From the NCBI RefSeq assembly GCF_004343725.1, contig NZ_PTQW01000014.1, positions 1-64,000 on the forward strand: DNA of 64,000 nucleotides, read 5' to 3'. The notes under the pieces were generated by a model. That model did not search any database, was not told the DNA's origin, and saw nothing but the letters and a program-made list of their open reading frames with translations. Of the stretch, positions 1 through 64,000 are shown piece after piece. A program made the translations under genes and the position numbers. This DNA comes from Treponema sp. J25. GTDB taxonomy: Bacteria; Spirochaetota; Spirochaetia; Treponematales; Breznakiellaceae. Within the stretch, counting starts at the first letter, position 1; every line of letters starts with the position of its first letter.

Positions 1-381
1 GTGGATGAAATTCAGAGTCGCATTCGTGGTATTGTGAGTATATTAGAGAAGGAACAGCCAGAGGTGGTGACCGAGTTTATCCGCTGGCTTTACGCCCATT
101 TTGAGGACCCCGTGCCTCAATGGGTGGATGAGATTCGTACCCTTAAGGAGGTACCGACCATGTTAGCCACTGCCATCAAGAAGAAAGAACAGGAATGGTT
201 TAAAGAAGGCCTTATGGAAGGCCTTATGGAAGGCCGTATAGAAGGCCGCAACGAAGGCATGGCCCTGGGCGAAGAAAAAAACCGCCGGGAGACCGCCCGG
301 CGGATGAAGCAGGAACTGGTGTCGATAGACATTATCATGAGAGTTACCGGCCTTTCCCGGGAGGAGATTGAAGAACTGTAG
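1..381 (+). CDS. C-terminal part of a Rpn/PD-(D/E)XK-family putative transposase (5' end outside window)
   Basis: The visible 126 residues end in a charged region with repeated EG units (EGLMEGLMEGRIEGRNEG, about residues 70-87) and a short helical tail (GLSREEIEEL). This architecture is typical of the C-terminal end of Rpn / PD-(D/E)XK nuclease family 'transposases' (PF12784-like), which are usually about 300 residues long. The nuclease core is not visible, so the gene probably starts upstream and the GTG at base 1 is likely an internal codon. The imperfect DNA repeat coding for the EG units (about 206-260) is a slippage-prone tract often seen in this family. It could also be a degraded remnant. 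The family call rests on general architecture, so certainty is moderate. Confidence 0.55.
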   Translation: MDEIQSRIRGIVSILEKEQPEVVTEFIRWLYAHFEDPVPQWVDEIRTLKEVPTMLATAIKKKEQEWFKEGLMEGLMEGRIEGRNEGMALGEEKNRRETARRMKQELVSIDIIMRVTGLSREEIEEL

Positions 382-625
382 GCGAGCGGGGGGCGGGACC
401 CGGGGTTTCTAGGGGTACCGCGGCCTTCAAGGGGCGCGGGCGCACCCTAAAAATTGCCGGGGCGGTGGGTATTAACGCACAGCAGGAGCCCTCTACCTTT
501 CGCGGGGACAGGAACCAGAGACGTCGTCCCTGGGAGACAACAGACCTGTTCCTGAAAGGAACATTAAAACTGTAACCAAAGATGGTTAGGAATACAAACC
601 TCTAAAAACCACATCTAAATTGACA
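382..625. other. Intergenic stretch, no gene seen
   Basis: About 240 bases lie between the transposase-family remnant and the enolase terminator. The first part is GC-rich (runs of G and C around 390-460) and the rest AT-rich. I see no open frame with a ribosome-binding site, no tRNA-like fold and no clear promoter. Confidence 0.4.
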
Positions 626-654
626 ATGGGGGCGTCCCTTTAAGACACCCCCAT
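626..654 (-). terminator. Rho-independent terminator of eno
   Basis: Read on the minus strand, ATGGGGGTGTC (654-644) pairs with GACGCCCCCAT (636-626) over 11 positions, with one G-U wobble and a 7-base loop. A T-containing tract follows. It lies 22 bases beyond the enolase stop codon. Confidence 0.8.
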
Positions 655-675
655 CAATTAAAAAGCCTTGTTAAT

Positions 676-2036
<1,361 letters not shown>

Positions 2037-2051
2037 TACCAGAGAAAAAAC

Positions 2052-2080
2052 TTGACCACCCTTTTTAAAGGCCGTACAAT
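2052..2080 (+). promoter_or_regulatory. sigma70-type promoter giving a probable leaderless mRNA
   Basis: TTGACC (2052-2057), a 17-base spacer and TACAAT (2075-2080) form a near-consensus promoter. Transcription would be expected about 7 bases after the -10 box, at 2087, which is the A of the ATG of the next gene. No Shine-Dalgarno sequence precedes that ATG. Confidence 0.75.
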
Positions 2081-2086
2081 ACGCAT

Positions 2087-3073
2087 ATGCCCTTTGAATT
2101 GGATGAAGCTCTCATAGACGCTATTATTTTTTCCATGGAAGATCAGGGAACGGCCTATTTTGTCGATTCAGAAGAGGGGATTGTTCTTTCGGAAGAAGAA
2201 ATTCTGGAAAATGAAGATGAGGTTGACGAAGACCGATATATTCCCATCCCCTATTGGGATTCTAACGAGGGGTTCCGTCTTATGGAACGGTTTGTGGTGG
2301 CCCTCAAGAATCCTCTTGCCAAAGTAGAACTTACCCGCGCCCTTGATCGCGGAAAGGGGGTGTTTCGGGCCTTTAAGGATACCCTCTCCCGTTACCCCGT
2401 AATAGAAAAGCGCTGGTTCCGGTATAAAGAGCAGGCCATGCGACGTACGGTTCTCGAATGGTACAATGGACTTCGAGAGGACTGGGGTCTCGAACGCATC
2501 GGAACAGAACCGGAAGAAACAGAGGATCTTCTGGGAGAGGATATCACGATTCGTCCCTCCCGAGAAGAAGACACACCATCAATTCAACAAATTCACGAGC
2601 AGTGCCTTATGGATTTACAGAGGGTACTTACTGAAAAACCCAGGCGACCCCAGAAAGCAGGACTTTACTTGGTAGAGGGAAGGTCCCAGCATCGAGAGGG
2701 GAATCAGAAACTGGAAGAAATAGCATCCCTTTTTTTCACTTTCCAGGGGTTCAAAACAGGGGATATCCATCTTGTGGCAGAAACGACGAGTAAAGAAATA
2801 GTGGGATATATTCTGGTACACCGGAGTCCCTATGGGTTTCATGTCACTGCTATAGAAGTACTTCCCGAATATCGAGGTCTGGGCATTGGGGAACAACTTT
2901 TAGAGCAGGCCCTTGCCCGCATACCACCGGAAACGACCCAAGCTATTACAATCGATATACCAGCATATTTCGAAGGCTTTTCCCGGGTGATAGCCCGCCA
3001 TGGCTTTACCCCCCTGACAATTCGATATATACGCCACGAAAATAGCTTGACTTCTTCGGAAGACCTTATATGA
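2087..3073 (+). CDS. UPF0158-domain / GNAT acetyltransferase fusion protein
   Basis: Residues 1 to about 145 match the uncharacterised UPF0158 family: an acidic N-terminus, then PIPYWDSNEGFRLMERF and a GKGVFRAFKDTL..YP...WFRY segment. Residues about 150-328 form a GNAT N-acetyltransferase domain, with ITIRPSREEDTPSI at its start and the acetyl-CoA-binding loop VLPEYRGLGIGEQLLEQAL at about 258-276. The acceptor substrate is unknown. The UPF0158 domain starts at the first residue, which supports this ATG although it has no ribosome-binding site; the promoter position suggests a leaderless transcript. It is the first gene of a same-strand run through 7602, with 31 bases to the next gene. Confidence 0.8.
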   Translation: MPFELDEALIDAIIFSMEDQGTAYFVDSEEGIVLSEEEILENEDEVDEDRYIPIPYWDSNEGFRLMERFVVALKNPLAKVELTRALDRGKGVFRAFKDTLSRYPVIEKRWFRYKEQAMRRTVLEWYNGLREDWGLERIGTEPEETEDLLGEDITIRPSREEDTPSIQQIHEQCLMDLQRVLTEKPRRPQKAGLYLVEGRSQHREGNQKLEEIASLFFTFQGFKTGDIHLVAETTSKEIVGYILVHRSPYGFHVTAIEVLPEYRGLGIGEQLLEQALARIPPETTQAITIDIPAYFEGFSRVIARHGFTPLTIRYIRHENSLTSSEDLI

Positions 3074-3104
3074 TAGAACTAATCTTGCATCCTAAGGATA
3101 CATC

Positions 3105-3575
3105 ATGGAGACAAAGGAATCATTGGGGTTTATTGAAATAAAGTTCGGCCCTCGCTGGAAATACATTGCGGTAGTTCGGGCATTTATCCAGAATTTTATC
3201 GCCGTAAGTTACGCCGATACGATGCGGGCCGACAAAATCGCCATGGCAGCCAGCGAACTTTTGGAAAACGCCGTAAAATATGCCCAGGGGGAAGAGACCA
3301 TTGTAAAACTTCAACTTTTACCCGAAAAAGAATCCATCATGGTGTCGGTTTCCAACAGGGCAAGTCCCGAGGCAATAGAAAGTCTTAAAGCAATCTGGGA
3401 GAAGGTCATGGCAGGGGATCCCCTGCAGGCCTACATTGCTCAGATGCAGCTTGCGGCTACCCGGGAAGATTCAAAAAGCCAATTGGGATTGGTACGAATC
3501 CGGTACGAAACAGGGGCCCAGATGAAGCTGGACATCCAGGGAGACCTGGTAACCATCACGCTAGTCCAGAGCTAA
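3105..3575 (+). CDS. slr1658-type regulator with degenerate GHKL/RsbW-like ATPase fold
   Basis: This 156-residue protein carries an N-box-like motif, AASELLENAVKYA (about residues 48-60, with E51 and N55), as in RsbW/SpoIIAB-type histidine-kinase-like ATPases. The usual DxGxG box is not visible: the corresponding region reads SVSNRASPEAIESL, and a late SQLGLVRIRYE segment replaces the canonical glycine-rich lid. This resembles the slr1658 superfamily / SiaB-like (DUF6272) group, in which members pair with a STAS-like partner. By analogy it may phosphorylate or bind the STAS-like protein at 3690, but this is inference. The family name is from memory and was not searched. Confidence 0.65.
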   Translation: METKESLGFIEIKFGPRWKYIAVVRAFIQNFIAVSYADTMRADKIAMAASELLENAVKYAQGEETIVKLQLLPEKESIMVSVSNRASPEAIESLKAIWEKVMAGDPLQAYIAQMQLAATREDSKSQLGLVRIRYETGAQMKLDIQGDLVTITLVQS

Positions 3576-3615
3576 AAAGGGAGTTCCTCTTTCCATATAT
3601 GCAGGAAGGGAACAG

Positions 3616-3672
3616 AAAACGGTACGGTTGTAAAAAGCGACCCACAGAGGGATCGTGAGTACCATACGTTTT
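3616..3672 (+). promoter_or_regulatory. Structured RNA element between the ATPase-like and STAS-like genes
   Basis: AAAACGGTACGGT (3616-3628) pairs with ACCATACGTTTT (3661-3672), with one bulge and one mismatch. Nested inside, CGACCC (3638-3643) pairs with GGGATCG (3649-3655), with a one-base bulge. The fold ends 17 bases before the STAS gene start, close to its GAGGA ribosome-binding site. It has no T-run, so it is not a classic terminator. Confidence 0.45.
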
Positions 3673-3689
3673 GAAACAACGAGGATACT

Positions 3690-4070
3690 ATGAACAAATT
3701 GAACATTGAAACCATCAAACAGGATAAGGTAACTATCGAAGTCCAGGATACAGCGAGTGGAATCAAGGTTATCATTACGGGAGACATAGACATGCAGGAC
3801 CCGGGGGTACTGCTGGATCCTCTTTTTGATACCGTTCATAACGGCGCTATCGCTCAGGGAATGAAAGCCATCGATCTTGATGTGACGGGGCTTACCTTTC
3901 TTAATTCCAGCGGAATCAAAGCAATTGCTAAATGGATTATGAAACTTGCCACGGTGGATGCAGGGAAAAAGTACACTATCAATATTCTGCAAAATAAGAG
4001 TATTTCCTGGCAAGCCACAAGCCTCCAGACCCTTACCTTTTTAGTCCCCGGAAGTGTGAATGTCCTCTGA
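3690..4070 (+). CDS. STAS-like anti-sigma-factor-antagonist-type regulator (slr1659-like)
   Basis: The 126-residue protein has the STAS pattern: a beta strand GIKVIITGDIDMQDP (about 24-38), then KAIDLDVTGLTFLNSSGIKAI (about 59-79). S73 and S74 lie where anti-sigma antagonists are phosphorylated. The Asp before the strand and the small-residue turn are as expected. In partner-switching systems such a protein is phosphorylated by a GHKL kinase and dephosphorylated by a PP2C phosphatase; candidates for both are encoded at 3105 and 4908. It overlaps the next gene by 11 bases, which suggests translational coupling. The STAS assignment is fairly secure; the phosphorylation is inferred. Confidence 0.7.
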   Translation: MNKLNIETIKQDKVTIEVQDTASGIKVIITGDIDMQDPGVLLDPLFDTVHNGAIAQGMKAIDLDVTGLTFLNSSGIKAIAKWIMKLATVDAGKKYTINILQNKSISWQATSLQTLTFLVPGSVNVL

Positions 4071-4911
4071 TAGCCTTGTTCAACAAAAAACAGCGGGAAC
4101 AATAAACAGCTTAGAGGTTCTTCGCTATGCGAGGGACCTCTGTACGCAACTTTTGGCCCAGTATGATGAAGAAGAAAAACGTTCCCGTATCATTACCCAG
4201 TTGCAAGAAGAATTGGGACAACTCGGTATGCTCAGCGAGAAAATCCGGGAAAACGCGCAACAAATCACCGGAATCTCGGACAACATGGCTAGTTCCGCAG
4301 AGGCAGGCTTTAACCTTTCCCAGGATGTCCAGAACAAGGTAAGCACCCTCGCGGAAGATATTCGAACGTCCCTCGAAGACACAAACCGATTGCTGAATCA
4401 ATCAAAAAAGATAAACGAAATTCTCGAAATCATGGGTGATATCTCTTCTACCACCAGCGTGCTTTCTATCAATGCCTCTATTGTAGCGGCTCGATATGGG
4501 AAGCAGGGAAAAGAATTTGACGTGGTAGCCAAGGAAATCCGGAAATTATCTGAAGGAACCGATAAATCCCTTAAAGACATTGCGAGCCTTTTACAGGAAA
4601 TCCAAAGCTCCATCACGTCGGTGAGTTCTAAATTACAACGGGTGGCCACGGAGATTCTCGCCCAAAAGGAGTCTATTCTCTCTGTAGCGGGGTCCTTACA
4701 GGGAGTAACCCTGGCAGTAGAAGTTATCCGTTCGGTTACCAATCTTTCCAAAGAAACCGCCGAAGCAGAAACGGAAAGCTTTAAGAATATTGAACAAGCC
4801 TTGAAAGAACTTACCAGTTGCATTGGACCAGAAATTCCCCGGCTCCAGTTGGAGCATTTACAGCAATCCCTTGAAGAATTGCTGACCCTTCGTACGGAGG
4901 TCTCGGTATGA
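4060..4911 (+). CDS. Soluble MCP-like signalling protein with altered hairpin tip
   Basis: This 283-residue, largely coiled-coil protein has no signal peptide or membrane segment. A methyl-accepting-chemotaxis hairpin tip is recognisable at about residues 128-166 (SSTTSVLSINASIVAARYG, then KEFDVVAKEIRKLSE). The canonical tip reads NAAIEAARAGE.GRGFAVVA; here the first Glu is Val, the second position is Lys and the Arg of GRGF is Lys. These positions help contact CheA and CheW, so ordinary chemoreceptor signalling is doubtful. The gene overlaps the STAS gene by 11 bases and the phosphatase by 4 (ATGA), so it very likely acts with them. It has no recognisable sensor domain; residues 1-60 are of unknown function. 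Confidence 0.75.
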   Translation: MSSDSLVQQKTAGTINSLEVLRYARDLCTQLLAQYDEEEKRSRIITQLQEELGQLGMLSEKIRENAQQITGISDNMASSAEAGFNLSQDVQNKVSTLAEDIRTSLEDTNRLLNQSKKINEILEIMGDISSTTSVLSINASIVAARYGKQGKEFDVVAKEIRKLSEGTDKSLKDIASLLQEIQSSITSVSSKLQRVATEILAQKESILSVAGSLQGVTLAVEVIRSVTNLSKETAEAETESFKNIEQALKELTSCIGPEIPRLQLEHLQQSLEELLTLRTEVSV

Positions 4912-6959
4912 ATCAGGTTTTCTCCCTTTCTTTTTGGTTTATAGCCGCCTTCCTTGTTCCCCTCTGGTACAGTGCCAATAGCCGCAAAGAATATGGCGAT
5001 AGGCCACTCTGGTTGCTAGTATCTCTCCTCATCTTTATTTTTATCGGTCTTTGTGTGAGCGCCGGAATGTGGCTTCCGGAGTTTTTCCCTGGCGGGGATT
5101 TGCTCTGTCGTTTTCTTCCCCCCCTGCTGTATGCCCTTCTTTTTTCCGTAGCCGAGTATTCCATTCATAGCCAGCGGATACAGAAAAACCTTCTTTTTTC
5201 GGAATTTGCCTCCCGTTTGATAGGGGAAGCTTTGTTATTGGCGGGCACCATAGTCGCCCTCGTACTTTCCATAGTATTTTATTCCTCAAGTACAGCAATC
5301 CTGTTTGTGCTGCTCTTTGGGGGCCTCGTGTTGGGGCTTTTTGGGTATAACATAGTACTTTTTAGCTTTGAAGAAGGTATCATCCGTTTCAATAAAATTC
5401 CCTTTATCATTTATATGGTTATCGTTGCCCTCGGTATGATTCTGACCTGGGCAAGCCCACCCTGGGGGGGGAGCTTCTTTTTTCTGTTGCTCAATCTACT
5501 CTTTGGAATTCGTATTTTTCACGAATACTTCTGGTATCGCATGGAACATTTTAACCAGGTGTACAGCCAACAGGAAGAACAGGAAAAAAATCGAACCCTA
5601 CTTATCAATGAAATCCTCATTGCGTCTCCTACGGAAGAACAGATAATCCTTAAAAATGTACTGGAACGATATTATGAGCAGTTTCAGGAAGCCCTGGCAA
5701 ATCCTAATGTTCGCATAAAATCTCTCATGCTCTACACCAAAAGAGGGCAAACCCTACGGGTTGAATCGGATCATTTTATTATAGGGTATTGTACTCCCCT
5801 TATAAATCTGGAAACCCTGAAACGTCTTAACACTGAAGCGGCCCATACCCTTATCAAAGAACAGAGCTTTACGCTTCCCAGAAAGGGACAAGAGGATGAC
5901 CAGGGAAATTCCTTCCCGGAAAACAGTATTATCGAAATGATCCAAAGCCGTGACATGGTAGCGGTAGACCAGCTACCGACCCATCTGGCGGCAATCTTTA
6001 AATTGATTATCTTTTACCCCGTCTTTAATCAGCAGGAACTGGTGGGAATGCTCGTTCTCTTTAAAGAAGGTTCTTCCTATGTGTTCCCTAAAGAACGTTC
6101 TATTCTTACCAACCTGGCAAACGAAGTGTCTATCGCCCTTACCCTTATAAACGGGAAGAGAATTCAGGAAGACAAGAACCGTCTGAGCCAGGAAATGGAT
6201 GTGGCCCGGAATATCCAGATGTCGGTTCTGCCCAAAAACATTACTATAGAGGGGTACGATGTGGCAGCAAGCATGACCACCGCCACGGAGGTTGGTGGCG
6301 ATCTGTACGATTACCTCAAAAATCAAAATCGCCATTTCCTTGCCATTGGGGATGTGGCTGGGCATGGGTTACCGGCCGGCCTTATGGCTCTTACGTTCAT
6401 GTCTGCCCTCCATGGTTGTGTTAAAACCCAGGAGAATTTGGGACAGGCCCTTTCTCCATCCCAGATATATGACATCGTAAATCAGGTTCTGGTAGAAATT
6501 AACCGAAACCGGATCGGCAGTGATAAATTCATGACCGCCAACATTTTGCAAGAAGAACGGGGCACCGTAACCTATGCGGGGTCCCACCTGATTGGCCTCG
6601 TATATCGTTCTAAAGAGAAACAGGTGGAAGAAATTCCCGGCATGACCCAGCGGGCAGCCTTTCTGGGGTTATCAGAGTATGCTACTTCATCTTCGTCTCT
6701 GGGATCTGTTACGCTTGAGCAGGGAGATATTCTACTCCTTTACACAGATGGGCTTATCGAGGCCCGGAATAAACATGGCGAACTTTTTGGTCTAGAACGG
6801 GTAAAACAGACTATTCAAAAAGTAGCAGAGCGATCCGCAGAGGAGATTCGGCAAAGCCTTCTGGAAGAAGTTACCCGCTTTGCCGACCAGGGGGATCTTC
6901 GAAAATACGAAGGTAATTTTGCCGACGATATTAGCCTGGTGGTTCTTAAAAAACAATAA
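4908..6959 (+). CDS. Membrane PP2C (SpoIIE/RsbU-type) serine phosphatase with 7TM and GAF-like regions
   Basis: The N-terminal ~215 residues hold seven hydrophobic segments (for example LLVSLLIFIFIGLCVSAG, LLLAGTIVALVLSIVFY and FFFLLLNLLFGIRIF). Residues about 230-415 look like a GAF-type sensor (…FNQQELVGMLVLFKEG…). A coiled linker (RLSQEMDVARNIQMSVLPK) leads to a SpoIIE-type PP2C domain with VGGDLYDY (about 461), AIGDVAGHGLPAGLMA (about 480), YTDGLIEARN and a terminal DDISLVVLK; these hold the metal-binding aspartates. The likely substrate is the phosphorylated STAS-like protein encoded upstream. It would sense a membrane or periplasmic signal and switch the downstream partner. Start by ATGA overlap with the MCP-like gene. 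Confidence 0.85.
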   Translation: MNQVFSLSFWFIAAFLVPLWYSANSRKEYGDRPLWLLVSLLIFIFIGLCVSAGMWLPEFFPGGDLLCRFLPPLLYALLFSVAEYSIHSQRIQKNLLFSEFASRLIGEALLLAGTIVALVLSIVFYSSSTAILFVLLFGGLVLGLFGYNIVLFSFEEGIIRFNKIPFIIYMVIVALGMILTWASPPWGGSFFFLLLNLLFGIRIFHEYFWYRMEHFNQVYSQQEEQEKNRTLLINEILIASPTEEQIILKNVLERYYEQFQEALANPNVRIKSLMLYTKRGQTLRVESDHFIIGYCTPLINLETLKRLNTEAAHTLIKEQSFTLPRKGQEDDQGNSFPENSIIEMIQSRDMVAVDQLPTHLAAIFKLIIFYPVFNQQELVGMLVLFKEGSSYVFPKERSILTNLANEVSIALTLINGKRIQEDKNRLSQEMDVARNIQMSVLPKNITIEGYDVAASMTTATEVGGDLYDYLKNQNRHFLAIGDVAGHGLPAGLMALTFMSALHGCVKTQENLGQALSPSQIYDIVNQVLVEINRNRIGSDKFMTANILQEERGTVTYAGSHLIGLVYRSKEKQVEEIPGMTQRAAFLGLSEYATSSSSLGSVTLEQGDILLLYTDGLIEARNKHGELFGLERVKQTIQKVAERSAEEIRQSLLEEVTRFADQGDLRKYEGNFADDISLVVLKKQ

Positions 6960-7029
6960 ACTGTGTTGATCACTTATGAAGGAATGAACTTTTGTAAGAA
7001 GAGAAAAAGAAGAAAAGGGGATGACGGCA

Positions 7030-7602
7030 ATGCAATGGGAAGATGAAAAAGAACAGATACAAACCCTGTTCCAGAGCCTTGTCAAGAAAGTACAGTCGGG
7101 GACTGATATCGAAAAAGTCATTCAATATCGAAAAATATTTCGCAAGTCTGTTCCGCTTTTAATGCGCTCCTACGTGGCGGCATATCTGTGTATGGAATAC
7201 CTGAAAAATTCCTCAAAAGTCCACCGGGGGAGCATAAAAGTCCCGATTTCATCAGATAACCAAGAAAAATCCCTTGCCGATCAAGAACGGTGTTCCCTCT
7301 TTATCAGTGTAGGTAAGAATCGACGGGTATATCCTCAGCAACTGGTGACCTTTATTCAGAAAAAAACAGGACTTCCCCGGGAAACCTTCGGACATGTGCG
7401 CATGTTAGATAATTATTCTTTTATAGAGGTCCCCAGAGATTTAGCAGATTCCCTAATTATCACTTTACAGGGGACCCTTTTTAAAGGGAAAGCCCTGGTA
7501 GTAAATTACGCTCGTCACAAGACAGAACAGCCCCTGGAGGGAAGCGATGAAATGTTTTCATCGAGGGAAAAACAAACAATTCATTCCAGAGAGATTATTT
7601 AG
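7030..7602 (+). CDS. Small protein with C-terminal DbpA-type RNA-binding domain, no helicase
   Basis: Residues about 95-165 (FISVGKNRRVYPQQLVTFI, then GLPRETFGHVRMLDNYSFIEVP and GKALVVNYAR) match the RRM-like DbpA RNA-binding domain (PF03880). In DEAD-box helicases DbpA/YxiN this domain binds a 23S rRNA hairpin. Here it stands alone behind a ~90-residue helical N-terminus. An in-frame ATG at 7021 touches the AAAAGGGG ribosome-binding site; the ATG at 7030 has the normal 9-base spacing and is preferred. The gene lies 70 bases after the phosphatase on the same strand, so it may be cotranscribed. Its last 8 bases overlap the convergent gene at 7595. Confidence 0.7.
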   Translation: MQWEDEKEQIQTLFQSLVKKVQSGTDIEKVIQYRKIFRKSVPLLMRSYVAAYLCMEYLKNSSKVHRGSIKVPISSDNQEKSLADQERCSLFISVGKNRRVYPQQLVTFIQKKTGLPRETFGHVRMLDNYSFIEVPRDLADSLIITLQGTLFKGKALVVNYARHKTEQPLEGSDEMFSSREKQTIHSREII

Positions 7603-8764
7603 ATAGCCAAAAAAGGAGAAAACCCGCTAGAATCCCATTAAGCAGCACTCCACCAGCAAGGAATAGGAGGGCTCCCATTTCCAACATAAAAGCCCGAATT
7701 TTGTACGTTTGTATGAGATCAAAGGGATTTGCTTCGAGCACCATATATGGTATAAGGGGATCTTGAGATGGTCCAGGTAAAGATGGAACCGGAAGGGATG
7801 CTTTCTCTTGTAAAGGAGGACAAACCCCGCATACATACCATTGGTTCTTATTTTTCACAAAGGGATCCTCAAGCCAGAGGCAACGAGGATCTTTTTTAAG
7901 CCCCAGGGGTATCACATTCGTTGGCATAATCTCGTACCGTTCGCCCGTATACAAAGTCACGCCCCCCCCTTCCTTATCAAGGTGAAACAAAGGAAGTCGA
8001 GCGAGATCCCGGAAAGCCCGGTACTGACGGGCCCGTTTCCACAGTCGACGATACAACAAAGTAAAAAGAAGTCCCGGCGGAATAAAAGGATATATCGGCC
8101 CTATCAGAGCAAGAAGGTTAAGGTATACCATTCCCCGATACCCAGGGCGCCCCATATGCAAAAAGGCCATGAGAAGTTGACTAAAGGCCCCAAGAGCAAG
8201 AAGAAAGGGAGTAAATTTATTGTAATACTCATTATGATGGCGACCGGCTTGAATGGTCTTGTAAATAAGATGCCGCTCATCCCCTTCATACAAAATAACA
8301 ATCAGCGGTTTATGGGGAAGGGAAGAGAAAAGAACCCGCCCATCCTTATATACCAGGGCTCCTCCCACAAAAATACGGCTTCCCTCAGTAATACTGCGGA
8401 CATCGGACCAGGCAATTTTACGGGGAACCTCCTGAGAAGAGCCTCCATAGGCCAGGGGGGCCTCCTGGGGTAACACGTAGATGCTTACCCTTTTTACTGA
8501 GACCGGAATGGTAAGTTCCTCATTTTTTACCCAGAGGAGATCCTCCTCTGAAAGGGCCTCCACTTCTCCTAAAAAAGTAAAATCCCGGGGCATAGCCGAG
8601 ATTTTATGAGATTCCCCCGTCACATCTGCGTACGTTAAGGGGCGCGTACACCGGAGTTCATTAAATCGAGACCGAAAATGGCGCCACGACCGTCGCGTAA
8701 GGAAGGCCCCCATCAAGGGGATTACCCCATACCACAGAACAGCCAGGGCGAGGGAGATCACCAA
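7595..8764 (-). CDS. Multi-pass membrane protein of unknown function
   Basis: I do not recognise this 389-residue protein. It has an N-terminal hydrophobic segment (SLALAVLWYGVIPLMGAF), a soluble part of about 140 residues, a membrane block at about 185-240 (FLLALGAFSQLLMAFLHM; LLALIGPIYPFIPPGLLFTLL), a second soluble part, and a C-terminal membrane segment (GALLFLAGGVLLNGILAGFLLF). The first in-frame TTG/GTG codons (8764, 8761) have no nearby ribosome-binding site. A perfect AAAAGGAGG lies 5 bases before an in-frame ATT at 8782, so initiation at ATT is possible and would add six residues. It follows the Na/Pi transporter gene in the same direction, 53 bases away, and probably shares its transcript. 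Confidence 0.6.
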   Translation of the reverse strand: MVISLALAVLWYGVIPLMGAFLTRRSWRHFRSRFNELRCTRPLTYADVTGESHKISAMPRDFTFLGEVEALSEEDLLWVKNEELTIPVSVKRVSIYVLPQEAPLAYGGSSQEVPRKIAWSDVRSITEGSRIFVGGALVYKDGRVLFSSLPHKPLIVILYEGDERHLIYKTIQAGRHHNEYYNKFTPFLLALGAFSQLLMAFLHMGRPGYRGMVYLNLLALIGPIYPFIPPGLLFTLLYRRLWKRARQYRAFRDLARLPLFHLDKEGGGVTLYTGERYEIMPTNVIPLGLKKDPRCLWLEDPFVKNKNQWYVCGVCPPLQEKASLPVPSLPGPSQDPLIPYMVLEANPFDLIQTYKIRAFMLEMGALLFLAGGVLLNGILAGFLLFWLSK

Positions 8765-8817
8765 ATAATCTACCCGAAGAATAAAATCCTCCTTTTATCC
8801 TTATTAAATATTAAATT

Positions 8818-10491
8818 CTATCCTTTTAGAGTTCCCATGTGATGCAAGGACTCAGTAATACTATATGAGTAATCTCCCAACTTCTCAATGCGTCGCACAA
8901 GATCAATAAACAAAAGCTCCGTTTTCACATCCGAACCGGCCTCTATATTCTTACGGGCCAGCTTTTTCAGCTTACTCCGGAACCCATCAATCTGTTCTTC
9001 CAAATTCTTCGCATGGAGTAATTCCTCTTCGCTTAAGGGTTTCTCAAGATGTTCCCGCACAAATACAAGAAAATCTCGAACCAAAAGAAGATAGGGATCG
9101 AGGAGGGCCATTTCTTTTTCATTAAAATAGAGCTTCTTATGATGGCTGCGCTGCAAAGTAAGAGCCAGGCTATAGCAATCATCGGTCATGTCTTCCAGGT
9201 CCGCCACAATTCTCATAAGCTGGCCCACCTTTTGTTCAGAACGGCTACTTATCTGGGATCGGGTACACTCAATAAGAAAGCGGGTGAGCTCTTCGCGCAT
9301 CTGGTCCGCATAATCCTCTTTTTCTGCGAGGTGAGCCACCATCTCATCTACTGCGCCTGCTTGTTTTACCTTAAGGGCCTGGCGGAATTCTTCAAACATC
9401 GATTCCACAAGGGACGCCATGTTTTGAATCTCCTTTTCGGCCCGCAGGATTTGTAGTTCTGGCGTATCCTGAATACTGGCGGTGGTATAGGGAAGACGGT
9501 ATACCCCCGATTGAAGTTGGGGATCGTCCTTTATCAAAAAAGACACCAATTGGGCAAAGGGATGCACAAAGGGCAAGAACAAGAGCGTATTGATGGTATT
9601 AAATACCGTATGGAGCATAGCGAGATGGGTAGCGATTCCTGTACCTCCGGCCTCTCCGGGAGTTAAAACATCAACAAGATGCAAAAAGGGATTAAACAAG
9701 GCCAGGGCCCAGAGGGACCCAAATACGTTAAACAACAGATGCACCAGAGCGGCCCGGCGGGCAGCGGCTTTTGTGCCGATTGATGCAAGCAGCGCGTCCA
9801 CCGTGGTGCCGATATTCGCTCCCAAAATCATCGCGGCCGCCATGGGGTAATTGATGAGGCCGTTATGGGCCATGGTAATAAAGATAGCCGTCGAAGCACT
9901 GGAAGAATGAACCAGGAGGGTAATAGCAATACCAAATCCTGTGGCCACCAGAATTGAAATATAGCCTAGTTCCGAAACTCCTTTTATAAAAGTGAGTGTT
10001 TCTTGGTCTATTTTGGGCATCGAATGGGTAAGAAAATCCAGGCCCAGGAATAAAAGGCCAAAACCCAGCACCGCTTCGCCGAGATCTTTTCTGCCCCACT
10101 TCACCGCCATATAGAGAATAAAGCCAATACCAATGGCAGGAAGGGCAAGGGCGCTTACATGGAGCTTAAAGCCAATCAATGAGACAATCCAGGCGGTAAC
10201 GGTCGTACCAATGTTGGCCCCCATAATTACCCCGATGGACTGAGTAAGCGTAAGAAGCCCCGCGTTCACAAATGAAACCACCATAACGGTGGTAGCCGAG
10301 GAGGACTGGATAATTGCGGTAACTAAAAAACCTGTAAGAACCCCTACAAAACGATTGCCCGTCATAAAGTTAAGGGCCCGCTGAAGCCGATCTCCGGCGG
10401 TTTTCTGGATCCCCTCTCCCATAATTTTCATTCCATAAAGGAAAAGGCCCAGACTCCCGGTAATCTGTAAGAGTAATTCCAAAACCTGCAT
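8818..10491 (-). CDS. Na/Pi cotransporter family protein with PhoU-like C-terminus
   Basis: The N-terminal ~310 residues contain the paired QSSSATTVMVVSFVNAGL and HSSSASTAIFITMAHNGL repeats of the NptA/YjbB Na/Pi-cotransporter family, each with GANIGTTV following. Residues about 340-555 are helical and PhoU-like (paired helices such as MRIVADLEDMTDDCYSLAL and LVRRIEKLGDYSYSI). Such proteins move phosphate across the inner membrane; direction and coupling ion here are not shown. An upstream in-frame TTG (10500) exists, but the ATG at 10491 matches the usual family start (MQVLELLLQITGSLGLFLYG). Neither has a good ribosome-binding site. Confidence 0.88.
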   Translation of the reverse strand: MQVLELLLQITGSLGLFLYGMKIMGEGIQKTAGDRLQRALNFMTGNRFVGVLTGFLVTAIIQSSSATTVMVVSFVNAGLLTLTQSIGVIMGANIGTTVTAWIVSLIGFKLHVSALALPAIGIGFILYMAVKWGRKDLGEAVLGFGLLFLGLDFLTHSMPKIDQETLTFIKGVSELGYISILVATGFGIAITLLVHSSSASTAIFITMAHNGLINYPMAAAMILGANIGTTVDALLASIGTKAAARRAALVHLLFNVFGSLWALALFNPFLHLVDVLTPGEAGGTGIATHLAMLHTVFNTINTLLFLPFVHPFAQLVSFLIKDDPQLQSGVYRLPYTTASIQDTPELQILRAEKEIQNMASLVESMFEEFRQALKVKQAGAVDEMVAHLAEKEDYADQMREELTRFLIECTRSQISSRSEQKVGQLMRIVADLEDMTDDCYSLALTLQRSHHKKLYFNEKEMALLDPYLLLVRDFLVFVREHLEKPLSEEELLHAKNLEEQIDGFRSKLKKLARKNIEAGSDVKTELLFIDLVRRIEKLGDYSYSITESLHHMGTLKG

Positions 10492-10695
10492 GATAATCAA
10501 AAACTAACATATTATTAACAATTTGGAAACCCAGGTTTTCATACGGGAATGCTGGGGAAGGAATCGAGAAATTTTTATTGTCCCTCCCGGAAACCAAGTT
10601 TTATTAACAAAGAGGGAAAGGATCCTGTCCTCTTTCTCCCGACTAACAATAAAAAAACAGGCAATTTGATGGTATTAACCAAGAGACTCCTCTGC

Positions 10696-10723
10696 TTGAC
10701 AGGAAAACAAAACAAATTACAAT
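10696..10723 (+). promoter_or_regulatory. sigma70-type promoter of the DUF3798 transporter operon
   Basis: A perfect -35 box TTGACA (10696-10701), a 16-base spacer and TACAAT (10718-10723). The start codon at 10754 follows a GAGGAGGAG ribosome-binding site. No riboswitch-like fold is seen in the short leader. Confidence 0.8.
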
Positions 10724-10753
10724 AGATGAATCTTTAAACTCGAGGAGGAGTTT

Positions 10754-11989
10754 ATGAAACGACATCTTTTGGTGCTCATAGGAGTACTTCTCTCCTTGAC
10801 GATCGTCTTGTCTTCGTGTCAGAAAAAAACTGAGACCACCGCAGCGGAAGGGAAGAAAGCGTCTTTCCATATTGGGGTGGTTACCGGCACGGTTTCTCAA
10901 AGCGAAGATGATCTGCGGGGAGCAGAAGAACTGATTCGGCGGTATGGGAAAGCTTCCGAAGGAGGCATGATTCAACATATTACCTATCCCGATAACTTTA
11001 TGGAACAGCAAGAGACCACCATTACCCAGATGGTAGCCTTAGCAGACGATCCCCTTATGAAGGCGGTGGTGGTAAACCAGTCTGTCCCTGGAACTGCAGA
11101 AGCCTTTAAACGTATTCGAGAGAAGCGGCCCGACATTCTTCTCCTTGCGGGAGAACCCCACGAGGACCCCCTCGTCATTGAAGCAGTGGCGGACCTCGCG
11201 ATCAATTCAGACTTTATCTCCCGGGGTTACACTATCATCTGGGCAGCCAAACAAATGGGAGCAAAGACGTTTGTCCATATCTCTTTTCCTCGCCATATGT
11301 CCTATGAATCTCTCGGCCTTCGGCGGCAGATCATGGAAGAGGCCTGTAAAGATCTGGGCCTGAAATTCGTCTTTGAAACGGCGCCGGATCCCTTAAGTGA
11401 TGTGGGACAGGCGGGGGCTCAGCAATTTATCCTGGAAAAGACCCCCCAGTGGATACAAAAGTATGGGAAAGAAACGGCCTTTTTCTGCACCAACGACGCC
11501 CACACGGAACCCCTTTTAAAACAACTCCTTGCCTACGGGGGAATGTTTGTAGAAGCGGATCTTCCGTCTCCGCTCATGGGGTATCCCGGGGCCCTCGGGA
11601 TCGATCTTTCTGCGGAAGCGGGGAATTTCCCGGCTATCTTGAAGAAGGTTGAAGAAGCGGTAGTTGCAAAAGGAGGAGCAGGTCGTTTTGGTACCTGGGC
11701 ATATTCCTATGGCTTTACCGTGACTGCTGGTCTTGGGGAGTTTGCCAAACGGGTTATCGAAGGAACCGCCCAAAAAGATGACACCAAGGCCCTCTATGAT
11801 TCCTTTGCAGTATTCACCCCTGGTGCAAAATGGAACGGTGGCAATTACATCGATGCCAATACAGGAGTTCGAGCGAAGAATCATCTTCTGGTGTACATGG
11901 ATACCTATATTTTCGGGAAAGGATACCTCCCCACCACCGAACAAAAGGTACCTGAAAAATATTACAACATTAAGTTCCAGAAACAATAA
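10754..11989 (+). CDS. DUF3798-family substrate-binding lipoprotein of an ABC importer
   Basis: The signal peptide ends in a lipobox (VLSSCQ, Cys at about residue 22), so the mature protein is membrane-anchored in the periplasm. The body reads FHIGVVTGTVSQSEDDLRGAE and continues with features of the DUF3798 family, which has a type I periplasmic-binding fold related to BMP nucleoside-binding lipoproteins. It is followed by an ATPase and two permeases, so it is almost certainly the binding protein of that importer. The ligand is unknown; related BMP-like systems carry nucleosides or riboflavin. Strong promoter and ribosome-binding site. Confidence 0.8.
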   Translation: MKRHLLVLIGVLLSLTIVLSSCQKKTETTAAEGKKASFHIGVVTGTVSQSEDDLRGAEELIRRYGKASEGGMIQHITYPDNFMEQQETTITQMVALADDPLMKAVVVNQSVPGTAEAFKRIREKRPDILLLAGEPHEDPLVIEAVADLAINSDFISRGYTIIWAAKQMGAKTFVHISFPRHMSYESLGLRRQIMEEACKDLGLKFVFETAPDPLSDVGQAGAQQFILEKTPQWIQKYGKETAFFCTNDAHTEPLLKQLLAYGGMFVEADLPSPLMGYPGALGIDLSAEAGNFPAILKKVEEAVVAKGGAGRFGTWAYSYGFTVTAGLGEFAKRVIEGTAQKDDTKALYDSFAVFTPGAKWNGGNYIDANTGVRAKNHLLVYMDTYIFGKGYLPTTEQKVPEKYYNIKFQKQ

Positions 11990-12034
11990 CACATAAAGGG
12001 TGAATCTCTTCTGTTTTGTTGTTTTTTAAAAAGG

Positions 12035-12078
12035 AACCCTTCTGAGGATGTACGATTGTCTTTCTTCTCAGAAGGGTT
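12035..12078 (+). terminator. Intercistronic hairpin after the binding-protein gene
   Basis: AACCCTTCTGAG (12035-12046) and CTCAGAAGGGTT (12067-12078) form a perfect 12-base stem with a 20-base loop. Only weak T content follows. It probably stabilises the binding-protein mRNA or partly terminates transcription, lowering expression of the membrane components downstream. Confidence 0.6.
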
Positions 12079-12179
12079 TCGCAAAAGGTACTTTGCTGAT
12101 ACATCAAACCCAATAGGGGTAGCCAGCCAGGCACCCCAGTTCCTAAGGAATTAAAGAGGAAGCGATAGAAGGTTATACC

Positions 12180-13772
12180 ATGGCAGAAACATCCCCCCTT
12201 CTAGAATTTAAAGGGATTACAAAAGACTTCTACGGGACTCCTGTACTTCAGAATGTCTCCTTCGCCGTACGTAAAGGTGAAATTTGCGCCCTGGTGGGCG
12301 AAAACGGCGCCGGGAAAACAACCCTTATGAGCATTCTTTTTGGTATGCCCGTCATTACCGAAACCGGTGGGTATACCGGTACCATTTATTTAAACGGCAA
12401 GGCGGTACAATTTTCTTCCCCTATGGAAGCTATCGATGCGGGGATCGGGATGGTTCACCAGGAATTTTCCCTTATCCCTGGTTTTACAGCATACGAGAAT
12501 ATCATGTTGAACCGGGAACCATTGCGTCCTTCGGTGGCAGTAGAACTCTTTGGAGATCGGCTTGCCACTCTTGACCGCCCAACGATGAAAAAACACGCCC
12601 AGCGGGCTATTGAACGGTTAGGGGTAACTATCGATGTAGACATGCCAGTAGCCGACATGCCTATTGCCCATAAACAATTTACAGAAATAGCCCGGGAAAT
12701 TGATCGGGAACGGGTACAAATCCTGGTATTGGATGAACCCACCGCAGTTTTGACAGAGAACGAAGCCGCAATTCTTTTAGAGGCCCTTCAGCGCCTCGCT
12801 GAACAGGGAATTGCCATCATTTTTATTTCTCATCGACTCCACGAGGTAACCCAGATTGCCCATACTATCGTGGTGTTACGGGATGGGAAAGTAGTACAAC
12901 AGGTGCCCAACAAAGAGGTCTCGGTCCGAGATATTGCATCCTGGATGGTAGGGCGGGAAGTTAAAACCTCCCACCGGGAACACCATAAACGGAGTGAACT
13001 AGAGACCGCTCCGGAGATTCTTCAAATAAGCCACCTATGGGTAGACATGCCGGGAGAAACGGTCCGGGATGTATCCTTCTCCGTTCGAAAGGGGGAGATT
13101 TTCGGTATTGGCGGCCTTGCCGGTCAAGGCAAGCTGGGAATCCCTAACGGAATCATGGGGCTTTACCCTGCGGGAGGAACCGTTTTATTTCAGGGAAAAG
13201 AGTTGAATTTCTCCGATCCTCGTTCTGCTCTCACTGCAGGAATTGCCTTTGTAAGTGAGGATCGACGGGGAGTAGGCCTTTTACTAGACGAAAGTCTGGA
13301 TTGGAATATCGCCTTTACAGCTATGCAAGTTCGAGGTGCTTACCTTAAAAAATATCTGGGTGGTCTCTTATCATTTCGAGATGAAAAGGCTATGCAAGAG
13401 ATAGCTCAACATTATATACAGCAGCTCGGGATTAAATGTACCAGTTATCGGCAGCCTGCAAAAGAATTGTCGGGGGGAAATCAACAGAAGGTCTGTCTTT
13501 CTAAGGCCTTCGCCTTAGAGCCAGAGCTTCTTTTTGTTTCTGAACCCAGTCGGGGTATCGACGTGGGGGCAAAAAGCCTGGTATTGGATACCCTCCTCCG
13601 GTATAACCGTGAAAAGGGAACAACTATCGTGATGGTTTCAAGTGAATTAGAAGAACTTCGCTCCATCTGTGATCGGATCGCTCTGGTATACGAAGGGAAA
13701 ATTGCGGGTATTCTAGAACCTGATGCCCCCCTGGAAGAGTTTGGTTTGCTTATGTCCGGAGGGAACCAATGA
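12180..13772 (+). CDS. ABC importer ATPase with two nucleotide-binding domains (RbsA/MglA type)
   Basis: The 530-residue protein has two ABC modules. The first has Walker A GENGAGKTT, a Walker B region LVLDEPTAVLTENEA and an H-loop FISHRLHEV. The second has the degenerate Walker A of this family (GGLAGQGKLGIPNGIMG), a signature LSGGNQQKVCLSKAF and the switch region VSSELEELRSICDRI. This layout is typical of ATPases that serve sugar, nucleoside and riboflavin importers. The gene overlaps the first permease by 4 bases (ATGA). Confidence 0.93.
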   Translation: MAETSPLLEFKGITKDFYGTPVLQNVSFAVRKGEICALVGENGAGKTTLMSILFGMPVITETGGYTGTIYLNGKAVQFSSPMEAIDAGIGMVHQEFSLIPGFTAYENIMLNREPLRPSVAVELFGDRLATLDRPTMKKHAQRAIERLGVTIDVDMPVADMPIAHKQFTEIAREIDRERVQILVLDEPTAVLTENEAAILLEALQRLAEQGIAIIFISHRLHEVTQIAHTIVVLRDGKVVQQVPNKEVSVRDIASWMVGREVKTSHREHHKRSELETAPEILQISHLWVDMPGETVRDVSFSVRKGEIFGIGGLAGQGKLGIPNGIMGLYPAGGTVLFQGKELNFSDPRSALTAGIAFVSEDRRGVGLLLDESLDWNIAFTAMQVRGAYLKKYLGGLLSFRDEKAMQEIAQHYIQQLGIKCTSYRQPAKELSGGNQQKVCLSKAFALEPELLFVSEPSRGIDVGAKSLVLDTLLRYNREKGTTIVMVSSELEELRSICDRIALVYEGKIAGILEPDAPLEEFGLLMSGGNQ

Positions 13773-14827
13773 ACAAAACAGCGCTGCAAAAGATACAAGA
13801 TTTTATCCAAGATTTCGGTTGGCCCCGCCTTATTATTGCCCTTTTTGTGGTGGTTCTTTTTTTGATAGCTCCCTTTGTAGGGGTTCGACTTGATGCTTCG
13901 CTTCAGGACGTGATTGCCCGTTTTGGACAAAACGGCGTGATGGTCCTGGCCCTGGTACCCATGATGCAAGCCGGAGCAGGCCTTAACTTTGGGCTTCCTG
14001 TTGGTATTATCGCGGGCCTTTTAGGGTCGACCCTCTCCATGGAATTCGGTTTTACTGGTTGGCTTGGCTTTGGCATGGCTATAGTACTGAGTTTACCCTT
14101 TTCCCTGTTGTTTGGTTGGCTCTATGGGGTGCTTCTTAACAAGGTAAAGGGAGAAGAAATGACCATTGCCATGTACGTAGGGTTCTCCCTTGTTACTTTC
14201 ATGGCAATTTTATGGATAATTCTTCCCTACCACAATCCTGCCATGGTGTGGGGATATGCGGGAAAGGGGTTACGAACCACTATCACCCTAGATGGATATT
14301 GGGCCCGCATCTTAAATAATTTCCTGGCCCTCAGGATTACCCCCTCTTTTACCTTGCCGACGGGAACCATTCTGTTTTTTATCCTTCTTGCTTTTGGCAT
14401 GTGGCTCTTCATGCGCAGCAAAACAGGCACTGCCCTCACAGCAGTAGGTTCCAACCCCGATTTTGCCCGGGCCGGTGGGGTTTCCATCGATCGGATGCGT
14501 CTTATTAGTGTCATAGTCTCTACCATTTACGGAGCCATTGGGATACTTGTGTATCAGCAGAGTTATGGGTTTATTCAGGTATACAATGCGCCCCTTTTCA
14601 TGGCGTTCCCGGCGGTGGCAGCAATCCTCCTGGGTGGGGCTTCTCTCCACAAGGCAAGCATTATGAATGTAGTGGTTGGAACCTTCCTTTTTCAGGGGAT
14701 CCTTACGATGACCCCCTCGGTTATTAACAGCCTGATGCAAACAGACATGTCAGAGGTACTTCGGATTCTTATCTCCAATGGGATGATTATTTATGCCCTC
14801 ACACGAAAAACAAGGGTAACAAAATGA
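13769..14827 (+). CDS. ABC importer permease 1 (BPD_transp_2 family)
   Basis: The 352-residue hydrophobic protein has about nine membrane segments. It carries GQNGVMVLALVPMMQAGAGLNFG and the conserved ALTAVGSNPDFARAGGVSIDRMR loop, which contacts the ATPase in RbsC/BmpC-type permeases. A second family motif, FMAFPAVAAILLGGAS, follows. It overlaps both neighbours by 4 bases, so translation is coupled. Confidence 0.9.
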   Translation: MNKTALQKIQDFIQDFGWPRLIIALFVVVLFLIAPFVGVRLDASLQDVIARFGQNGVMVLALVPMMQAGAGLNFGLPVGIIAGLLGSTLSMEFGFTGWLGFGMAIVLSLPFSLLFGWLYGVLLNKVKGEEMTIAMYVGFSLVTFMAILWIILPYHNPAMVWGYAGKGLRTTITLDGYWARILNNFLALRITPSFTLPTGTILFFILLAFGMWLFMRSKTGTALTAVGSNPDFARAGGVSIDRMRLISVIVSTIYGAIGILVYQQSYGFIQVYNAPLFMAFPAVAAILLGGASLHKASIMNVVVGTFLFQGILTMTPSVINSLMQTDMSEVLRILISNGMIIYALTRKTRVTK

Positions 14828-15987
14828 AAGGTCATGCTATATTACATCGAGTCGCCAATCAGGCGGTGGTAGTCATATTTCTTACTATTACGTTGCTTGC
14901 AATCCCTGTGTCAGGGCTCCCCCTCCCCTCTATTATTCAAGAAATTGTAACCCGGATGGGCCGAAATGCCTTTTTGGTCTTCAGCCTTATCCTTCCCATC
15001 ATGGCGGGGATGGGAATTAATTTTGGCATGGTCCTTGGTGCCATGGCAGGCCAGATAGGTCTTATTTTTGCAGTGGACTGGAACATTGTAGGGGTTCCGG
15101 GTCTTATTTTTGCAAGTCTCATTGGGGTACCCCTGGCGGCCATACTGGGGGCCCTTGCAGGGGCGGTACTCAATCGGGCCCGGGGGCGGGAAATGGTAAC
15201 CGGTTATATCCTGGGCTTCTTTATGGATGGCTTTTATCAACTGGTAGTACTCTATCTGATGGGCTCAGTAATACCTGTTCATTCTCCTGCCATTACCCTT
15301 TCTCGGGGATATGGGATCCGTAATACCCTGAATCTGGATAGCGTCCGCCAATCTTTGGATAAACTCCTCAATATACAGATCGGCGGGATCCGCTTTCCTC
15401 TGGCAAATTATCTTGTAATATTCTTTCTCTGTCTTTTTATTCTATGGTTTAAACGAACAAAACTGGGACAGGACATGCGGGCCGTTGGACAAGATGAACG
15501 GGTGGCCCACGCAGCCGGTATTCCAGTGGAGCGGACCCGCATCGTAGCCATCATTATGAGTACTATTCTGGCATGCCTCGGACAGATTATATTCCTCCAG
15601 AATATGGGAAACATGGCCACCTACAATGCCCACAAACAAACAGGCTTTTTTGCCGCTGCCGCAATTCTCGTAGGAGGCGCTTCTGTTACACGGGCTACCA
15701 TTTCCAATGTGTTTATCGGAACCCTCCTCTTACACCTCATGTACATTGTGGTCCCCCGGGCAGGGACAAACCTCTTCGGCTCTGCCATGATCGGAGAGTT
15801 TTTTCGGGACGCCTTTAGTTATGCCATCATTGCCCTTGCACTGGTAATCCACGCATGGCGAAAGCGGGCTAAGGCAGAACAGGAACGGTCCCTTCTGCGG
15901 GGAAATATTATAGCCAGGGACGGGACAAATGGTACCAATCCATCACCTACAGCCCTGTATGGGCAGAATCAGGGAGAAAGCCTATGA
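14824..15987 (+). CDS. ABC importer permease 2 (BPD_transp_2 family)
   Basis: The second permease (387 residues) has the same pattern: MGRNAFLVFSLILPIMAGMGINFG near the N-terminus, the ATPase-contact loop DMRAVGQDERVAHAAGIPVERTR, and GFFAAAAILVGGASVTRAT. Its C-terminal ~45 residues are hydrophilic and vary in the family. It overlaps both neighbours by 4 bases. With permease 1 it should form the heterodimeric membrane channel. Confidence 0.9.
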   Translation: MKGHAILHRVANQAVVVIFLTITLLAIPVSGLPLPSIIQEIVTRMGRNAFLVFSLILPIMAGMGINFGMVLGAMAGQIGLIFAVDWNIVGVPGLIFASLIGVPLAAILGALAGAVLNRARGREMVTGYILGFFMDGFYQLVVLYLMGSVIPVHSPAITLSRGYGIRNTLNLDSVRQSLDKLLNIQIGGIRFPLANYLVIFFLCLFILWFKRTKLGQDMRAVGQDERVAHAAGIPVERTRIVAIIMSTILACLGQIIFLQNMGNMATYNAHKQTGFFAAAAILVGGASVTRATISNVFIGTLLLHLMYIVVPRAGTNLFGSAMIGEFFRDAFSYAIIALALVIHAWRKRAKAEQERSLLRGNIIARDGTNGTNPSPTALYGQNQGESL

Positions 15988-16463
15988 ACACCGCTGCTTC
16001 TTTTTCGGCTAACCAGGGCGGATCACAGAAAGTTCTCCTTCGTCGCGTGGTCATCCGGGTGTTTCTGGTATGTGCATGGCTACTGTTAGGGGTATATCTT
16101 TTTATTACCTATCGGGCCCATACGATACTGCTCGATAATAATAAGGGGATTCCTGAAAAGGCCATTTCTCCCCTTTCCCGCATACGGATTCAGATTGATA
16201 ATCAAAAACCTATTGAACTAGCCCCAAACGAACGGGACAAAGTAATGGTAGTGGGCCGGACCCATCGCATCATTGTTACTGAAACAGGACAGACATCTCC
16301 TCTTGTGGAAAAGACTATTAGTCTTGCGATAGGGCCCGATATCTATCTTCTTTCAGTACCAGCCCTTGTCGCAGGTTCGGAAGAAGCTCTCACCCCCTTT
16401 GTCCAGGAGATAGTACGGCCTAAAGAAGAAGAAACACCCCCCAGCGAAAGCGCTCCCTTCTGA
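15984..16463 (+). CDS. Single-pass membrane protein linked to the DUF3798 importer (possibly DUF6672)
   Basis: The 159-residue protein has one membrane segment near the N-terminus (IRVFLVCAWLLLGVYLFITY) and an extracytoplasmic domain with HTILLDNN, IRIQIDNQKPIEL and RDKVMVVGRTHRI. It resembles small proteins annotated DUF6672 beside similar importers in treponemes, but this is from memory. Its 4-base overlap with the permease gene and the terminator after it show it is the last gene of the operon, so a role in assembly or function of the transporter is likely. No biochemical function is known. Confidence 0.65.
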   Translation: MNTAASFSANQGGSQKVLLRRVVIRVFLVCAWLLLGVYLFITYRAHTILLDNNKGIPEKAISPLSRIRIQIDNQKPIELAPNERDKVMVVGRTHRIIVTETGQTSPLVEKTISLAIGPDIYLLSVPALVAGSEEALTPFVQEIVRPKEEETPPSESAPF

Positions 16464-16519
16464 AACGAAGCATGAAGGGGAAGGAGAGCCTCCGCTTCTT
16501 ACTAAAGGGGCCCTGCCCC

Positions 16520-16575
16520 AAAGGCCTCCTCCCCACAACGGATTCTCACCTTCCTCAGGAGGGGGCCTTTTCTTT
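16520..16575 (+). terminator. Rho-independent terminator of the DUF3798 importer operon
   Basis: AAAGGCCTCCTCC (16520-16532) pairs with GGAGGGGGCCTTT (16558-16570) over 13 positions with one wobble, followed by TTCTTTA. It lies about 55 bases after the last gene. Confidence 0.75.
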
Positions 16576-16673
16576 ATCGGGTTTTTATCTTTTATCCTGG
16601 CAGGTGGTGAAGGAGAGGGAACACCCGTAAGAAGGTGCCCCTTCCCGGCCAGTCAACGGAAAACAAGAAAACC

Positions 16674-17264
16674 TCACCGGGGAAGAGAAAACGTGGAGGG
16701 AGGACAGGTCCAGAAAAAATCGGGAAACACCACGCTCTGGACCACCTCGCCAGGGCGATATTCTCGAACAGGGCCAAAGCGACCATTGTTCCATACATAT
16801 TGATACACAAAGCCCGTATCGGAATGAATTATCCAGTATTCCCGCACCCCTACCCGTTCGTAGAGTTCCCGCTTTATTCCCAGGTCCTTGTGGGCTGTGC
16901 TTTCCGAAAGGACCTCCGCAATAAAATCAGGGGCCCCATGAATACCATCTTCCTGTACCTTGGTAGGGTCACATACAACCAATACATCCGGTTCTACCAC
17001 CGTGTCCCTCGTATCGGAGGCTTCCTCTAAAAATACATCCAGGGGAGCAATAAACACCTGACAGGGCTTACCTTTAAGGTAATCCCGCAATTCTCCAAAC
17101 AAATCCCCTGCCTTCTCCTGATGAGAAACCCGGGGGGCAGGACTCATGTTGTAGGCTACACCCGAAATAAGCTCCCACCGTTCGTTGGGGGGCCAGGATT
17201 TCCAGTCCGCTATGGTAAACCGTTCACCTTCTTTCAGGGCACTTGTCCCATGGGTCTCTGGCAT
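16674..17264 (-). CDS. Uma2-family (DUF820) putative restriction-endonuclease-like protein
   Basis: The 196-residue protein matches the Uma2 family of PD-(D/E)XK-fold proteins. It has WPPNERWELISGVAYNMSPAP at the N-terminus, VEPDVLVVCDPTK (the Asp of the nuclease core), then GAPDFIAEVLSEST with the catalytic E.LS motif, and KRELYERVGVREYWIIH. A ribosome-binding site (GGGAGG) precedes the ATG, and a TATACT box lies on the minus strand near 17297-17302. These proteins occur in many copies in cyanobacteria and some spirochaetes; their role is unproven. It stands alone, divergent from the phosphoesterase gene. Confidence 0.88.
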   Translation of the reverse strand: MPETHGTSALKEGERFTIADWKSWPPNERWELISGVAYNMSPAPRVSHQEKAGDLFGELRDYLKGKPCQVFIAPLDVFLEEASDTRDTVVEPDVLVVCDPTKVQEDGIHGAPDFIAEVLSESTAHKDLGIKRELYERVGVREYWIIHSDTGFVYQYVWNNGRFGPVREYRPGEVVQSVVFPDFFWTCPPSTFSLPR

Positions 17265-17412
17265 GGCGAACCTCCCTCAATAGTGCATCAATAGTAGTAT
17301 ACTATCATCGGCTTTAAAAAAGGTAGTATCCCTATCCTTTTCGGCAAAAAACCGCGCCCCTTCTTGCCTTTCCCCCTTTACAGAAGGGCCTTCTCAGGAT
17401 TGAATAAGGGTA

Positions 17413-17973
17413 ATGGCAGCACCAACGCTTTTGGTTATTTCAGACACCCATGGAGACACGGAGACCCTGGCCCTGGTCCTGAGCTGGGCAAAACAGCAGA
17501 ATGCCATAGGGGCCCTCGTTTTTAACGGGGATGGCGCCGCCGACCTTCCCATCGCCATTGCTAAAACAGGGTACCGCCCCCCGGCGATCCATATGGTGCG
17601 GGGGAACGGGGACGGGGATCCCCGCCTTCCCCTGGTAGAAACTATAACCGTCGGAAAGCGCCGCCTCCTTCTTACCCATGGGCATGTACAGGCGGTTCAC
17701 GATGGGCTTGATCGGCTTGTCGCTGCGGCCCAGGCCATGGAAGTAGAGGGGGTGCTCTATGGTCACACCCATCGGCCCTTCTGGGAAGAAATCGGAGGGC
17801 GGCTTTTTCTAAACCCCGGCAGCCTTGGCAAACCCCGGGGAAAAGAGGGCCCAACCTTTGCAACTATTGAAATACCCGCCACTGGATGGTTTATCATTCA
17901 GTACTACCATATTGCGGAAGGCCCCTTTGGAGGAAGGACGATTAAGAAAATCGACCTTTTTGGGTCCCCCTGA
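17413..17973 (+). CDS. YfcE/MJ0936-type metallophosphoesterase
   Basis: The 186-residue protein carries calcineurin-like metallophosphoesterase motifs: ISDTHGD near residue 8, FNGDGAADL in place of the usual xxGD(x)D, MVRGNGDGD, LTHGHV and YGHTHRP, then LNPGSLGKPR. These supply the two-metal site. The GNGD variant of GNxD/GNHD is known in this subfamily. Substrate unknown (phosphodiester or phosphomonoester). A GAATAAGGG sequence lies just before the ATG. The 18068 gene follows after 95 bases on the same strand. Confidence 0.85.
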   Translation: MAAPTLLVISDTHGDTETLALVLSWAKQQNAIGALVFNGDGAADLPIAIAKTGYRPPAIHMVRGNGDGDPRLPLVETITVGKRRLLLTHGHVQAVHDGLDRLVAAAQAMEVEGVLYGHTHRPFWEEIGGRLFLNPGSLGKPRGKEGPTFATIEIPATGWFIIQYYHIAEGPFGGRTIKKIDLFGSP

Positions 17974-18067
17974 GGAATACCATGAGGAGTCCCAGCGGCG
18001 TGGGTGATAACCTGCGGGTCATCCGATAGGTGGCCCATAGTGTCCCAGGAAGCCCCTTGGAGGAACG

Positions 18068-20020
18068 ATGGCAATCCCCTATATAAAACCCCTTACCCCA
18101 GAATTAGAAGACCGGATCCGACGGAACCCGAGCCTCAATATCGATAGTTTCATTGTACCCACCCCGTACGTTCTGGATCAGGGACTTGAAAAAGATCTGG
18201 ACCATTCCTTCGTATGGGAAGAGGAACGGGAAATTCTAGGGTATATCGAAGTCTGGTCTAATCCATTAAAAAAATGTTTTTACATCTACAAACAGGTTAC
18301 CAGTCCCTTTGGCAGGAGCAAAGGCATCGGGTCCGCCTTTCTTGCCCACCTGGCGTCGATACTGCCGGAGGATGCCGAAATAGGCTTGTATGTATGGGAA
18401 CGGCAAACCGAAATTCTTTCGTTCTATCTCAGACGGGGGTTCCATGAAGAAGAACGGATCAACTGGCGGGCCCTTACCTTCATAAAACTCCGCTCCGTGG
18501 CCAGGGATGTAAAGGAAATCGTCCCTAAAGTGGGCTTTCTTTCCGGGACCGCGGAAGAGCTTGGCAAGATTCGCCACGATGCTAAAAAAGCGATCCGCCT
18601 TATTGCGGATATGGCCGGGGCCCTGACCGCAGAAAACTGCTCCCGGATCATTGAAGACATTAACCGGGAAACCACGGCCCTGATCAACACCTTAAACCTT
18701 TTTCGGGACTCGGTGCAGCGCTTTAGAACGGTAAACCTTAAGGAACTCATCGTGGACCGCATCATCCCCATGATCGACCATTCGCCGGTCCCCTGTACGC
18801 TGACGCTCCGCTTTGCCCCCAACGTGGGAGAAGCCCGGGCCCATTACGTCGAAGTGGGTCGAGCCCTGGTAAACCTGGTGTCCAATGCCCTGGATGCCAT
18901 AAAAGCCGCTGGTCGTCCCGGGGAACTTACCATCGGGCTTGAAGAATCGGCGGGCTGGATTATTCTGACCGTGGAAGACAATGGCACGGGCATCGAAGAA
19001 CAGCGTTTACAAAAGGGGCCCGATGGGATGCCCTCCTTTGTAGGTATCAGCACCAAGGGTCCCCTGGGCGAAGGCCAAGGGACCCGACAGATTTACACCA
19101 CCTTTGGGGCCGATAACATCACCGTCCACAGCGAACGGGGCAAGGGCACCCGCTGGAAGATTCGCCTGCCCCGGGCCAGCGGCTCAGAAGAAAACACCTA
19201 TGCCCAACTAGAAACCCGCCTGGCCGAATTCAAGGCCCTGGGGGTAGAGCACCGACCGGGCCCCACCAGCAGCAAGGCGGAAATTTCGGCCCATCTCTGG
19301 CGACTCCGGAAGCTGGAAATTCTTATCTGGGACCTGATTCTGCAGTTTTCCCGAAAGAACAATGTCCGGGACCTGTATCGACTTTTTTTGGCCACCCTTC
19401 ATGGGGCCATAGAACTTGCCCAGTTTAAGGGAAACCTCTCTCAATTTCGTATCGATGAAGAAAACCTCCGGCTCTGGCTTACCGAAGCGGTACATATCCT
19501 GTGTCGGGAAGAGGGGGCCCTTACGTTTCTTGCGGGTCAGACCCTTTACCAGGGGATTCGATTTAAAGCCTATGGCCAGGCGGTAGACCGAACCGTGGTC
19601 TTTACCCTGAATCCCTTTACGGGCGTCTTCGGTGCCACCGACCGAAAACTCGCGGAACACGCCGATTTTGTCCCCTACCTTGGGGAACAACGGGATAGAC
19701 TTTTGCGGGGCGAGTTTTTTGGGGATGTAGAAAATCCAAGCACCCCCATTCAACTCGGGGTATGGGAAATTAACTCTATCGAAGATGGGCGGCGGAAAGC
19801 GGCCCTCGTCCAGCGGGCCTGTCAAACCCTGCGGGACTTTGGGGTGCCGGGGGACAAAAAAATCCTTTTTTACGAGACCACCTGGCGGCGTTGCGGCATC
19901 GATCTTGATACGGGCCGTCCCCGTACTCTGAAAGCCATCGCCGAACTAAAAGAGCATGAACTGGGCGATCTCCTTACCCAGATAGATGATGAACTTACTG
20001 ATTTTGTAAGCACCGACTAA
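18068..20020 (+). CDS. GNAT - histidine-kinase-like ATPase - unknown C-terminal domain fusion
   Basis: Three parts are visible in 650 residues. Residues 1 to about 145 resemble a GNAT acetyltransferase (YKQVTSPFGRSKGIGSAFLAHL is the acetyl-CoA loop). Residues about 160-220 are helical and contain RHDAKK, with H170 where a histidine kinase H-box might be, though the usual HE sequence is absent. Residues about 225-370 are a HATPase_c domain with N-box LVNLVSNALDAI (N273), G1 VEDNGTGIE and G2 GEGQGT. Residues about 385-650 are of unknown family. There is no membrane segment or receiver domain. The promoter was not found; a CTTGGAGGAACG ribosome-binding site precedes the ATG. Confidence 0.7.
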   Translation: MAIPYIKPLTPELEDRIRRNPSLNIDSFIVPTPYVLDQGLEKDLDHSFVWEEEREILGYIEVWSNPLKKCFYIYKQVTSPFGRSKGIGSAFLAHLASILPEDAEIGLYVWERQTEILSFYLRRGFHEEERINWRALTFIKLRSVARDVKEIVPKVGFLSGTAEELGKIRHDAKKAIRLIADMAGALTAENCSRIIEDINRETTALINTLNLFRDSVQRFRTVNLKELIVDRIIPMIDHSPVPCTLTLRFAPNVGEARAHYVEVGRALVNLVSNALDAIKAAGRPGELTIGLEESAGWIILTVEDNGTGIEEQRLQKGPDGMPSFVGISTKGPLGEGQGTRQIYTTFGADNITVHSERGKGTRWKIRLPRASGSEENTYAQLETRLAEFKALGVEHRPGPTSSKAEISAHLWRLRKLEILIWDLILQFSRKNNVRDLYRLFLATLHGAIELAQFKGNLSQFRIDEENLRLWLTEAVHILCREEGALTFLAGQTLYQGIRFKAYGQAVDRTVVFTLNPFTGVFGATDRKLAEHADFVPYLGEQRDRLLRGEFFGDVENPSTPIQLGVWEINSIEDGRRKAALVQRACQTLRDFGVPGDKKILFYETTWRRCGIDLDTGRPRTLKAIAELKEHELGDLLTQIDDELTDFVSTD

Positions 20021-20214
20021 AAAATGGGAAAGTCACCGGCCTCTGGGGGGGTTCAGGTTTTTCTTTCGGGTACTGGAGTTTTTTCTCGGGCGCCGGCTGG
20101 GGCTAGATTTGAAAAGGGGAATATATTCATCATACTATCTACAATTTGATGATCCACATTCCTTTAGCCACCTAGAACTAGATATGAGAATTAGAGGCGT
20201 GGGGGCTGCTTCCC

Positions 20215-21489
20215 TCATTCCCTTCCCCCTCTCTTCGCCGCCCCCCGGGCCTTAAAGAGTCGGTCATTCACCGCGACCCCAACGCCCCGGTTGGGGACCC
20301 GCTCGGCGAAAATACAGGATACCCCCCGTTCATCAAAATGATGGAGCATCCTGAAAAGGTTGGCCGCCCCTTCCACCACATCAGAATGGGAGGAAAGAAC
20401 CTGAATCACGCAGGAAAGCTCCTGTCCCGCCGTAAGCCATTCCGATTTCTCTTGAGCGGGACCAGGCCGGAGGCCTGACCGGTCATACCAGGCATCCCGG
20501 GAAGGGGTATCAAAAAAGAGGAACCCCCACCGGATTGGCCTTTGGTGGAGGGAAGCCCCAAAAGGAGCGGAAACATTTGCCGGCTTTGTTTCTATCGTTT
20601 CTATCGCAGCGGCCGTTTCCGTGGCATGTGCCACCGGGGAAGCGACCACCTCCGCCGGGGCCTGGGTATCTTTCTCGCAATGGGCTCCAGCGGCCGCGTC
20701 AGGTTGGCCCGTAGTGCCGAGGTAGGCCCCCACGAGTTCGGTAAGGGGAGGAATCTGCCCGGGGTCGTAGAGAATAAGCTCTGCCCGGGGTGCATAGTGG
20801 CTCGGCAGCTGGCCCGGGGCGGTGGGCCGAGCACTGGTTCGATCCACGACTGCCACGGGGCCGATGAGGGCCTCTATCTTTTCCTGGGGGGTTCCCCCGG
20901 GCCGCAGAATCCGGGGAACATCGCCGGTCATATCAAGAACCGTCGATTCCACCCCCACCATACAGGGGCCCCCATCGATAATGTAATCCACCCGTTCTCC
21001 CAGTTGAGAAGCCACATGGGCTACGCAGGTGGGGCTCAGGTACCCAAAGGGATTGGCACTGGGGGCCGCCACGGGTATTCCCGCCGTCTGGAGCAAGGCC
21101 TGGGCCACCGGATGGGCCGGAACCCGCACCGCCACCGTGGGAAGACCACTGGTGGCCAGATCGGGAACCCAGTCCTGTTTCGGCAGTACCAGCGTAAGAG
21201 GCCCGGGCCACAGGTTTTCCGCCAGGACCGCTACCAGGGCCCGTCGCGATTCGGGAAGGGCCCCTACATTAGCCACCTGCTCGAGTTCTTCCCGCCGGGC
21301 CAGGTGGATAATAAGGGGATCAAAGGCGGGCCGCCGTTTTGCCTCGAACACCCGGGCCAGGGCGTGGGGATTGCGGGCATCGGCCCCAAGGCCATAGACC
21401 GTTTCGGTGGGGAAAGCCACGAGGAGACCCTCCAGTAAGGCCTGGGCGGCCTTTTCTATATCCAGGCGAGAACTACTCAGAATCTGCAT
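20215..21489 (-). CDS. sua5: Threonylcarbamoyl-AMP synthase, long Sua5 type
   Basis: The enzyme makes threonylcarbamoyl-AMP for the t6A37 modification of ANN-decoding tRNAs. The N-terminal YrdC domain has FPTETVYGLGADARN, the KRRPAFDPLIIH motif and SANPFGYLSPT. The C-terminal Sua5 domain begins at about PGQLPSHYAPRAELILYD and ends in a nucleotide-fold-like segment with ERVPNRGVGVAVNDRLFKA. Between them lies an insertion rich in Ala, Glu and Thr. An upstream ATG at 21528 would overlap the previous gene by 35 bases and has no ribosome-binding site, so the ATG at 21489, 4 bases after that gene's stop, is preferred. Confidence 0.9.
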   Translation of the reverse strand: MQILSSSRLDIEKAAQALLEGLLVAFPTETVYGLGADARNPHALARVFEAKRRPAFDPLIIHLARREELEQVANVGALPESRRALVAVLAENLWPGPLTLVLPKQDWVPDLATSGLPTVAVRVPAHPVAQALLQTAGIPVAAPSANPFGYLSPTCVAHVASQLGERVDYIIDGGPCMVGVESTVLDMTGDVPRILRPGGTPQEKIEALIGPVAVVDRTSARPTAPGQLPSHYAPRAELILYDPGQIPPLTELVGAYLGTTGQPDAAAGAHCEKDTQAPAEVVASPVAHATETAAAIETIETKPANVSAPFGASLHQRPIRWGFLFFDTPSRDAWYDRSGLRPGPAQEKSEWLTAGQELSCVIQVLSSHSDVVEGAANLFRMLHHFDERGVSCIFAERVPNRGVGVAVNDRLFKARGAAKRGGRE

Positions 21490-21493
21490 AGGC

Positions 21494-22135
21494 TTACAGT
21501 TTCTTAGTGTACCGCTGGGTCGCCTCATCGCTATCTACAGGGGCAAATCCTATTTTTCTAAGGTACGCCCCGTGGACAGGGACCTCCGCCGTGGCATGCA
21601 CCACCGAAGCGCCTTCCGCAATACGACGCAGGGCCTGTTCAAAAAAGAAACGGGCATTCTTTAGATCCCGATAGGCCGGCACCGCATAATCAAGGAGGAT
21701 TGTCACTTCCCCAGAGGCATTCTTTTTATATACCACCAGGGATACCGGGACGGTCTGCCGGAGGATAAAACAGAGCCGTACCTCAGGATCATCGGTGGGA
21801 ATCCCCGTAAAGGAAGGGAAGAATTTCCGAATGTCCTCCCGGTAAAAGTCCACAAAATGCTCTACATAGGGATCCTTCGGAGAGAGCTCTAAAAGCTCGA
21901 AGGTTTCCGGCCTTTGGCTATCCTGTTTCATGGTCCACAGGTAAAACCCATTCACCAGCACAATAAAGGTATTGAGGAGAAACACCGGCCAGGCGTGAAT
22001 CAGGAGGCCATACAGGGCAAAGGCTGCGGAACCCACTAAATTCACCAGTCGCAACCGTACGAGATTTTTCATCATAAGACTGATGGCTACTATCACCGAA
22101 GCAGCAAGCCCAAACCATTCAATCACCGTATTCAT
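21494..22135 (-). CDS. YgjV-like membrane domain fused to a GNAT-like domain
   Basis: The N-terminal ~80 residues are three or four membrane helices with MMKNLVRLRLVNLVGSAAFALYG, as in the YgjV family of small inner-membrane proteins. Residues about 100-213 look like a GNAT-type domain (VPVSLVVYKK, LLDYAVPAYRDLKNARFFFEQAL, HGAYLRKIGFAPV). An upstream ATG (22177) exists, but a TATAGT box lies 7 bases before the ATG at 22135, favouring that start on a nearly leaderless mRNA. It is followed closely by sua5. The acetyl acceptor is unknown. Confidence 0.65.
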   Translation of the reverse strand: MNTVIEWFGLAASVIVAISLMMKNLVRLRLVNLVGSAAFALYGLLIHAWPVFLLNTFIVLVNGFYLWTMKQDSQRPETFELLELSPKDPYVEHFVDFYREDIRKFFPSFTGIPTDDPEVRLCFILRQTVPVSLVVYKKNASGEVTILLDYAVPAYRDLKNARFFFEQALRRIAEGASVVHATAEVPVHGAYLRKIGFAPVDSDEATQRYTKKL

Positions 22136-22285
22136 GGCCGGTACTATACCACAAAGCAGGAATCCCATTCCAGGCACCCTATTCCCGCATCATCATTTCC
22201 TCCCTTCTATTTCCTGGGGGACCCCAGGATAGCCGGGGTCTCGTAAATTCCCCTCTTACCCCTTCCGGCAACGCTCCTTTTTCTG

Positions 22286-22291
22286 TACAAT
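22286..22291 (+). promoter_or_regulatory. -10 box of the HAD hydrolase gene (probable leaderless mRNA)
   Basis: TACAAT (22286-22291) lies 7 bases before the ATG at 22299. A recognisable -35 box is lacking (TTCCGG at the right distance). No Shine-Dalgarno sequence is present, which supports a leaderless transcript. Confidence 0.45.
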
Positions 22292-22298
22292 CGCTTTC

Positions 22299-22943
22299 AT
22301 GATTTCTTATATCCTCTTCGATCTGGACAATACCCTCTATTCCAGCCGATACGGGCTTGAACAGGCCACAGCCGAACGGATCCGTCAGTTTACCGTCCAA
22401 TTCTTAGGCCTTCCTGAAGAAGAAGCCCTGGCGCGACGACAGGCCCGCCTTCCCTACTATGGTACAACTCTGGAGTGGCTCATGGCCGAAGAGGGCCTTA
22501 CCGATGTGGAAGCATATCATCGATTTATCCATCCAGAAGGAGAAGAGGCTCCCCTGGCGCCCGATCCCCGGCTTAAGGAATTCCTAAAATCCATTCCCCT
22601 GCCCCTGGCGGTACTTACCAATTCTCCCATGGAACATGCAGAACGGGTCATCAAACGGCTCGAACTGGAAGGAATCTTTACCCATATCTTTGACATTCGC
22701 TGGAACAATCATAAGGGGAAGCCCCACGAAGGGGCCTTTCGTCGGGTGGTTCGAGCCCTGGGGAAAGAAATTTCCGAAGTGCTCTTCGTAGATGATTATC
22801 CTACCTATGTAGAGGGCTATATACGACTCGGAGGCCCGGCGGTCCTGGTGGATGAAGAAGACCTGCACCCCGAGGTTCCCTATCCCCGCATCCGCAGCAT
22901 CTACGAACTGGCCCCCTATTGGCAACACCAGGAGCAGAAATAA
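22299..22943 (+). CDS. HAD-superfamily pyrimidine 5'-nucleotidase-like phosphatase
   Basis: The 214-residue protein starts with the HAD motif I DLDNTLY (catalytic Asp at about residue 8), followed by motif II LTNSP at about 107 and motifs III/IV (KP..GAF; VLFVDDYPT at about 165-173). The DLDNTLY start and cap size fit the Ppm1/SDT1 pyrimidine 5'-nucleotidase-like group, but HAD substrates are not reliably predicted from sequence. No ribosome-binding site is visible; see the -10 box just upstream. Confidence 0.82.
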   Translation: MISYILFDLDNTLYSSRYGLEQATAERIRQFTVQFLGLPEEEALARRQARLPYYGTTLEWLMAEEGLTDVEAYHRFIHPEGEEAPLAPDPRLKEFLKSIPLPLAVLTNSPMEHAERVIKRLELEGIFTHIFDIRWNNHKGKPHEGAFRRVVRALGKEISEVLFVDDYPTYVEGYIRLGGPAVLVDEEDLHPEVPYPRIRSIYELAPYWQHQEQK

Positions 22944-23064
22944 AGGCCAGCCTATGAAAGAAGGTATTAGTGAAAATCAGTGGGCCCTGTACCACATAAA
23001 ATAAAGGCCAGCCCTCTCACAGAAAAAAGAAGGGATTGATAAAAATCAGCGTATCCTGTACCAC
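22939..23064 (+). repeat. Imperfect tandem direct repeat after the HAD gene
   Basis: Two diverged copies (22939-22995 and 23000-23064) begin with the identical 14 bases AATAAAGGCCAGCC and end with CTGTACCAC, sharing GAAAATCAG / AAAAATCAG in the middle. The first copy includes the stop codon of the HAD gene. It looks like a small segmental duplication of the gene's 3' end. Confidence 0.6.
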
Positions 23065-23115
23065 TCAGGATAGTAATATCGAACAAAGGGCCCCATAAAA
23101 ATTTGAGGAGCGATC

Positions 23116-23673
23116 ATGGCAATCCACCTTATCAGAAAGACCACAAAAGAAGGTAATGTGATGCTCACCGTGCCGATGAGGACGCGACTTTCCCTCGGAG
23201 CTATCGGTGCTCTTCTGGTAGGATCTACCGCGTATGTTTCACTCCTGGAAGGAAAAGCCCCCTTCGACGCCCTCAACCTGGCATTGCTGGTACTGACCAT
23301 CGCGGCAACCCTTTATGAAGAGCGGTGGATCCTTGATAAGACAGGCCAAACCATCACCTTTCGATTTGGCATGCTCCCCCTGGCACGGCGGCAAACAATC
23401 CCCTTCTCGGCGGTAGAAAAAGTAAAACTGGAATACTTTGTCAAAGGTCGATCGGGCTTCCTCTCCCCGGAAGAAGCAGCCACCTTTTCCCGGGGCCGAC
23501 CTAAAGGTCCGGCACTTCCTTTCTTTTCGCCCCCCCTCTGGGTAAACCTGGTGCTATTACTCACCAATGGGGGACGTCTGGTGTTAGACTCCAGAAAAGG
23601 GAAAACCGCCCTTGAACTATCTCACATTGGGGAAGAAATCGCTACCCTTTTAGGAAAAGAACTAGAAGCGTAG
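23116..23673 (+). CDS. Membrane-anchored protein with two N-terminal helices, function unknown
   Basis: The 185-residue protein has two membrane segments (LSLGAIGALLVGSTAYVSL and ALNLALLVLTIAATLY) joined by a short loop, then a soluble beta-rich domain (KTGQTITFRFGMLPLARRQTIPFSAVEKVKLEY). The layout recalls bacterial PH-domain membrane proteins, but I cannot assign it. A GAGGAG ribosome-binding site precedes the ATG. It converges on the CapA gene, with 15 bases between the stops. Confidence 0.6.
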   Translation: MAIHLIRKTTKEGNVMLTVPMRTRLSLGAIGALLVGSTAYVSLLEGKAPFDALNLALLVLTIAATLYEERWILDKTGQTITFRFGMLPLARRQTIPFSAVEKVKLEYFVKGRSGFLSPEEAATFSRGRPKGPALPFFSPPLWVNLVLLLTNGGRLVLDSRKGKTALELSHIGEEIATLLGKELEA

Positions 23674-23688
23674 GCGTCCCCCCTTTCT

Positions 23689-25560
23689 TTATTGGAGAGC
23701 CCGAGAAAGTTCATAAAAGGTCCGCCGAATCCTTTCGCCCTTTTCAAGACGAACCCCCGTATCGTTTAATGTAACCGGGATACATTCCACGTATCGGACC
23801 TTTCCCTCGTATATCCCAACCGAGAGGATACAGGAATCCTGTGCCCCGGGCATATCTCCCATGCCAGGAAACAAGAAGTTCCCCAGAGAGTAGGCGATAG
23901 GGCTTCCTCTGTACGCTTCCATCCCTTGAATCACATGGGGATGGCTTCCCACCACCAGGTCTGCCCCCTCATCGATAAGACGCCGGTACAGAGACCGCTG
24001 TTCTTTTGAAGGGGTAGAACTCCATTCGGTGCCCCCATGGATCATCACCACCGAGAAAGGGGCCTCCTGTAAAAAGGGCCGCAGGGCCTGGAGGTGTTCC
24101 TCCCGAGCCCAGAGAATCCCGGGACGGCCGGCGTCCACCGCGGCCAGACGTTCCCCATCGAAGCCGTTTTTTTCCCGGGGATAGGCCCCCAGAGAAAAAA
24201 CCGCAAGCCAGGGACCTTCGCCGCCGGAACTCCACCAGGAAGGGCTTTCCTGGGAAGAAAGGCCCTCCCCGATTTTGTTAGGGGAAACAGGTTTTTGAAG
24301 GGGAGCTTCGGACTCAGGGGATTTACCCGTCATTTCAAGGGGATTGGGAGGATTCTCCTGGGACTGGGGCCACCACCAGGGGTTCGTTGCTTCGGCAAGG
24401 GTTCGACCGATACCGGAGGTTCCCATCCGGTACTGTTCAAAGGCCTTGAGGGTATCAAGGAGCCCCACTTCACCATAATCATAGATATGATTGTTAGTAA
24501 GCGAGAGATAGGCAAAACCCGCCCGCTTAAGCAGGGGAAGGATGGGAGGAGGAAACTTAAAATTATAGGATTTGGGAACCCGCCGGGCATGTTCAGTAAG
24601 GGCCCCTTCCAGGTTCCCAAGACAGAGGTCATGTCGGAGAAGGAGTGGTAAGGTATCGCCAAAAACCTGCTCGAGTCCTCGCCGATTCTCCAGGAGAATG
24701 GTATCAACCCCTCGCCCTGGCATGATGTCCCCTACGAAGGCCAGAGTATACACCTTCGTCGATGGAGGAGTGCTCCGGGGAAGGGACGCAAACCACCCAC
24801 GGAGCCGTTGGGAGGCCCCATCAGAGAAAGGCCCCCCAGGGGGAAACCGCAAAAGGAGCACCACCTTTTTAATAAGGGGGTACCCCGGCTCTGCCGGCAA
24901 AAGCCCATCAACCTTGAGGGCCTTGTACGGAAGAGTAATATTCGCGAGGGGAACCACCGCGTCGGGGTCTCCATCCATACGGAGGAGCACTTCTGATAAT
25001 GGCAGAGAACCCCCTTCATCCAGCACAGAGGCGCGGGGAGCATAGACCCGGGAGGCAAGAACCACATAGGAATCCCCCACCCGTTCTTTAAAGAGAGGTT
25101 CCTCGTACTGAAACAGGCGATGAATTTCAAGGGTTGGCCCCGGTCCAGTTTCCTTTCTCCCTTGAGCCCCACCTACCGGGCTAACCGGGTCGATGGGTGT
25201 CCCGGGGGAAAGAGGGTCAGCCCTTCCATGAGAAGGTGGGGGAGCCCCTTCAGCTTTGCCTGGGAGGGTAATAATCTTTAAACGCCAGGGAGACGGCAAG
25301 GGGGATAAGCTTTGAACCAGTTCCCCATCCCCTGGAGAAAGGTACAGGATTATGTCCTGTTCTTTTGTACAGGCAGAGAAAAGTCCCATGCCAACCAGGA
25401 GAAACAGAAGGCCCCTCGGCCCCGAGGAGTACCGTTTTTTCATTTTTCTTGGTAAAGGTTTGGAGGTCCCCCCCACTCCGGGCATTCTCTTTCTAAGATG
25501 CGCTCCTCCCGCTCCCGGCCCTTTCTTTGCCATAGGGACTTCCTCTGGTTTTACGATCAT
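23689..25560 (-). CDS. CapA/PgsA-type metallophosphoesterase lipoprotein
   Basis: The C-terminal ~340 residues match the CapA (PGA_cap) family: FVGDIMPGRGVD, GNLEGALT, FAYLSLTNNHIYDYG, VVMIHGGTEW and DLVVGSHPHVIQGME hold the metal-binding residues. Family members act in poly-gamma-glutamate export or have unknown roles. A signal sequence with lipobox (GLLFLLVGMGLFSACTK) marks it as a lipoprotein. Two start codons have better ribosome-binding sites than the one next to the signal sequence (25443): 25560 (AGGAAGGAAAGAGAGG) and 25533 (AGAGGAAG). Either would give an unusual 30-40-residue basic extension. A low-complexity Pro/Gly/Glu-rich stretch follows at about 25130-25260 and another at 24230-24370. 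Confidence 0.8.
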   Translation of the reverse strand: MIVKPEEVPMAKKGPGAGGAHLRKRMPGVGGTSKPLPRKMKKRYSSGPRGLLFLLVGMGLFSACTKEQDIILYLSPGDGELVQSLSPLPSPWRLKIITLPGKAEGAPPPSHGRADPLSPGTPIDPVSPVGGAQGRKETGPGPTLEIHRLFQYEEPLFKERVGDSYVVLASRVYAPRASVLDEGGSLPLSEVLLRMDGDPDAVVPLANITLPYKALKVDGLLPAEPGYPLIKKVVLLLRFPPGGPFSDGASQRLRGWFASLPRSTPPSTKVYTLAFVGDIMPGRGVDTILLENRRGLEQVFGDTLPLLLRHDLCLGNLEGALTEHARRVPKSYNFKFPPPILPLLKRAGFAYLSLTNNHIYDYGEVGLLDTLKAFEQYRMGTSGIGRTLAEATNPWWWPQSQENPPNPLEMTGKSPESEAPLQKPVSPNKIGEGLSSQESPSWWSSGGEGPWLAVFSLGAYPREKNGFDGERLAAVDAGRPGILWAREEHLQALRPFLQEAPFSVVMIHGGTEWSSTPSKEQRSLYRRLIDEGADLVVGSHPHVIQGMEAYRGSPIAYSLGNFLFPGMGDMPGAQDSCILSVGIYEGKVRYVECIPVTLNDTGVRLEKGERIRRTFYELSRALQ

Positions 25561-25579
25561 CCTCTCTTTCCTTCCTTGG

Positions 25580-25606
25580 TTGCCTAATTTATAAATACTG
25601 TATAAT
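25580..25606 (+). promoter_or_regulatory. Probable leuS promoter
   Basis: A perfect TATAAT (25601-25606) with TTGCCT 15 bases upstream. The first base of the transcript would lie about 45 bases before the leuS ATG. The spacing is short, so the -35 box is uncertain. Confidence 0.5.
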
Positions 25607-25658
25607 ATAGCGTACGATTGTAACATTTTGATATGGACCTCAGTGTAAGGAGCCTGCG

Positions 25659-28118
25659 ATGGCACGATACCCCTTTGATATCATTGAACCTAAATGGCAA
25701 AAATACTGGGAAGAGCATAAGACCTTCCGGGCAGTAGAAGATCCGGCAATTCCAAAAGAAAAGCGCCGCTATGTCCTTGACATGTTCCCCTATCCTTCCG
25801 CCCAGGGGCTGCATGTGGGACATCCCGAAGGATATACCGCCACGGATATTTACTGCCGCTACCTCAGGATGAGGGGCTACAACGTGCTTCATCCCATGGG
25901 ATTTGACGCCTTTGGGCTTCCTGCAGAAAACTATGCCATTAAAACAGGGACCCATCCTGCTACCACAACCCGGGCCAATATTAACCGTTTTCGGGAACAG
26001 ATAAAAGCCCTGGGCTTTTCCTACGATTGGGATCGGGAAGTTTCTACCTGTGAACCGGAATATTACAAGTGGACCCAGTGGATATTCCTGAAACTCTTCG
26101 AGAAGGGGCTTGCCTACGAGGCGGAGACCCCCATTAACTGGTGCCCCTCCTGTAAAACCGGTCTTGCCAACGAGGAAGTAAAAGAGGGCTGCTGCGACCG
26201 CTGTGGGACCCGGGTTACCCGAAAGCGGATCCGTCAGTGGATCTTAAAAATCACCGCCTATGCGGAACGACTTTTACAGGATCTGGACGAGTTGGACTGG
26301 CCTGAGCCGGTAAAACTCATGCAGCGGAACTGGATCGGCCGTTCCGAAGGGGCCAATGTGATTTTCCAGATCGAAGGCCATCCGGACCAGCTTGAAATTT
26401 ACACCACCCGGCCTGACACCCTCTTTGGGGCAACCTACATGGTGCTTGCCCCGGAGCACCCCCTGGTAGAAAAAATTACTACCCCTGAACAGCGGAAAGC
26501 CGTACAGGCCTATATTGAAGAGGCGGCCAAGAAGAGTGACCTGGAACGGACCGACCTGGCCAAGGAAAAAACGGGCGTCTTTACCGGGGCCTACGCGATC
26601 AATCCCGTCAATGGCAAGAAAATCCCCATCTGGATCGCCGACTACGTGCTTATCTCCTACGGCACGGGGGCCATCATGGCCGTCCCCGCCCATGACGAAC
26701 GGGACTGGGACTTCGCCAAGGTTTTTGGGCTTCCCATCATTCAGGTGGTGTCCCCTACTCCCCCAGAGCCCGGTGAGGATTACAGCAAAACCCCCAGTGT
26801 TTGCTTTACCGAAGAGGGCTATGCGGTCAATTCAGGGGAGTTTACCGGCCTTCCAACGGCGGAATTTAAGAAAAAAATCGTCTCCTGGCTTGAAGCAAAA
26901 GGCCTTGGCCGGCGGGCAGTAAACTACAAGCTCCGGGACTGGATCTTCAGCCGCCAGCGTTACTGGGGGGAACCGATCCCCATCGTGCACTGCCAGAACT
27001 GCGGCATCGTTCCATTGCCTGAGGACCAGCTTCCCCTGACCCTGCCGGAGGTACAGTCCTATGCCCCCACCGGCACCGGAGAATCACCCCTCGCGGCTAT
27101 TACCGACTGGGTAAACACCACCTGCCCCCGCTGCGGAGGACCGGCAAAACGGGAAACGAACACCATGCCCCAATGGGCGGGGTCCTGCTGGTACTATCTG
27201 CGGTATCTGGATCCCAAAAACGATACGGCCCTGGCATCCCGACAGGCTATCGAATACTGGATGCCGGTGGATCTCTACGTGGGTGGTACGGAACACGCGG
27301 TGTTACACCTTCTCTACAGCCGCTTCTGGCACAAGGTGCTCTATGATCTGGGGATTGTAAATACCAAGGAACCCTTCCAGCGCCTCGTAAACCAGGGGAT
27401 GATCCTGGGCGAAGATGGCCAGAAAATGAGTAAGAGCCGGGGAAACGTCATTAATCCCGACGATATAATCCGGGAGTATGGGGCCGATTCCATGCGGGTC
27501 TACGAAATGTTCATGGGACCCCTGGAGGTAAGTAAACCCTGGTCTACGGCGGGCCTTGTGGGGGTATCCCGCTTCCTGGAACGTCTGTGGGCCATCGGCG
27601 AAAAGCCCCTTTGCAAGGATCTTTCAGACAGCGGTCTTTCCGAAGAGGAACAACAAAAGCTGCTACGGCTGCTGCATAAAACCATAAAAAAGGTAACCCA
27701 CGATACGGAAACCCTTAATTTTAACACCGCCATCAGCCAGATGATGATCTATTCAGGAGAGTTAGCAAAGGCAGAGCGGATTCCCCGTTCCCTGTGGGAA
27801 CCCTTTGTCCTCCTGCTTGCCCCCTATGCGCCCCACCTGGCGGAAGAACTCTGGCAAAAATTGGGGCACTCCGGGTCTCTGGCCTACGAACCCTGGCCGA
27901 CTTACGATGAGGAACTGTGCAAAGAAACAGAAGTTACCATCGTGGTACAGGTGAACGGCAAAATCCGGGATAAATTCAATGCGGTTCCCGGCACAAGCAA
28001 AGAGGAGCTTGAAAAAACGGCCCAGGCCCTGCCGGGGGTTCAGAAATGGATTGAAGGGCATCGGGTTATCAAGATTATTTCTGTACCGGATAAACTGGTG
28101 AACATCGTGATCCAGTAA
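25659..28118 (+). CDS. leuS: Leucyl-tRNA synthetase
   Basis: LeuRS charges tRNA-Leu. The 819-residue length is normal. Class I motifs are present: a HIGH variant [12 protein letters not shown] (about residue 53) and [10 protein letters not shown] (KMSKS at about 587). A zinc-binding Cys cluster ([23 protein letters not shown]) lies at about 160-186, and the CP1 editing domain shows [21 protein letters not shown]. The C-terminal anticodon-binding region ends in [14 protein letters not shown]. The start follows AAGGAG. Confidence 0.98.
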
Positions 28119-28139
28119 ACAGCGGCGGCCCACTCCACG

Positions 28140-28171
28140 CTCTCCGGAGAGACTGACCTCCCCCCGGGGGG
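28140..28171. terminator. Two adjacent 12-base palindromes between convergent leuS and glycosyltransferase genes
   Basis: CTCTCCGGAGAG (28140-28151) and CCCCCCGGGGGG (28160-28171) are both perfect palindromes in the 63-base gap between convergent genes. They may work as a bidirectional termination region, though neither has a T-tract. Confidence 0.4.
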
Positions 28172-28181
28172 CGTCCGCCAC

Positions 28182-29465
28182 CTACACCTGTCCAAAGTTC
28201 ATAAACACCTGTCGCAGGCGTTCTTCAAGCAGCCTGAAAGAAAAGAATTTCTTTGCCAGTTCAAAATTCTTACTTCCAATAAGACGGGTAAGCTCCGGAT
28301 TTTTAAGAAGAGAAACAACCGTATCCACCGTGTCTTCGGTGATATAGGTGTCCATTAGAACCACATCAAAACCTACCGGTTCAATATCCTGTTCAAAGAT
28401 AGAATAGCGGTTCACCAGGATAGGCTTTTTAAACCAGAGGGCTTCCAGAAAGGCGTTTCCAAACCCCTCGTACGTAGAGGGATAGGTTACAAAATCGGCG
28501 TTTACATAGCAATCCCATAGGCTATACTGGCGCTGCCCGGTGGAACTCGTTCCCCGGTGGGCACCAATAATATCGGGCCGAACCAGCACATCTACCCCCA
28601 ACAGGCGGGCATACTCCCGGGTACGCTCATAATAGGCGCTCCCTTCGTCCCGTTCCTGATGACTGATAAGGAGCTTCGCCACAATTCCCCGTTTTCCCAG
28701 GCGATGGACCAACTCGATAGCGTGTTCTATTCCCTTCCGGGCAATGATGCGGGTGGGCTGTAAAAAAAGGTATTCCCCCTCCTTTATCCCCAAATCCTCG
28801 CGTAAACTCCGGGCATAGCTATCCATTTCAGGAGGGGCCTCTTCAAAATCAAAGACATTGGGAATGATGATAGACGAAAGCCCACATCGGTACGAAAGCT
28901 GTCTGCGGGCTTCACTATTAATGACCACATGATTAATAGAATGGAGCCGCGGAGGAAAGGCCATGGCCAGGTAGTCTTCCACACAGTTCACCATAAAACG
29001 TTGTCGTTCCCACACAAAATCATGGTGATGGGCCACCGTGGGAAGCCCTGTCTCGGCAATTACCTCCGTGATCGCAAGGCCAAAAGGAATATGCAGGGGA
29101 ATCGTCAGGGCATTTTCCACAATAAGGGCATCGATATTAAAGGTTCCTATAAAGTCGTAGAGGGATTTTTTAAGTTCCTTCCGTAATTCATGGATCCGAG
29201 CGGTCAAGGCTTCAGAACGAAGGGTGGTCCCATAACACTGATGGTGAAGCTCCTGTACCAGCGGATGAGCAAAAAAGGCCCGCTCATCCACCATGCTTCG
29301 TTCCGGGGGTCGGTCCGATTGGCCTGCAAAGAAGTAACAACCATACCCCATCCGCTCCAGGACCCGACTCCATTTGTCCGTTTCCAGGGAAACCCCATCG
29401 GTTCCCTTAAAACGGGTAGAAACGAAGCCGATCCGTTGAATTTTGTTTGTTCTGGTAAGGTACAC
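28182..29465 (-). CDS. GT-B fold glycosyltransferase (family 4-like)
   Basis: The 427-residue protein has an N-terminal Rossmann-like half (IGFVSTRFKGTDGVSLETDKW), a LQPTRIIARKGIEHAIEL motif at the start of the second half, and the donor-binding signature FVTYPSTYEGFGNAFLEALW near residues 325-344, with the retaining-type E.G..E pattern. It probably transfers a sugar from a nucleotide donor; acceptor and sugar are not clear from sequence. The GTG start at 29465 has GGAGG 8 bases upstream. It stands between leuS and the NtrC-like gene. Confidence 0.85.
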   Translation of the reverse strand: MYLTRTNKIQRIGFVSTRFKGTDGVSLETDKWSRVLERMGYGCYFFAGQSDRPPERSMVDERAFFAHPLVQELHHQCYGTTLRSEALTARIHELRKELKKSLYDFIGTFNIDALIVENALTIPLHIPFGLAITEVIAETGLPTVAHHHDFVWERQRFMVNCVEDYLAMAFPPRLHSINHVVINSEARRQLSYRCGLSSIIIPNVFDFEEAPPEMDSYARSLREDLGIKEGEYLFLQPTRIIARKGIEHAIELVHRLGKRGIVAKLLISHQERDEGSAYYERTREYARLLGVDVLVRPDIIGAHRGTSSTGQRQYSLWDCYVNADFVTYPSTYEGFGNAFLEALWFKKPILVNRYSIFEQDIEPVGFDVVLMDTYITEDTVDTVVSLLKNPELTRLIGSKNFELAKKFFSFRLLEERLRQVFMNFGQV

Positions 29466-29509
29466 GAAAATGCCTCCGGAAACTTTTGGTACTAGAACCG
29501 CCCATCGAG

Positions 29510-30901
29510 CTATTGAGTTACTTTGAGGAGCGGCGAATCCTTCGGATACAGCCGTTCTAACCGGGACCGCAGGTGTCGTTCAGAAATCCCTAAAAGGCGA
29601 GCCGCGGCACTTTTATTACCCTTTGTTTCCTGTAGGGCCCGCTCAATAAGGGTACGTTCAAAACTTCCCAGCACCTCTCGATAATCCAGGGGAAAAGAAA
29701 GGGTGTTCGTACTGCTGGGTCTCCCAAAGGGAAGGGGAGGAAGATCCCGTTCAAGGATGATATCCCCCCGCGAAAGAACCACCGCCCGTTCAATAATATT
29801 CTCCAGTTCCCGCACATTTCCCGGATAATCGTAACGCATAAGATGTTCCATGGCCTCCCGGGAAACGCCCTGAACCATCCGATGGTTCCGCTGGTTAAAT
29901 TTCTCGATAAAGTGCTGTACCAAAAGGGGAATATCCTCTTTTCGTTCCCGAAGGGGAGGAAGATCCAGGGTAATCACATTGATGCGGTAAAAGAGATCCT
30001 TCCGAAAAAGCCCCTGTTCTACCAATTGGGGGAGGTTTTTATTGGTCGCCGCAATTACCCGCACATCCAGTTTGCGGGGAGTGTTTTCTCCTACCCGTTC
30101 TATGATTCCAAATTGAAGGACCCGGAGAAGCTTTACCTGTAAGTGGATAGGTACATCCCCAATTTCATCGATAAAGAGGGTCCCCCCATCGGCAAGTTCA
30201 AAGCGCCCGATTCGGTCTGTATCGGCCCCCGTAAAGGCCCCCCGTTTATGCCCAAAAAGCTCGCTTTCTGCCAGGGATTCCGGCAGGGCAGAAATGTTTA
30301 CCGCCACAAAGGGTTTGTGCTTCCGTAAACTGCGCTCGTGAATAAAGCGGGCCACCAGTTCCTTCCCTGTTCCGCTTTCTCCCGAAACCACCACGGTGGC
30401 ATCACTTTCGGCACAACGGGCGGCGATTTGCATCACAAAGGCCATGGATTCGCTTTTATAAATAATACCCTCTGCAAAAGGGCTCGTGGTTTTCCCTTCC
30501 AAAGGGGGTAAGAAAGATTCCCGGATAAGCATGTTTTTTTCATAGGAACGAAGAACAATCTTTTCTATATCCTGAGCCTTAGTTGGTTTTATAAGATAAT
30601 CATCGGCCCCCGCCTTGAGGATTTCCACCGCTTCCTGGGCACTGGAAAAGGCGGTCATTACTATCACGGGCACCATGGGATTAGTTTTTTTTACTTCCTT
30701 AAGGATGTCCAGGCCAGACCCATCGGGGAGGCGGAGATCGGTGATTACTAAATCAACCACGATAGCATTAAAAATCCGAAGGGCACTTCCATAGGAATCG
30801 GCGGTAAAAATTTCCACCGGTGGATATTGCATGTGCTGGAGAATCCGGCTCATTTGTTCCAATTGGAGGGGATCATCGTCCACCACCAGAATATGCATCA
30901 T
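29510..30901 (-). CDS. NtrC-family sigma54-dependent response regulator
   Basis: The three expected domains occur in order. Residues 1-120 are a receiver (acidic pocket [11 protein letters not shown], phosphoacceptor region [23 protein letters not shown], and the KPT lysine motif). Residues about 140-380 are a sigma54-interaction AAA+ domain: [15 protein letters not shown] (Walker A), [16 protein letters not shown] (the sigma54-contacting GAFTGA loop), [13 protein letters not shown] (Walker B). The C-terminus is a Fis-type helix-turn-helix ([15 protein letters not shown]). No kinase partner lies next to it. It is divergent from the B12 operon, whose promoter contains an inverted repeat. GAGG precedes the start. 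Confidence 0.92.
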
Positions 30902-30999
30902 AAGAAGTCCTCAATACTATTCTTCACTTTTCTTATCGGTATAAATAAACCGGGTAAATAGAAAAAACTATATTCTGAGGGGAACTGTCAATAACAATA

Positions 31000-31028
31000 T
31001 TGACCATTTTTTGGCTCTTCCATACTAT
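31000..31028 (+). promoter_or_regulatory. Promoter of the cobalamin operon with overlapping inverted repeat
   Basis: TTGACC (31000-31005), a 17-base spacer and TACTAT (31023-31028) give a sigma70-type promoter about 30 bases before the riboswitch. GTCAAT (30987-30992) and ATTGAC (30999-31004) form an inverted repeat overlapping the -35 box, a possible operator. Confidence 0.7.
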
Positions 31029-31057
31029 AAGGTCTGTCTGGCGAAGAAAAGTCAGGC

Positions 31058-31226
31058 GGTTGCAGGAGGGCTTCTTAAAAAGGGGAAATCAAAAACGAAC
31101 ATACCCTTTTTGTAGAGCCAAGAGGGGGAAGCCGGTGCAAATCCGGCGCTAGCCCGTAACTGTGAATTCAACAAAAGGGATATACGTCCCTGTTTTGTTG
31201 GAAAGCCAGGTTACCCTCCCTGCAGT
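31058..31226 (+). ncRNA. Cobalamin (adenosylcobalamin-class) riboswitch
   Basis: The B12-box core is recognisable: GGGGGAAGCCGGTGCAAATC followed by CGGCGCTAGCCCGTAACTGT (about 31125-31163), with the GCCGG/CCGGC hairpin. A long hairpin (CAACAAAA.GGGA / TCCC..TTTTGTTG, about 31169-31200) and GAAAGCCAGGTTACCCTCCCTGCA (31201 onwards) follow. The 5' end TGCAGGAGGG pairs with the 3' end CCTCCCTGCA as the closing stem. It lies upstream of B12 uptake genes, where it should reduce expression when cobalamin is bound. Confidence 0.9.
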
Positions 31227-31492
31227 CCTCGCAGAAGCGCTTCGTGGGTCAGGCGTGGTGCGATCGATACACTTCATATCGATCTCTCCAGAAATTTCCC
31301 AACAATGAGAAAAGGGTAATTATACCCTTGTCAAGAAGAAGGTTCTTCCCTGAATGACGGCGATTTTCCAAAAGAAAGGCCTGGATAGACAACAAAGGGG
31401 AAACCCCTTCTTCTCCTCCTTGATACGGATTCCTACCACTATCGAAGCAAATCTGCAAACCAATTTCTAATTAGGGAGAGAAGGAGAGAGCT
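31227..31492 (+). promoter_or_regulatory. Long leader between riboswitch and btuF with several small hairpins
   Basis: This 266-base leader holds three perfect small stems: GATCGATA/TATCGATC (31262-31284), AAGGGTA/TACCCTT (31312-31329) and AAGGGG/CCCCTT (31395-31409, followed by CTTCTCCTCC). None has a strong T-tract. The last lies nearest to the AGGGAGAGAAGGAGAGAG ribosome-binding site of btuF. They are candidates for the expression platform, but which one changes with ligand is not clear. Confidence 0.4.
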
Positions 31493-32410
31493 ATGCAAAA
31501 AAAACTGAACAAAAGCATGTACCTCATGGGCTTTATTCTTACGATAGGTTCATTCCTGAATTTTCTGTATGCCCAGGAGAAACCAATAGTAGTCCAGGAT
31601 GTACTTAAACGGTCCCATTCTTTTACCAAACCGGTAACTCGGATCGTAAGTCTTTCTCCAGCCGTTACCGAGACCCTCTACGCCATCGGTGCAGGTGCGA
31701 CCCTGGTAGGGAACACCACCTACTGTACCTATCCTGAGGCAGCTCTGGAAGTACAAAAGGTAGGGGGCTACTCGGCGGATACCATCAGTGTGGAACGGAT
31801 TATCCAGCAACAGCCAGAGCTCGTGATAGGCGAGATTTCTATGCACCGATCCCTGGAGAATACCCTTAAAGAAGCAGCGATTCACTTTTTTCTTGTAGAT
31901 ATTACCCGGATTGAAGATATTTACACCCTCATTCAGAACCTAGCTATCATAACAGGACGTTCTGCCGAAGGGCAAGCCCTTACAAAAAACTTACAAGAAC
32001 GGGTAAACCGCATTACAAACCTTGTGGCAAAGAAAAAAACTCCCCGGCCCCGGGTTTTCTGGGAAGTGTGGAACGAACCCCTCATGACCTGCGGACCCCA
32101 CACCTTTATCGGGCAAATCCTTAACCTGGCGGGGGGGCAAAACATCTTTTCAGACCTTTCAGAGAACTGGCCAATTGTTTCCTCTGAAATGGTACTTGTC
32201 CGAAATCCCGACTATATCATGAGTACCCGTACCCATGGGGAGGCCCTGGATCTAGAAACCCTGAAACGCCGACCCGGTTGGGCTAATCTCCCGGCGGTAC
32301 GGAATCGGAACATCATTCTTTTTGATGATGACATTATAAGTAGACCCGGTCCCCGCTTTGTAGATGCGGTGGAACTCGTGGCTAAAGCATTACATCCGGA
32401 ACTCTTCTAA
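31493..32410 (+). CDS. btuF: Periplasmic cobalamin-binding ABC transporter protein, BtuF-like
   Basis: A signal peptide (MGFILTIGSFLNFLYAQ) is followed by a type III periplasmic-binding fold: VTRIVSLSPAVTETLYAIGAG, VGNTTYCTYPEAALEV and KVGGYSADTISVERI. This family binds B12 or iron-siderophores. The upstream cobalamin riboswitch and the cobT gene in the same operon make B12 or a corrinoid the likely ligand. The permease gene begins 6 bases later. Confidence 0.88.
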   Translation: MQKKLNKSMYLMGFILTIGSFLNFLYAQEKPIVVQDVLKRSHSFTKPVTRIVSLSPAVTETLYAIGAGATLVGNTTYCTYPEAALEVQKVGGYSADTISVERIIQQQPELVIGEISMHRSLENTLKEAAIHFFLVDITRIEDIYTLIQNLAIITGRSAEGQALTKNLQERVNRITNLVAKKKTPRPRVFWEVWNEPLMTCGPHTFIGQILNLAGGQNIFSDLSENWPIVSSEMVLVRNPDYIMSTRTHGEALDLETLKRRPGWANLPAVRNRNIILFDDDIISRPGPRFVDAVELVAKALHPELF

Positions 32411-32415
32411 AGGAA

Positions 32416-33459
32416 ATGAAAAAGTCAGGGGGTCTTTTCATTACACTGCTCCTTCTCATACTTCTCCTCTTAGGGCCCCTCGCGCTGATAGGGGGTTCGG
32501 TTCCGCTTGGTTTTAATGAAATGATCTCCGCCCTAGGGCAGATCCTCTGGCCCGTAGGAGATACTCCCCTCTCCCCAACCCTGGCGATACTCCGCCTCCG
32601 CCTGCTGCGGTACCTCCTTGCTACGATGGTAGGGATCATCCTTGGCGCAAGTGGAGCCGTATTTCAAGGGCTGTTTATGAATCCCCTGGCAGACCCCTAC
32701 GTGGTGGGGACCTCCAGTGGGGCCGCCCTTGGAGCGGTGGTAGCGATTACCCTCGGGGGCTTCTCCCTTTTTTCCCCTTCCATCGAAGGGATCTCCTGGT
32801 TTGGTCTTTCTGGAATCAGTCTCATGGCCTTTATCGGAGGCCTGGGGGCCACCATCCTCGTATATTTTATTGCCGGTTTTTTTCCCCGATCCACCAGCAG
32901 TACCACCGTACTCCTTGCAGGAAGCGCCATGGGGTCTTTCTTTTCTGCCAGCATCTCGATTCTTCTTACCCTGAAAGATCGGGATCTCCACCGGGCCTTC
33001 TTCTGGTTACTGGGAGGCTTTTCAGGGAGAACCTGGGACCACCTGGGGTTTCTTATATTACCGACAGTCCTTAGTCTCTTCATCGGCATGATGGGAGCCC
33101 GGCCCCTGGATATCCTTTCAGGGGGGGATGAACAGGCCCAGAGTCTGGGACTCCACCCGTCGATAACACGGCTTTTTTTAAGTATCGGCATGGCCATCGG
33201 TATTTCGGCGGCCGTTTCCGTGGCAGGCACCATCGGCTTTGTGGGACTCGTAAGCCCCCACATTGCCCGCCGAGTAGTGGGACCCCGTCATAGAATCGTC
33301 ATACCGAGTGCCGCCCTGGTGGGCGCCATCATGCTTGTGGTGGCAGACATAGGGGCTCGAACCCTTGTACCTCCCATAGAACTTCCCGTAGGAGCCCTTA
33401 CGGCTCTAATCGGGGCCCCCTATTTTCTGGTAAAACTCCTTAAAAGGACCGCCGCATGA
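32416..33459 (+). CDS. btuC: FecCD/BtuC-type ABC transporter permease
   Basis: The 347-residue, roughly ten-helix protein shows the family marks: LRLLRYLLATMVGIILGASGAVFQGLFMNPLADPYVVGTSSGAALGA near the N-terminus, the ATPase-contact region QAQSLGLH, and the late GTIGFVGLVSPHIARRVVGPRHR. It overlaps the ATPase gene by 4 bases. It should form the homodimeric membrane channel for the corrinoid. Confidence 0.92.
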   Translation: MKKSGGLFITLLLLILLLLGPLALIGGSVPLGFNEMISALGQILWPVGDTPLSPTLAILRLRLLRYLLATMVGIILGASGAVFQGLFMNPLADPYVVGTSSGAALGAVVAITLGGFSLFSPSIEGISWFGLSGISLMAFIGGLGATILVYFIAGFFPRSTSSTTVLLAGSAMGSFFSASISILLTLKDRDLHRAFFWLLGGFSGRTWDHLGFLILPTVLSLFIGMMGARPLDILSGGDEQAQSLGLHPSITRLFLSIGMAIGISAAVSVAGTIGFVGLVSPHIARRVVGPRHRIVIPSAALVGAIMLVVADIGARTLVPPIELPVGALTALIGAPYFLVKLLKRTAA

Positions 33460-34256
33460 AGTATCCTCTGCTTTCAATTGATAAGCTTCGATGGGGATAT
33501 GCTGGAAGCTGGCAGGCGGGCCCCCTTTCTGCGGAAATCCGAGAGGGAACCATAATAGTAATTCTTGGGCCCAATGGTTCGGGAAAAACAACTCTCCTTA
33601 AAACCATACTAGGTCTCCGACCGCCCCTCGGGGGGCGTATTTCCATCGGGGGACATTCCATCCAGGAGCTTTCTATAAGAGAGCGGGCCCGGCTTTGCTC
33701 CTGGGTCCCCCAGTTTTTCGATCCCCTTTGGGATTTTACCGTATGGGACCTGGTAAGTCAGGGCCGCTATGCGTACAGCACTGGATTTCACTCTCTTACC
33801 AAAGAGGATCGGGAGTGTATCCACAACACCCTTACAGAATTGGACCTTACCCATCTTCAGAGCAAAAGGTTCTCATCCCTTTCAGGGGGCCAGGCACGGC
33901 AGGTGCTTATAGCCCGGGCCGTATGCCAGGACACACCCCTCATTCTGCTTGATGAACCGGCGGCCAACCTGGACCCGGGGAAACAACTGGAACTAGGAGA
34001 ACTCCTTCAAAGGCTTGCGGCAAAAGGAAAGACCATCTGCATAAGCCTCCACGATATCAATCTTGCCTATCGACTTGCCCACAAGGTAATCCTTCTCTTT
34101 CACGATGGTTCCGCAGCCTGGGGTGCGCCGGAGGAAATCCTTATCCCCTTCCTCCTCGAAAAAGCCTATAACACCACCTTTGTCCATGGCTATCATGAAG
34201 AGTATGGGAAATTTAGCCTGCCCAGTCGAAGAAAGAAAAAAGGCGGTCGCCTATAG
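33456..34256 (+). CDS. btuD: Cobalamin ABC transporter ATPase, BtuD/FhuC-like
   Basis: The 266-residue ATPase has Walker A GPNGSGKTTLL (about residue 37), Q-loop WVPQFF, signature LSGGQARQVLIARAV, Walker B LILLDEPAANLD and the switch H in ISLHDINLAYRL. It energises BtuC. The start overlaps the permease stop by 4 bases. The C-terminal tail is short and basic. Confidence 0.92.
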   Translation: MKYPLLSIDKLRWGYAGSWQAGPLSAEIREGTIIVILGPNGSGKTTLLKTILGLRPPLGGRISIGGHSIQELSIRERARLCSWVPQFFDPLWDFTVWDLVSQGRYAYSTGFHSLTKEDRECIHNTLTELDLTHLQSKRFSSLSGGQARQVLIARAVCQDTPLILLDEPAANLDPGKQLELGELLQRLAAKGKTICISLHDINLAYRLAHKVILLFHDGSAAWGAPEEILIPFLLEKAYNTTFVHGYHEEYGKFSLPSRRKKKGGRL

Positions 34257-34289
34257 CAAAACATCATAATTGATGAAAGGAGGCATACT

Positions 34290-35408
34290 GTGCACGATAC
34301 CAACGTAAACCACCTCAACGCCCTGGAACAGACAATGCGACAGCACCTGGACAACCTGACAAAACCAAAGGGAAGTCTCGGCAAACTGGAAAACTATGCC
34401 TGCAAATTGGCCTGCATTCAAGGAACGGTACCACCCCACCTCCATAAAAGGGCGGTCTTCGTTTTTGCGGGGGATCATGGCATTACCCAGGAGGGGGTTT
34501 CCCTGTATCCCCCGGAAGTCACCGCCCAGATGGTACACAATTTTATGGCCGGGGGAGCAGCCATCAATGTTCTTGCCCGTCACTGCGGGTTCGACCTGTA
34601 TGCGGTAGATGCGGGGGTACAGGCGGAGTTTCCTGCAAGCTGGCAGGATAAGTCGCAAGAAAAAGATTCTTCCACATTTTCCCCACCGGGCAGGGCTTCC
34701 CCTCGCTTTATTTCAGCCAAAGTGGTACGGGGAACCCACAATTTTTACAAAGAGCCGGCCCTTACCGAAGAAGAATTTACCGCCTGTCTTGAAAAGGGCA
34801 AAGAACTCGCCCTCTTTGCCCAAAAACAGGGCTATCAGCTCGTCGCCCTTGGTGACATGGGGATAGGGAACACCTCGAGTGCCGCAGCCCTTGCGGTAGC
34901 ATTTGGCTTTACCCCAGAGGAAATTATTGACCGGGGCACAGGAATTGATGCGACCATGCTGAACCATAAATACAAAGTAATTACAAAGGCGGTAACCCAG
35001 TTTCTTCAGCGCCACCCTCAGCCCACCGCCGCTCAGATTGGTGCTTTTTTCGGCGGAGCAGAACTCGTGATGACCGCTGGTTTTATCCTGGGGTTGGAAG
35101 GGAAGAACATCGCCTGCGTCATCGATGGCTTTCCTATCACCAGTGCGGCCCTTCTCGCATACAAGTTAAATCCCCGCGTCACCGATTGGCTCTTCGCAGG
35201 ACACCGTTCCCATGTTAAAGGACATACTCCCCTGCTGAACTATCTGGGACTCGAACCCATCGTGCAGTTGGAAATGCGCCTTGGAGAAGGGACAGGTGCG
35301 GTTATCGGCGGCTTTATCCTTTCTCTTTCTGCAGCCATTGCTAATGAAATGGCAAGTTTTTCTCAAGCGGGGGTGAGCACCGCAACAAAAGAAGAGCATA
35401 CATATTGA
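34290..35408 (+). CDS. cobT: Nicotinate-nucleotide-dimethylbenzimidazole phosphoribosyltransferase
   Basis: CobT activates the lower-ligand base of cobalamin with nicotinate mononucleotide. The 372-residue protein has the N-terminal DNLTKPKGSLGKLE, VFAGDHGITQEGVSLYP, MVHNFMAGGAAINVLAR, GDMGIGNTSSAAAL and the C-terminal catalytic-Glu region LEMRLGEGTGA. A GTG start at 34290 has AAAGGAGG upstream. Its place after btuCD suggests that imported corrinoids or cobinamide are remodelled and given a lower ligand. No other cob genes are in the window. Confidence 0.95.
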   Translation: MHDTNVNHLNALEQTMRQHLDNLTKPKGSLGKLENYACKLACIQGTVPPHLHKRAVFVFAGDHGITQEGVSLYPPEVTAQMVHNFMAGGAAINVLARHCGFDLYAVDAGVQAEFPASWQDKSQEKDSSTFSPPGRASPRFISAKVVRGTHNFYKEPALTEEEFTACLEKGKELALFAQKQGYQLVALGDMGIGNTSSAAALAVAFGFTPEEIIDRGTGIDATMLNHKYKVITKAVTQFLQRHPQPTAAQIGAFFGGAELVMTAGFILGLEGKNIACVIDGFPITSAALLAYKLNPRVTDWLFAGHRSHVKGHTPLLNYLGLEPIVQLEMRLGEGTGAVIGGFILSLSAAIANEMASFSQAGVSTATKEEHTY

Positions 35409-35421
35409 TAGAGGGATTCTC

Positions 35422-35450
35422 TTGCGTTTACCCGTATATCCTACTATAAT
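35422..35450 (+). promoter_or_regulatory. Consensus-like promoter of the exported-protein gene at 35543
   Basis: TTGCGT (35422-35427), a 17-base spacer and TATAAT (35445-35450). Transcription is expected at about 35457, exactly at the start of a hairpin (35458-35512). Confidence 0.75.
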
Positions 35451-35457
35451 GGTCATA

Positions 35458-35512
35458 TACTCCTTTTTATAACCGTTGGCACTTATAAAATGCTGACCCG
35501 TTATAAGGAGTA
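35458..35512 (+). promoter_or_regulatory. 5' leader hairpin that buries a ribosome-binding site
   Basis: TACTCCT (35458-35464) pairs with AGGAGTA (35506-35512) and TATAAC (35468-35473) with GTTATA (35500-35505), with a 3-base TTT bulge and a 26-base loop: 13 base pairs. The 3' arm holds most of the AAGGAG (35505-35510) that would serve an ATG at 35518. It may stabilise the mRNA or control translation, for example by temperature. Confidence 0.5.
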
Positions 35513-35517
35513 AACAC

Positions 35518-35613
35518 ATGTCTATACTGAGAGGAGGAACTTATGAAGAAATTGCTCGCCCCAATAGTAGGTTTTCTTATGCTCACCGTAGGGCTAAGTG
35601 CCCAGGATCTTAA
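35518..35613 (+). CDS. Possible 31-codon leader ORF overlapping the exported-protein gene
   Basis: An ATG 7 bases after AAGGAG opens a 31-codon frame, then TAA. It overlaps the start of the next gene by 71 bases in another frame, and the ribosome-binding site of that gene (GAGGAGG, 35531-35537) lies inside it. The peptide begins MSILRGGTYEEIARP and has no known family. It may be only a by-product of the leader, so confidence is low. Confidence 0.25.
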   Translation: MSILRGGTYEEIARPNSRFSYAHRRAKCPGS

Positions 35614-36259
35614 AATTGATTATCAATTCAATGTAGCAGCCGCAGACCCAGCCAATTATTTTACCTTTCAGGCTCCCATGCGCTATCACGCGGCAGAAAA
35701 GGATACCTTCGATGCAACTACCGGAGCATCAAAACAGAATTCTACCGAGATGTTTATGCCTTATCTCTATGATGTACAGGGCAAGCAGGTATTTCCTACC
35801 GGACTACGGGGACTTTTCTTATTTGCCGTGGCGCCTATAGAACAACGGGAAGTAGATAACCTTACTGTTTCCAAAGCGACAAATGGGGTGATTACCATCC
35901 AGTACGTACACCGGGGGGTAGCATACAAGATCGAAACCGATCGGAATGGGAAACTTACTTTCCCGAAAGGAAATTTTGTTCGCCGTCAAATTGGTTTTAT
36001 CCAGGGTAGCAATCCTCAGGTGATTCACCCCGATTTCTCAGCAGATAAAAGCGCCGCAAAAGTAAATTGGGCAAAGGTGTGGGATTCGAGCATTGCCGCG
36101 GGGAAAGAAATCCAGGCGGGCGTAGCAACCAAAACAGGGGCTATCACTGACGACAACGGTGTGGCAGATGCCATGTTCCGCTGGGAAGGGGAACTTCAGG
36201 TAAGCTTTGATAAAAACATTGTGAAAATTTCAGGAACCCTGAAACCAGTAAAGAATTAA
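35543..36259 (+). CDS. Exported protein of unknown function
   Basis: A clear signal peptide (MKKLLAPIVGFLMLTVGLSAQ) precedes a 218-residue mature protein of beta-rich appearance. I recognise no family. It contains FRWEGELQVSFDKNIVKISGTL at the end and an ITIQYVHRGVAYKIETDRNG segment. It has its own strong promoter, structured leader, good GAGGAGG ribosome-binding site and strong terminator, which together suggest an abundant monocistronic periplasmic or envelope protein. Confidence 0.75.
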   Translation: MKKLLAPIVGFLMLTVGLSAQDLKIDYQFNVAAADPANYFTFQAPMRYHAAEKDTFDATTGASKQNSTEMFMPYLYDVQGKQVFPTGLRGLFLFAVAPIEQREVDNLTVSKATNGVITIQYVHRGVAYKIETDRNGKLTFPKGNFVRRQIGFIQGSNPQVIHPDFSADKSAAKVNWAKVWDSSIAAGKEIQAGVATKTGAITDDNGVADAMFRWEGELQVSFDKNIVKISGTLKPVKN

Positions 36260-36284
36260 ACAACTCAAAGACCCAGAGAAAACG

Positions 36285-36326
36285 ACGGGACCATCCAGCA
36301 TTGTGGCTGGGTAGTCCCGTTTTTTT
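36285..36326 (+). terminator. Rho-independent terminator of the exported-protein gene
   Basis: ACGGGAC (36285-36291) pairs with GTCCCGT (36314-36320), with an inner CCAGC/GCTGG stem, and is followed by a run of seven T. Confidence 0.88.
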
Positions 36327-36428
36327 AGGGCCCGATTCTGGATAATAAGCCAAAACCGCATATCGGCGCTGCCAATCCGAAGGGTACGATAGAGGCATCT
36401 GCCGGTCATTTTTTTGTAGGAGTAAGTT

Positions 36429-38516
36429 TTATTCAGTAATATCAAGCTTGAGCATCTTCCCTCCCCGGGTACCGACAAAAAGTCGACCATCGATAAAGAG
36501 AGGCCGGGTTGTAATCGGTTCAGGAAGCGGAACCGTTCTTATGATTTTCCCCGTGGCTCCTTCCATTACTATAAGGCTTTGACCTCGCCCAAAGTAGAGC
36601 CGGCCCCGTGAAAGAAGAGGTGGTGTATCAACTAATCCTATGGGAGCCCCTCCTACACTGCCATCCTCCTGCCGCACCCGAAGCAGTTCCTTTCCTTCTA
36701 TCCAGAGGTACAGATACTGTTCATCCACCTCGGGATCCCCCAGCACCATCTTTCCTATCGAATTTTTCCACCGTATCGTATAGGTTTCTTCCTCTACCGC
36801 AGAGAGTTCCCCCTGTTTACTCACCACGTAAAGAGAACCATTTTTAAATCGAGGCATCCACAGTTCAAGCGAATTAAAAGAAAGATCCATTTCATGTACC
36901 ACCGTTCCCTGCCGGGTTTCAAGGAAAAGGAGCCTCCCTTTCCCGGACAGGATGGCCAAAAAGCGATTCATAAGCACCGGTGGTGCCACTACTCCCCCTT
37001 CTACGGGAACTTCCCGTATCAGTTGGGCATTTTCTGACCGTAGAATCGCAATACCCCGGGGAGTAACTACCGCAAGGCCCTCCGGGATAGGTACCGGCTT
37101 GGACTGGGGAATGGCACTCCAGCCATCAAAACCCCATCGCCCCTGTTCAATTCCCGTTTGTCCATCTACCAGAATCACCGCCTTTTCGCTTACTCCGGCG
37201 ATAGCCCTGTCGAGGGCTGTATAGGTCCGCAGGGGTTCTTCATTTTTCCAGAGCAGTTTCCCCTCTTTCGAAATCCCATAGAGGATTCCCTGAGTATCCA
37301 GGACAATGATGGCCTCCCCAGAACGTCCTACACCCTGCTGCAACGGGGTTTTCCCGAGGGGAAGACTCCACAGTACGGCGGGATAAGAAGGGGGTTCTTC
37401 CGGGCCAGGGGCTTGTTTTTGTCCCTGTCCCGAACCTGAGGAACGGGGCGCCTCAGCAGGCCCCGTCTTGAATCGTTCCGGCAATGCCGCGGGAAGTCGG
37501 GTGGAGTCTTCTCCGGGGTCTCTTATCCTATCAAAAAGTTCCATGTAGCTTTGATTCTGGGCCGAAAGGAGGGTCGCAGGTAAGAGCAGAGAAAGGGCTT
37601 TAAGCCGTTCCTGGAGAGATGGATTTTGCTCTCCCAGAATTGCGGTGGGGTCTTCCACAAGCTCCCAATCGGTACCGCGGGATTCCAGATTCTGGGCATC
37701 CACCAATAAAAGGCTCAGGGCTTCTTCGGCAGTGGAAAGGGCCTGGGCTTCTTCCCGCTGGCGGGAAGCCGTTTCGGCACCCCCAATGACAATCTCCTGG
37801 CCAGCCGCCGCCCGGGGACCCAAGGCTAAGGCGGCGGTAACTACCGCCTGCGCCAGAGGATTTGCTTCCTTCCCATTGAGTAAATTATCCATTAATGCAC
37901 CAACGGGTAAGGCAGCCACCGTCCCATCCCGCACTGCCACGGTGGTTTTTGCCGTTCTCAGAAGTTGGGTACGAGCGGCATCGTAGACCGCCGGTTCATA
38001 GGCCACCATAAACTGGGTGCCCCGGACGGCGGCAACGGCGTTACCGGTGCGGATAATAAACTCATCCCGTCGTACTAGCTTTTTTACTTTGGTGAGTATC
38101 CGCCCCGATTCAAGGGTAAACGTGGTCTTCCGTTCCTGCTTTTCCGTCTTTTCCTGAGGGAACAGAGAAGAAACCCGCACTATGGTCTGAGGAAGGACCC
38201 GCACCGTTGCAAAATCTCCAATAGCTAACTCCACTGAACCATCAGCGGTGGTTCGAACAACGTCCTCAACCGTAAGGACTGTTCCTTCCACTAGAGCCTC
38301 TTCTTCCCCCTGAGACCCCTGTGTACGAACCACAGCACCTTCAACAAATACCACCCGCACCACCAAGGGTGCAGACCCAGTTTCTATAGAAGAAGACCCT
38401 GAAACGGCTGATTCAAGACTATTTTGTTCTGTGCCTGTTTCTTTGGGTTTCGAGCACCCCGTGGAAATAAAGGTGATGACCATAAAACTTGCCACAAGGC
38501 AAGGAAGCCTCCGCAT
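36429..38516 (-). CDS. FecR-domain / PQQ-type beta-propeller lipoprotein
   Basis: A lipobox (TFISTGC) after a short signal sequence marks a lipoprotein. Residues about 60-230 contain a FecR-like domain (VRVVFVEGAVVRTQGSQGEEE, VEDVVRTTADGSVELAIGD, IIRTGNAVAAVRGTQFMVAYE). A Pro/Gly/Gln-rich linker follows. The C-terminal ~330 residues have several WKNEEPL / VLDTQG / LYVVSKQGEL repeats typical of PQQ-like beta-propellers (BamB-like). The fusion suggests an envelope scaffold with peptidoglycan or glycan contact. Upstream in-frame codons (38549, 38597) extend the frame; none of the starts has a convincing ribosome-binding site. Confidence 0.75.
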   Translation of the reverse strand: MRRLPCLVASFMVITFISTGCSKPKETGTEQNSLESAVSGSSSIETGSAPLVVRVVFVEGAVVRTQGSQGEEEALVEGTVLTVEDVVRTTADGSVELAIGDFATVRVLPQTIVRVSSLFPQEKTEKQERKTTFTLESGRILTKVKKLVRRDEFIIRTGNAVAAVRGTQFMVAYEPAVYDAARTQLLRTAKTTVAVRDGTVAALPVGALMDNLLNGKEANPLAQAVVTAALALGPRAAAGQEIVIGGAETASRQREEAQALSTAEEALSLLLVDAQNLESRGTDWELVEDPTAILGEQNPSLQERLKALSLLLPATLLSAQNQSYMELFDRIRDPGEDSTRLPAALPERFKTGPAEAPRSSGSGQGQKQAPGPEEPPSYPAVLWSLPLGKTPLQQGVGRSGEAIIVLDTQGILYGISKEGKLLWKNEEPLRTYTALDRAIAGVSEKAVILVDGQTGIEQGRWGFDGWSAIPQSKPVPIPEGLAVVTPRGIAILRSENAQLIREVPVEGGVVAPPVLMNRFLAILSGKGRLLFLETRQGTVVHEMDLSFNSLELWMPRFKNGSLYVVSKQGELSAVEEETYTIRWKNSIGKMVLGDPEVDEQYLYLWIEGKELLRVRQEDGSVGGAPIGLVDTPPLLSRGRLYFGRGQSLIVMEGATGKIIRTVPLPEPITTRPLFIDGRLFVGTRGGKMLKLDITE

Positions 38517-38603
38517 GGTAACAACTGGAGGTAGTTTTATATATCCCATAGCTATAACAGTAGCACATTTGCCCTGTTCCGTCATAGATATTTGCACAAT
38601 ATA

Positions 38604-38632
38604 TTGTCCAGCCCAAAAACTCTTAGTATAGT
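38604..38632 (+). promoter_or_regulatory. Promoter of the DegP-like protease with palindrome over the -10
   Basis: TTGTCC (38604-38609), 17 bases, TATAGT (38627-38632). CTTAGT (38622-38627) and ACTAAG (38634-38639) form an inverted repeat centred on the -10 box, a possible operator or stress-regulator site. Confidence 0.65.
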
Positions 38633-38650
38633 AACTAAGAGAGGTATATC

Positions 38651-39889
38651 ATGAAACTCTATAGTCGCGGGCAAGTTTTGTTGTATTCTCTTTTATCTGC
38701 AGTGGTAGTACTGTTGTTTGCCATAGGGCTCGGACTCATCCGTCTTCCAACAGGGACTAACGAGCAAGCTTCCTCAACTGCGGCGGCTCCATCCTCCACA
38801 GGGCCCTCATTGGAACTGCAAGAGTCTCCAAAAAGCAAAGTCCCTCTTTTACAAACCGCAGAAGTGAATACCTATACGGCGGATGAACTTGAAAATATAA
38901 AGGTATACGAGCAACTCAACGAAGGGGTTGTGAATATTACCACTGAAACGGTGGCCATCAACTGGTTCCTCGAACCGGTACCCCAGAGCGGTGGTTCTGG
39001 ATCCGGATCCATCATTGATACCCGGGGCTATGTCTTAACCAATCACCACGTCATAGAAAATGCCTATAAAATTTTCATCAACCTTGCTGATGGAAGCCAG
39101 TACGAAGGCAAAATTGTGGGAACCGATCCCGAGAATGACCTCGCGGTTATTAAGTTTGATCCGCCCCGGGGTGTTCAACTCACCACCATTCCTTTCGGCG
39201 ATTCTTCAAATTTAAAGGTAGGTCAGAAGGTCCTGGCAATTGGGAATCCCTTCGCCCTGGAACGCACCCTTACCGTAGGCATCGTTTCCGGGCTGGGCCG
39301 TCCTATACAGACCTCAAGCAGGACCATTATCCGGGATATGATCCAGACCGACGCATCTATCAACCCGGGCAATTCAGGGGGCCCCTTGTTGGATGCCCAG
39401 GGAAGAATGATCGGTATCAATACGATGATCTATTCCCCCTCAGGGGGTTCCATAGGGATCGGTTTCGCAGTCCCGGTAAATACGGCTAAACGGGTGGTGG
39501 CAGAGCTCATTCAGTATGGCAAGGTTCGGAGGGGCTGGATCGATGCAACGGTGGTACAGCTGTTCCCGGCCTTGGTACAGTATGCGCGGCTCCCCGTATC
39601 CCAGGGGCTCCTGGTTTCCCGTACCCGCAAGGGAGGCTTTGCGGAACGGGCCGGTCTCCGACAGGGTACTGAGCCAGTCCGCTACGGTTCCAGTATCATC
39701 TATCTAGGTGGAGATATAATTACGATGGTCGATGGGATCAAAACCACCAAGCTGGCCGACTTGTATTCGGCCCTGGAGGATAACAAACCCGGCGATCGGG
39801 TCGTGGTAGAAATAAACCGGGGTGGCAAAACCATGACCCTTACCGTGACCCTCGCTGACCGGGAAGAAGTACTGGCAACTAATCAATAG
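38651..39889 (+). CDS. DegP/HtrA-type (S1C) serine protease with PDZ domain
   Basis: The N-terminal membrane anchor (LLYSLLSAVVVLLFAIGLGLI) is followed by a Ser/Ala/Pro-rich linker. The trypsin-like domain (about 85-290) shows all three catalytic residues: His in VLTNHHVIEN, Asp in DPENDLAVIKFD and Ser in NPGNSGGPLLD. One PDZ domain follows (about 300-405, GDIITMVDGIKTTKLADLYSAL). Such proteases remove or refold damaged envelope proteins. The single PDZ and N-terminal anchor resemble DegS/HtrA types more than the two-PDZ DegP. Confidence 0.93.
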   Translation: MKLYSRGQVLLYSLLSAVVVLLFAIGLGLIRLPTGTNEQASSTAAAPSSTGPSLELQESPKSKVPLLQTAEVNTYTADELENIKVYEQLNEGVVNITTETVAINWFLEPVPQSGGSGSGSIIDTRGYVLTNHHVIENAYKIFINLADGSQYEGKIVGTDPENDLAVIKFDPPRGVQLTTIPFGDSSNLKVGQKVLAIGNPFALERTLTVGIVSGLGRPIQTSSRTIIRDMIQTDASINPGNSGGPLLDAQGRMIGINTMIYSPSGGSIGIGFAVPVNTAKRVVAELIQYGKVRRGWIDATVVQLFPALVQYARLPVSQGLLVSRTRKGGFAERAGLRQGTEPVRYGSSIIYLGGDIITMVDGIKTTKLADLYSALEDNKPGDRVVVEINRGGKTMTLTVTLADREEVLATNQ

Positions 39890-39899
39890 GCATCTGCGC

Positions 39900-39926
39900 A
39901 AGGGCCCCCAAAAGGGGGCCCCTTAT
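39900..39926. terminator. GC-rich hairpin between convergent genes
   Basis: GGGCCCCC (39902-39909), AAAA loop, GGGGGCCC (39914-39921), followed by CTTAT. Probably shared by the protease and the convergent DUF134-NifX gene. Confidence 0.6.
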
Positions 39927-39936
39927 CCCCTATACC

Positions 39937-40620
39937 CTAAGAACCGCAGCGGTGCGCCCCTTCCCCATGGTGATGATGATGTTCGCAGGTTGTGCCAGCG
40001 GTAGATAAATTCCCCGCCAAATAGGCCGAAACCACCTCGGATACGGGGCCACTGGCGCCATTTATCACCTGAATTCCAAAGGAATTGAGGACCCCCATGG
40101 CACCACTTCCAATTCCTCCTGCAATGAGAAGACCCACCCCCTGGCGGGCGAGATCTGCGGCCACACCACTTTTACAACCACAACCAGTAGGGGCCGTAAA
40201 GGTTTCCTCCGAGGTGATCTTTCCTTCTTCTACGGTGAAAAGCGTATAGGTTTCGCAATGTCCAAAATGGCTATCTACCCTGCCATCCCGGGTAGGAACT
40301 GCTATTTTCATAGCCCTTTTTTCCTCCTTCGTCAGTATGGTATTGCCCCCTTCAAGACGGAGTATTTTCCCATACACCAGGGCCTCTGCCACCTTTTTAT
40401 GAGCCCCCTCAAGGATACGTCCAAAGGTCTGACGGGAAACCCCCATCCGAAGCGCCGCAGCTTCCTGATAGAGCCCTTCGTAATCCGCAAGACGAAGGGC
40501 CTCATATTCATCAAGACTGAGGGTCACTTCAGAATGTTCTCCCGAAGGAGTTCCCAGGGGACCAAAGAGACAGGTACCAGGTATGGTTCTAATACATCGC
40601 CGACGTTGGGGTCGAGGCAT
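39937..40620 (-). CDS. DUF134 / NifX-NifB-like fusion protein
   Basis: Residues 1 to about 100 match DUF134 (MPRPQRRRCIRTIPG, LSLDEYEALRLADYEGLYQEAAALRMGVSRQTFGRIL), a helix-turn-helix-like family. Residues about 105-215 match the dinitrogenase iron-molybdenum cofactor (NifX/NifB-C/MTH1175) family (KIAVPTRDGRVDSHFGHCE, GGIGSGAMGVLNSFGIQVI). The C-terminal tail CEHHHHHGEGAHRC is rich in metal ligands. The protein may sense or carry an iron-sulfur or metal cofactor and bind DNA. The ATG at 40620 follows AGAGGGA; the frame extends upstream but not convincingly. Confidence 0.82.
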   Translation of the reverse strand: MPRPQRRRCIRTIPGTCLFGPLGTPSGEHSEVTLSLDEYEALRLADYEGLYQEAAALRMGVSRQTFGRILEGAHKKVAEALVYGKILRLEGGNTILTKEEKRAMKIAVPTRDGRVDSHFGHCETYTLFTVEEGKITSEETFTAPTGCGCKSGVAADLARQGVGLLIAGGIGSGAMGVLNSFGIQVINGASGPVSEVVSAYLAGNLSTAGTTCEHHHHHGEGAHRCGS

Positions 40621-40722
40621 AGTTCCCTCTTTAGTTATGGTCTTATGCTCATAATAAAAGAAAACACACAACATATCAAGGGGCAGGAAAGGAATCAACC
40701 ACAAGAGGGCGCTGAATACCCC

Positions 40723-41424
40723 TTACAGCCAGCCCTGCTGGGTAAAGCTTACATACCTCGTTTCAGAAAAGATAAGATGATCTAACAGGGGAATGCCCAG
40801 AATTTCAGAGGCCTCCTTAAGCCGGTGGGTTATGCTTCTATCTTCTTCAGAGGGTTCTAATCTTCCTGAAGGATGATTATGAGCCACGATGATCCCACAG
40901 GCCCGCTCTTTAATGGGTTCTGCAAAGACTTCCCGGGGGTGAATCATGGTTTTATTCACCAGCCCCATGGTGAGAACCCGCACTGCCAACACTTCGTGGG
41001 CCCCATTCAGAGAAATTTCTACAAACTGTTCCTGTTTCTTACTGGCATAGGGACGAACCAATCGGTAGGCATCTTCTGGGCCATGAACTTGTTGCCCCAG
41101 GGGCCCCCATTGGCGCCGGCCATATTCCAGCATGGCTAGGATGGTACAAATCTTAGCCAGCCCAAGCCCCGGAATTTCGGTAAAATCCTCAGGTTGAGGA
41201 AGTTCCTGACTCCTCCGCAAAATAGCAAGGACCTCCCGAGAAAGGGCCATAACCGGTTTCCCCTGAATTCCCGTGTGGAGCATCACCGCCAGGAGTTCCT
41301 CATCCGAAAGGGAGTTTACCCCGTGGGTAAAGATTTTTTCCCGGGGGAGCTTCTTATCATAGGATCTCCCTATCCCTTCTTTAAGGATCGCATAGGTTTT
41401 CTTTTTTGTCTGTTGGCTTTCCAT
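40723..41424 (-). CDS. radC: RadC-family JAB/MPN-domain protein
   Basis: The 233-residue protein has an N-terminal helix-hairpin-helix region (LSDEELLAVMLHTGIQGKPV, FTEIPGLGLAKICTILAMLEYGRR) and a JAB1/MPN metalloprotease-like domain with Glu, HNHPSGRLEPSEED, which contains the JAMM metal site. The name RadC is historical; its role in DNA repair is not established. The gap on its left (41425-41638) holds no gene that I can see. Confidence 0.93.
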   Translation of the reverse strand: MESQQTKKKTYAILKEGIGRSYDKKLPREKIFTHGVNSLSDEELLAVMLHTGIQGKPVMALSREVLAILRRSQELPQPEDFTEIPGLGLAKICTILAMLEYGRRQWGPLGQQVHGPEDAYRLVRPYASKKQEQFVEISLNGAHEVLAVRVLTMGLVNKTMIHPREVFAEPIKERACGIIVAHNHPSGRLEPSEEDRSITHRLKEASEILGIPLLDHLIFSETRYVSFTQQGWL

Positions 41425-41638
41425 ACCATATAGTACAGAGTTTTTTTACATCCTGCTTTAGGTTTTGGCTTTCTCTACCCTACGAAACATGCCTCAGAGG
41501 AATACTGTTTTTAAGGGAAAACCCGGGGGTATCCTCCTGTGGCACTTCCAAAAGCTTTTTCACCTGCGGGCCCACATTGTCCCTTAACGAGGGGCACCGT
41601 ACAAGAGCTCTGTTAGATAGCCCAAAGAAGGGCACCCT

Positions 41639-42229
41639 TCACGAAAGGTCCCGCAAACGAGCAAGGAAAAACAGGGGATTGGCGGCTACCATTTTTTTGA
41701 GCCGTTCATAATCTTCCTGGCTTTCCGTATCGGACCCCGCCAGAAGAAGTCGTTTCCCTTCCCACCGAAACCAGAGGTAGTGTCGGTCCCGGATTCGAAC
41801 ATCCCCCTGCCGAGAGAGCAGATTTTCCAGCCGTCGTTCCAGGTACTCCGCAAGGGCCACATGGTTATCATCCCCCGCAAGCCAGTACAGGTCCCGATCG
41901 GTTAAAAAAATCACCAGGCGCCGAAACCCTTCCCGAATACAGGCATCATTCTTAAATTCTTCAAACTGGATACTATATCGCACTAAACTTACATCATAGC
42001 CTTGCAAACGCAAATGGCGACGCAATTGGATAAGTTCTTCTTTAATGGTGCGAATCGTATTTTCATCCCTGTGACTTTGAAGGGTCTGTCGCCACTGACG
42101 AAGCTGCGGTTCGTAGGGGGTAAGGTTCCCGGCCATACTCAAAAACTGGGTAGTCTCTGAAAGAAGAACCCACACATCGGTAAATCGATCTGAAAGGCCC
42201 AAAAAATTCGCAGTTTTTTTCAAAGCCAT
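41639..42229 (-). CDS. Uncharacterised protein, 196 residues
   Basis: I do not recognise a family. The protein is largely helical in its first half (QWRQTLQSHRDENTIRTIKEELIQLRRHL) and beta-rich in the second, with YLWFRWEGKRLLLAGSDTESQEDYERL. There is no signal peptide or membrane segment. GAGGG lies 8 bases before the ATG. It is divergent from the metallophosphoesterase at 42279, with short spacing. Confidence 0.6.
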   Translation of the reverse strand: MALKKTANFLGLSDRFTDVWVLLSETTQFLSMAGNLTPYEPQLRQWRQTLQSHRDENTIRTIKEELIQLRRHLRLQGYDVSLVRYSIQFEEFKNDACIREGFRRLVIFLTDRDLYWLAGDDNHVALAEYLERRLENLLSRQGDVRIRDRHYLWFRWEGKRLLLAGSDTESQEDYERLKKMVAANPLFFLARLRDLS

Positions 42230-42265
42230 AGGATACCCTCTAGGAATAACTCCCCTTTTCTTCTA

Positions 42266-42271
42266 TATACT
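42266..42271 (+). promoter_or_regulatory. -10 box 7 bases before the metallophosphoesterase start
   Basis: TATACT (42266-42271) ends 7 bases before ATG 42279, with no Shine-Dalgarno sequence. No good -35 box is seen. A leaderless mRNA is likely if this is the promoter. Confidence 0.4.
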
Positions 42272-42278
42272 GGAATTG

Positions 42279-43019
42279 ATGAAAATACTAGTGCTTTCGG
42301 ACATCCATGCCAACCTTTCCGCCCTGAAGGCAATCCTTGAAACCCCCGGGCTTGAATGGGACCAGGCCCTGTGCTTAGGGGACATCGTAGGGTACGGCCC
42401 AGAACCGGAAGAATGCGTTCAACTGGTTTTTGAAGTGTGTTCGGTTATTCTCGCCGGGAATCATGACCTCGCGGCCTGCAATCGGATTGGGATTGAAGAT
42501 TTTTCGCCCCATGCGTACCGGGCTATGGAATGGACCAGGGAACACCTTTCCAATAGCAGTAAAGAAAGGCTCGCCCGCCTGGAGCCTTTCAGAAAAACAA
42601 AAGAGTATTGCCTTTCCCATGGGAGCCCCCTGGACCCCATCTGGAGTTACATCATGAATGGAGAGGATGCACGCTTTACCTTTTCTCAGCTTCCCCCATC
42701 ACAAAAACTCTGTTTCTTTGGGCATACCCACATTCCCTCCTTCTTCACCCAGGAAATAGAAGGGGGAACTGTCAAAGAATACTACGGGAAAGGGGGGATG
42801 CACGTTTCCCTGGAACTCGAGGAAAGGCGCTTTCTCCTTAATCCAGGAAGCGTTGGCTTTCCCCGGGACCTGGGAGAAGCCCATAATTCCTGGCGCCTTC
42901 CCCGGGCAATTGCCCGCTACGCCCTGTATGATACCGAAAAAAACGTGTGGACCTTCCATCGTCTAGAATACGATATGGGTCCCACCTGGGAAAAGATGCG
43001 CCGTTACCGCCTATGGTAA
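42279..43019 (+). CDS. Metallophosphoesterase (Metallophos_2 type)
   Basis: This 246-residue calcineurin-like phosphoesterase has VLSDIHANLSAL, CLGDIVGYGPEPEECVQL, ILAGNHDLAA, LSHGSP and FFGHTHIPSFF, then LLNPGSVGFPRD. These give the full two-metal site. The substrate is unknown. A TTG just before the ATG (42276) is in frame but the ATG is the likely start. It is unrelated in context to the YfcE-type protein at 17413, which has a different GD motif. Confidence 0.85.
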   Translation: MKILVLSDIHANLSALKAILETPGLEWDQALCLGDIVGYGPEPEECVQLVFEVCSVILAGNHDLAACNRIGIEDFSPHAYRAMEWTREHLSNSSKERLARLEPFRKTKEYCLSHGSPLDPIWSYIMNGEDARFTFSQLPPSQKLCFFGHTHIPSFFTQEIEGGTVKEYYGKGGMHVSLELEERRFLLNPGSVGFPRDLGEAHNSWRLPRAIARYALYDTEKNVWTFHRLEYDMGPTWEKMRRYRLW

Positions 43020-43027
43020 AACCTTCA

Positions 43028-43057
43028 TTGACGGTAGCGGCGGTTATACTTTATAGT
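43028..43057 (+). promoter_or_regulatory. Promoter of the PilZ gene, probable leaderless mRNA
   Basis: TTGACG (43028-43033), an 18-base spacer and TATAGT (43052-43057). ATG 43066 begins 8 bases after the -10 box, so the transcript starts at or next to it. No ribosome-binding site. Confidence 0.65.
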
Positions 43058-43065
43058 TATCCCTG

Positions 43066-43947
43066 ATGGGTGTTACAACAAGCCAGCAAATTACTAAATA
43101 TTACGAACGCTATAAATCTATCCATGTGACGTTTACAAAAGAGGTTATTAAGGCCACAGGGTTACTCACCCAATTTGTGTTTCTTAAGTGTCTTGGGGAA
43201 GCCTGGCCCTGTGTAATTTATTCTTCTTCTTTTGAGCAGGCAAAGGTTATCATCAATACCAAAACGGGGTTGCTCGGGAAAATTCAGCAGGCCAATAATC
43301 TGGTCAATCTACGATACAGCTTTAAACTTTCCGACAAGACCGATCCTCTCATGTTTTTCGTATCCGCCAAGGTGGCCGGTTCCAGCCCCTACCAGGGCTC
43401 CTCTGAGATGCACCTCTTAACCCTGCAATTCACCCAGCGTCCCCCCGATGACCTTATCGAGATCATGGGGAAACTACTGGATGCTAACATTAATTCATCA
43501 AAACGAAGGGATGAGCGGATCCTCATTACCCCTGAGAGACTGCGGAAACTAAAGCTCCTGCAAAAAGAAACGGTGGTCTTTATTCAAGCAGTGCCCCGGC
43601 GGTGTATTTTGCGGGACCTTTCTTTTTCAGGGGCAAAGATCATCATGGTGGGGGTTGCCAAATTTCTCCTGGAAAAAACGGTGGAACTGCGATTGGACTT
43701 CGAAGATCCCCGGGAAAGTATCCAGATCCCCGGCAAGGTGGTGCGCACCGAAGACGTGGAAGGGCGAAAGGAACTCATCGCCCTGGGAATTCAATTCGAA
43801 GAAACCCAAATCCCCATGAATTACAAGATGCGGATCAATGAGTACCTGAGTCAGATCCGCACCGAGCAACCGAAAGAAGAGCCTGAAGCACCGGCTGCTG
43901 CAGCGGGGGCGAACGAAAAAGCAGCGACCGGAGAACAGCCAAAATAA
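43066..43947 (+). CDS. PilZ-domain protein, probable c-di-GMP receptor
   Basis: Residues 1 to about 140 are a YcgR-N/PilZN-like domain found in spirochaete PilZ proteins. The C-terminal PilZ domain (about 145-265) has RRDERILITP and RRCILRDLSFSGAKIIMVG, which hold the RxxxR and (D/N)xSxxG c-di-GMP-binding motifs. A Glu/Pro/Ala-rich tail follows. It probably ties c-di-GMP level to motility or surface behaviour. The TPR gene follows 64 bases later on the same strand. Confidence 0.85.
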   Translation: MGVTTSQQITKYYERYKSIHVTFTKEVIKATGLLTQFVFLKCLGEAWPCVIYSSSFEQAKVIINTKTGLLGKIQQANNLVNLRYSFKLSDKTDPLMFFVSAKVAGSSPYQGSSEMHLLTLQFTQRPPDDLIEIMGKLLDANINSSKRRDERILITPERLRKLKLLQKETVVFIQAVPRRCILRDLSFSGAKIIMVGVAKFLLEKTVELRLDFEDPRESIQIPGKVVRTEDVEGRKELIALGIQFEETQIPMNYKMRINEYLSQIRTEQPKEEPEAPAAAAGANEKAATGEQPK

Positions 43948-44011
43948 CGGGACCCCAAAAATTTTGCACTTCGTGAAAGAAGGGCCAATCTATTTTTAGT
44001 AGTGGAGCACT

Positions 44012-45133
44012 ATGAAAAACTATCTATCGAATCATCGGATTGTGTATCTGTCGGTTCCCGAGTCTCTCCGGGGGAAAATAGCCTCCCTGGGCACCGAGGA
44101 TTTTACCATCGATCCTTCTATTCCCCTTCCTGTAGAACTCCCTCCGGGGGAAGAACAATTAAACCTGGAAAACCTTTCCTGGGAAATGATCCTTTCAGGG
44201 ATGATTACGGTAGTCGCGGAGGATCCCCAGGGGGAAGATGCGGAGTACTATCGCCGTTTTGTGCTTGCCGTAAAACCGGATATCCAGAAAGAATTCGGGG
44301 AAGCGGCCATTCTAAAAGCAAAGAATGGTGATTTCGACCTGGCCCTGGAAATTACCCAGGCCCTCCGGGGGCTATTCCCCGATTCCCAGGAGATCCTCCT
44401 TAACCAGGCCCTTATTCTGGAAGAACGGGCAAGTCGCCTCGAAGAGGCGGGGAAAGAGCAGGAAGCGGAAACATGGTACGAAGAGGCCCACGAACTATAC
44501 CGGGATCTTCTGAATCGTAAACCTCCCCTGCCCAACGCCCTTTTTAATGCGGGCTTTTTTTACCTTAAATTAAGAAACTATGAACGGGCAAAAAGCTGTT
44601 TTCTTTCGTATATTCCTGTGGCAGAGGAGGAACGCAAAAAAGCGAGGGCCCAGAAGATTATCCAGGAGATAGAAAACCGTTCTCTGGATGACGAGCTTTT
44701 TAAAGAGGCCTATGACTTTGTCCGCCTCGGCCAGGAGGAGGAGGGACTTAAGAAAATCGATGAATTCCTCCGTCGGCATGGGGATGTCTGGAACGGCTGG
44801 TTCATCCGTGGTTGGGCGCAACGGCGGCTTGGACACTGGGAAGCGGCAAAAACATCCTTTGAGCGGGCCCTCGCTTTAGGTGGAGACGGGTGCGACACCC
44901 GTAACGAACTTGCTCTTTGCTATATCGAGTTGGGAGACTACGGCAGGGCGCGAAAGGAACTGGAACAGGCCCTCCGATTCGAGGGGGATAACATCAAGGT
45001 TATCTCCAACCTGGGAATGCTGGCCCTAAAAGAAGGTAAAAAAGAAGAAGCAAAGGGATTTTTCCGCACCGTTCTGGAGATAGAGCCGGAAGATCCCCTG
45101 GCAAAAAAAATGTTACACGAGCTAGAAGAATAA
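44012..45133 (+). CDS. Tetratricopeptide-repeat protein
   Basis: The 373-residue soluble protein has TPR-like helical repeats over about residues 100-370, for example EILLNQALILEERASRLEEAGKEQEAETWYEEA, ALFNAGFFYLKLRNYERAKSCFLSYI, GWFIRGWAQRRLGHWEAAKTSFERAL, ELALCYIELGDYGRARKELEQAL and NLGMLALKEGKKEEAKGFFRTVL. The first 70 residues are different and of unknown function. TPRs mediate protein-protein contacts; the partner is unknown, but the neighbouring PilZ gene is a candidate. GGAG precedes the ATG. Confidence 0.85.
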   Translation: MKNYLSNHRIVYLSVPESLRGKIASLGTEDFTIDPSIPLPVELPPGEEQLNLENLSWEMILSGMITVVAEDPQGEDAEYYRRFVLAVKPDIQKEFGEAAILKAKNGDFDLALEITQALRGLFPDSQEILLNQALILEERASRLEEAGKEQEAETWYEEAHELYRDLLNRKPPLPNALFNAGFFYLKLRNYERAKSCFLSYIPVAEEERKKARAQKIIQEIENRSLDDELFKEAYDFVRLGQEEEGLKKIDEFLRRHGDVWNGWFIRGWAQRRLGHWEAAKTSFERALALGGDGCDTRNELALCYIELGDYGRARKELEQALRFEGDNIKVISNLGMLALKEGKKEEAKGFFRTVLEIEPEDPLAKKMLHELEE

Positions 45134-45146
45134 AAAGAAAGCCCGG

Positions 45147-45176
45147 GGGCTTTCCCCTGGAGTCAGGGAAAAGCCC
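45147..45176. terminator. Hairpin between convergent TPR and DUF192 genes
   Basis: GGGCTTTCCC (45147-45156) pairs with GGGAAAAGCCC (45166-45176). On the minus strand it is followed by a T-rich tract, so it may end the DUF192 transcript; for the TPR gene it acts as a hairpin only. Confidence 0.5.
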
Positions 45177-45285
45177 AAATCGAGTCATTCCTGGGAGGGC
45201 CCTTCCGCCGCCAGGAGCAGGGAGCAGAAGGCCTGTTCATTTCTCGGCGCCCTCTCTCCTGCGAGGCTTTCTGTGAGAGTTCTTG

Positions 45286-45762
45286 CTACGGTGACGGCAC
45301 AAGGATCCGGTCGCCGACCCGAATTCCCTGTTTTTCGAACCATCCCCGGGGTACCTCCAGGGCATACCGGGCCGCCCGACTGGACTGGATAGGGCTCAGA
45401 TCTCCCGGAACCATGGGCAGAATATCCACGATGGTGCCATCGGAACGGACATAGGCAATGGAAAGAGGGATGAGGGTGTTTTTCATCCAGAACGAAAGGA
45501 TCTTATCCTCTTCAAATACAAACCACATGCCCCGGCCTTCCGGTAGGTGCTGCCGAAACATAAGCCCCCGGGTCCGCCGTTCCTCCGTATCCGCAACTTC
45601 TACCCGGACAGTCACCGTTTTCCCATCGGCCTTTTGGATCGTCAGATCCCGTTCGGGAAGTCCCTTCTGGGCCCCCTGTTCAGCGCAGGCCCCAAGGGTT
45701 CCTACCAGTATAAAAAGATATACCCACCACCAGCCCTGTTGCCGCAGTCGGTTATAAATCAT
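45286..45762 (-). CDS. DUF192-family lipoprotein
   Basis: The signal sequence with lipobox (FILVGTLGACAEQ) is followed by a DUF192 domain: VADTEERRTRGLMFRQHLPEGRGMWFVFEED, SFWMKNTLIPLSIAYVRSDGTIVDI and ALEVPRGWFEKQGIRVGD. The family has an unproven role. The ATG overlaps the stop codon region of the upstream 45752 gene, so the two are cotranscribed and coupled. GGGAGGAG lies upstream. Confidence 0.9.
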   Translation of the reverse strand: MIYNRLRQQGWWWVYLFILVGTLGACAEQGAQKGLPERDLTIQKADGKTVTVRVEVADTEERRTRGLMFRQHLPEGRGMWFVFEEDKILSFWMKNTLIPLSIAYVRSDGTIVDILPMVPGDLSPIQSSRAARYALEVPRGWFEKQGIRVGDRILVPSP

Positions 45763-46402
45763 TCAGGAACTCCTCCCGGAGGCGGGCTTCCCGGGAAGCC
45801 CCAACCTTTGATTCTTCTATGATAGTATTAAAAACCGTAAGATCGATGTATTTTATGGTTAAGGGACGCTCAAGGGAAAGCCGCACATTTCCCCGGATCC
45901 ATACGGCCTCCTGAGGGTTAAGGGTATCCGGTTCCCCATATTTCTTGGTCAAACTGGTAAAAACCGAATAGTGATCTATTTTATCAAGATTGAGGGAAAA
46001 GGACATCACAAAGAGCTTTCCTTCCCGGAGCTGGAAAAAGGCCCGTCGAATAAAAGAAAGCCCCGTGGTTTCTATCAGGCTCTGTTCCCGAACCGGTAGG
46101 AGGGACACATCCCGATCCCCTCGAAAAAGAAAAAGGTCGTCCGCCGCAAGGGCCTTTTTTAATTCCTCCAGGGGCATGCCCAGGTAGTAGGCCCGAAAAC
46201 GATTCGGCACAGCACCACTATCGGCCGGGACAACCTGAGCAGTTGCCACCCCCTGGTCTTGCGTCGAAGCGCTTCCCTGGCTGCTCCCGGTGGTGGGGGT
46301 TTGAGCTTCCGCAGAGGTCATCACAAGAAAAGAAAAAAGAAGTCCCATACCGAATTTCATCGAAGAAGCTGTCTTTTTGCAGGTAGTATTCGAATATTTC
46401 AT
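45752..46402 (-). CDS. Exported protein of unknown function, possibly starting at ATT
   Basis: A signal peptide is present (MKFGMGLLFSFLVMTSAEAQ, after a basic N-terminal stretch). The mature part contains FRAYYLGMPLEELKKAL, YSVFTSLTKKYGEPDTL and TIKYIDLTVFNTIIEESK. These recall short periplasmic proteins with a repeated GEPD motif; I cannot name a family. The ATG at 46402 has no ribosome-binding site at a normal distance: AAGAGAGG is 17 bases away. The same AAGAGAGG lies 5 bases before an in-frame ATT at 46414. Confidence 0.65.
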   Translation of the reverse strand: MKYSNTTCKKTASSMKFGMGLLFSFLVMTSAEAQTPTTGSSQGSASTQDQGVATAQVVPADSGAVPNRFRAYYLGMPLEELKKALAADDLFLFRGDRDVSLLPVREQSLIETTGLSFIRRAFFQLREGKLFVMSFSLNLDKIDHYSVFTSLTKKYGEPDTLNPQEAVWIRGNVRLSLERPLTIKYIDLTVFNTIIEESKVGASREARLREEFLNDL

Positions 46403-46730
46403 GGGATTCTTAATGCATGCCTCTCTTCAGAGTTTTAGCTGGCCACCACCTCGGCGCCACCCCTAAACAGTAGTCCTCGCCCCTCTGCTAACAGGGCCAG
46501 TTCTGTCCTTAGCTCCTGGTCTTCTGGCCTTTGCTTTCTGGTTTCAGGATAGTGCATTGGGAGACCTCTATCACGAAGCCCCCCTTACTACTATCGGATG
46601 GGTATGGAAAAAAGTTCAGAACTTTCTCTGTAGGGGCCCCATCGTCTTCGTTTTTTCCCTCGGGGATCGGGGAAAGAACACAGGGGCCGTCTTTCTTCTT
46701 CCTCCATCGAGCCCGAGCCTTTTTTCGGGT
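46403..46730. other. Gap of about 330 bases without a recognised gene
   Basis: Between the exported-protein gene and the cyclic-nucleotide-binding gene, both on the minus strand, I see no open frame with a ribosome-binding site. A weak hairpin AGCCCGA/TCGGGTT lies at about 46710-46735, next to the stop codon of the next gene. It has no T-tract on the minus strand. Confidence 0.3.
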
Positions 46731-47966
46731 TTATACCAATGTCCGCCCCGCCGCTTCTCGCCGGGCCCGTTCTATCTTCTGCATTTTCCGATAGTACTCG
46801 GTTTGTTTTACAATCTCGCTCACATCCACCACATGGATTTTTGCATCCACGACACGAATTTTGGGATTTTCAAGCAATTTATGAATCACCAGATTCCCTT
46901 CAGAAAGGGGCAAACCCACCATATTGATAAGTTCCTTGGGACCAAAATCAAAGGTATAGGAACCAGTTCCCATAGGCGCTCTATTTTTCTCCAGCTGAAT
47001 CAAAAGGGCGTCGTACATTCTTCCCAGGGGATCCGAAATAAGGGTATTCGCCAGTTGCTTATAGATAAACCAAATCCGCTCTGCCAGCAGCTGGGTCAAC
47101 TTACTAATAATTTGCGGTTGAGTACCTACCATGCGCTCAAAGTTTTCTCGATTTACTACCAGGACCGTACAATCGTCATAGGCAATGGCACTGGCAGAAC
47201 GGGGTTTAGATTCAAGCAAGGCCATCTCGCCAAAAATATCTCCCTGACGAAGCACCGCCAGGAGCACCTCATTGTTATCCACAATTTTAACAATTTTGAC
47301 AGCCCCTTTTTGAATGATGTACAGCTCATCCCCCGGCTGCCCTTCTGCAAAGATCATCGTATCCTTTGGATACAGCCGGGTAAAATCGCCGGATTTTTTA
47401 TCCAGGTAAGCAGGACGTGCATAGGGGGCTATCTTCGTTATTCTCTCCCGGGCTACTGCCACATGTTGTCCCTGGGGGCAATACTTGAGGTACTGATAGT
47501 AGGCAAAGTAGGCAAGGTTATACTGGCTTTGTTTAGCATAATACTCGGCAACTTTGAAAAGCTGGGACGAATCCCCTTCGGCGGTGTTTTTAAGGGTAAG
47601 TCGGGTAAGGGCTTCGTCCAGGTACCGCATGCGCCGGGAGAACTGCAGGATTATCTTCATGGCCACCGGCGTATTATTTTGGATAAGCTGAACGTACTGA
47701 TCCCGCTGGACCGAAATAAGGGTCACATCCGTAATGGCCTGGGCAGTTTCGATGTGGCTATGTCCCGACATGGTAGCCACAACCCCGAAGAAGTCCCCTG
47801 GCCCCAGGATGTTTCCCCCTTCTTCTTCTACAACCTCCACCTCTTTGGAAATGCGAACCTTCCCCTGCCGGATGATGAAAAATCGATCCGCATTCTGTTT
47901 GCCTTCCACGATGATATAAGAATCTTTCTTAAAATTGACAAAGGCAAGCTGTAATTGGTTCGCCAT
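46731..47966 (-). CDS. Protein with two cyclic-nucleotide-binding (CRP-like) domains
   Basis: Two cNMP-binding domains are visible, about residues 14-135 and 205-325. The second has GDELYIIQKGAVKIVKI, GDIFGEMALLESKPRSASAIAYDD, the FGEMALL..RSA phosphate-binding cassette. The first, with GDFFGVVATMSGHSHIETAQA, has lost the usual Arg. A middle segment (about 140-200) contains a TPR-like helix pair. The C-terminal part, about 340-411, is not a clear Crp-type helix-turn-helix. It may be a cyclic-nucleotide sensor linked to transcription or to another partner. The start MANQLQL (47966) follows GGGGAGAGGG; an ATG 12 bases earlier is also possible. Confidence 0.8.
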   Translation of the reverse strand: MANQLQLAFVNFKKDSYIIVEGKQNADRFFIIRQGKVRISKEVEVVEEEGGNILGPGDFFGVVATMSGHSHIETAQAITDVTLISVQRDQYVQLIQNNTPVAMKIILQFSRRMRYLDEALTRLTLKNTAEGDSSQLFKVAEYYAKQSQYNLAYFAYYQYLKYCPQGQHVAVARERITKIAPYARPAYLDKKSGDFTRLYPKDTMIFAEGQPGDELYIIQKGAVKIVKIVDNNEVLLAVLRQGDIFGEMALLESKPRSASAIAYDDCTVLVVNRENFERMVGTQPQIISKLTQLLAERIWFIYKQLANTLISDPLGRMYDALLIQLEKNRAPMGTGSYTFDFGPKELINMVGLPLSEGNLVIHKLLENPKIRVVDAKIHVVDVSEIVKQTEYYRKMQKIERARREAAGRTLV

Positions 47967-48054
47967 CCCTCTCCCCATTACTTTCCAGGGATTCTCTCGG
48001 GTCCTCTTGAGAAACCTCTCCGGATCTCTGTCCCCTTTTCTAGGGACAACTCTT

Positions 48055-48084
48055 AGTATAGGAAGGGCTCCCTTGCCTTGTCAA
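48055..48084 (-). promoter_or_regulatory. Promoter of the double cNMP-binding protein, with palindrome
   Basis: On the minus strand TTGACA (48084-48079), an 18-base spacer and TATACT (48060-48055). The 10-base inverted repeat GAAGGGCTCC/GGAGCCCTTC (48062-48071, 48086-48095) flanks the -35 box. Confidence 0.75.
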
Positions 48085-48095
48085 CGGAGCCCTTC
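48062..48095 (-). terminator. Hairpin after the FecR-domain gene, overlapping the next promoter
   Basis: GAAGGGCTCC and GGAGCCCTTC form a perfect 10-base stem with a 14-base loop, 12 bases beyond the FecR gene stop. It lacks a T-tract, and it overlaps the promoter of the downstream gene, so it could serve as terminator, operator or both. Confidence 0.45.
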
Positions 48096-48106
48096 GGCAA
48101 TCTACA

Positions 48107-49231
48107 TTAATTATCAAAAAATGAGTTGGGATCGTCAAAGAAATCGTCATTGGTGGCATCAAAGCCCACCGGATCCCTTCCCTCATTCCTCAGGGCGTAC
48201 AATTTCGTGATAAACCGGTATTCCGCCGTGCGACGCTCTAGATCAGCCGTATCTCGACGTACCTGCTGCAAAAAGGTTTGAACCCGATCGCCGGTAGAAA
48301 GGCGCTTGCCGAGATCCGCCGAGGAAAGATAGGACTCAATCTCATTCAAGCGATAGTATATCCGCTCAAAGAAGAAAAGGACCCGCCGGGTTTCCATCAA
48401 AAGACGAACCACCTGGCTTTTCTGTTTCATCACCTGGGGATCCCTGCTTGAAGGAAGCACCCCCCGGCTAAATTCGGTCTTCCACTGGCGAACCACCGAA
48501 TCCGCCAAGAGGGCATCGGTGGCAGCGATGAACTCTTTCTTATAACGACTATAGGCCTTTGCATACTGCTCCAGGGCCTTAACCGGTTGGGCCTTAAAGG
48601 CTTCGATTTCTTCCGTTATCCAGCGCGTCTGGAAATCCTGGATCGACGAAAGGGCCACCGGAATAGCCATAAGCCGCTCGCCAACTTTCTGGCTTACCAC
48701 CTGACCAGGGAAGGCCTCCACCACCGCCCCCTCTTCATCGGTACACTGAACCCGCCCTTCTACACAGGTGACGAGCACCGCATTGTTAATCGAGATAATT
48801 ATCGTAAATTCCGTTCCCCGCACCCCCATGACGGTGCCCCCACTGCGGACCCGTAGACTCGGATCACCGGAAATTTTCTTTACCTTAGCCCCCACCGTAC
48901 CGGTAATCACATTCCCATCGGTAGAAGGATTTCCCCGAATGGTTTCGGTTTTTACCGTGAACACCGTTTTAGGTTTTACGGTAAGGGAACCCCTCATACC
49001 CGTGGCGGGATCCAGTTCGATGATAAGGACACCGTCATTTCCCGTTTTGATAAGATCATAATTTTCTATCCTGTCTCCAATATCGATTTTGTTTAATACC
49101 TTACCATTGCGGGTAACGCTTACCGATCCCTGGAGATCCTGAATACAACCTACCACGAGGGGTGGTGTCCCCTGGGCATACAGAAACGTCGCCGAAACCA
49201 GCCACACTATCCCTAACCATTTCCGTTTCAT
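48107..49231 (-). CDS. Exported FecR-domain protein
   Basis: The signal peptide (LGIVWLVSATFLYAQ) precedes a FecR domain (IQDLQGSVSVTRNGKVLNKID, IENYDLIKTGNDGVLIIELD, SLRVRSGGTVMGVRGTEFTIII and VEGRVQCTD). The C-terminal ~160 residues are helical (coiled segments with YAKAYSRYKKEFIAATDALL and RVQTFLQQVRRDTADLERR), ending in an acidic tail. It is not fused to a sigma/anti-sigma partner. The ATG at 49231 has AGGAGGT at the normal distance; an ATG 9 bases upstream touches that site and is less likely. Together with the 36429 protein it is the second FecR-domain envelope protein in the window. Confidence 0.82.
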   Translation of the reverse strand: MKRKWLGIVWLVSATFLYAQGTPPLVVGCIQDLQGSVSVTRNGKVLNKIDIGDRIENYDLIKTGNDGVLIIELDPATGMRGSLTVKPKTVFTVKTETIRGNPSTDGNVITGTVGAKVKKISGDPSLRVRSGGTVMGVRGTEFTIIISINNAVLVTCVEGRVQCTDEEGAVVEAFPGQVVSQKVGERLMAIPVALSSIQDFQTRWITEEIEAFKAQPVKALEQYAKAYSRYKKEFIAATDALLADSVVRQWKTEFSRGVLPSSRDPQVMKQKSQVVRLLMETRRVLFFFERIYYRLNEIESYLSSADLGKRLSTGDRVQTFLQQVRRDTADLERRTAEYRFITKLYALRNEGRDPVGFDATNDDFFDDPNSFFDN

Positions 49232-49523
49232 CCTACTCATACCTCCTGTCTGAGGGCCCTCTTTTTTACTTGATACTCCCGGGCCGTTTTTTGTACAGCG
49301 TATGTGTTTTCTCTTTTAAGTATAGCTAATTTTATCTTTTTTTCATGTTTCCGCCTGGCCAAACACCATTTTTTCTTTACCAGGGATGATACCATCGAGC
49401 AATACAAGCCGTTGAACAGCCTATCTGACCTCTTTTGTGGCAGATGCTCCGTTGGTCCAGGAATCCCACAAAGGCCCCTTGTGCCTCCGTACCATGTTCT
49501 GCATCCGCAGAATCTTTTTGTAT
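49232..49523. other. Gap between murB and the FecR gene with an orphan plus-strand terminator-like hairpin
   Basis: About 290 bases hold no convincing gene; an overlapping minus-strand frame (52 residues, very basic) lacks a ribosome-binding site. On the plus strand TTCTGC/GCAGAA (49497-49512) with loop ATCC is followed by TCTTTTT (to 49519), like a terminator, although no plus-strand gene is seen upstream. Confidence 0.35.
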
Positions 49524-50456
49524 TCACCAATCCCCAACAAACAGGATTTCGCACTCCAGCAAAAGACCGGTGGCTGCAAAGACCCGGGACTTTATTTCTT
49601 CGGTAAGATTCCGAATATCGGCGGCGCTGGCATTTCCCGTATTCACAATAATATTCCCATGCCAGTCTGCAACCCGGGCCCCTCCAATCTGAAAACCCTT
49701 AAGGCCCAATTCGTCAATAATCTTCCCCGTTGGTTTTCCATAGGCATAGTTATTTTTAAAGGCCGAACCCGCCGAGGGTAGCCGATAGTGCCCCTTTTCT
49801 TCCCTATCCTTTCGATATTGATAGATACACTGCTCTAGCTCCCATTTATTCGCCCGCTGGGTAACAAAACGGGCCCCTAAAATTAACACAGGGCGTCCCT
49901 GAAAGGGACTTTTTTTATAATCATAATCCCCTTCCCGGTAAGGAACCCATTCTTCCATTAGTGCTTCATTTAAAATCTGGACTTCCCGGAGCCTGTCCGA
50001 TACGGAAGAGCCATAGCAGCGGGCATTCATCCACACAGCCCCGCCGATGGAACCGGGCATACCGGCTAGAAATTCCAGGGAACTTCTTTCTTCGTTCACA
50101 CAGAGTCGAATGGCTTCGTTTACCTCCGTACCGGCCCGGATAAACACATCATCGGGCCCAAAGGAAAGTCCCGTATACCCCGTACAATCTAACACGATAC
50201 CCCGGATTCCCCGGTCCGCCACCACCAGGTTTGCCCCACTCCCCAGGAAAAAAACGGGGATTCCCGCTGCGCGGGCTTCCTGAAGCAAAATCTGCACAAA
50301 AGGAAGCCATTGAGGCCCCCGGGGACGTATCCAGAGGTCCGCCGGCCCCCCCACCTGAAAGGTCGTGTGCCTTCGCATCGGTTCGTCAAAGGCCAGGTCC
50401 CCTTCGAAAGGAACAACACTATTGATTTTTTCTAGCAATTTCCGTAGGGTAAGCAT
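49524..50456 (-). CDS. murB: UDP-N-acetylenolpyruvoylglucosamine reductase
   Basis: MurB reduces UDP-GlcNAc-enolpyruvate to UDP-MurNAc in peptidoglycan synthesis, using FAD and NADPH. The 310-residue protein has MRRHTTFQVGGPADLWIRP (FAD region), GSGANLVVADRGIRGIVLD, FLAGMPGSIGGAVWMNARCYG and GSAFKNNYAYGKPTGKIID with the catalytic Ser. A TACAAT box on the minus strand (50471-50466) lies 9 bases before the ATG, and no Shine-Dalgarno sequence is seen, so a nearly leaderless mRNA is possible. It is divergent from cysS. Confidence 0.95.
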   Translation of the reverse strand: MLTLRKLLEKINSVVPFEGDLAFDEPMRRHTTFQVGGPADLWIRPRGPQWLPFVQILLQEARAAGIPVFFLGSGANLVVADRGIRGIVLDCTGYTGLSFGPDDVFIRAGTEVNEAIRLCVNEERSSLEFLAGMPGSIGGAVWMNARCYGSSVSDRLREVQILNEALMEEWVPYREGDYDYKKSPFQGRPVLILGARFVTQRANKWELEQCIYQYRKDREEKGHYRLPSAGSAFKNNYAYGKPTGKIIDELGLKGFQIGGARVADWHGNIIVNTGNASAADIRNLTEEIKSRVFAATGLLLECEILFVGDW

Positions 50457-50493
50457 ACCACAGGCATTGTAGCGAATTTAGCCGGGAGGTTCC

Positions 50494-51945
50494 ATGGCCT
50501 TTTCTTTTTTTAACACCCTGGGAAGAAGTCTACAGCCCTTTATTCCTATTGAAGAAGGGAAGGTTGGTTTTTACGGCTGTGGACCCACGGTGTACAATTA
50601 TGCCCACATTGGAAACCTGCGGGCCTATGTGACCCACGATATCCTGGTTCGGGCCCTGCGACGGGCAGGCTATAGGGTAACCCACGTGATGAACATTACC
50701 GACGTGGGACACCTTTCGGGAGATACCGACACCGGGGAAGACAAGATGGTAAAAAGTGCGGAAGAACGGGGAAAAACGGTGCTGGAAATTGCCCAGTTTT
50801 ACACCGAAGCCTTCTTTCGCGATACGGAGCGGCTAAACATCCTGCGACCTACCATTGTGTGTAAGGCCACCGAGCACATCGATGACATGATTCGTCTCAT
50901 TCAGCGCATCGAAGCCCGGGGCTATACCTACCAGGCAGGGGGAAATTTGTATTTTGATATCACCAAATTTCCCTCCTATGGCGAGCTTGCCCAACTGAGG
51001 ATAGAAGATCTAAAAGCGGGGGCCCGCATCGATGTGGATCCCAATAAAAAGAATCCCTACGACTTTGCCCTCTGGTTTACCAGGAGCAAATTCTCCAATC
51101 AAGCCCTGGTGTGGGATAGTCCCTGGGGACGGGGCTATCCGGGCTGGCACATCGAATGCTCAGCCATGAGCATGAAGTACCTGGGAGAACAGTTTGATAT
51201 TCACGCCGGCGGTATCGATCACATTCCCATCCATCATACGAACGAAATAGCACAGAGCGAGGCCGCCACGGGGAAAAAGTGGGTAAATTACTGGATCCAC
51301 AATGAATTCCTTGTAATGGACAAAGGGAAAATGTCTAAGTCCAGTGGGAATTTTCTTACCCTACAAAGCTTGATAGATCAGGGTTTTCATCCTCTGGATT
51401 ACCGCTATCTCCTATTGGGCAGTCATTACCGCAGCCAACTCCAGTTTTCCTTTGAAGCCCTGGAAGGGGCCCGCAATTCCCGGCGGACCCTAGTAGAACG
51501 GCTCCAGAACGTGGCCAGTGCGGCCCATTCCCTTCCTCCGGCGGGAACTGTATCTCCCAGCGACCTTGGAGAAGAGGCCCGCTCTGCTCTTGAGCGTTTT
51601 AATACGGCGATTGAAACAGATCTTTCCACTCCCCGGGCCCTGGCGGAACTCTGGGGTTTGCTTCGTAACCCGGCTATCCCCCCCGAAGAAGTGCTAGTCG
51701 TGGTCTTTGATATGGATCAGGTTCTTGGACTGGGACTCTATGAAGCAGTTACTGCACAGCCTCTTCCGGAAGCTATCGATCCTGAATTCCAGAAAGAGAT
51801 AGAGGCCCTTATCGAAGAACGAAGCAAAGCGAAAAAGGAAAAGAATTTCCAGCGGGCCGATGAAATCCGGGCCTATCTTAAGGAACGGGGCATTATTCTT
51901 GAGGATACACCCCAGGGGACCCGGTGGAAAAAGGTGAGCTTGTAA
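50494..51945 (+). CDS. cysS: Cysteinyl-tRNA synthetase
   Basis: CysRS charges tRNA-Cys. Its 483-residue length is normal. The HIGH variant is YAHIGNLRAYV, and the KMSKS motif is KGKMSKSSGNFLTLQ. Zinc ligands occur in FYGCGPTVYN, WHIECSAMS and HHTNEIAQSE. GGGAGG precedes the ATG. It is followed so closely by the ECF sigma gene that the latter's earliest start lies within cysS, so both may be cotranscribed. Confidence 0.97.
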   Translation: MAFSFFNTLGRSLQPFIPIEEGKVGFYGCGPTVYNYAHIGNLRAYVTHDILVRALRRAGYRVTHVMNITDVGHLSGDTDTGEDKMVKSAEERGKTVLEIAQFYTEAFFRDTERLNILRPTIVCKATEHIDDMIRLIQRIEARGYTYQAGGNLYFDITKFPSYGELAQLRIEDLKAGARIDVDPNKKNPYDFALWFTRSKFSNQALVWDSPWGRGYPGWHIECSAMSMKYLGEQFDIHAGGIDHIPIHHTNEIAQSEAATGKKWVNYWIHNEFLVMDKGKMSKSSGNFLTLQSLIDQGFHPLDYRYLLLGSHYRSQLQFSFEALEGARNSRRTLVERLQNVASAAHSLPPAGTVSPSDLGEEARSALERFNTAIETDLSTPRALAELWGLLRNPAIPPEEVLVVVFDMDQVLGLGLYEAVTAQPLPEAIDPEFQKEIEALIEERSKAKKEKNFQRADEIRAYLKERGIILEDTPQGTRWKKVSL

Positions 51946-51962
51946 CACATGAGAGGGTAACG

Positions 51963-52598
51963 TTGTTTATATCATCGGATGGTGGATTTTCACAGGCGGA
52001 GTTTCGCCACCTGTACGAAACGACCTTTTCTCTTTTATACTCTGTATCGTACCGGATTGTGGGGTCAGAAGATGCAGCAGAGGATATCTGTCAGGAGGCT
52101 TTCTTTAAGCTTTACGAACGGCAGATGCGATTTCCCAATGAAGAAGAAGCAAAGTACTGGCTCATCCGGGTAGTAAAAAATGCTTCTATCAATTATGCAA
52201 AACGGAAAGAACGGGAACGACGGGCCTATCAGAAGGCCTTCCGTGAGAATTCAACACCTATACCGAGTGGGGAAGGCGACTATATCACCAAAGAAACCCG
52301 GGAAGAAATTCAACAGGCATTGAACCGGTTACCAGAAAACCTGCGGATTGTTTTATATTTGAAAGAGTACGGCGACCTTAATTATAAAGAAATAGGTCGA
52401 GTGCTGGGAATTAGTGAGGGGAACGTAAAAGTTCGGGTTTTTAGAGCCCGAGAACGGTTAATAAAAGAATTGGGGCTTCTTAGCCCAGAAGATGGGAAGA
52501 TTGAAGAACAGAAAGATATGAATGAGGTATCATTCACTACCAAGAAGGATATCGATAGGGCCACAGAAAATGGCAAGGATGGGGAACATGTGTCCTGA
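51963..52598 (+). CDS. ECF-type RNA polymerase sigma factor
   Basis: The sigma-70 region 2 (AEFRHLYETTFSLLYSVSYRIVGSEDAAEDICQEAFFKLYE) and region 4 (ALNRLPENLRIVLYLKEYGDLNYKEIGRVLGISEGNVKVRVFRARERL) are complete, with a linker that lacks a region 3, as in ECF factors. An upstream ATG (51924) lies inside cysS; a TTG at 51963 has GAGAGGG 5 bases before it, so I prefer TTG. The C-terminal ~40 residues are hydrophilic and unusual. The anti-sigma gene overlaps the end. Its regulon is unknown, but the genes following are candidates. Confidence 0.85.
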   Translation: MFISSDGGFSQAEFRHLYETTFSLLYSVSYRIVGSEDAAEDICQEAFFKLYERQMRFPNEEEAKYWLIRVVKNASINYAKRKERERRAYQKAFRENSTPIPSGEGDYITKETREEIQQALNRLPENLRIVLYLKEYGDLNYKEIGRVLGISEGNVKVRVFRARERLIKELGLLSPEDGKIEEQKDMNEVSFTTKKDIDRATENGKDGEHVS

Positions 52599-53166
52599 CA
52601 AGTCCCTTCTATCACTCTATCTGGATGGGGAACTTCCTTCCCCATGGAAAGAAAAGCTAGAAACTCATCTTCTTCATTGTGGGAGCTGTCAAATACAGGC
52701 AAAAAAGCTCCAAGGGCTTCACCAAGACCTGCATACCCTACCATGCCCACCCATGGAGGTGATCCAGGCCGCGCAGAAGAGGGTATGGCAACAGCTCGCA
52801 GTTAAAATAAAGGAAGGCCAGGGGAACTCCCAAAAACATCGTTTTTCCTGGAATCGTCCTGTGGCTATCCCCTTACCCGCCGCAATAGCAGCCCTGATTC
52901 TGGTGGCTCTTGTGGCATCCCTCGCAGGGCCCCTTTTGTTTTCCCCGGGAAACGGAGCCTCCCATCTACCGGTTGCGCGGATCAACACGGAGGTTCAAAA
53001 CATAGTCCCTGTATCAAATATTGAAAATCTGGTACAATACCTGGAAATGCAGGCAGCTACGGCGGACATCGTGATTATCAAACTTCCTGAAACACAGAAT
53101 TTTGTTCCCGCAGGACAGCCAACCCTGCTTAAGGCCGTGGAATACCAGGGGAGGAAAAAACCCTGA
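52588..53166 (+). CDS. Zinc-finger anti-sigma factor (membrane)
   Basis: The N-terminal domain has the zf-HC2 zinc-binding motif, ETHLLHCGSC (HxxxCxxC), typical of RsrA/ChrR-type anti-sigma factors. A membrane segment follows at about residues 90-115 (AAIAALILVALVASLAGPLLF), and the C-terminal part is extracytoplasmic. ATG 52588 overlaps the sigma stop by 11 bases and has GGATGGGG before it; earlier in-frame starts at 52522 and 52579 are possible. It should hold the ECF sigma inactive at the membrane until an envelope signal is received. Confidence 0.82.
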   Translation: MCPDKSLLSLYLDGELPSPWKEKLETHLLHCGSCQIQAKKLQGLHQDLHTLPCPPMEVIQAAQKRVWQQLAVKIKEGQGNSQKHRFSWNRPVAIPLPAAIAALILVALVASLAGPLLFSPGNGASHLPVARINTEVQNIVPVSNIENLVQYLEMQAATADIVIIKLPETQNFVPAGQPTLLKAVEYQGRKKP

Positions 53167-53678
53167 TGGGCCCCCGTTTAATCCCCGCTCTTTTAATCGT
53201 TTTAACCTCCGCAGGCCTTTGTGCACAAGAGGCTCCTTTTACAGAAGTTCCGGGTCTTAAAGAAAAAGCCCTTATTCTGGAAATTGTCGCCCGGGTAATC
53301 GAGCGAAACGAAACAGAAGCATGGTCCACGGAAAACACCAAGGTAACCATTCCAGGAAGAGCGGTTATTCTCAAATTGGTAGGAAAAAATGTGATCGTTC
53401 TGGCCCAATTTACCCCCTACCAGCGGGAAGATGGCAAGACCTTCCTGGTTGCCCAGGGACAGGTATGGATAGATACACCCCAACAGGGGCTCAAATACCA
53501 ATCTACCATTCAAACCATACCAATAAATTACGGGGAACAGGTCTTGTTCTTCCCCCTGGGGAATCAGACAAAAGAAGGCCAGGCCCAGATAGAGATTCAG
53601 TTAGAATTACGTCCCTTCGATAAAAAAAACACCCCTCAAGAAGGGCAAGACACTAAAAGCGGAGACACCAATAAATAA
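53166..53678 (+). CDS. Exported protein of unknown function
   Basis: A signal peptide (RLIPALLIVLTSAGLCAQ) precedes a 150-residue beta-rich domain (VIVLAQFTPYQREDGKTFLVAQGQVWID, TIPINYGEQVLFFPLG). No family is recognised. It overlaps the anti-sigma stop by one base, and the transglutaminase gene follows immediately, so it is part of the ECF operon and probably an envelope component. Confidence 0.68.
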   Translation: MGPRLIPALLIVLTSAGLCAQEAPFTEVPGLKEKALILEIVARVIERNETEAWSTENTKVTIPGRAVILKLVGKNVIVLAQFTPYQREDGKTFLVAQGQVWIDTPQQGLKYQSTIQTIPINYGEQVLFFPLGNQTKEGQAQIEIQLELRPFDKKNTPQEGQDTKSGDTNK

Positions 53679-55297
53679 TGTATCGCCACCGTTTCTTTTT
53701 GTTCATCCTCTGTAGCTGTTCCCTCTTCATGTGGGGTGCCTGCTTAACCCCTACTCCAACAATTACCGGCATCGATCCCCGAATAGGTAATCCCGGCGAT
53801 ATCTTGATAGTCCGGGGCAAAAATTTTGGAAACGAGCGGGGAACAAGCTATCTGAGCATTGGAGGAATTATCCCCACCGCTTCCTCATACATCGAATGGA
53901 AGGACACCTATATTTCGGTAAAAATACCGGAATTCGCCCATTCAGGACTCGTATATGTCCACGTGGGAAAGAAAAAAAGCAATCCCGCTCTTTTTACCAA
54001 TCGCCTGGTTATGCCCCAACGGATGAACCTTCGGACCGATCAAGGGGGTCCCTTCATCACAGAAATACAACCATCCGCAGAAAGAATCGGTTCCCTTATT
54101 CGAATACTAGGGCAGGGATTCGGAGCCTCCCGGGATAAAAGCCAGGTCCTGTTTTCCTGGCAGGCGGAACTCCCCCCCATGCTGGGCAAAACGGCATCCC
54201 ACTATACAACCGTACCGGTAAGCGAAGGAGAGGGGGGATATGAACTATGGACCGACAAGGAGATACGCCTCAGGATCCCCGACGGAGCCGTAAGTGGTGC
54301 CGTTCAAGTAGTAACTTCAAACGGTACCAGCCAGCCCTTCTTCTTTGAAGTCACTGATCGGCCAGGCACAAAAACATACCGGGATAAAAAAACCTACGCT
54401 ATTACCTATTCAGTGCAGATCAATGTAAAGGAAGCCTCCGGGCCCAATACGCTGTACCTGTGGCTTCCCCTGCCTGTTACCACAGCGTACCAGCGACCTA
54501 TTCAGGTACTTCAACGAAGCCAGGACCCTTTTGTAGAAAATTATGAAGGGGCAAGTCTTTTTCAGCTTAAGAATCTCTCCCGGGGAAGCTCCTCTGTCGT
54601 TAGTCTTTCCTATCTCGTAGACACCTACACGGTCGAAACATCGGTAAATGCTTCCCGGGTGGTAAGCCCGGGCAAACAATTCGAGGTATTCACTCGCCCT
54701 ACAACATTGCTTCCGGCTAATAACCCGGAAATTCAAAAGAAAGCCCTTTCCATTGTAGGAAAAGAAAAAAACCCCTACAAACAGGCCCAACGGCTGTATG
54801 AGTGGATTACTTCCCAGGGAGGGGTGTCAGAAAAAAGCGTTTCCTTTGATATGCTTACCGCCCTTACCCTGCAACGGATGGATACCTATACGGCGGCCCT
54901 GAGTTTTTGCACCATGGCCCGGTCTCTGGGGATCCCGGCGCTTCCCATTGCGGGCGTTTTAATAGGGAAAAACCGGGAAACCCGGGTTCACTTCTGGGCA
55001 GAATTCTGGATCGATAATTTTGGCTGGGTACCGGTAGATCCTGCCCTGGGGGCCGGTGCCGTTCCCGCCCCCTTCATCACCCGTTCCGACAGCGGAAGCT
55101 ACTATTTTGGAAACAGTGATAGCAACCGTATCGCCTTTTCTCGGGGAGAGCGGGTTCTTTCCCCCATGGCTCCCCGGGGAAGGATAGTCCAGTACAGTCG
55201 CTCTTATGCCCTGCAATCGATTTGGGAAGAATCCTTAGAACAATTAGAATCCTATTCTTCCCTATGGAGTGATATAGAAATTACGGGTATCTACTAG
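53678..55297 (+). CDS. Lipoprotein with IPT/TIG domains and a transglutaminase-like domain
   Basis: The lipobox MWGAC indicates a lipoprotein. Residues about 30-110 and 125-225 are two IPT/TIG-like immunoglobulin folds (ITGIDPRIGNPGDILIVRGKNFG; ITEIQPSAERIGSLIRILGQGFG). The C-terminal ~300 residues contain a transglutaminase core: the Cys in YTAALSFCTMARSLGIPALPIAG, the His in RVHFWAEFWIDNFGWVPVDP and its Asp, in the usual Cys-His-Asp order. Such enzymes act on peptides, possibly in envelope protein or peptidoglycan processing; the substrate is unknown. It is the last large gene of the ECF operon before pyrH. Confidence 0.85.
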   Translation: MYRHRFFLFILCSCSLFMWGACLTPTPTITGIDPRIGNPGDILIVRGKNFGNERGTSYLSIGGIIPTASSYIEWKDTYISVKIPEFAHSGLVYVHVGKKKSNPALFTNRLVMPQRMNLRTDQGGPFITEIQPSAERIGSLIRILGQGFGASRDKSQVLFSWQAELPPMLGKTASHYTTVPVSEGEGGYELWTDKEIRLRIPDGAVSGAVQVVTSNGTSQPFFFEVTDRPGTKTYRDKKTYAITYSVQINVKEASGPNTLYLWLPLPVTTAYQRPIQVLQRSQDPFVENYEGASLFQLKNLSRGSSSVVSLSYLVDTYTVETSVNASRVVSPGKQFEVFTRPTTLLPANNPEIQKKALSIVGKEKNPYKQAQRLYEWITSQGGVSEKSVSFDMLTALTLQRMDTYTAALSFCTMARSLGIPALPIAGVLIGKNRETRVHFWAEFWIDNFGWVPVDPALGAGAVPAPFITRSDSGSYYFGNSDSNRIAFSRGERVLSPMAPRGRIVQYSRSYALQSIWEESLEQLESYSSLWSDIEITGIY

Positions 55298-55309
55298 GAG
55301 GAGATTGAG

Positions 55310-56005
55310 ATGGTAACGGTAATTTCCCTCGGTGGCTCCATTGTGGCCCCCGATGATGTTGATACGACGTTCCTGGCGGATTTTTCTCGCCTCATTCGCT
55401 CTGAGTTAGCGGAAGATGAAAAAACCCGTTTCATCCTGGTGGTAGGAGGAGGAGGACCTGCTCGCCGCTATCAACAGGCCTACCGGCAGCTTGTTCAGCA
55501 ACCGATAGACGACCAGGCCGATTGGATTGGTATCATGGCGACCCGTCTGAACGCCCAACTTCTGCGGGCTATTTTTTCTGACCTCTGTCCTCAACAGGTG
55601 GTGATCGATCCGACCGAGGTGGGTCCCTTCGTTGGACGGATCCTGGTGGCCGCAGGCTGGAAACCGGGTTTTTCTACCGACTACGATGCGGTACTCCTGG
55701 CAGAACGCTTCCAGGCCTCGCGGCTTATCAACCTTTCTAACATTCAAAAGGTGTACACCGATGATCCCCGAAAAAACCCAGAGGCCCGGCCTATCGATGC
55801 CATCTCCTGGGATGAATTTCTTTCCTTAGTAGGAGATGAGTGGGTACCGGGTAAGAATGTGCCCTTTGATCCGGTGGCCAGTCGACATGCCAAAAAACTG
55901 GGGCTTGAGGTTATATGCGCCGCGGGCAAAGACCTCGAGAACCTTCGCCGGATCCTCCACCATGAACCCTTTGTGGGGACCACCATTGGAGGGAACCTCC
56001 CGTAA
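55310..56005 (+). CDS. pyrH: UMP kinase, archaeal type
   Basis: The amino-acid-kinase fold is clear: VISLGGSIVAP (Gly-rich nucleotide loop), RFILVVGGGGPARRYQQ, and ARLINLSNIQKVYTDDPRKNPEAR with the phosphate-binding loop. The 231-residue length and the lack of the bacterial insertion match archaeal-type UMP kinases, which spirochaetes and some other bacteria carry. It makes UDP from UMP for pyrimidine supply. AGGAGGAG precedes the ATG. Confidence 0.88.
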   Translation: MVTVISLGGSIVAPDDVDTTFLADFSRLIRSELAEDEKTRFILVVGGGGPARRYQQAYRQLVQQPIDDQADWIGIMATRLNAQLLRAIFSDLCPQQVVIDPTEVGPFVGRILVAAGWKPGFSTDYDAVLLAERFQASRLINLSNIQKVYTDDPRKNPEARPIDAISWDEFLSLVGDEWVPGKNVPFDPVASRHAKKLGLEVICAAGKDLENLRRILHHEPFVGTTIGGNLP

Positions 56006-56099
56006 GGGGCATGGAAAGGCCCGACCTCTGTCAGGTTAAGCGTATCGTTTTTACGCACCCGCCCTCTTTAGGCAGGGGCCGCTTCCGCCCTATCTTAAA

Positions 56100-57881
56100 C
56101 TACAGGCTATACTCAAGACCAAACCCAAAGGCCCCTTTCGTTTCTAAAAGAGTACCATCTATCAGTACATCCTGGAGGGGAGCCGTCATGGCCCCCTGCC
56201 AGCGGATTTTCCAGCGGAAAGGTTTGAGGATGGGCAACCTAAAAGCCGCTTCCAGGCCAGCCCAACCGACCCACAGGGGGACCGCTTCCTCCCCATTTCT
56301 GCTCGTACTGGTAAGCCACCAACGGAACTGAACATACGGAGAGGGATTAAGCTCGCTTTCATACGAAATATTAAGATACCGGGCCATATGAAAGGCCCCT
56401 GAGGGGATCTCATACCAAAAGGTGTTTAGCCAGAGCGGACGTTGCGCCTTTTTCCCATACGAGGATCCAGAAAGGCCACCAGAGAGGGCAACCGCAAACC
56501 GAGGAGAGGAACTCTGGGTCGGGTCTTGTCGCCACCAATCCCATCGAACACCGGCGCCCCAGAGGGTTCTCCCATAAAATCCCAGGAGGACCTGCTGACT
56601 GACGATGGTATCTTTTCCTAAGGAATATTCAGCCCCCCCGTAAAAAGAAGAACTTCCCCAGAGGCCTCCCTCACCCAGGGGAACTGCTCCCTGGACAGTG
56701 AGATAGGCCTGCCAGGCAAGGGGTACCGATCGGGGATATCCATTGGCCGGAACGATTCCCCAGGGGGCATACATTCCGAGGGAGAAGATATCCGTGGGGA
56801 CATGATTGATAAGCCATACCGTACTTTGCACCACCGGGGACCTCCAGCACAGTTCCTGTTGAATCCTCTGTTCTATGCGGGAAAGGTCCCCTTCTACAAG
56901 CGAAAGGCGGTTCTGCAACATGGTTTTACGGGCATATACATAGAGATCTTCCTGAGAAATGCCCTGACTTGCCTGGACAAAGGTTTTCTTCTGGACAGCC
57001 AGGGAGCCTTTTTTTTGTTTAAGACCTGCCTGGATTTCCTTAAGGATTTCCTGACTATAACTCTGAGGAGAGGCTGAGACAGGCCTCCACTGGGTAAGGG
57101 TTTCTTCTATGGGGATAAGGGCATTTTCTATCTCAGCAAAAATCTCTAAGATCCTTTGAGTAGTGGCAGTCTTATCCAACTGTTGCTGGGCTTTCCGCAA
57201 ACGGGCAATTCCCTCTTGAGCAGTGCCATCGTAGGATTGAAGCAGTTTCTGCAATTCGGGGGCCTTCCTTTTTTGTATCGACGAAAAATAATAGGCATCC
57301 TGTATCTGGCCCAGGTACCGGAGCACCTCCTGGATTTTACTGCGGGCCTGGGAATAGGTGGTCTCTGCGGAGGCAATAACTCCATTCGATTCAAACCGCG
57401 CCGCCTCGCTCAAAAGCTTTTCTATGTCAGGTATGGCCGTTTCGGCCGCATCAAGGAGGTTCACCACCGTGGTAGCATAACGCCCCACATACAGAGCGTC
57501 CACCAGAGAGCGTTCTACCGAGGCCCGCACCTTTCCAATCCAGGATTCCTTGTTTTGTTGGCTTGCCTCTATAACCTGGAATTCCCCCTGCTGGAGGGCC
57601 TCGGGAATAAACAGATCCCGAAAGAGGGGATCTTTCCTTGCCTGGTGATACACAATTTCCTCAAGGGCATTAATCTTTGCTTCTTCCAGGGCAAGATCGC
57701 GGGTTTTTCCCTTTCCTGTGCCGAGGGCCTCATACCTTGTTTCCGATTGGGCTTCCAGTCTCTCTGGAAAAACACTCAAACCTAAAAACAGAAACAGAAA
57801 GCCCGCCCCGACTTTTGCGAAAAGAAAAAACTTCGGATAGCAGTGATGAGTTTTTGAAACATTTTTTTTCTTTGCGATCAT
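56100..57881 (-). CDS. Exported protein with LPP20-like N-terminus and beta-barrel-like C-terminus
   Basis: A signal peptide (VGAGFLFLFLGLSVFPERLEAQ) is followed by an LPP20-like domain (YEALGTGKGKTRDLALEEAKINALEEIVYHQ). A long helical region (about 150-280) links to the C-terminal ~260 residues, which alternate hydrophobic and aromatic beta strands and end in GAFGFGLEYSL, as in an outer-membrane barrel. Such a combination may anchor the protein in the outer membrane. I do not recognise the family. GGAGACCC precedes the ATG. Confidence 0.6.
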   Translation of the reverse strand: MIAKKKNVSKTHHCYPKFFLFAKVGAGFLFLFLGLSVFPERLEAQSETRYEALGTGKGKTRDLALEEAKINALEEIVYHQARKDPLFRDLFIPEALQQGEFQVIEASQQNKESWIGKVRASVERSLVDALYVGRYATTVVNLLDAAETAIPDIEKLLSEAARFESNGVIASAETTYSQARSKIQEVLRYLGQIQDAYYFSSIQKRKAPELQKLLQSYDGTAQEGIARLRKAQQQLDKTATTQRILEIFAEIENALIPIEETLTQWRPVSASPQSYSQEILKEIQAGLKQKKGSLAVQKKTFVQASQGISQEDLYVYARKTMLQNRLSLVEGDLSRIEQRIQQELCWRSPVVQSTVWLINHVPTDIFSLGMYAPWGIVPANGYPRSVPLAWQAYLTVQGAVPLGEGGLWGSSSFYGGAEYSLGKDTIVSQQVLLGFYGRTLWGAGVRWDWWRQDPTQSSSPRFAVALSGGLSGSSYGKKAQRPLWLNTFWYEIPSGAFHMARYLNISYESELNPSPYVQFRWWLTSTSRNGEEAVPLWVGWAGLEAAFRLPILKPFRWKIRWQGAMTAPLQDVLIDGTLLETKGAFGFGLEYSL

Positions 57882-57900
57882 AGGGTCTCCATTCTATATT
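57872..57900 (+). promoter_or_regulatory. Promoter of the CoA-binding gene, probable leaderless mRNA
   Basis: TTGCGA (57872-57877), a 17-base spacer and TATATT (57895-57900). The gene starts ATGATG at 57907, 6 bases after the -10 box, and no ribosome-binding site lies before it. Confidence 0.65.
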
Positions 57901-57906
57901 TATTAT

Positions 57907-58278
57907 ATGATGAACACACGAACCGTGGTCGTCCTGGGGGCAAGCGACAACCCCGAACGCTATTCGTATAGGGCAGTACGGGAACTACAAAAACACGGCT
58001 TTCCTGTTATTCCCGTGAATCCTACGCTTTCTTCAATAGAAGGTCTTCCTGTGGTTCCCCGCCTCGCTGATATTAGCGAAAAAGTAGATACCCTCACAAT
58101 CTACCTGTCTGAAAAACGGTCGACCCCACTTATCCCAGAAATTCTGGCTCTTCGACCTGGTCGGGTCATTCTGAATCCCGGGGCAGAAAACCCTACTCTG
58201 GAGAAGGTCCTCTCTGAAGCCGGCATCCCCTGGCTCCATGCCTGTACGCTGGTACTTCTTTCCACCGGACGATTTTAG
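57907..58278 (+). CDS. CoA-binding (YccU-like) Rossmann protein
   Basis: The 123-residue protein is a CoA_binding domain with VVVLGASDNPERYSYRAVRELQKHGFPVIPVNP, VDTLTIYLS, and RVILNPGAENPTLEKVLSEAGIPWLHACTLVLL. The function is unknown; the domain usually binds acyl-CoA or similar. Two adjacent ATG codons (57907 and 57910) are possible; the -10 box spacing favours the first. It is divergent from the LPP20-like gene. Confidence 0.88.
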   Translation: MMNTRTVVVLGASDNPERYSYRAVRELQKHGFPVIPVNPTLSSIEGLPVVPRLADISEKVDTLTIYLSEKRSTPLIPEILALRPGRVILNPGAENPTLEKVLSEAGIPWLHACTLVLLSTGRF

Positions 58279-58382
58279 GTGCCAGGGTAAGCGGTCTGCC
58301 CCTCTCCATGAGGAGCCACATTTACTCCTTGAGAATTTACCGATGGGCCCGAACAATTCTCAATCAATATTGAATAGCAGGC

Positions 58383-58400
58383 GATCGGGCATCCCCGATC
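58383..58400. repeat. Small perfect hairpin in the gap after the CoA-binding gene
   Basis: GATCGGG (58383-58389) pairs with CCCGATC (58394-58400) with loop CATC. No T-tract follows directly; the stronger terminator lies 20 bases further on. Confidence 0.5.
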
Positions 58401-58419
58401 TTCCATGCCCCAGACAAAC

Positions 58420-58460
58420 GCCCCCTTCTTTTTTTAAGGGGGCCTGTTTATTGTTTTTTT
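58420..58460 (+). terminator. Rho-independent terminator, probably bidirectional
   Basis: GCCCCCTT (58420-58427) pairs with AAGGGGGC (58436-58443), followed by GTTTATTGTTTTTTT. On the minus strand the hairpin also lies downstream of the 58558 gene. The rest of the 58279-58557 gap contains no recognised gene. Confidence 0.75.
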
Positions 58461-58557
58461 AAGGAAAGTTTTTCTCTTTTCAAAATCCCACCGTGGTAGA
58501 TTGCGCCCTACCTCTACTATCACCTATCCAGAAGGGCCCCATCTCCCACTAACACCG

Positions 58558-59100
58558 TCACTTCAACGGGATTACCCACCGGGCACCCAGGTAATAGGCA
58601 AAACCCAGTTGATCCGCATCGGGGAACAAAACCCCAATCGCACCCACACCGAGGCGGAACGTCTTTCCAAAACGGTACCAGAGGGAAATATCAGGGAATA
58701 AGGTCCTGCCCGTACCGAAATTACTCTGGGGACCGAGAATTAAGAAATAGGCCCCCCCCCCAAGCTGACCAAGAAGAGTAAGATTCCAGAAATCAAGTTC
58801 GGCGTAACTGTTAAGCCAGCCAAAACTTATAATAATAAACGAAAAGGCTCGGGCTCCTATTCCCACGCGGAACGACTCCGTTATGGGAAAGGCATAAGAA
58901 ACACTCAGGCCAGGGATCACCATCGGATAAGTATTAAAGAAATCTACCACCTCCTGGTCACCCTCAGGGAAACTTACCTTATTACCTGAAACAATGCCTA
59001 TACCCCGGGGAACATCTAACTCAATATCAAAGCGCCATTCACTAAAAGTGGGGAGCACCAGTCCTAGTCCCACAAGAAGAACCAATACCAGCCGTTTCAT
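58558..59100 (-). CDS. Exported protein, outer-membrane-like
   Basis: A signal peptide (MKRLVLVLLVGLGLVLPTFS) precedes about 160 residues of alternating hydrophobic strands (GLSVSYAFPITESFRVGIGARAFSFIIISFGW, LGQLGGGAYFLILGP, ISLWYRFGKTFRLGVGAIGV) ending YYLGARWVIPLK. This looks like a small outer-membrane beta-barrel, but the family is unknown. AGGAGG precedes the ATG. The -10 box TATAAT on the minus strand (59136-59131) and a 12-base palindrome ATAGAATTCTAT (59114-59125) lie upstream. Confidence 0.7.
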   Translation of the reverse strand: MKRLVLVLLVGLGLVLPTFSEWRFDIELDVPRGIGIVSGNKVSFPEGDQEVVDFFNTYPMVIPGLSVSYAFPITESFRVGIGARAFSFIIISFGWLNSYAELDFWNLTLLGQLGGGAYFLILGPQSNFGTGRTLFPDISLWYRFGKTFRLGVGAIGVLFPDADQLGFAYYLGARWVIPLK

Positions 59101-59144
59101 ACACACACCTCCTATAGAATTCTATCTTTTATTATACTGCATTC

Positions 59145-59176
59145 TTGCATAGTTTCAGTGTTTTTATTACTATAAT
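59145..59176 (+). promoter_or_regulatory. Probable pfp promoter
   Basis: TTGCAT (59145-59150) with TACTAT (59168-59173) 17 bases away, overlapping a TATAAT at 59171-59176 (20-base spacing). The start at 59207 has GAGGAG upstream. Confidence 0.5.
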
Positions 59177-59206
59177 TCAACATTTATTTTTGAGGAGTGA
59201 CGTCCC

Positions 59207-60865
59207 ATGGAAGTATCCGCATTACAGAAGGCCCGGTATGGGTATCAACCAAAACTGCCGGCCATTCTTACCAGGCCTGTATCAGAAATCGCGGTGGAAC
59301 TGGGGGAACCCACCGAAGCGGTGGCCGATCAGGCGGACCTGAAGGGAATTTTTAAGCACACCTATGGAAAACCGATCGCCCGTTTTGTCCCCGGAAAAAA
59401 TGATAAGATCAACCGAAAACTCACCGTAGGGGTAATCCTTTCTGGCGGGCAGGCTCCAGGGGGACATAATGTAATAGCCGGTCTGTATGACGGTCTTAAA
59501 AAAGGGAACAAGGATTCCCGGCTTTTAGGCTTCCTGGGGGGACCCAGCGGGCTTATCGAAAACAAAACCGTAGAAATCACCGATGCGCTCATCGATCAAT
59601 ACCGGAACACCGGTGGCTTTGATATGATCGGCTCAGGTCGAACAAAGATCGAAACCCCGGAACAATTTGCCGCATCCCTGGAAACTGCAAAAAAACTGGG
59701 CCTCGATGCGGTTGTCATCATCGGGGGGGATGATTCAAACACCAATGCGGCCCTCCTGGCCGAATATTTTGTGGATCAGAAGGCCCCCATTCAGGTTATT
59801 GGATGCCCCAAAACCATCGATGGGGACCTGAAGAACGAACACATCGAAACATCCTTCGGGTTCGATACGGCCACCAAGACCTACAGCGAACTCATTGGCA
59901 ACATCGAACGGGATGCTAACAGCGCTAAAAAATACTGGCACTTCATTAAATTGATGGGCCGGTCCGCAAGCCACATCGCCCTGGAGTGCGCCCTTCAAAC
60001 TCAACCAAACGTATGCCTCATTTCAGAAGAGGTAGAAGCGAAAAAACTTTCCCTTGCCCAGATTGTGGACCAAATTTGCGATTCTATCGTAAAGCGGGCG
60101 GCTAACAAAGAGAATTTCGGGGTGGTCCTGATCCCCGAAGGGCTTGTGGAATTTGTCCCCGAAATGAAGCAACTCATTTCAGAACTCAATGACCTTATGG
60201 CCCACTATGCAGAAGAATTTGGCAAGCTTTCCGGCTTCGAGGCCCAGGCAGAATGGCTTAATAAAAAACTCAGTCCCGCCTCTGCCAAGGTCTTTGCGAG
60301 CCTTCCCGTGGATATCGCCAAGCAACTCCTTATGGATCGGGATCCCCACGGGAATGTACAGGTTTCCCGCATCGAAACAGAAAAGCTGCTTATCAGCATG
60401 GTGGAACAGCGTCTCGGGGAACTCAAAAAAGCCGGTGCCTACACGGGGAAATTCAGCGCCCTGGCCCACTTCTTTGGGTATGAAGGCCGCTGTGCCTTCC
60501 CCAGCAACTTTGATGCGGACTATTGCTATGCCCTGGGCTTTACCGCCTTTGTGCTGATCGCCAGTGGCCTTACGGGTTACCTTTCCAGCGTAAAAAACCT
60601 TACCGCTCCCGCTTCTGAATGGGTCGCAGGCGGTATTCCCCTCACCATGATGATGAACATGGAACAGCGCCATGGAAGTAAAAAACCGGTTATCCGCAAG
60701 GCCCTCGTAGACCTTAATGGACGGCCCTTTAAAACCTTTGCGGCCAAGCGGGACGAGTGGGCAGTAAAAACCTCCTATCTTTTCCCCGGAGCCATCCAAT
60801 ACTATGGCCCCAGCGAAGTCTGTGATCAACCTACCAAGACCCTCCTTCTAGAAAAAGGTCGATAA
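59207..60865 (+). CDS. pfp: Pyrophosphate-dependent 6-phosphofructokinase, long form
   Basis: The enzyme phosphorylates fructose 6-phosphate with PPi rather than ATP, a reversible glycolytic step. The 552-residue length matches the long PPi-type (TP0542-like) enzymes of spirochaetes and plants. [30 protein letters not shown] and GGDDSNTNA are the nucleotide/PPi region; the Asp after GGD, where ATP enzymes have Gly, marks PPi use. [10 protein letters not shown] carries the catalytic Asp and the PPi-type Lys. [12 protein letters not shown] follows. GAGGAG precedes the ATG. Confidence 0.96.
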
Positions 60866-60873
60866 TGTTCGAT

Positions 60874-60912
60874 GGGGATTGTTCAGGATAAAGAACAATC
60901 CCCTTATTTTTT
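60874..60912 (+). terminator. Strong Rho-independent terminator of pfp
   Basis: GGGGATTGTTC (60874-60884) and GAACAATCCCC (60893-60903) form a perfect 11-base stem, followed by TTATTTTTTA. Confidence 0.92.
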
Positions 60913-60930
60913 ATACGGTGGTAGAGCCCT

Positions 60931-62112
60931 ATGTTTGATCGTGCCCAATTTTACTCCGATGAGCGATGGGATGCCTTCATGCAAGAGGCAGAAGGCAAGG
61001 AAACCCCCTTCATCCTCATCGATCTTGATATGGTTCGCGAAAATTATATTCGCTTACGGGAACTTTTCCCCTACGCCCACATTTATTATGCCGTTAAAGC
61101 CAATCCGGCGGTGGAAATTCTATCCCTTCTCCGGGACCTGGGGAGTTCCTTTGACATTGCGTCCCGCTGGGAGCTAGACCGGCTGCTTTCCCTTGGGGTA
61201 TCCCCAGAACGGCTTTCGTACGGGAATACCATTAAAAAAGCCCGGGATATCGCCTATTTTTATGAAAGGGGGGTGCGCCTTTTTGCTACCGATAGCAAAA
61301 TGGACCTGCATAATATTGCCACCCAGGCTCCGGGCTCAAAGGTATACGTCCGTATCCTGGTGGAAGGCACCCAATCGGCGGACTGGCCCCTTTCCCGAAA
61401 GTTTGGCTGTCACCCCGACATGGCCTACGATCTTATCGTAGAAGCCCGGCAACTGGGACTTATCCCCTATGGCATATCGTTCCATGTGGGAAGCCAACAA
61501 CGGGACATCGGCCAGTGGGATGAGGCTATCGCCAAAACGAATTATCTGTTCCGAAGCCTGGAAGAAGAAGAAGGGATAGTGCTCCAGATGATCAACATGG
61601 GCGGTGGCTTCCCTGCTCACTATACAATTCCTACCCATGAATTATCAGTGTACGCCAAAGAAATTACCCGCTACCTGCACGAAGATTTTGGGGAAACATT
61701 GCCGGAGATTATCCTGGAACCGGGCCGTTCAATGGTGGGAGATGCGGGGATCATCGTTTCAGAAGTAGTACTTGTGGCCCGGAAGAATAATACGGCCCTT
61801 CAGCGCTGGGTTTTTACGGATGTAGGAAAATTCAATGGTCTTATCGAAACCATGGACGAGGCCATAAAGTATCCGGTAGTAACCAGTAGCACCGTCACAG
61901 GAAAAGAAGGGGAAGTGATCCTGGCGGGTCCCACCTGTGATAGTATGGACATCATGTACGAAAAATCCCGCTACCAGTTACCCCTCAATCTTATTGCGGG
62001 GGATAAGTTGTACTGGCTTTCCACGGGCGCATATACTTCAAGTTACGCCTCGGTGGAATTTAACGGCTTTCCTCCCATTAAAACCTACTTCTTTGACAGT
62101 AAGAAGAAATAA
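60931..62112 (+). CDS. Type III PLP-dependent ornithine/lysine decarboxylase family protein
   Basis: The alanine-racemase-fold decarboxylase has YYAVKANPAVEIL (PLP Lys, K56), ISFHVGSQQ, MINMGGGFPAHY, ILEPGRSMVGDAG and TCDSMDIMYE with the catalytic Cys (about 336), then GAYTSSYASVEFNGF. This pattern fits eukaryotic-type ornithine/lysine decarboxylases that make putrescine or cadaverine; diaminopimelate decarboxylase is less likely given the CDSMD sequence. The substrate is not certain from sequence. It lies only 18 bases beyond the pfp terminator, so it needs readthrough or an unseen promoter. Confidence 0.85.
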   Translation: MFDRAQFYSDERWDAFMQEAEGKETPFILIDLDMVRENYIRLRELFPYAHIYYAVKANPAVEILSLLRDLGSSFDIASRWELDRLLSLGVSPERLSYGNTIKKARDIAYFYERGVRLFATDSKMDLHNIATQAPGSKVYVRILVEGTQSADWPLSRKFGCHPDMAYDLIVEARQLGLIPYGISFHVGSQQRDIGQWDEAIAKTNYLFRSLEEEEGIVLQMINMGGGFPAHYTIPTHELSVYAKEITRYLHEDFGETLPEIILEPGRSMVGDAGIIVSEVVLVARKNNTALQRWVFTDVGKFNGLIETMDEAIKYPVVTSSTVTGKEGEVILAGPTCDSMDIMYEKSRYQLPLNLIAGDKLYWLSTGAYTSSYASVEFNGFPPIKTYFFDSKKK

Positions 62113-62114
62113 AT

Positions 62115-62141
62115 AAAAAACCGGGCTCACCACGAGCCCGG
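62115..62141 (-). terminator. Rho-independent terminator of glnS
   Basis: On the minus strand CCGGGCTC pairs with GAGCCCGG over 8 bases (62121-62141), followed by TTTTTTATTT. The plus-strand gene ends 9 bases before the stem. Confidence 0.8.
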
Positions 62142-62171
62142 CGGCAATTGCAAACTTAAAACTACAGCACC

Positions 62172-63923
62172 CTAGCTACCACTCTGGAGCTTCTTTTCTA
62201 TCTTTGACCAGCTATCCTTGAGGCCCACACTCCGATTAAAGACGGGCTTCCCATCCACCACATCGGGGTCCCGAACAAAATATCCCAGCCGTTCAAACTG
62301 AAATTTATCTTCCACCTGGGCATTTTCCAGGAACGGTTCGGCGTAGGCGGTGGGAATTACCTCCAGCGATTTGGGGTTCAAATTATCCAGGAAAGAGCCC
62401 CCCGGCGGCACATCCATAGGACGGTCCACCAAAAAGAGATAATCATAGAGCCGCACGGAGATGGGCTTGGCGTGGGCCACCGAGACCCAATGGATGGTAC
62501 CCTTTACCTTGCGATTATCCTCCGCATTCCCCCCCCGGGTCGCAGGATCGTAGGTACAATGAACCGCCGTGACTTCGCCGGTTACCGGATCGGTGTCATA
62601 GCCGGTACAGGTGACAATATACCCATACCGCAGACGGACCGCATTGCCCGGATACAGTCGATAGTACTTCGGCGGCGGGACCTTCTGAAAATCGTCCTGT
62701 TCAATCCAGAGCTCTTTCCCGAACGGCACCGGCCTTGTTCCGGCAGCGGGGTCTTCCGGATTGTTTATAGCTTCCACATACTCTACATGATTCTCGGGCC
62801 AGTTATCGATAATCAGTTTTAAAGGACGAAGGACTACCATCACCCGTTGGGCCCGCTTATTGAGATCCTCCCGAAGACAGTGTTCCAACAGGGCGATGTC
62901 CACGAGGCTATCGGTCTTTGCAATACCGATACGGCCCATAAAGTCCCGGATTGCCTCCGGCGTGTAGCCCCGGCGGCGCAAACCCGCAATGGTAGGCATG
63001 CGGGGGTCGTCCCAGCCAGAAACGTGACCTTCCTTTACCAATTGTAAAAGATATCGTTTGGAAAGAACGGTCTTGCTTATATTAAGCCGGGCAAACTCGA
63101 TCTGCCGGCTGGGGAATACCTCCGCCTGCTGAATAAACCATTCATAGAGGGGTCGATGAATCTCGTATTCCAGGGAACACAGGGAATGGGTGATTCCCTC
63201 CTTCGCATCCGAAAGGGGATGCTGAAAGTCATACATGGGATAGATGCACCACTGGGTTCCAACCCGATAATGGGGAATCCGCCGGATCCGGTACATCACC
63301 GGGTCCCGCATCACCAGGTTAGGATGGGCCATATCGATTTTGGCCCGCAGCGTCTTAGACCCATCGGGGAATTCGCCGGCCCGCATTCGGGCAAAGAGAT
63401 CTAAGTTTTCTTCTACCGATCGATTCCGGTAGGGACTATCCTTCCCCGGCGGGGTATAGGTAATGTTATTTTTATCTTCCACCGCGGTTCCCCGGTATAC
63501 CCGGATTTCCTCTTCCGAAAGGTCATCCACATAGGCGACCCCTTTTTTAATCAACTTTACCGCAATTTCGTACAGGTATTCATAATAATCGGAGGCATAA
63601 TATTCCCGATCGCCCCAGTCATACCCCAACCACTTGATGTCCCGTTTAATAGCTTCTACATAGGACATATCCTCTTTTTCTGGGTTGGTATCATCAAAAC
63701 GAAGATTACATTCCCCCCCAAACTTAGCGGCCATGGAAAAATCAACGCTGATTGCCTTAGCATGACCGATATGAAGCCATCCATTTGGCTCGGGAGGGAA
63801 GCGGGTGCGCACATACGTATACCGACCATTTTTTAGGTCTTCCGCTATGGCTTCGCTAATAAAATCTGAATACCCCTCGTTGGGGCGACCTTTTCCATCT
63901 TCGAGATCGGTGTAACTATCCAT
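62172..63923 (-). CDS. glnS: Glutaminyl-tRNA synthetase
   Basis: GlnRS charges tRNA-Gln directly. The 583-residue protein has [17 protein letters not shown] (HIGH at residues 51-54), [47 protein letters not shown] and [10 protein letters not shown] (KMSKS-type). The C-terminal beta-barrel anticodon-binding domain follows. HIGHAK and the overall pattern distinguish it from glutamyl-tRNA synthetase. AAGGGAG precedes the ATG. Confidence 0.95.
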
Positions 63924-64000
63924 GGGCCCACTCCCTTAAAAGGTAGTAATAAAACAAATACCAATAGCAAGCAACGATTTAAGAAGAGCGGTATCAAGGC
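63924..64000. promoter_or_regulatory. glnS upstream region, weak promoter candidate
   Basis: The remaining 77 bases hold a possible -35 TTGCTT and -10 TATTAC on the minus strand with a 17-base spacer, about 30 bases before the start codon. Neither box is strong, and the window ends here. Confidence 0.3.

Follow-up and report, generated by a model that had tools for sequence, protein, structure and literature searches.

A partner-switch gene set with an MCP-derived coiled-coil protein in Treponema sp. J25 and other Spirochaetia

Gene organization of the module

The window (the whole stretch of 64,000 nucleotides of Treponema sp. J25 that was analyzed) harbors a module of four genes on the plus strand between positions 3105 and 6959:

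3105..3575, + strand, switch kinase gene, 156 aa
3690..4070, + strand, STAS gene, 126 aa
4060..4911, + strand, MCP-derived coiled-coil gene, 283 aa
4908..6959, + strand, PP2C/SpoIIE phosphatase gene, 683 aa

The STAS and MCP-like genes overlap by 11 bases, and the MCP-like and phosphatase genes by 4 bases. A sequence-only reading of this DNA had reported four ORFs in this order with these overlaps, and the coordinates were reproduced. Its domain assignment (GHKL ATPase, STAS-like, MCP-like, and PP2C) agreed with the Pfam and NCBIfam profile searches; the GAF part is considered separately below. A kinase, a STAS antagonist, and a PP2C phosphatase encoded together at one locus represent a partner-switch gene set.

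Sequence and structure analysis of the kinase

The kinase matched HATPase_c_2 with 30.1 bits, above the Pfam cut-off. Its best named family was the Slr1658 superfamily (NF047703, E = 1.3e-19), at 70.4 bits against a curated cut-off of 100 that was not reached; the same superfamily was also matched by all 27 aligned kinase relatives. The SiaB family kinase profile NF038262 scored 17.9 bits, short of its curated cut-off of 85. A phmmer search of the kinase sequence alone against the PDB gave no significant match. Modeled with AlphaFold2 (pLDDT 89), the kinase had as its best PDB match SiaB in the SiaB–SiaC complex (6kko; Z 15.9 over 144 residues), followed by UsfX, SpoIIAB, and RsbW (Z about 13–15), the top entries lying within about one Z unit and the lead of SiaB being owed mainly to a longer alignment. 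The Leptospira response regulator LvrC (PDB 9qih, Z 12.6) was another structural neighbor of the model.

The protein had been described as a degenerate GHKL ATPase. This holds for the DxGxG G1 box, which is absent, the invariant N84 being found where the box would start, but not for the remaining motifs, as the N-box (E51/N55) and a G2-like box (S125..G128) of the Slr1658/SiaB type are kept. All of these residues, including N84, were invariant in 33/33 sequences. On sequence grounds, the protein is a Slr1658/SiaB-like GHKL Ser/Thr kinase, distantly related to Slr1658, with predicted catalytic activity.

The STAS protein and the phosphatase

The match of the 126-aa protein to Pfam STAS was sub-threshold. 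It matched the slr1659 superfamily (NF047705) with E = 7e-14 and 52.1 bits, below the curated cut-off of 100; the same profile was matched by 13 of 13 relatives. The SiaC profile PF09345 gave E = 0.036 and 14.2 bits and did not reach its gathering cut-off of 24.5. By these profile matches, the STAS protein is a distant relative of the Slr1659 regulators. In the profile alignment, S73–S74 of the motif NSSGIK lie opposite the DSSG of SpoIIAA, i.e., at the position of SpoIIAA S58. Since the STAS profile places NSSG on the SpoIIAA DSSG, S74 is most likely the phospho-acceptor, with S73 adjacent to it. N72, S73, and S74 were invariant in all 33 relatives; the earlier choice of S73/S74 as candidate phosphorylation sites is thus borne out as far as the residues are concerned.

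The phosphatase carries a SpoIIE/PP2C domain (PF07228, 5e-31, 108.6 bits), and its catalytic-type, metal-binding aspartates D465, D482, D614, and D674 are conserved wherever the phosphatases could be aligned. Of the 7TM-GAF-PP2C architecture proposed earlier, the PP2C domain and, by hydropathy, about seven TM helices were recovered, whereas the GAF_2 match was weak (17.9 bits), below the Pfam cut-off of 28.6.

The MCP-like protein forms a distinct family

The MCP-like protein matched MCPsignal (PF00015) with 1.4e-21 and 77.5 bits against a cut-off of 34.6, and was modeled as a two-helix hairpin with its tip at about residues 135–161. When the alignment of MCP-like proteins was compared with 395 Spirochaetia genomes, 12 matches were obtained at 176–519 bits, the next score, 88 bits, belonging to ordinary MCPs. 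From this wide score gap, the MCP-like proteins are a family distinct from ordinary chemoreceptors. No sensor domain was found in the MCP-like protein. Hydropathy showed no TM helix in the window copy, and an N-terminal TM hairpin was present in 10 of the 12 aligned members, the exceptions being the window copy and L119, a close relative of it. The description of the coil as soluble is thus valid for the window lineage but not for the family. An upstream start that would give the window copy a TM hairpin was considered and rejected, as the frame opens within the STAS gene and L119 is also short.

Conservation of the protein is highest at the tip, which retains N138, mostly R145, and FxVVAKEIR. 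The position equivalent to Tsr E385 (V142 in the window copy) is Val in 12/12 family members and Thr in 3/3 distant copies, whereas ordinary MCPs have Glu in 25 of 26 cases and Gln in one. In a structural study, the equivalent of E385–R388' was described as an ionic lock between dimers in chemoreceptor trimers of dimers (PMC8144572). The loss of the tip Glu, an ionic-lock residue, therefore argues against normal array assembly by the MCP-like protein, without proving its exclusion from arrays. At the position of Tsr R388, all module copies but one still have Arg, so some receptor–receptor contact may be retained. The family also has a second conserved patch (residues 71–90 and 205–225) that is not found in ordinary MCPs; in the hairpin model, its two halves face each other about 66 residues from the tip.

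A role at the chemoreceptor arrays was considered, in which the MCP-like protein would still be found in or at the arrays and link the switch to CheA/CheW, so that the switch tunes swimming. The conserved tip would suit such a role, as would the presence of about 18 other MCP-domain proteins in the genome and the precedent of F7 chemosensory clusters, which contain anti-sigma antagonists and serine phosphatases (PMC7184735). In the F7 clusters, however, these proteins accompany full che genes and true receptors, and in the ORF lists inspected no che gene was seen beside any module. Together with the replacement of the tip Glu in every close and distant copy, this makes an array role unlikely. 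The window protein shares the signaling hairpin with methyl-accepting chemotaxis proteins but differs in lacking the tip Glu, in its second patch, and in its linkage to partner-switch instead of che genes. This chemoreceptor relative has probably left chemotaxis, its receptor coil apparently having been recruited to another signaling pathway.

Distribution of the module among Spirochaetia

The order kinase–STAS–MCP-like–phosphatase was found at 11 loci, and further loci were complete in part or rearranged:

Complete four-gene loci: the window, L119 (Treponema sp. M74), L033/L120, L034/L126, L035, L036, L038/L130, L100/L127, L101/L122, L102/L123, and L107/L134
L113/L155: a twelfth locus, whose contig ends after the MCP-like gene
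G386: module divided between two contigs
G417: order phosphatase–kinase–STAS–MCP-like, also split by a contig end

These loci are spread over eight code-defined families of Spirochaetia. Their flanks mostly differ, a FabH-like gene being found upstream in several. Because this order is found again in other families, mostly between different neighbors, the four-gene arrangement exceeds chance, in support of the earlier proposal of a conserved module of the partner-switch type.

That proposal had taken homologs lying mostly apart as evidence against a module. The MCP-like gene withstands this check: all 12 genomes with the family also had a kinase ortholog, compared with about 20 of the 395 Spirochaetia genomes overall (hypergeometric P = 5e-18, which ignores shared ancestry and is indicative only). 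The MCP-like gene directly follows the STAS gene wherever one contig holds both, and it stays behind the STAS gene even with the phosphatase gene elsewhere or missing (L110, L149, L157, and L158). A chance neighborhood of the MCP-like gene was excluded by the kinase co-occurrence, the gene order, and the family score gap.

The set GHKL/STAS/PP2C is that of the classical RsbW/RsbV/RsbU switch, and RsbW, UsfX, and SpoIIAB are close structural neighbors of the kinase model. The kinase could accordingly sequester a sigma factor encoded elsewhere, the MCP-like protein being incidental. This is the least probable of the alternatives considered: the ORF lists inspected showed no sigma factor gene adjoining the four-gene modules, and the strict linkage of the MCP-like family to the STAS gene means that it is not incidental. 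The module resembles RsbW/RsbV/RsbU and SpoIIAB/SpoIIAA/SpoIIE in kinase fold, STAS serine register, and PP2C domain, but it differs in having neither an adjacent sigma factor nor the kinase DxGxG box, and in the additional coil protein.

Two distant genomes within the phylum encode three more MCP-like proteins, of the Thr type (L149, L157, and L158), behind kinase–STAS pairs. As these score about equally near the module family and ordinary MCPs, a common origin with the module family is no more than possible. Other arrangements of these genes were also observed. Two related genomes carry tandem arrays in which four kinase genes alternate with three STAS genes (L114, 2995–6638, and L115, 6856–10519), and in deep-branching spirochetes (L150, L157, L158, and L160) kinase or kinase–STAS genes adjoin PAS-histidine kinase-receiver hybrids.

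The MCP-like gene is accessory to the switch

Seven related loci (L099, L103, L104, L105, L108, L109, and L112) consist of kinase, STAS, and phosphatase genes without the MCP-like gene. In a kinase + STAS tree, the 20 module loci formed one clade (95/88), with the loci lacking the MCP-like gene scattered inside it. Presence or absence of the gene required seven changes on this tree, which leaves their direction unfixed; the simplest reading would be an MCP-like gene present early and then lost several times. In five of the loci without the gene, only 3–59 bases separate the STAS and phosphatase genes, so there the gene is gone rather than decayed. Relative-rate tests gave no consistent sign that the kinase, STAS protein, or phosphatase evolves faster once the MCP-like gene has been lost.

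From these seven loci it follows that the MCP-like protein is accessory and cannot be the sole output. So, as judged from gene content, the switch would work without it or have another output. The earlier view of the coil as scaffold or output is thus to be restricted, since as the only output it does not agree with seven similar loci that lack the gene.

Comparison with known switches

The best-scoring named families of the window kinase and STAS protein are Slr1658 and Slr1659, known from cyanobacteria and others, though the window proteins score under the curated cut-offs. Similar PP2C–kinase–STAS sets occur in Acidobacteriota, Myxococcota, and Cyanobacteriota, and no MCP-like gene was seen among the non-spirochete loci examined. 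Slr1658 has been linked to iron recovery and Pgr5 expression (PMC7555055). The SiaABCD system of Pseudomonas aeruginosa likewise encodes a PP2C, the SiaB kinase, and the STAS-like SiaC in one operon; the window kinase is nearest to SiaB in fold, and SiaC works through binding to a coiled coil (PMC8457831). The window module differs in its STAS protein, which is of the Slr1659 type and not SiaC, in its gene order, and in having an MCP-derived coil in place of a diguanylate cyclase. A search of the open literature, with subscription papers outside its scope, returned nothing relevant on an MCP protein in a spirochete switch of the Slr1658/1659 or SpoIIE/STAS type. The core kinase/STAS/PP2C switch is already known; for the added MCP-derived coil, the open literature covered by this search yielded no earlier description.

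Proposed mechanism

In the proposed mechanism, the 156-residue kinase would phosphorylate the STAS protein, most likely at S74, and the membrane PP2C, on stimulation of its 7TM/GAF region, would remove this phosphate. Once dephosphorylated, the STAS protein would exchange partners and bind the MCP-derived coil, by analogy with SiaC and the stalk of SiaD. In that system, SiaC without phosphate holds the stalk of the diguanylate cyclase SiaD, a parallel coiled coil, with T68 of the SiaC N-T-S motif inserted between the stalk helices; phosphorylation of T68 blocks this insertion (PMC8457831). The MCP-like protein would be a chemoreceptor-derived coiled coil, usually membrane-anchored and no longer in chemotaxis arrays, that serves as an accessory anchor or output and not as the sole target. 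STAS–coil docking is favored because the STAS protein has N-S-S at a place comparable to that of SiaC and a constant coiled-coil neighbor with an extra conserved patch. We consider the chances about even that the module belongs with the Slr1658/Slr1659- and SiaABC-type switches as a variant of the Spirochaetota, with putative STAS–coil docking. Somewhat more tentatively, the hairpin may have been taken from chemotaxis to become a dedicated STAS-binding coil, read or driven by the Ser/Thr switch and not by CheA.

The gene adjacency could equally point to PP2C or the kinase as the partner of the coil. The main rival to STAS–coil docking is an RsbT-like action, in which the MCP-like coil would work upstream in the switch, contacting the phosphatase or its linker and thereby adjusting the dimerization and activity of that enzyme, the STAS protein having its targets elsewhere. 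RsbT activates RsbU through stabilization of a coiled-coil linker (PMC12143880), the MCP-like gene usually lies directly before the phosphatase gene, overlapping or abutting it, and the core could outlast the loss of a modulator, though not that of an output. The arrangements in which the two genes are separated speak mildly against it: in L110 the order differs, yet the MCP-like gene adjoins the STAS gene and not the phosphatase gene, and in L149, L157, and L158 it lies by the STAS gene without an adjacent PP2C. Tuning of the phosphatase is a possible reading, clearly less probable than STAS–coil docking and more probable than an array role.

If the coil is a STAS target, chemoreceptor hairpins would prove capable of leaving a histidine-kinase array and being rewired to a serine-phosphorylation switch. 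The SiaC–SiaD principle, in which a phospho-switched protein holds on to a coiled coil, would then extend to a second, unrelated effector. The module also provides a named, conserved spirochete signaling gene set in which the output can be probed directly.

Other genes in the window

Immediately upstream of the module, at 2087–3073 (+), a UPF0158 domain is fused with a GNAT acetyltransferase domain. The product of the ORF at 7021–7602 (+), 193 residues long, has an RNA-binding domain of the DbpA type and no helicase. At 18068–20020 (+), a 650-residue protein combines a GNAT acetyltransferase-like N-terminus with a GHKL ATPase domain, an unusual combination.
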